A DNA stretch of 16,188 nucleotides from a bacterium (GTDB lineage Bacteria > JAHJDO01), in NCBI GenBank assembly GCA_030611945.1, contig JAUWOV010000040.1:1-16188 (forward strand), given 5' to 3'. This document shows positions 1 to 16,188 of the stretch, one piece after another (position 1 is the stretch's first letter; every line of letters begins with the position of its first letter). A program made the position numbers and the translations under genes. The notes under the pieces are model-generated. The model made no database searches. It was not told the origin of the DNA and worked only from the letters and a program-made list of their open reading frames with translations.

Positions 1-503
1 TCTTTAATATATGTTGGTGCTGTTTTGGGCGGCCTGCCTCCTTTAATCTTATGATAATAGGCATAAGTCATTGGTTCTCCCCCTTTAAGCACTTCGGCTT
101 CTGCGACTTTACCAATAAAAATAGTATGCGTTCCTACACTAATATTGCCGGTCACTTCACACTCTAAATAACCCAGGCAATTTTGAATAACAACAGGCAC
201 TCCTGTTATTCCCAACTTATAACCTATGCCTTTGAATTTTTCCACTTCTCTGCCTGATTTAAAACCGAAGCGTCCGATAAATTCCATTGGCGCATCACGT
301 TCTAAAATTGATACAGTAAAAACCTTGCTTTCCTGAATGAACTGATGAGTTAAATTCTCTTTGTTGATACATACGCTAATCTGAGGAGGCTCTGCAGTTA
401 CCTGAAAAACAGTATTAGCGATCTGTCCGTTAAATTTGTCTTCTTTTTTAGAGCTCACTACATACATTCCATAACTTAATTTAAATAATGCGTTAATGTT
501 CAT
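1..503 (-). CDS. Flavin reductase-domain protein, probable Hrb-type (3' end outside window)
   Basis: Read by hand on the minus strand from the ATG at 503-501: 167 codons are open to the window edge with no stop. The protein starts MNINALFKLSYGMYVVSSKK and contains NGQIANTVFQVTAEPPQIS (residues 25-43) and GRFGFKSGR (77-85), typical of the FMN-binding flavin reductase-like (split-barrel) family. The last visible part, GGRPPKTAPTYIK, resembles the linker that joins this domain to a C-terminal rubredoxin domain in high-molecular-weight rubredoxins (Hrb, as in Moorella), which pass electrons from NAD(P)H to flavodiiron proteins that reduce O2 or NO. The rubredoxin part would lie beyond position 1 and is not seen. 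The start overlaps the stop of the upstream rrf2 gene by 4 nt (ATGA), indicating translational coupling; AAAGGG lies a few bases upstream. It could also be a flavoredoxin-like protein without rubredoxin. Confidence 0.85.
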   Translation of the reverse strand, partial: MNINALFKLSYGMYVVSSKKEDKFNGQIANTVFQVTAEPPQISVCINKENLTHQFIQESKVFTVSILERDAPMEFIGRFGFKSGREVEKFKGIGYKLGITGVPVVIQNCLGYLECEVTGNISVGTHTIFIGKVAEAEVLKGGEPMTYAYYHKIKGGRPPKTAPTYIK

Positions 504-907
504 TTTTGCCCTTTCAACAAATCCATTATTGTGATGGATTTTAGTTTTATTATTAGTTCTTCTTCTATTCTATCCATTTTTTCCTTAAGAGAACAGGTTT
601 TTATTTCAGGGCATGCTTTACCTCTGAAAACATGTTCCATCAGCTGGAATGGACCCTGAAATATCTCTATCATACTGAAAATCGTAATCTCCTCAGGTTT
701 CACTGCAAGAGAGAAACCGCCGCCAGTGCCTTTGAAAGATTTAAGCAATTTTTTATTGCTTAACATTTGCAGTATCTTTCTTAAAAAAGATTTTGGCATA
801 TTAAGTTTTTTAATCAGATCGGTTACAGTAACCGTATTTTCTTTTGCTGCCGCAATACAGCCAAGAGTCCTGACAGCATAATCCGTATCTCTTGTAAGCA
901 GTTTCAT
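500..907 (-). CDS. Rrf2-family transcriptional regulator
   Basis: 135 aa, the usual length for Rrf2 proteins (IscR, NsrR, CymR relatives). The N-terminal winged helix starts MKLLTRDTDYAVRTLGCIA and carries the recognition region TVTDLIKKLNMPKSFLRKILQML (about 27-49) and the wing GTGGGFSL (60-67), all family hallmarks. The cluster-binding region is incomplete. Cys99 and Cys105 keep the C-x5-C spacing of the second and third ligands of IscR/NsrR, but the position of the first ligand (about residue 93) is Val. Cys17 is the only other cysteine. It may therefore bind an Fe-S cluster with a non-Cys ligand, or sense redox or a metabolite differently. It is the second gene of a ldhA-rrf2-flavin reductase operon: 7 nt lie between the ldhA stop and its ATG (no strong ribosome binding site), and 4 nt overlap with the next gene. 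It probably regulates its own operon through the inverted repeat upstream of ldhA. Confidence 0.92.
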   Translation of the reverse strand: MKLLTRDTDYAVRTLGCIAAAKENTVTVTDLIKKLNMPKSFLRKILQMLSNKKLLKSFKGTGGGFSLAVKPEEITIFSMIEIFQGPFQLMEHVFRGKACPEIKTCSLKEKMDRIEEELIIKLKSITIMDLLKGQK

Positions 908-914
908 GCTTTAT

Positions 915-1964
915 TTAAAAACATCGTTTTTTTAATTTCTTCCTGCATTTATCACTTTCACAGCGATAACAAATTTCGTTTTGCAAATATCCGCCTTTAT
1001 AAAATTCAATAATATTATTCAAGGTCGTTTCTGCAATATTGGTCAATGCCTCTCTTGTGAAAAATCCCTGATGTGAGGTGATAAGAACATTTGGGAAAGT
1101 CATAAGTCTTGCTAATACGTCATCGCTGATCACAGTAGATGAATAGTCTTCAAAGAAATATTCACTCTCTTCTTCATAAACATCAAGCCCTGCCGCTCCG
1201 ATCTTTCCGCTTTTAAGACCGTTAATCAATGCCTGTGTTTTGATTAATTTACCTCTTCCCGTATTTATTATTATTACGCCCTGTTTCATTTGCTTTATGC
1301 TTTTCTCATTTATCATGTAATTTGTTTCAGGGGTTAGAGGACAATGAAGCGATATAATATCTGAAGATCTATACAGCTCGAAAAGCGTAACATACCTGAT
1401 ACCTGAAGCTTTTGCGTAAGCTTCATTAGGGTATGTATCGTATGCACATACATTCATGCCAAATCCCTTTAAAATTGAAACAAGGCATCTTCCTATCTTC
1501 CCTGTCCCGATTATGCCTGCTGTCTTACCGTGCATATCAAATCCCAATAGACCATTGATAGCGAAATTCCCATCGCGGGTACGATAATAAGCCTTATGCG
1601 TTTTTCTGTTTAAACCCATCATAAGCGCTGTTGCATGTTCAGCGACAGCGTACGGTGAGTATGCAGGTACTCGTACGACATGGATATTCTTGTATGCGGC
1701 ATTCAAATCAACATTATTGTATCCGGCGCATCGCATAGCAATAAGTTCTATCCCATTTTGTTTTAAAGTGCCGATTACTTTCTTATCCAGAATATCATTA
1801 ACAAAAGCACACACTACCTCGTATCCCTGAGTCAAATTAACAGAATCATGGTTTAAATGGCCTTTGAAATACTTAATTGAGAAACCGTACTTATCGTTTA
1901 CCTTATCAAAAAATTTCTGATCATACGGTTTTGTATCAAAAAATGCTATTTTAACGTTTTTCAT
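915..1964 (-). CDS. ldhA: D-lactate dehydrogenase (D-2-hydroxyacid dehydrogenase family)
   Basis: 349 aa; predicted to reduce pyruvate to D-lactate with NADH in the cytoplasm. The N-terminus KIAFFDTKPYD is typical of fermentative LdhA. The NAD-binding fold carries GTGKIG (153-158) with the acidic residue D176 (AYDTYP) that favours NADH. The catalytic triad is visible as R237 (NTGRGKL), E266 (LDVYEEE) and H298 (TSHQGF). The segment EYFFEDYSSTVISDDVLARL also matches the LdhA subgroup rather than phosphoglycerate or formate dehydrogenases. It is longer than E. coli LdhA (about 329 aa): after the usual terminal -NE it continues with a basic, cysteine-rich tail holding C332, C335, C340 and C348 (C-x2-C-x4-C-x7-C). 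It leads the operon with rrf2 and the flavin reductase gene. No Shine-Dalgarno sequence precedes the ATG, and a -10 box lies about 7 nt upstream, so the mRNA may be leaderless. Confidence 0.93.
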   Translation of the reverse strand: MKNVKIAFFDTKPYDQKFFDKVNDKYGFSIKYFKGHLNHDSVNLTQGYEVVCAFVNDILDKKVIGTLKQNGIELIAMRCAGYNNVDLNAAYKNIHVVRVPAYSPYAVAEHATALMMGLNRKTHKAYYRTRDGNFAINGLLGFDMHGKTAGIIGTGKIGRCLVSILKGFGMNVCAYDTYPNEAYAKASGIRYVTLFELYRSSDIISLHCPLTPETNYMINEKSIKQMKQGVIIINTGRGKLIKTQALINGLKSGKIGAAGLDVYEEESEYFFEDYSSTVISDDVLARLMTFPNVLITSHQGFFTREALTNIAETTLNNIIEFYKGGYLQNEICYRCESDKCRKKLKKRCF

Positions 1965-1999
1965 ATTATAAATGATACCAATATGGTGTCTTTTGTCAA
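1965..1999 (-). promoter_or_regulatory. Promoter of the ldhA-rrf2-flavin reductase operon
   Basis: On the minus strand a perfect -35 box TTGACA (plus positions 1994-1999) is followed after 16 bp by TATCAT (1972-1977), a 5/6 match to the sigma-70-type -10 box. Transcription would then start at about 1965, directly at the ldhA ATG (1964-1962). A perfect TATAAT also lies at 1965-1970 but is 23 bp from the -35 box and would start transcription inside the gene, so it is less likely to be the -10 box. Confidence 0.65.
1974..1990. promoter_or_regulatory. Candidate operator (inverted repeat within the ldhA promoter)
   Basis: The plus strand reads GATACCA-ATA-TGGTGTC, an imperfect 7-3-7 inverted repeat with 6 of 7 positions matching. 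It fills the spacer and overlaps the -10 box, so a bound dimer would block RNA polymerase. Dyad sites of this size with an ATACC/GGTAT-like outline are plausible for Rrf2 dimers, and an Rrf2 gene sits in the operon. Assigning that protein as the ligand is inference. Confidence 0.5.
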
Positions 2000-2031
2000 G
2001 GGAAAATTTTGGGCGGATGGACTTCTCCCTT

Positions 2032-2055
2032 AACAGACAGCTGAAGCTGTCTGTT
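2032..2055. repeat. Perfect 10-bp inverted repeat with 4-nt loop
   Basis: AACAGACAGC-TGAA-GCTGTCTGTT on the plus strand. No T-tract follows on either strand, so it is not a standard intrinsic terminator. It lies about 33 bp upstream of the ldhA -35 box, where it could be a binding site for a regulator, an mRNA 3'-end hairpin for the helicase transcript, or a mobile palindrome. Confidence 0.6.
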
Positions 2056-2101
2056 GTTCTCTCTGTCGCATTTCCTCGTCGATTGTCTTCTCCAACTGCA
2101 A

Positions 2102-2139
2102 CCGCCTGCTTTAGCTGGCGGCTATTGTAGGAGCAGCTC
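2102..2139 (+). repeat. REP-like palindromes left of the R-M block (copy 1)
   Basis: CCGCCTGC-TTTA-GCTGGCGG (2102-2121) is a stem of 8 bp with one T-T mismatch. It is followed by TGTAG (2126-2130) and the short palindrome GAGC-A-GCTC (2131-2139). A GTAG foot before a palindrome is the layout known from REP sequences mobilised by RAYT (TnpA-REP) proteins. No RAYT gene is in the window. Confidence 0.45.
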
Positions 2140-2205
2140 TTGTGGATGCCCGTTTATGCTATTCATGCCATTGCGAACCTTAAATCTCGAACGCTTTCGT
2201 GATGG

Positions 2206-2230
2206 TGTAGGGGCACGGCGTGCCGTGCCC
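2206..2230 (+). repeat. REP-like palindrome with TGTAG foot, left copy
   Basis: TGTAG (2206-2210) is followed by the 20-nt palindrome GGGCACGGCGTGCCGTGCCC (2211-2230; 9-bp arms around GT). The same element, with one base pair exchanged for another, occurs in opposite orientation at 9502-9526 on the other side of the hsd block. Confidence 0.7.
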
Positions 2231-2310
2231 TTTGCTTTGTTGTGTTATTCTTTGAATTGATTTGGGGATTCGGTAGGGTTAGGATTTGACATTGTTTTTT
2301 TAAGAATCAC

Positions 2311-4008
2311 CTATTTATTAACAATTTCTATTCTATCTTTTGAGATCCATTTCAGAAAGGTAGGCTCTTTCAACACCGATGAAATCAAATATACTTTTCT
2401 TTTTGTTCTGGATAGTGCGACAAGAAAATTACAAATTTCTTGATCTGTGATTTTAGTTTTGTCGTTATCCTTCACAAAGTACCGATTATCAAAATGAGTG
2501 ATAAAAACCAAGTCCCCTGCAAGACCTTTTGAACTTTGAATTGTTGTAGCTTTAATTGGTATTTTTCTAATTGCAGGATTGCCAATTCGCTGAAGGGTAG
2601 AATTTATTTCCTTCTTTAAAAATTCTTTTGATACTCCATAGGGATCAAATTTAATTTTTTTCAAAACCTCATCAAAATCATTATTATTAACAGGTTTGTT
2701 ATTCATGATGCATCTAAGAACTTTAAGCATGTTCTTCACTTCAATTTTATAACTGGGGTCAATAAGTTCATGAATCTTTTTATCTGGATATAAATCAGTA
2801 TTTTTTAATAAAGAAATAAACTCTTCTTTATGTATAAAAAATTTAGAAGCTATTCGCCAACCAAGATTATCTTTCTTATCTTTAAGAAGGAGTTTGATCC
2901 CATCTAATAAGGTTATTTCTGGCTCATCTTTAATTGCATACTCAATATTTTGCAAACCTTTTCCCTTTAAGACTTCAGCTATCGTATAAGATTGTTTTTT
3001 GAAAGGAGAAATAATCAACACTGAAAAATTGCTTTTCGTATCTTCTGCCATTTCTCCTATCTTCTTTTCAATAAACCAAGGAATTTGTTTTGCGAATATC
3101 TGTGAGTAGCCAATTTTTGAATATCTTTCACTTTCCTTATCTTTTTCTTCTTCGTCGAAATATGTAAATGGCTTATTAATACGTCCAATTAGGAAACCAG
3201 ATTTCTTAGCAGCGCCAATTATGTCATTAGTTGCATTAACAACAACGCGTGTGCATCGAGCACAAAAAGGCAAATTAAATGATTCATAATCGGGCATTTC
3301 TTTACCGTGTCTTTCGCGTATATGACGAGTACTAGCACTCTTAAATTCATAAAGAGCTTGGTCGTCATCACCTGCTAATAGAATTGGACTTTTTTCAGCG
3401 AGTAAATTAATAAGCGAAACCTCCAGTTTGTTGAAGTCTTGAAATTCATCAACGAGAATCTGATCATAAACTGGTATTTTATCCTTATATTTTTCAAAAT
3501 ATTTTACAGCAGCAAATATTATGTCTGCGTACCCATAATAATCATAATATCCTTTCCGTTTTTTATAGAATTTTATAAATTCATTCTTATCGTCTCTATT
3601 ATGGAATAATTTATCAAAATCAACCTTTTTGCCTATTAAAATTTCAGCATCGTGTTGTATTACTTTAGAAAGTTTCGGAGAAATCTTAATATTTTTTTTT
3701 GTAATTATACTAAGAATACTTCGGGTAAAACTGTGAAGGGTTCTTACATCTGACAAACCATATAATTCAAGGGATAAATCTTCTACAAGAGAATTTATAA
3801 AAGTTAGTGTAAGTGAATTTTGTTTGCCTTCAAGTATTTTTTTAAAAAGATAGGTTTTGCCAGTTCCTGGGCCTGCTACTACTACTTTTTTAGTTGACTG
3901 AGAATACAATATTGCCTCAACATGCTTTTCTCTGTCACACTTAGTGTTAGCGTATTTTATTTCTTTTGATACTGTCATTTTTATTCTATTGTTTTCTCTC
4001 TCATCCAA
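2311..4008 (-). CDS. UvrD-like superfamily 1 DNA helicase attached to the type I R-M operon
   Basis: 565 aa. SF1A helicase motifs in order: Walker A AGPGTGKT (45-52), Walker B DEFQD (187-191), motif III GDDDQALY (213-220), motif V region QSSKGLAGD (491-499) and motif VI VALSRTKRKVYL (530-541). Motif IV, usually NYRS, reads CARC here (249-252), keeping the arginine (R251) but placing two cysteines around it. The protein is shorter than UvrD/PcrA/Rep (about 650-750 aa) and closer in size to defence helicases such as GajB of Gabija, but no GajA-like nuclease is nearby. The given start is TTG, 8 nt inside the end of hsdS, with GAGGTGG just upstream; an ATG at 3978-3976 (residue 11) is an alternative. 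The overlap shows co-expression with hsdS. It may help process DNA during restriction or be an independent anti-phage gene. Sampled blocks are much more A+T-rich than hydA, suggesting a different origin. Confidence 0.88.
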   Translation of the reverse strand: MDERENNRIKMTVSKEIKYANTKCDREKHVEAILYSQSTKKVVVAGPGTGKTYLFKKILEGKQNSLTLTFINSLVEDLSLELYGLSDVRTLHSFTRSILSIITKKNIKISPKLSKVIQHDAEILIGKKVDFDKLFHNRDDKNEFIKFYKKRKGYYDYYGYADIIFAAVKYFEKYKDKIPVYDQILVDEFQDFNKLEVSLINLLAEKSPILLAGDDDQALYEFKSASTRHIRERHGKEMPDYESFNLPFCARCTRVVVNATNDIIGAAKKSGFLIGRINKPFTYFDEEEKDKESERYSKIGYSQIFAKQIPWFIEKKIGEMAEDTKSNFSVLIISPFKKQSYTIAEVLKGKGLQNIEYAIKDEPEITLLDGIKLLLKDKKDNLGWRIASKFFIHKEEFISLLKNTDLYPDKKIHELIDPSYKIEVKNMLKVLRCIMNNKPVNNNDFDEVLKKIKFDPYGVSKEFLKKEINSTLQRIGNPAIRKIPIKATTIQSSKGLAGDLVFITHFDNRYFVKDNDKTKITDQEICNFLVALSRTKRKVYLISSVLKEPTFLKWISKDRIEIVNK

Positions 4009-5101
4009 ACCACCTCTGCATCAGCGCGTTAAAATGATTATCCATTTCCTCTAATGATGTGCGCATTTTTTGTTTTGTTTGTTCCACTTGTTTAACAATA
4101 TCAGCGAATTTGTTCTGCAAATCTATTGGAGGAACAGGAATCGATAATTTTCCCAAATCTTCTTTAGTAATAGCTTCCCTTGTCGCTCCTCCTGCACTTG
4201 CAAGTCGAAGCAAAAAACTTTTAAAACTGCCAGATGTTAACAATAACGACAAATATACCGAGTTAACTTTTTTATTTGGGTGAATGATTGCAACATGTTG
4301 ATTAACTCGCGCTGGCAGAATTTCTTTTGGAACAATTGCACATCTACAAACAGAAGCCCCTGTAATATTAAACAAAACATCATTTTCTTGAACAATAACA
4401 TTTCTAAGGTTTTCTGCCTGCATATCATCTATATAAGCAAGCCCCTTGTATTCGAACATATTATTCTGAATATTCATACTTCTGATTAAAGCTACTCCCT
4501 CATTCTTATATGAACTTTTCCCACCTCTAGGTGTCGCCCCACTGCCTATTTTTGTAGATAGGTCCGACAACTCATGATTAGACCAAGCTTTATTATTCAT
4601 TACCGGATCGCCGAACATTTCAAGAAAAACGGATTTGATATAGTCGTCAAGGATAGTGAGTTGTTCTTTGCGTTTTTTTCGAAGGCTGTCGGCGGTGTCG
4701 AGAATTTCTACAATCTGTTTTTGTTTTTCCAAAGAGTAATTGGGCAATTTAATATCTGTCAGATTAGCCATCTTTATATATTTGATGACTCCGCCTATTG
4801 ATTGATTTCTTAACTTTTCTAAATATTTATTTAAAAAATGAAACAAGAATCTTGCATCTAATTGATTCTTTTGCAAGATTTCAACAACATAGGTTCGCTG
4901 ATAAGCATCAAACTTACCTTTATAATGTTTGATATTCAAATCACCGTTCCCTGCAACAAGCACACATTCACAATCAAAAGAATATGAGTCTATTTTTTCA
5001 GATTTTTGAGCACATGTAAAAAAAGGATATCTTCCATTTCTAACTTTTGCATTTACATCTAAATTGCCTGTTTTAATTTTAGATACATTGCCTAATAGCA
5101 T
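4001..5101 (-). CDS. hsdS: Type I restriction-modification specificity subunit HsdS
   Basis: 366 aa; sets the DNA recognition sequence of the HsdR2M2S complex. Two target recognition domains are visible. TRD1 (about 1-120) starts abruptly with LGNVSKIKTGNLDVNAK. A central helical spacer (about 122-162) contains LEKQKQIVEILDTADSLRKK, and the typical FLEMFGDP follows at 159-166. TRD2 (about 170-325) has WSNHELSDLSTKIGSGATPRG, and a second helical region (326-366) starts PPIDLQNKFADIVKQVEQTK. The two half-repeats fit a bipartite site; TRD sequences do not allow me to predict it. The length is at the short end for the family, mainly at the N-terminus. It starts within the hsdM stop (TAATG, 1-nt overlap) and its TGA overlaps the helicase start, so hsdM-hsdS-helicase are translationally coupled. 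Confidence 0.95.
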   Translation of the reverse strand: MLLGNVSKIKTGNLDVNAKVRNGRYPFFTCAQKSEKIDSYSFDCECVLVAGNGDLNIKHYKGKFDAYQRTYVVEILQKNQLDARFLFHFLNKYLEKLRNQSIGGVIKYIKMANLTDIKLPNYSLEKQKQIVEILDTADSLRKKRKEQLTILDDYIKSVFLEMFGDPVMNNKAWSNHELSDLSTKIGSGATPRGGKSSYKNEGVALIRSMNIQNNMFEYKGLAYIDDMQAENLRNVIVQENDVLFNITGASVCRCAIVPKEILPARVNQHVAIIHPNKKVNSVYLSLLLTSGSFKSFLLRLASAGGATREAITKEDLGKLSIPVPPIDLQNKFADIVKQVEQTKQKMRTSLEEMDNHFNALMQRWFG

Positions 5102-6651
5102 TACAATAATCCTTTAAGTTTGTCTATATCAGCTTCAATCGCTTTATTGTTTTCCTCAATCTTCCCCAAAATCACTTCTGGCTTATCATATTTGGGTGGT
5201 GTATAGTCAATCTCTTTGTAGCGATTAATGCTCAGGTCATATTTATTATCAATGATTTCATTTACCGGCACAAAGAAATGCTTTGCCTTGCGATCATCAT
5301 TTGCATTTTTGTTTCGTGCCTTCCATTCATTAACAATATCCGGTAGGTCATTTACTTCAATTCTGTCACGCTTATCATCCAGCGAATAGCCGTCTGCCTG
5401 CATATCATAAAACCACACTCGTTCAGTTGTACCGCCTTTAACAAATACCACAATGGCAGTGCTAACTCCGGCGTAAGGTTTAAATACACCTGAGGGCATA
5501 GAAACAACACCCTGCAATTCGCAGTCTTCAATAAGCATTTTCCTTAAACTCTTATGAGCATTTGATGAACCGAATAAAACGCCGTCAGGCACAATCACAG
5601 TAGCACGTCCACCGATTTTAAGTGAATTGATAATCCTGTTTACAAAAAGAAGTTCTGTCTTTTTTGTCTTAAGCGATAAATTTTCATTAATATCTCCTGC
5701 ATCAATACTGCCTTTAAACGGCGGATTAGCAAGGACTACATCATACTGATTATCTTCATTGTATTTTTTGGAAAGCGTATCAACTCTTTCAATGTTCGGA
5801 TACGTGATACCATGAAGCATGAGATTCATTAAGCCGATACGAACCATAGTTGTGTCAAAATCATAACCGAAAAATGTTTTTTCACGCAGATCTGTCCACA
5901 AACGCTGATCAGTGAGCTTATCGCCGAATCCACGCTCGAAACCGTCCTCGTCTTTTGTCATATGATTTTTACTGGTATGAGTTGTTAAGATATGTTGATA
6001 GGCTCCAAGTAAAAATCCTCCTGTTCCGCATGCAGGATCGCCTATGGTCTCTCCTATCTTAGGACTTACCAATTCACACATCAGTTTAATAATGTGCCTT
6101 GGTGTGCGAAACTGTCCGTTTTTGCCGGATGATGAAATTTCTGCTAGCAAAAATTCGTACATATCACCCTGTGTATCATGAAATGTCTGTCCAGCTTGCG
6201 TCTGTTTTTCTATTTCAGCATAAAGCGCATCAATAATGCTGACGGCTTCAACAAGAAGCGAGGGTTTGGGAATAATAAACACAGCATCTGCCATGTATTT
6301 GGCAAAAACACTGTTTTCTCCATTGACCTGTTTGATGAATGGAAAAGCCTTTGTCTGTACATGTGTTAACATCTCTCCGCCTTCAAGCTGTTTGAAATGA
6401 CTCCAGCGAAGCGTCTGCCTGTCTAGTTTTTCTTTTGTTGTTGGTAAGATAAATTTTCCCTCAAATACAGAAGTATATTTTTCTCCAGTCCATTCAGCGT
6501 CTTTTTTAAGCTTGCTGTCAATTTCATCTAACCGGCGCATAAATAAAAGATACGATATCTGTTCAATAGCTGTTAATGGATTAGCAATACCGCCGGCCCA
6601 AAAATTATTCCAGAGTTGACTTATTAATGATTTCATTTTTGGCGTTAACAT
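5101..6651 (-). CDS. hsdM: Type I restriction-modification DNA methyltransferase subunit HsdM
   Basis: 516 aa; N6-adenine methyltransferase that uses S-adenosylmethionine and, with HsdS, protects host DNA. The N-terminal helical domain (about 1-150) starts with LWNNFWAGGIANPLTAIEQISYLLF. The catalytic domain shows the pre-motif GQFRTPRHIIKLM (179-191), SAM motif I DPACGTGGF (205-213) and catalytic motif IV NPPF (309-312). LIEDCELQGVVSMPSGVFKPYAGVSTAI is also typical of HsdM. Length is normal for the family. AGAGG lies just upstream of the ATG; 16 nt separate it from hsdR, and it overlaps hsdS by 1 nt. All motifs are intact, so an active modification enzyme is expected. Confidence 0.97.
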   Translation of the reverse strand: MLTPKMKSLISQLWNNFWAGGIANPLTAIEQISYLLFMRRLDEIDSKLKKDAEWTGEKYTSVFEGKFILPTTKEKLDRQTLRWSHFKQLEGGEMLTHVQTKAFPFIKQVNGENSVFAKYMADAVFIIPKPSLLVEAVSIIDALYAEIEKQTQAGQTFHDTQGDMYEFLLAEISSSGKNGQFRTPRHIIKLMCELVSPKIGETIGDPACGTGGFLLGAYQHILTTHTSKNHMTKDEDGFERGFGDKLTDQRLWTDLREKTFFGYDFDTTMVRIGLMNLMLHGITYPNIERVDTLSKKYNEDNQYDVVLANPPFKGSIDAGDINENLSLKTKKTELLFVNRIINSLKIGGRATVIVPDGVLFGSSNAHKSLRKMLIEDCELQGVVSMPSGVFKPYAGVSTAIVVFVKGGTTERVWFYDMQADGYSLDDKRDRIEVNDLPDIVNEWKARNKNANDDRKAKHFFVPVNEIIDNKYDLSINRYKEIDYTPPKYDKPEVILGKIEENNKAIEADIDKLKGLL

Positions 6652-6667
6652 AAAAACCTCTCTTTTA

Positions 6668-9457
6668 TTACGCTATTTTCTGTGTAAGCTGTAGAATCTC
6701 ATCAATTTCATCCGGTTTAAAAACACCTCTTACACCTTCGGGATGAAGCTGTGTAAACGGCGCTTGAATAAGATCCTTCTTTTCCACAACACCTCGTTGC
6801 AGAACAAACGTCTTAAGCGTTAAAATAAACTGAATCTGCTTCTCTCCAAAAGTATTATGTTTCCTCAAAAACTCATCAAAAGCAATAGATACAGTTTCAG
6901 TAAATGTTGTTATCTCTTCAATGCTGAGAATATGTTTAATAAATTGAATAAACTTAGCGCTCTTATTATCGTAAATTTCTTGCAAGATATATTCCGTAAT
7001 GTGCGGATAATGCTCTTTTAAAATATTAGCTAATTCTTCAATTTCTTCATCTGTAATCTCATCACCCTGAACAATTTTTTGAAGCACCGGATTAGTCTTA
7101 ACAAGCGTACAGATAAATTCTTCAACTTTACGCCTATATTTATCTACAGTCATGCGTTCATGCTGAGGTCCAAATTCGATGGTTTCTTTAACTGTTAGTA
7201 AATCCTGAATGTTCAGTTTTTTCTCAGGTGTTTTTTGAGTCTGACGATATTTCATCAATGGAGCAAGATGTGCGATCATTTCATCAAGGTCATCATCCGA
7301 TGCTGTTATCCAGAAATGGTTTGACTGCACTTTTTCTATCCATTCTCTTTCACGCTCAACTACATTGACTGTCATAGGCAATTCACTCACTTTTTCAATA
7401 ATTATTTCTTTAAGTATTTTATAGCGTTCTTCATCGCCTGTGAGTCTTGCTATTTGAGTTTCTATGCCATCCAGCTCAAAACGCATAGCTTTAAAATCAG
7501 CATCAGATAAAACACGCATAAGCGGGCCGATGTGCATACGTAAGTAATCCAGTTTTTCATCCGTTATGTTTATCCAGAAGTTATCATCAGATACTTTTTT
7601 TATAGATTTTTGACTATCCAAAATAACAACGGAATTTTTTGGTAATGCTGCAATATTCCCTCTTATCTTACCGATTGTTTTCGCTTTAACAGATTCATCT
7701 TTTTTCTGCTCGGAAACATACAGCTTATTTATCCGTGCCTCAAACAGTCTGACTGGAAGTGGACGTGTGCTTTTTGGTTCTTTGCCTTTTGGAGTCATTT
7801 TAAAATATTCGAAATTCTCCCAGCAATCTATAATCAGAAACTTTTCTTTTTCAGGACACCATGATTTTATATTATCAGGATCAAGTATGCGTGTGCCTCG
7901 TCCTATCATCTGCCAGAATTTTGTATAAGAAAATACAGGCTTAGCAAAAACAAGGTTCACAATTTCACGCACATCAATACCCGTATCAAGCATATCCACA
8001 CTAATAGCGATGCGAGGCATATCTTTTGTTTTAAAACGATCAAGAATACCACCTTTACCATGAACACCTTTAACGTCTGAAATAATAACTTCCGAAAGTT
8101 GTCCTTTATATTCAGGATAAAGAGCGTTAAAAACTTCACATAGACGATAAGCATGCTTTTTGGAAATAGCAAAGAATATAGTTTTACCCGGAAGAACACC
8201 GTTTGAGTCTTTGATACATTCTTCCATAAACTCACGCACGATAACGGCGTTTGTACCTTTATTGGTGACTTTCTTTTCTAGTTCTGTTCCTTCAAAATTA
8301 AATTCGTCAGGATCTTCGCCGTCTTGACGCAATCTTTTCTTCTCTGCTTCGGCTATGGTCTCGCTATTAATCCCTTCCTGCTGAAATTTAGTGCGAAGTT
8401 TTAAAACTTCAAAGTCAGATAAATATGGCGGGGTATTATTAATCGCTTCTTCATAAGAATAAGCAAATGTCGGCAAGCCGTTTTCGCAATCAAATAATTG
8501 AAACGTATTGTGATCTATAGCGTCTTTTGGTGTTGCAGTAAGGCCAAGCTGTATAGCGTCAAAATAATCGAATATGTTTTTATACACATTATAAATTGAC
8601 CGATGACTTTCATCGGCAATAATTATGTCAAAATAGTGTGGACTTAATGGACAAACTTCCTGTTGTATCAGATTAAGCATGGTCGGGTAGGTCGTGCAGT
8701 AAATACGCCTATCAGGCGCAAATTTTACTTCACCTGTTTTAGGCCAGACAGGGGAATTAGGAAGATACTCTTTAAATGTTTCTAATGCCTGTTCTCTTAA
8801 AGCAATACGATCAACAAGGAATAAAACTTTTTGAGTCCAGTTAGACCGCATCATAACATCTAAAAGCCCCATACAAGTTCGTGTTTTGCCAGTACCTGTT
8901 GCCATAATCAAAAGAAATTTGCGATGCTTCTTTTCTACACGTTCCAACACCGAACGAATTGCCTGAATTTGATATGGTCGTCCAGCAATTGATGTGTTGA
9001 TAAGTTCGCTTGAAAGAACTTTGCAATTTTTCCGTAAAAACTGCATACGTTCAAGATCAGCTATTGTTGGAAACCCAAAGACTTTACGTGGCGGGTAACG
9101 TTCGCTATCCCAGAAAAAAATATCATATCCATTTGTATAAAAAATAAACGGCGTAGGGCCGCCATTACTTTTTTGAATTTTTTCAGCGTAATTGCGAGCT
9201 TGCTCTTTACCGACTTCGGCATCAACTGAAGTTTTTTTTGCTTCCACAACAGCAATAAGTTTGCTATTCCTACCCAGAAGAGCATAATCAGCAAAAAGAT
9301 GACCTTGATATGGAGTTTTAGGCTCGCTAATACCCAATGGCAGACCAACCCATATATCAAGTTCTTGAGTTACTTGCGAAGGATTATGAACATTCCAGCC
9401 TGAGACTTTTAATCTCCTGTCAATGATCTCTCTTCTTGTCTGTGCTTCGTTTTGCAT
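6668..9457 (-). CDS. hsdR: Type I restriction enzyme motor/nuclease subunit HsdR (EcoEI-like)
   Basis: 929 aa; ATP-driven translocase and endonuclease of the type I complex. The N-terminal PD-(D/E)xK nuclease is complete: D57 (FADYAL), E72-x-K74 (VVEAKK) and the QxxxY motif Q86/Y90. The SF2 helicase motor follows: Walker A ATGTGKT (186-192), DESH (282-285), TATP (307-310), and further on SVDMLDTGIDV and QMIGRGTRI. The C-terminal roughly 300 residues form a charged helical domain, as in EcoEI-type R subunits, for contact with HsdM/S. It is first in the hsd operon. An in-frame TAG at 9466-9464 makes ATG 9457 the earliest possible ATG start. Only AGAGA precedes the ATG, and TATAAT lies 8 nt upstream of it. 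No truncation or lost catalytic residue is visible. Confidence 0.96.
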   Translation of the reverse strand: MQNEAQTRREIIDRRLKVSGWNVHNPSQVTQELDIWVGLPLGISEPKTPYQGHLFADYALLGRNSKLIAVVEAKKTSVDAEVGKEQARNYAEKIQKSNGGPTPFIFYTNGYDIFFWDSERYPPRKVFGFPTIADLERMQFLRKNCKVLSSELINTSIAGRPYQIQAIRSVLERVEKKHRKFLLIMATGTGKTRTCMGLLDVMMRSNWTQKVLFLVDRIALREQALETFKEYLPNSPVWPKTGEVKFAPDRRIYCTTYPTMLNLIQQEVCPLSPHYFDIIIADESHRSIYNVYKNIFDYFDAIQLGLTATPKDAIDHNTFQLFDCENGLPTFAYSYEEAINNTPPYLSDFEVLKLRTKFQQEGINSETIAEAEKKRLRQDGEDPDEFNFEGTELEKKVTNKGTNAVIVREFMEECIKDSNGVLPGKTIFFAISKKHAYRLCEVFNALYPEYKGQLSEVIISDVKGVHGKGGILDRFKTKDMPRIAISVDMLDTGIDVREIVNLVFAKPVFSYTKFWQMIGRGTRILDPDNIKSWCPEKEKFLIIDCWENFEYFKMTPKGKEPKSTRPLPVRLFEARINKLYVSEQKKDESVKAKTIGKIRGNIAALPKNSVVILDSQKSIKKVSDDNFWINITDEKLDYLRMHIGPLMRVLSDADFKAMRFELDGIETQIARLTGDEERYKILKEIIIEKVSELPMTVNVVEREREWIEKVQSNHFWITASDDDLDEMIAHLAPLMKYRQTQKTPEKKLNIQDLLTVKETIEFGPQHERMTVDKYRRKVEEFICTLVKTNPVLQKIVQGDEITDEEIEELANILKEHYPHITEYILQEIYDNKSAKFIQFIKHILSIEEITTFTETVSIAFDEFLRKHNTFGEKQIQFILTLKTFVLQRGVVEKKDLIQAPFTQLHPEGVRGVFKPDEIDEILQLTQKIA

Positions 9458-9465
9458 GATTCTCT

Positions 9466-9471
9466 ATTATA
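9466..9471 (-). promoter_or_regulatory. Candidate -10 box of the hsd operon
   Basis: A perfect TATAAT on the minus strand lies 8 nt before the hsdR ATG. At a 17-bp spacing the -35 region reads TTTATG, a poor match. If used, transcription would start within about 2-3 nt of the start codon, giving a nearly leaderless mRNA. Confidence 0.45.
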
Positions 9472-9491
9472 CTCCCCCATCCCAAATTCAT

Positions 9492-9521
9492 AAAGAAAAA
9501 AGGGCACAGCACGCTGTGCCC
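9492..9521 (-). terminator. Probable intrinsic terminator of the hydrogenase operon
   Basis: In the minus direction, GGGCACAGCGTGCTGTGCCC (plus 9502-9521) forms a 9-bp G+C-rich stem and is directly followed by TTTTTTCTTT. It lies downstream of hydA and the satP remnant and upstream of hsdR, where an operon end is expected. The stem is at the same time the palindrome of a REP-like repeat. Confidence 0.75.
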
Positions 9522-9526
9522 CTACA
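9502..9526 (-). repeat. REP-like palindrome with TGTAG foot, right copy
   Basis: On the minus strand TGTAG is followed by GGGCACAGCGTGCTGTGCCC. It is identical to the left copy at 2206-2230 except for one G-C pair of the stem replaced by A-T on both arms, so pairing is kept. Its orientation is opposite to the left copy. Confidence 0.7.
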
Positions 9527-9535
9527 AAAGCAAAG

Positions 9536-9560
9536 GGCGGAGACAAGCTCCGCCACTACA
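9536..9560 (-). repeat. Second TGTAG-footed palindrome right of the R-M block
   Basis: On the minus strand TGTAGT is followed by GGCGGAG-CTTGT-CTCCGCC, a 7-bp stem with a 5-nt loop. It has the same foot and orientation as the neighbouring element at 9502-9526, about 10 bp away, so the two form a tandem pair. Confidence 0.6.
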
Positions 9561-9627
9561 ATACAAAATTCAGCAACCGGTTTATCATCAGGATTCAATC
9601 TTTTTCCGGCAACAACATCATTCCCTT

Positions 9628-9738
9628 TTATAAGCTGGATAAGTTAAGCACTGTAGTCATTCCAAAGCCCATCAAACCGAGTGGGGCAGGATTAGATGTA
9701 GTATCCTCCTGTCTGGTTATTCGTATTTCTTTTTCCAT
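9628..9738 (-). pseudogene. satP: N-terminal remnant of a SatP/YaaH (GPR1/FUN34) acetate transporter
   Basis: Found by hand in the gap between hydA and hsdR. From ATG 9738-9736 it encodes 36 residues and a TAA. Residues NPAPLGLMGFGMTTVLNL match the signature of the GPR1/FUN34/YaaH family (N-P-[AV]-P-L-G-L-x-x-F followed by GMTT), which moves acetate and succinate across the cytoplasmic membrane. Intact members have about 180-210 aa with six membrane helices; here the sequence breaks off just after the signature, within the first helix. The ATG follows the hydA TAA without a gap (TAAATG), and AAGGA sits 7 nt upstream inside the hydA end, so the remnant is probably still translated. I do not find the rest of the gene in the window; REP-like palindromes start about 70 nt downstream. 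The reading after the stop is unrelated to SatP. Confidence 0.8.
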
Positions 9739-11517
9739 TTATATTCCTTCTTTTTTGTTTGTATAAGTTGTATGCAGAAGATGATGGGATTTTCCCCCGA
9801 GTGGTTTCTCAAGAAATTCTTCATATATCTGCTTTATTGCTGGATTTTCGTGAGATTTTCTGAGTTTTCTGCCTTCATCCTCTTTGTATATTGCGTTTAT
9901 CCTTGCCTGTCTTACTTCGTCAGTCGTCATTCTTGGCTGTCCGCCTCCACCGATACAGCCTCCGGGACATGCCATGATCTCTATGAAGTGATAGGATTTT
10001 TTGCCGCTTTTTATTGATTCTATTAGTTTCTTTGCATTTCCAAGACCATGAGCAACAGCAACATTTAACGTAACGCCTTCAAGAAATCTCCAATCCTTCG
10101 TTGTGCCTTCTATCTTGAGAGAGGCTTCCTTTACTCCTTTTAAGCCTTCAACAGGCGCAATACGCAATCCTTTAAACGGTAGCTCTTTCCCTGTAACAAT
10201 TTCATACGCTGTCCTGAGAGCGGCTTCCATAACTCCGCCGGTATTTGCGAATATATCTGCAGCGCCTGTTGATATGCCTAGAGGCGCATCCATTTCCTCA
10301 TCAGGAAGATTCACAAAGTCTATGCCAGCCTGTTTGATAAATTTACCTAATTCTCTTGTTGTCAGCACATAATCAACGTCCTTAACTCCGCTGTCGTTCA
10401 TCTCATCTCTATTGCATTCAAATTTCTTGGCAGTGCACGGCATGATAGATACCACTACTATATCCTCTTTTTTCTTGCTAATTTTGTCGGCATAGTATGT
10501 TTTTGCAACAGCTCCGAACATCTGCTGAGGAGACTTGCAAGTAGATACATTGGGAATTAGTTCAGGATAAAAGCTCTCCATATAATTTATCCATCCTGGC
10601 GAACATGAGGTAAACATTGGCAAAGCTACATTTTTATCTTTATCAACAAGCGCCTTCTTCAATCTCGTAAGAAGCTCCGTCCCTTCTTCCATAATAGTTA
10701 AATCAGCAGTAAAGTTAGTGTCAAACACCTTGTCAAATCCAAGTCTTTTGAGAGCTGCAGTCATCTTTCCTTTGATCAAAGTACCCGGTTCTAAATCAAA
10801 GCATTCTCCCAAAGCGGCACGGATTGCAGGAGCAGTCTGAACAACCACAAACTTGTTTGGGTCGTCAATAGCTTCCCATACCCTGTCAATATCATCTTTT
10901 TCGCTTATTGCCCCAACAGGACAAACCGCAGCGCACTGTCCGCACTGAACACAAACAGCCTCTGCAAGCGTATCAAACTGTCCGGGAGCGATAATCGTAT
11001 CAAATCCTCGCGCTCTTGGAGCTAATGTATCTACCCCCTGAACCTCATGGCATACACTGACGCATCTTCTGCAAAGAATGCATTTATTAGGATCTCTGAT
11101 GATGCCGGGAGTGCTTTCATCCAGAGGCATTCTCTCTCTTACTGGTGGGAATCTAACTTCCTTAATACCATATTCATCCGCCAGCTTTTGAAGTTCGCAG
11201 CTCTGATTGCGATCACAGGTATTGCATTCCCATGGATGATCGCTTAAAAGCAGCTCCAATATTATCTTTCTGGCATCACGCACCTTTTTTGTGTTGGTAT
11301 AAATCTTCATGCCTTCGGAAACCTTTGTTACACATGAGGGCTGAAGCGCTTTAATTCCTTCCACTTCCACAATACACATTCTGCATGATCCGGGGCTCTG
11401 AAGACCATCCAGATAACATAAAGTTGGTATCTTTATTCCAATCTTTTTAGCAGCATCCAGAATCGTTGTATCTTCTGACACTTCCACTTGGGTATTATTT
11501 ACTGTAATGTTCAGCAT
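9739..11517 (-). CDS. hydA: [FeFe]-hydrogenase catalytic subunit HydA (NAD(P)-linked, bifurcating type)
   Basis: 592 aa. Reversible H2 formation in a soluble multi-subunit complex. Domains in order: a [2Fe-2S] ferredoxin with C34, C45, C48, C62; a His-ligated [4Fe-4S] site H94/C98/C101/C107; two [4Fe-4S] clusters (C146, C149, C152, C156 and C189, C192, C195, C199); then the H-cluster domain with L1 TSCSPGW (303-309), L2 MPCTAKKFE (359-367) and L3 MACPGGCIGGGGQP (515-528, ligands C517 and C521). The C-terminal small-subunit-like part holds RKSHENPAI and LLHTTY. The layout matches HndD/HydA of trimeric or tetrameric NAD(P)-linked hydrogenases, though it lacks an extra C-terminal [2Fe-2S] domain. 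L1 has Ser306 where the best-known enzymes have a second Cys. AAGGAG lies 9 nt before the ATG, and the gene overlaps hydB by 7 nt. The maturases HydE, HydF and HydG are not in the window. Confidence 0.96.
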   Translation of the reverse strand: MLNITVNNTQVEVSEDTTILDAAKKIGIKIPTLCYLDGLQSPGSCRMCIVEVEGIKALQPSCVTKVSEGMKIYTNTKKVRDARKIILELLLSDHPWECNTCDRNQSCELQKLADEYGIKEVRFPPVRERMPLDESTPGIIRDPNKCILCRRCVSVCHEVQGVDTLAPRARGFDTIIAPGQFDTLAEAVCVQCGQCAAVCPVGAISEKDDIDRVWEAIDDPNKFVVVQTAPAIRAALGECFDLEPGTLIKGKMTAALKRLGFDKVFDTNFTADLTIMEEGTELLTRLKKALVDKDKNVALPMFTSCSPGWINYMESFYPELIPNVSTCKSPQQMFGAVAKTYYADKISKKKEDIVVVSIMPCTAKKFECNRDEMNDSGVKDVDYVLTTRELGKFIKQAGIDFVNLPDEEMDAPLGISTGAADIFANTGGVMEAALRTAYEIVTGKELPFKGLRIAPVEGLKGVKEASLKIEGTTKDWRFLEGVTLNVAVAHGLGNAKKLIESIKSGKKSYHFIEIMACPGGCIGGGGQPRMTTDEVRQARINAIYKEDEGRKLRKSHENPAIKQIYEEFLEKPLGGKSHHLLHTTYTNKKEGI

Positions 11518-12812
11518 ATTTTTTGTCTCCTTATGATAGGATTTTCTCTGGTTATAGGTTCATGCTTTTTATCAGGGTTTACTCCTCGGGCAAGTTCCTC
11601 TCCAAAATACTTCAAAGCAGAAAGAACAGGCGAGGCAACAGACTGTCCCATAGGACAAAAAGCTGTAAGTTTAAGTTTCTCAGCCAGCTCTTTTATAGTT
11701 TTAAGTTCATCAAAATAGGCTTCCTTCTTTTTCAAGCGTTTGAAAGCATTATACATCTGTTTTGTGCCAATTCTGCATACGGAACATTTTCCGCATGACT
11801 CATGAACAAAGAATTTCATGCAGCAAGTCAGGAAATCCGCAATTGAAATTATATCGTTCATAATCAATATTGCGCCGGAACCCAGATTATGTCCCAGTTT
11901 CTGAAGTTCTTGATATTCAAGCGGCGCATCCAGAAGCTTTGAAGAAAAAATATCGCCGGCAGTTCCTCCTATTTGAGCCATTTTGAATTTTCCGGAAGAC
12001 ATACCTCCTGCATAATCATAAATAATCTCTCTAAGAGTGATTCCCATAGGAACTTCAATTAGTCCTGGACGCTTTATATGCCCCAATATGGTATAGACCT
12101 TAGTTCCCGGAGTGCTTTCGGTTCCAATCTTTTTAAACCACTCGAAGCCATTTAATATAATAGGCGCAATATTAGCAAAGGTTTCTACATTATTTACGTT
12201 TGTCGGCTTGGATAAAAATCCTGATTCAGCAGGGAATGGCGGTTTAAGCCTTGGTTCGCCCCTTAATCCTTCCATTGAATTCAGCAACGCCGTTTCTTCG
12301 CCGCAAACATAAGAACCTGCTCCAATCTTAATCTTTACATTAAAATCAAAGTCCGTATCAAAAATATTCTTGCCTAAAAGCCCCAATTTTTCAGCGTCTT
12401 TTATAGCTTTTGTTAATCTTTGAATAGAGAGCTGGTACTCTCCGCGAATATAAATATAAGCAGTATTAGCTCCTATTGCGTATCCACAAAGCGCCATGCC
12501 TTCCAGAATCTTATGAGGATCTCCCTCCATAATCAAGCGATCCTTAAAAGTGCCTGGCTCTCCCTCATCAGCATTGCAGATAATATATTTTGGACTTTCT
12601 TTCGCTGCTCTGGCAAATGACCATTTCAAACCTGTTGGAAATCCTGCGCCTCCCCTTCCTACAAGTTTGGAATCCTTTACTATCTTAATAATATCTTCCG
12701 GTGTTTTTTTCTCCAGAGCTATGCCTAACGCTTCGTATCCGTCTGCTCCAATATATTCCTCAATATCTTCAGGATTAATCTTTCCACAGTTCTCAAGAAC
12801 AATTCTGCTCAT
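11511..12812 (-). CDS. hydB: HydB/NuoF-like NADH-binding flavoprotein, core-only form
   Basis: 433 aa. The NuoF core shows the FMN/NADH site GRGGAGFPTGLKW (52-64), NADEGEPGTFKDR (80-92), GAGSYVCGEETAL (164-176), the SLBB-type segment and an N3-type [4Fe-4S] site ESCGKCSVC with C340, C343, C346 and C386. It should exchange electrons between NAD(P)H, FMN and the Fe-S chain of HydA/HydC. Unlike typical HydB (about 600 aa), it lacks both the N-terminal thioredoxin-like [2Fe-2S] domain and the C-terminal 2x[4Fe-4S] ferredoxin domain; it ends soon after the core with a basic tail. It is clearly a paralogue of the NuoF part of the fusion protein two genes upstream (for example NCGKINPEDIEEYIGADGYEAL versus NCGIINPLDIEEYIAADGYMAL). 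It lies 3 nt after hydC and overlaps hydA by 7 nt, with AAAGGAAA as ribosome binding site. Confidence 0.93.
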   Translation of the reverse strand: MSRIVLENCGKINPEDIEEYIGADGYEALGIALEKKTPEDIIKIVKDSKLVGRGGAGFPTGLKWSFARAAKESPKYIICNADEGEPGTFKDRLIMEGDPHKILEGMALCGYAIGANTAYIYIRGEYQLSIQRLTKAIKDAEKLGLLGKNIFDTDFDFNVKIKIGAGSYVCGEETALLNSMEGLRGEPRLKPPFPAESGFLSKPTNVNNVETFANIAPIILNGFEWFKKIGTESTPGTKVYTILGHIKRPGLIEVPMGITLREIIYDYAGGMSSGKFKMAQIGGTAGDIFSSKLLDAPLEYQELQKLGHNLGSGAILIMNDIISIADFLTCCMKFFVHESCGKCSVCRIGTKQMYNAFKRLKKKEAYFDELKTIKELAEKLKLTAFCPMGQSVASPVLSALKYFGEELARGVNPDKKHEPITRENPIIRRQKIC

Positions 12813-12815
12813 AAA

Positions 12816-13280
12816 TTATTTCCTTTCCCTTTCTTGAATTTGGTCCAATATTTTGCATATTTTTTTTTCGTTTAAATTTCCGTAGGCTTCGTCATTGATC
12901 ATCATAGCAGGAGCAACTCCGCAAATTCCAAGACAACTTGTTCCCTCTAATGTAAAAAGACCATCGTCAGTTGTCTCTCCAACCTTAATTCCTAATTTTG
13001 ACTCTATCGCTTCAAAAATAGTTTGCGCGCCTAGAATATGGCATGGTGGACTCTCACAAACTCTGATTATATATTTACCGCGCGGAGTAAAACTAAACAT
13101 AGTGTAGAAAGAAGCTGTTCCCTTAATTCCAGATACAGGGATGTCCATTTCTTTACTTAACTCATAGATAGCCTCTTTACAAATATAGTTATTCGGATTT
13201 TGATTTTGAACATCATGCAATATCTGCAACAAATTCTCTCTTTTATTTCCGTATTTTTTAACAATTTCTTTTGTTGTCAT
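12816..13280 (-). CDS. hydC: HydC/NuoE-like [2Fe-2S] subunit of the hydrogenase complex
   Basis: 154 aa, normal for NuoE/HydC. An N-terminal helical bundle (about 1-65, with NLLQILHDVQNQNPNNYICKEAI and GTASFYTMF) is followed by a thioredoxin-like [2Fe-2S] domain with ligands C75 and C80 (VCESPPCHILG) and C116 and C120 (TSCLGICGVAP), the normal spacing. In HydABC it carries electrons next to the FMN of HydB. The ATG overlaps the TGA of the upstream fusion gene by 4 nt and has a strong ribosome binding site (GGAGAGG). The stop is 3 nt before hydB. It could serve either of the two NuoF proteins encoded on each side of it. Confidence 0.95.
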   Translation of the reverse strand: MTTKEIVKKYGNKRENLLQILHDVQNQNPNNYICKEAIYELSKEMDIPVSGIKGTASFYTMFSFTPRGKYIIRVCESPPCHILGAQTIFEAIESKLGIKVGETTDDGLFTLEGTSCLGICGVAPAMMINDEAYGNLNEKKICKILDQIQERERK

Positions 13281-16188
13281 AGCCTCTCCTCTTCTTCCTT
13301 ATACTCACAACGCAGACATCTCTCTGCTTCTTTACAAGAAGTCTTTTTGCTCCATGTTTTTTCAACTTCTGCAAAAGATTTCCTTTCTTCTAACGGAATT
13401 AAAATATTCTTCGCTCTCTTATGACTAACAGGTTCTTCTTCCGGATCAAAGTCAACTTTGATTGGATCCATAACGTTCCAAGGATATTCATTTCTGCCGC
13501 CTATTAAATATTTATCAATAGCCTTTGCTGCTCTCTGCGCTTCTCCAATTGCCTCTACTACAGTAGAAGGACCTGTCACTACATCACCACCGGCAAACAT
13601 ATCTTTCGTTAAATCTTTATCAAATAAAATCCCTAGAGATGGTTTCTGCCCGATAGCTAAAATTAATGAATCAATTTTCTTGGTAAAATAAGACGATTCT
13701 ATCTCAACAGGTCTTCGTCTGCCTGATTTATCAAATTCGCTAAGTCTCATCTTTACAAATTCGACTTCCAGCTTATTATTAATTGACCTGACTGATTTAA
13801 TGTTTTGAAGAAGCTGTATCTTTATCCCCTCGTTTTCCGCCTCCTTAATTTCCTCTATTTCAGCAGGCATTTCCTCTCTGGTTCTGCGGTATACAACTGT
13901 AACTTCTGCGCCAAGCCGTTTTGCTGTCCTCGCAGCATCAATTGCTGTATTTCCCCCGCCAATAACGACTACTTCCTTTCCTACCTTTGTTTTTTCTCCG
14001 TTATTTACCTTATACAGGAAATCCAATCCGGCCATAACTTTCTCATTATCTATTCCTTCAATGCGAGGCATAATAGACTCCCCTGCGCCAGCAGCAAGAT
14101 AAAAAGCTTTAAAGCCTTGTTTTCTAAGTTTGTCTATACTGATATCCTTTCCGATATTTGTACCGGTTTTTATTTTTACGCCGTATTGACATAAAGCCTG
14201 AATTTCTTTCTCCACAATATTATTAGGAAGTCTATAAGAAGGAATAGCGTAAGTAAGCATTCCTCCTGCTTTGGCTTCAGATTCAAAAACAGTGACATCA
14301 TATCCAAGCGTAGTTAAAAAATAGGCATTGGATAAACCTGACGGACCAGAACCGACTACAGCTACTTTTATTCCGTTGGATTTCTGCTTTTCAGGGAAAC
14401 ATTCCAGATATTCTTCTTCTGCGATAAAACGCTTTACAGAACGAATATTTACCGCTGAATCAATATCGTTCCTTCTGCATTTTGATTCACACTGGTGAGG
14501 ACACACACGTCCGCAGACTGCGGGGAACGGATTAGTTTTTAAATGAACTTTTAAAGCTTGTTTTAAGTTGCCCTCCTTGGTATAGGCAAGATAGGCAGAT
14601 ACATTTACAGAAGCAGGACAAATATTAGAACATGGGGTATATACTAATTTTAAACATACTCCTGCGCGGCATTTTTTATCTTGAATATGCTCAATATATT
14701 CTTCTCTAAAATATTTCAAAGTAGATAAAATCGGATTAGGAGCGGTTTGACCTAAGCCGCAAAGAGCGGTCTGTTTTATCTGAAGTGATAATTCTTCAAG
14801 GATATCCAAATCATCCATTTCGCCTTTTCCTTCACAGATTCTGGTAAGAATGTCCAGCATAATTCGTGTTCCTTGACGGCATGGCGTGCATTTTCCGCAG
14901 GATTCTTCCTGAATAAATTCCATAAAATAGCGCGCCAGATCAACCATGCAGGTATCTTCATCCATTACAATCAATCCGCCCGAACCCATAATAGCGCCTA
15001 GTTCCTGTAATGATTCATAGTCAACAGGTACATTTAAGTGCTGGATTGGAATGCATCCTCCCGAAGGACCGCCAATCTGAACTGCTTTCAATTTTTTATT
15101 ATTTGGAATACCTCCTCCGATATCATAGATAATTGTTCCCAGCGGCATTCCAATCGGTATCTCAATAAGACCTGTATTATTTATATCTCCTGCCAGAGCA
15201 AAAACCTTTGTTCCTCTGCTTTTTTCAGTTCCAACAGAAGCAAAATCATCAGCCCCCTGTAAAATTATATAAGGTATGTTGGCAAAGGTTTCTACATTGT
15301 TTAATACTGTTGGGCAGTCAAACAGACCCTTTTGAGCAGGAAAAGGAGGTTTTGGACGCGGTTCTCCTCTCATGCCTTCTATGGAACGCATAAGCGCAGT
15401 TTCCTCTCCGCATACAAAAGCGCCAGCACCCATCCTGATCTCTATATCAAAATTAAAACCTGTTCCAAGAATGTTTTTCCCGAGAAGCTCATTCTTCTTT
15501 GCCTGTTCAATGGCAAGCGACAACCTTTCCACTGCCAGTGGATATTCCGCGCGAACGTACACATATCCCTGATCCGCGCCAATAGCATAACCGCATATCA
15601 TCATGGCTTCCATCACACTATGCGGATCTCCTTCCAGAATACTTCTGTCCATGAAAGCGCCGGGGTCGCCCTCATCAGCGTTGCATACCACATACTTCTG
15701 TTCTCCCGTGGATGCAGCAGTAAGCTCCCACTTTAAACCCGTTGGGAATCCTGCTCCTCCACGTCCTCTAAGACCCGATCTTTTGATTTCTTCAATCACT
15801 TTACGCGAAGTCATTTTCGTCAACGCTTTTCCAAGAGCCATATATCCGTCAGCAGCAATATATTCCTCAATATCAAGCGGATTGATAATCCCGCAATTCC
15901 TGAGAGCTATTTTTTTCTGAAGCTTGAAGAAATCAATATCATTAAACATTTCCACCATTTCTTCGGTCTTTGGCTTTTTGTAAAAAAGACGTTTAACCAC
16001 TCTTCCTTTTAGCAAATGTTCACGGACAATTTCCTCCGCATCTTCAGGTTTGACATTCTGGTAAAATACTCCGTCAGGATAAACAATCATAATCGGACCT
16101 AACTCACAGGTTCCCATACACCCAGTAGTTATAACATCAACTTCATTTTGAATGCCCACTTCGTTTATTGCTTTCTCCATTGCTCCCT
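13277..16188 (-). CDS. NuoF/HydB-GltD/NfnB fusion flavoprotein (5' end outside window)
   Basis: At least 967 aa counted from a Met at 16180; the frame stays open to the edge. Residue numbers start at that Met. The second half of a thioredoxin-like [2Fe-2S] domain (TTGCMGTCELGP, C21, C25) lacks its first cysteine pair, which should lie upstream. A NuoF core follows: GRGGAGFPTGLKW (139-151), GAGAFVCGEETAL (251-263) and the [4Fe-4S] site C428, C431, C434, C474. A GltD-like module then begins: cysteines 504, 509, 517, 521 and CGRVCPHQCESKC (C556, C560, C564, C568), FAD fold VAVVGSGPSGLSNAYF (606-621), second dinucleotide fold VVVIGGGNTAIDAARTA (737-753) with YRR (764-766), which favours NADPH, and the FAD-closing AGGDVVTGPSTVVEAI (863-878). 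The tail carries C949, C955 and C958. The usual HydB C-terminal ferredoxin domain is replaced by the GltD module. It probably links NAD(H), NADP(H) and ferredoxin/H2 in one complex with HydCBA; an Nfn- or Stn-like transhydrogenase role is possible. Confidence 0.93.
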   Translation of the reverse strand, partial: GAMEKAINEVGIQNEVDVITTGCMGTCELGPIMIVYPDGVFYQNVKPEDAEEIVREHLLKGRVVKRLFYKKPKTEEMVEMFNDIDFFKLQKKIALRNCGIINPLDIEEYIAADGYMALGKALTKMTSRKVIEEIKRSGLRGRGGAGFPTGLKWELTAASTGEQKYVVCNADEGDPGAFMDRSILEGDPHSVMEAMMICGYAIGADQGYVYVRAEYPLAVERLSLAIEQAKKNELLGKNILGTGFNFDIEIRMGAGAFVCGEETALMRSIEGMRGEPRPKPPFPAQKGLFDCPTVLNNVETFANIPYIILQGADDFASVGTEKSRGTKVFALAGDINNTGLIEIPIGMPLGTIIYDIGGGIPNNKKLKAVQIGGPSGGCIPIQHLNVPVDYESLQELGAIMGSGGLIVMDEDTCMVDLARYFMEFIQEESCGKCTPCRQGTRIMLDILTRICEGKGEMDDLDILEELSLQIKQTALCGLGQTAPNPILSTLKYFREEYIEHIQDKKCRAGVCLKLVYTPCSNICPASVNVSAYLAYTKEGNLKQALKVHLKTNPFPAVCGRVCPHQCESKCRRNDIDSAVNIRSVKRFIAEEEYLECFPEKQKSNGIKVAVVGSGPSGLSNAYFLTTLGYDVTVFESEAKAGGMLTYAIPSYRLPNNIVEKEIQALCQYGVKIKTGTNIGKDISIDKLRKQGFKAFYLAAGAGESIMPRIEGIDNEKVMAGLDFLYKVNNGEKTKVGKEVVVIGGGNTAIDAARTAKRLGAEVTVVYRRTREEMPAEIEEIKEAENEGIKIQLLQNIKSVRSINNKLEVEFVKMRLSEFDKSGRRRPVEIESSYFTKKIDSLILAIGQKPSLGILFDKDLTKDMFAGGDVVTGPSTVVEAIGEAQRAAKAIDKYLIGGRNEYPWNVMDPIKVDFDPEEEPVSHKRAKNILIPLEERKSFAEVEKTWSKKTSCKEAERCLRCEYKEEEERL

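Follow-up and report, generated by a model that had tools for sequence, protein, structure and literature searches.

The window analysed here, the whole 16,188-nucleotide contig JAUWOV010000040.1 (G000:C57), encodes a polypeptide in which a BfuB-type (HydB/NuoF) core continues directly into a GltD module. Judging from its sequence, this protein is a bifurcating BfuB-type core whose ferredoxin module has been swapped for an NADP(H)–FAD module, and together with NuoE and the [FeFe]-hydrogenase HydA it would form an NAD/NADP hydrogenase, a reading to which we give just short of an even chance.

The fusion occupies a single open reading frame with the Pfam domain order of Table 1, so that the one-polypeptide NuoF(HydB)–GltD fusion proposed in the sequence-only reading is borne out, as is the order NuoE2 (its hydC), NuoF2 (its second NuoF) and HydA behind it. 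Unbroken reading frames at 90–92% identity in the congeners G004 and G003, and the same junction in frame in at least 118 other loci, rule out a missed stop or an assembly artefact. About 26 residues are absent from the truncated end, as judged from contig C95 of the same genome and from G004 (locus L029), where the open reading frame has 996 residues and is preceded by HndB-like and NuoE1 genes plus regulators. The fusion was thus wrongly taken to lead the operon; it seems to come first because the contig ends there. C95, which carries the HndB-like/NuoE1 upstream part, shares an overlap of 551 bp with the edge of the window; since the nucleotide identity there is only 92%, it may be a strain variant.

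Table 1. Features of the fusion operon in the window and domains of the fusion protein
Feature	Position	Strand	Remarks
BfuB(HydB/NuoF)–GltD fusion gene	13277..16186	(-)	969 aa, truncated 5' at the contig edge
Partial thioredoxin-like 2Fe-2S domain	residues 11-56		Pfam; N-terminal half of fusion
Complex1_51K	residues 134-305		Pfam; N-terminal half of fusion
SLBB	residues 329-376		Pfam; N-terminal half of fusion
NADH_4Fe-4S	residues 416-500		Pfam; N-terminal half of fusion
Fer4_20	residues 505-592		Pfam; C-terminal half of fusion
Pyr_redox_2	residues 607-883		Pfam; C-terminal half of fusion
Junction motif H-I-x4-C-x3-V-C-x2-L-x3-P-C-x3-C-P	14616..14689	(-)	Pattern match and conservation
GltD module	13280..14653	(-)	Two-cluster Fer4_20, FAD domain, NADP-type Rossmann domain, C-terminal RCLRC
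NuoE2	12816..13280	(-)	NuoE/HydC-like [2Fe-2S] subunit
NuoF2	11511..12812	(-)	Second NuoF, 433 aa
HydA	9739..11517	(-)	[FeFe]-hydrogenase

The genes are tightly packed, with overlaps of 4 bases between the fusion and NuoE2 and of 7 bases between NuoF2 and HydA, and a gap of 3 bases between NuoE2 and NuoF2. BfuC (NuoE) and BfuA partner genes adjoin the fusion, as NuoE2 and HydA in the window and as NuoE1 on C95 and in G004. HydA carries all three H-cluster motifs (TSCSPGW, MPCTAKKFE and EIMACPGGCIGGG).

The BfuB half retains the FMN (IPR011538, PF01512), SLBB (PF10531) and NADH_4Fe-4S (PF10589) domains, and its closest PDB chains are bifurcating BfuB/HydB proteins. The residues that mark bifurcating β-subunits according to Losey 2020 (PMC7311640) are Ala/Glu-232, Met-234, Phe-367 and GGPSG; the fusion has A and M at the NADH site, F near the FMN, and GGPSG, and these are conserved in 96–99 of 99 relatives. 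The thioredoxin-domain Cys and the ligands of clusters B1, B5 and the B2/hinge site are present, those of the B2 site being HIQDKKCRAGVC, aligned to H525/C531/C536 of Acetomicrobium mobile BfuB. NuoF2 has none of the bifurcating-type features (FMN-site residues, GGPSG, thioredoxin-domain Cys, hinge ligands); Pfam and residue comparison find in it no thioredoxin domain, B2 H/C/C motif or ferredoxin domain, and by the same published criteria (T, K, Y, GGTAG) it is non-bifurcating. In the window genus, NuoE2–NuoF2 is probably a second route from HydA to NADH, direct and without bifurcation. The NCBIfam label 'group A6' was discarded as a sign that NuoF2 is the partner of HydA, because the hydrogenases of fusion-only operons score equally.

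At the junction, the His/Cys ligands of the BfuB B2 site (PMC9304861), or Zn hinge, are followed directly by the first cluster Cys of the Fer4_20 domain, so that GltD begins exactly where the B3/B4 ferredoxin domain of BfuB would start. No Fer4-type match (IPR017896 region, clusters B3 and B4) was found in the fusion by Pfam, Fer4_20 and Pyr_redox_2 standing there instead. That C-terminal domain is the defining trait of the bifurcating Bfu family (Schut et al. 2022, PMC9304861); the fusion is consequently not a canonical member, but it may work like one. An AlphaFold model of the fusion (59 alignment rows) has a pLDDT of 90.4 and a pTM of 0.88; both halves in one chain were not found among the PDB chains listed.

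The GltD half is circularly permuted relative to NfnB, carries its RCLxC segment at the C-terminus as StnC does, and matches StnC and Thermococcus sibiricus NfnA better than NfnB. Where NfnB has a Glu ligand to the FAD-proximal cluster, Lys is found in 97 of 99 fusions and Glu in none; in the window it is K585, at an offset identical to that of StnC K170. The label 'NfnB' in the sequence-only reading was accordingly too specific. The two Arg residues of the presumed 2'-phosphate (NADP) loop are kept in 97 and 98 of 99 fusions, respectively.

We surveyed genomes with the 25-residue fusion junction, scanned as a DNA pattern. It matches once in the window and not at all in 200 shuffles, and the reversed pattern gave no matches. 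At least 118 loci carry it, all 118 of those listed being in-frame fusions; it is present in 38 of 385 sampled genomes, about a tenth, and the bacteria concerned span more than 20 phyla. The junction is ungapped and the same in all fusions, a conservation that is partly built in by the pattern used. HydA with an H-cluster follows the fusion directly in at least 32 loci, in most cases with an overlap or no more than about 30 bp away, with examples in Moorella thermoacetica, Pelotomaculum terephthalicicum and Halanaerobium polyolivorans. Besides HydA, the third-substrate partners of the fusion comprise FdhF, NiFe-hydrogenase-like, MetVF, complex I-like and Glu_synthase proteins.

In trees of the NuoF halves, fused and unfused cores interleave, the starred branches require at least five changes, and a single clade of fused halves, as expected from one vertical origin, is rejected (p-AU 1e-4). 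The two C-terminal modules of BfuB, ferredoxin and GltD, therefore look interchangeable. Both forms coexist in single genomes, among them G028, G042, G044 and M. thermoacetica DSM 21394. That the junction has the same length throughout suggests constraint on the joint or its repeated use, possibly through recombination in homologous domains.

Since the third-substrate partners vary as they do in canonical Bfu enzymes, NADP(H) appears to replace ferredoxin and not the third substrate. Most likely, the NuoE partner, HydA and the fusion would make up one hydrogenase, in which the electrons from H2 would be split, one branch reducing NAD+ at the FMN and the other passing through the hinge region and the two Fer4_20 clusters to the FAD and on to NADP+. 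The GltD FAD would act as an electron relay only, and the net reaction would be 2 H2 + NAD+ + NADP+ = NADH + NADPH + 2 H+, or its reverse. As the pool that is usually more reduced, NADP(H) would take over the role of low-potential partner from ferredoxin. The association of the fusion with a hydrogenase, suspected from the outset, is well supported by conservation, from which we infer a complex. Likewise, the proposed joining of electron pools is plausible for H2, NADH and NADPH, but a link to ferredoxin is unsupported because the ferredoxin domain is exactly the part that is absent.

The electron path into GltD is made uncertain by a dispute over the H/C/C site, described as a [2Fe-2S] cluster (PMC9304861) or a Zn hinge (PMC9499530, PMC10482914). 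Moreover, the ferredoxin clusters of HydABC need a moving bridge, and a GltD domain of about 450 residues may be unable to move alike. In an uncoupled enzyme, electrons from H2 would reach B1 and leave independently, either through FMN to NAD+ or through Fer4_20 and FAD to NADP+, equilibrating H2, NADH and NADPH. At low H2, the couples of H2, NADPH and NADH differ little in potential, and M. thermoacetica has beside fdhA a protein (L164; 710 residues, 75.4 kDa) consisting of NADH_4Fe4S and a K-type GltD, lacking the FMN domain and the hinge H/C/C, which suggests that electrons may enter GltD straight from B1 with no bifurcation. The fusion nevertheless keeps the FMN-site residues, GGPSG, thioredoxin-domain Cys and hinge ligands, every one of which NuoF2 has lost, and we regard the uncoupled enzyme as unlikely.

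Bifurcation might alternatively occur twice, with the GltD FAD itself bifurcating as in NfnB and ferredoxin possibly still served at Fer4_20; this comes close to the four-pool idea of the sequence-only reading. The FAD/NADP domain is homologous to that of NfnB, and all 99 of 99 fusions keep the Arg that corresponds to NfnB R201, yet the permutation and the Lys are those of StnC, which is held to be non-bifurcating at its FAD from structure and mutagenesis (PMC10482914). The fusion operon encodes no NfnA partner in the window, on C95 or in G004, and an NfnAB-like pair lies apart on contig C31. The Glu ligand also occurs in non-bifurcating GltD proteins, so that this residue alone is not decisive; taken together, a second bifurcating site seems very improbable. 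Only a little less improbable, in our view, is that fusion–NuoE1 forms a separate transhydrogenase, or an enzyme with another partner such as formate dehydrogenase, merely co-transcribed with NuoE2–NuoF2–HydA. The congener G002 indeed has HndB–NuoE2–NuoF2–HydA without NuoE1 and fusion, and in a close relative from Atribacterota (L130), with fusion halves 80% and 63% identical to those of the window, the fusion adjoins FdhF. Against this, NuoE–fusion–HydA without any other NuoF is common among the surveyed loci (G028 has these genes alone), HydA of the window shares 65% identity with HydA proteins encoded immediately behind fusions at other loci, and the genes overlap.

More broadly, the same module swap in more than 20 phyla suggests a widespread, putative type of electron splitting between NAD and NADP. 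We tentatively propose, at rather less than an even chance, a widespread FMN–FeS bifurcating class in which NADP(H) takes ferredoxin's place as low-potential partner, third substrates (H2, formate, methyl-THF, quinone and others) are interchangeable, and the BfuB C-terminus has been exchanged repeatedly; in the window genus, a single HydA would work with both a module of this kind and an NADH module that does not bifurcate. If so, anaerobes would commonly bifurcate between NAD and NADP without ferredoxin, and the fluxes predicted for syntrophic and hydrogen-producing bacteria would change. The same core bearing two low-potential modules, sometimes in one genome, also offers a direct test of the disputed bridge/hinge mechanism. 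In the open-access literature searched, no assay of a BfuB–GltD fusion enzyme was found; the assayed Bfu enzymes found there couple their donor to ferredoxin and NAD+, or, in one clostridial complex, to ferredoxin and NADP+.

Among known systems, the electron-bifurcating hydrogenase HydABC shares NuoE, the BfuB core, HydA with its H-cluster and the bifurcating-type residues, but has a C-terminal 2x[4Fe-4S] ferredoxin domain where the fusion has an NADP-type FAD module, and lacks the added NuoF of the window operon. NuoF2 agrees at all diagnostic residues with the β-subunit of the non-bifurcating, NADH-dependent [FeFe]-hydrogenases of Syntrophomonas wolfei and Syntrophus (PMC5626996, PMC7311640); these have one β-subunit only, whereas the window operon also has the bifurcating-type fusion and a single HydA. 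The mass of L164 fits the β-subunit of the NADP-dependent formate dehydrogenase of M. thermoacetica, which we take to be 76 kDa. Identified by neighbouring gene and mass as this subunit, L164 likewise has NADH_4Fe4S followed by a K-type GltD in one chain (the enzyme is cited in PMC6288185). The StnABC (Nfn-Bfu) transhydrogenase (PMC10482914, PMC7483475, PMC9304861) shares the BfuB/NuoE core and the K-type permuted GltD. The Stn-with-hydrogenase comparison made earlier does not hold, however: Stn has GltD in its NuoG-like A-type subunit (StnC), for the third substrate, and keeps the ferredoxin domain in StnB, whereas here GltD sits on the BfuB core, which lacks that domain, and H2 is the third substrate. 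The architecture itself is already known; our search of open-access literature for NuoF/GltD with FeFe and NADPH/NuoE found it described only by Zheng and Huang 2024 (PMC11406978), who noted in Hydrogenedentota a 'sub-type I BfuB' with DPD_II (Fer4_20) and an FAD/NAD(P) domain replacing B3/B4, placed sub-type I BfuABC within hydrogenases and suggested the FAD as a second bifurcation centre. By that description, B3/B4 is swapped in an [FeFe]-hydrogenase cluster as in the window; the present fusions differ in having other third-substrate partners, a StnC-type GltD, repeated exchange and, in the window-type operon, a second, non-bifurcating NuoF. What is new is the breadth and the partners of the architecture, the evidence against a bifurcating FAD, and the operon of the window genus with its second, non-bifurcating NuoF.

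The window is one entire contig of a 1.66-Mb, 119-contig metagenome-type assembly. The sequence-only reading of a NuoF–GltD fusion with hydrogenase genes behind it is borne out: a single ORF carries Pfam domains of both halves, in the order truncated thioredoxin-like [2Fe-2S], 51K FMN, SLBB, NADH_4Fe-4S, Fer4_20 and Pyr_redox_2, and is followed by NuoE, a 433-aa NuoF (NuoF2) and HydA, neighbours overlapping or lying 3 bases apart. All three H-cluster motifs are kept in HydA. Contig C31 of this genome (L210:3545-5880) encodes, apart from the fusion, an NfnA/NfnB-like pair of 307 and 478 aa; ferredoxin and NADPH can therefore be connected there. The window also holds a restriction-modification island.

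Features of the window
Feature	Position	Strand	Remarks
Fusion gene	13277-16186	minus	single ORF, 969 aa, open at contig edge
Type I restriction-modification island	2311-9720		inside transporter-like gene
hsdR	6668-9457		named from sequence reading
hsdM	5101-6651		named from sequence reading
hsdS	4001-5101		named from sequence reading
UvrD-like helicase	2311-4008		named from sequence reading
Interrupted transporter-like gene	9646-9720		initial 25 aa (92% to copy in congener G004); remainder absent

The proposal that the fusion leads its operon did not hold. Contig C95 of the same genome terminates in the initial 208 aa of the fusion gene; its overlap with the window edge spans 551 bp, with 92% of the nucleotides identical. 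This contig may be the absent upstream part of the window or a strain variant of that part. Its genes (CBS-type, DRTGG, PHP, HATPase, HndB-like and NuoE1; DRTGG and HndB named by sequence reading, the others with Pfam support) stand in the same order on a single contig of G004 (L029), preceding a 996-aa fusion and then NuoE2-NuoF2-HydA. The fusion is therefore not first, and the full set comprises one HydA with two NuoE and two NuoF-type chains. In congener G002, whose genome is 96% complete, HndB-NuoE2-NuoF2-HydA is present and NuoE1 and the fusion are both absent. Proteins of 1480 aa in this genus (L040:2817-7256; L198; G001, G004) contain GltD, additional FAD domains and ferredoxin domains; the genes beside them in L040 and L198 are short and redox-type.

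The fusion was surveyed with a DNA pattern for its junction, the His and Cys ligands of the BfuB hinge site followed by the initial Fer4_20 cysteines. At least 118 stretches match in the named genome collection, and the pattern occurs in 38 of 385 genomes from about 258 families, where its reverse has no match. An in-frame fusion at every one of the 118 matches listed, and a junction that aligns without gaps in seven fusions from six families, rule out an artefact. The matches listed include Moorella thermoacetica, Pelotomaculum terephthalicicum, Halanaerobium polyolivorans and Pontiella sulfatireligans, and, going by record titles, which can be wrong for metagenome bins, represent some 25 phyla. 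Of the 90 loci among them whose upstream genes are readable, 78 have NuoE at most three genes before the fusion.

Bifurcating beta subunits are distinguished by A/E-232, M-234, F-367 and GGPSG (PMC7311640), all found in the window fusion and none in NuoF2. These residues are present in 96–99 of 99 fusions, and the cluster B1 and thioredoxin-domain cysteines are retained in 97–99. Among solved structures, the NuoF half comes nearest to the BfuB/HydB subunits of bifurcating enzymes. Unlike canonical BfuB, however, the fusion has no C-terminal 2x[4Fe-4S] ferredoxin domain, which is part of the BfuB definition (PMC9304861). Two Desulfobacca-type fusions beside FdhF-like genes (L070:1800-5198, L121:2440-5841) keep the GltD half and have neither the FMN-site motif nor the thioredoxin-domain cysteines; perhaps they have turned into pure NADP(H) subunits.

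NuoF2 keeps the B1 and FMN motifs; the hinge ligands and ferredoxin domain are absent. Its thioredoxin-like domain is lost in the window and G004, and persists without its cysteines in G002, G003, L072 and L132. NuoF2 reads as a degenerate BfuB turned plain NADH module. Among the matches listed, the window gene order recurs in L132 and, minus NuoE2, in L072 (Kiritimatiellota). The L132 operon, with 76% and 46% identity in the two halves of the fusion, comes from a record titled Akkermansia muciniphila, possibly a mislabelled bin.

The GltD half matches Thermococcus sibiricus NfnA and StnC, the GltD-bearing subunit of the Stn transhydrogenase, better than NfnB. An Arg-Arg pair, presumably the NADP phosphate loop as in the GltD family generally, is conserved across the fusions. 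By an exact-offset check, the position of StnC K170 is Lys in 97 of 99 fusions and Glu in none; non-bifurcating GltD proteins can carry Glu here, so the Lys does not settle the matter by itself. The RCLxC segment lies at the C-terminal end in StnC and the fusion, whereas it is N-terminal in the NfnB-like protein of the window's genome. Since the StnC domain is also held to be non-bifurcating (PMC10482914), the fusion FAD most likely serves as an electron passage only; this weighs against the second bifurcation centre proposed for this architecture (PMC11406978).

The fusion complex most likely splits H2 electrons between NAD+ and NADP+, by a route and coupling that we infer. HydA would take in the electrons and hand them to the BfuBC core, where they would be split, one branch reducing NAD+ at FMN and the other reaching NADP+ by way of the hinge region, Fer4_20 and FAD, with NADP(H) in ferredoxin's role. 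The leading alternative is an enzyme without coupling, in which B1 supplies FMN and FAD alike; a 710-aa 4Fe4S-GltD protein (75.4 kDa) adjoining fdhA in M. thermoacetica is a precedent for such a B1-to-GltD path. A 2024 study already reported the architecture in hydrogenases of Hydrogenedentota (PMC11406978). In the open-access literature consulted we found no biochemical study of such a fusion, nor a description of its breadth, non-hydrogenase partners, StnC-type GltD half, repeated exchange or dual-NuoF operon.

In NuoF-half trees, fused and unfused proteins are interleaved, and the starred branches require a minimum of five changes, in a quick tree sampling only 19 unfused proteins. A single group of all fusions is rejected (p-AU 9.7e-5). 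Fused L053 pairs with L024, and fused L174 with L025 from the same genus, both partners having the ferredoxin domain. Several genomes retain both forms.

Among the matches listed, 84 loci are not cut directly behind the fusion; there the next gene is HydA with an H-cluster motif in 32, a short NuoG-like chain in 19 and FdhF-like in 11. Other partners, from loci read in detail, include a NiFe-hydrogenase-like subunit (L075), molybdopterin formate dehydrogenase-like subunits (L130, L038) and, recognised by protein starts only, NuoA-B-C-D-like genes (G025). In L098:636-3800 the fusion precedes MetV (DUF5981) and MetF, which suggests that an NAD/NADP Bfu core is coupled here to a methylene-tetrahydrofolate reductase. 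In L064:5573-7246 and L044:3867-5444 a short NuoG-like chain and a Glu_synthase-domain protein immediately follow NuoE-fusion, possibly forming a bifurcation-linked glutamate synthase-like enzyme. A range of partners has been described for canonical Bfu enzymes (PMC9304861); that of the fusion is alike, and we conclude that GltD does not stand in place of the third-substrate module.
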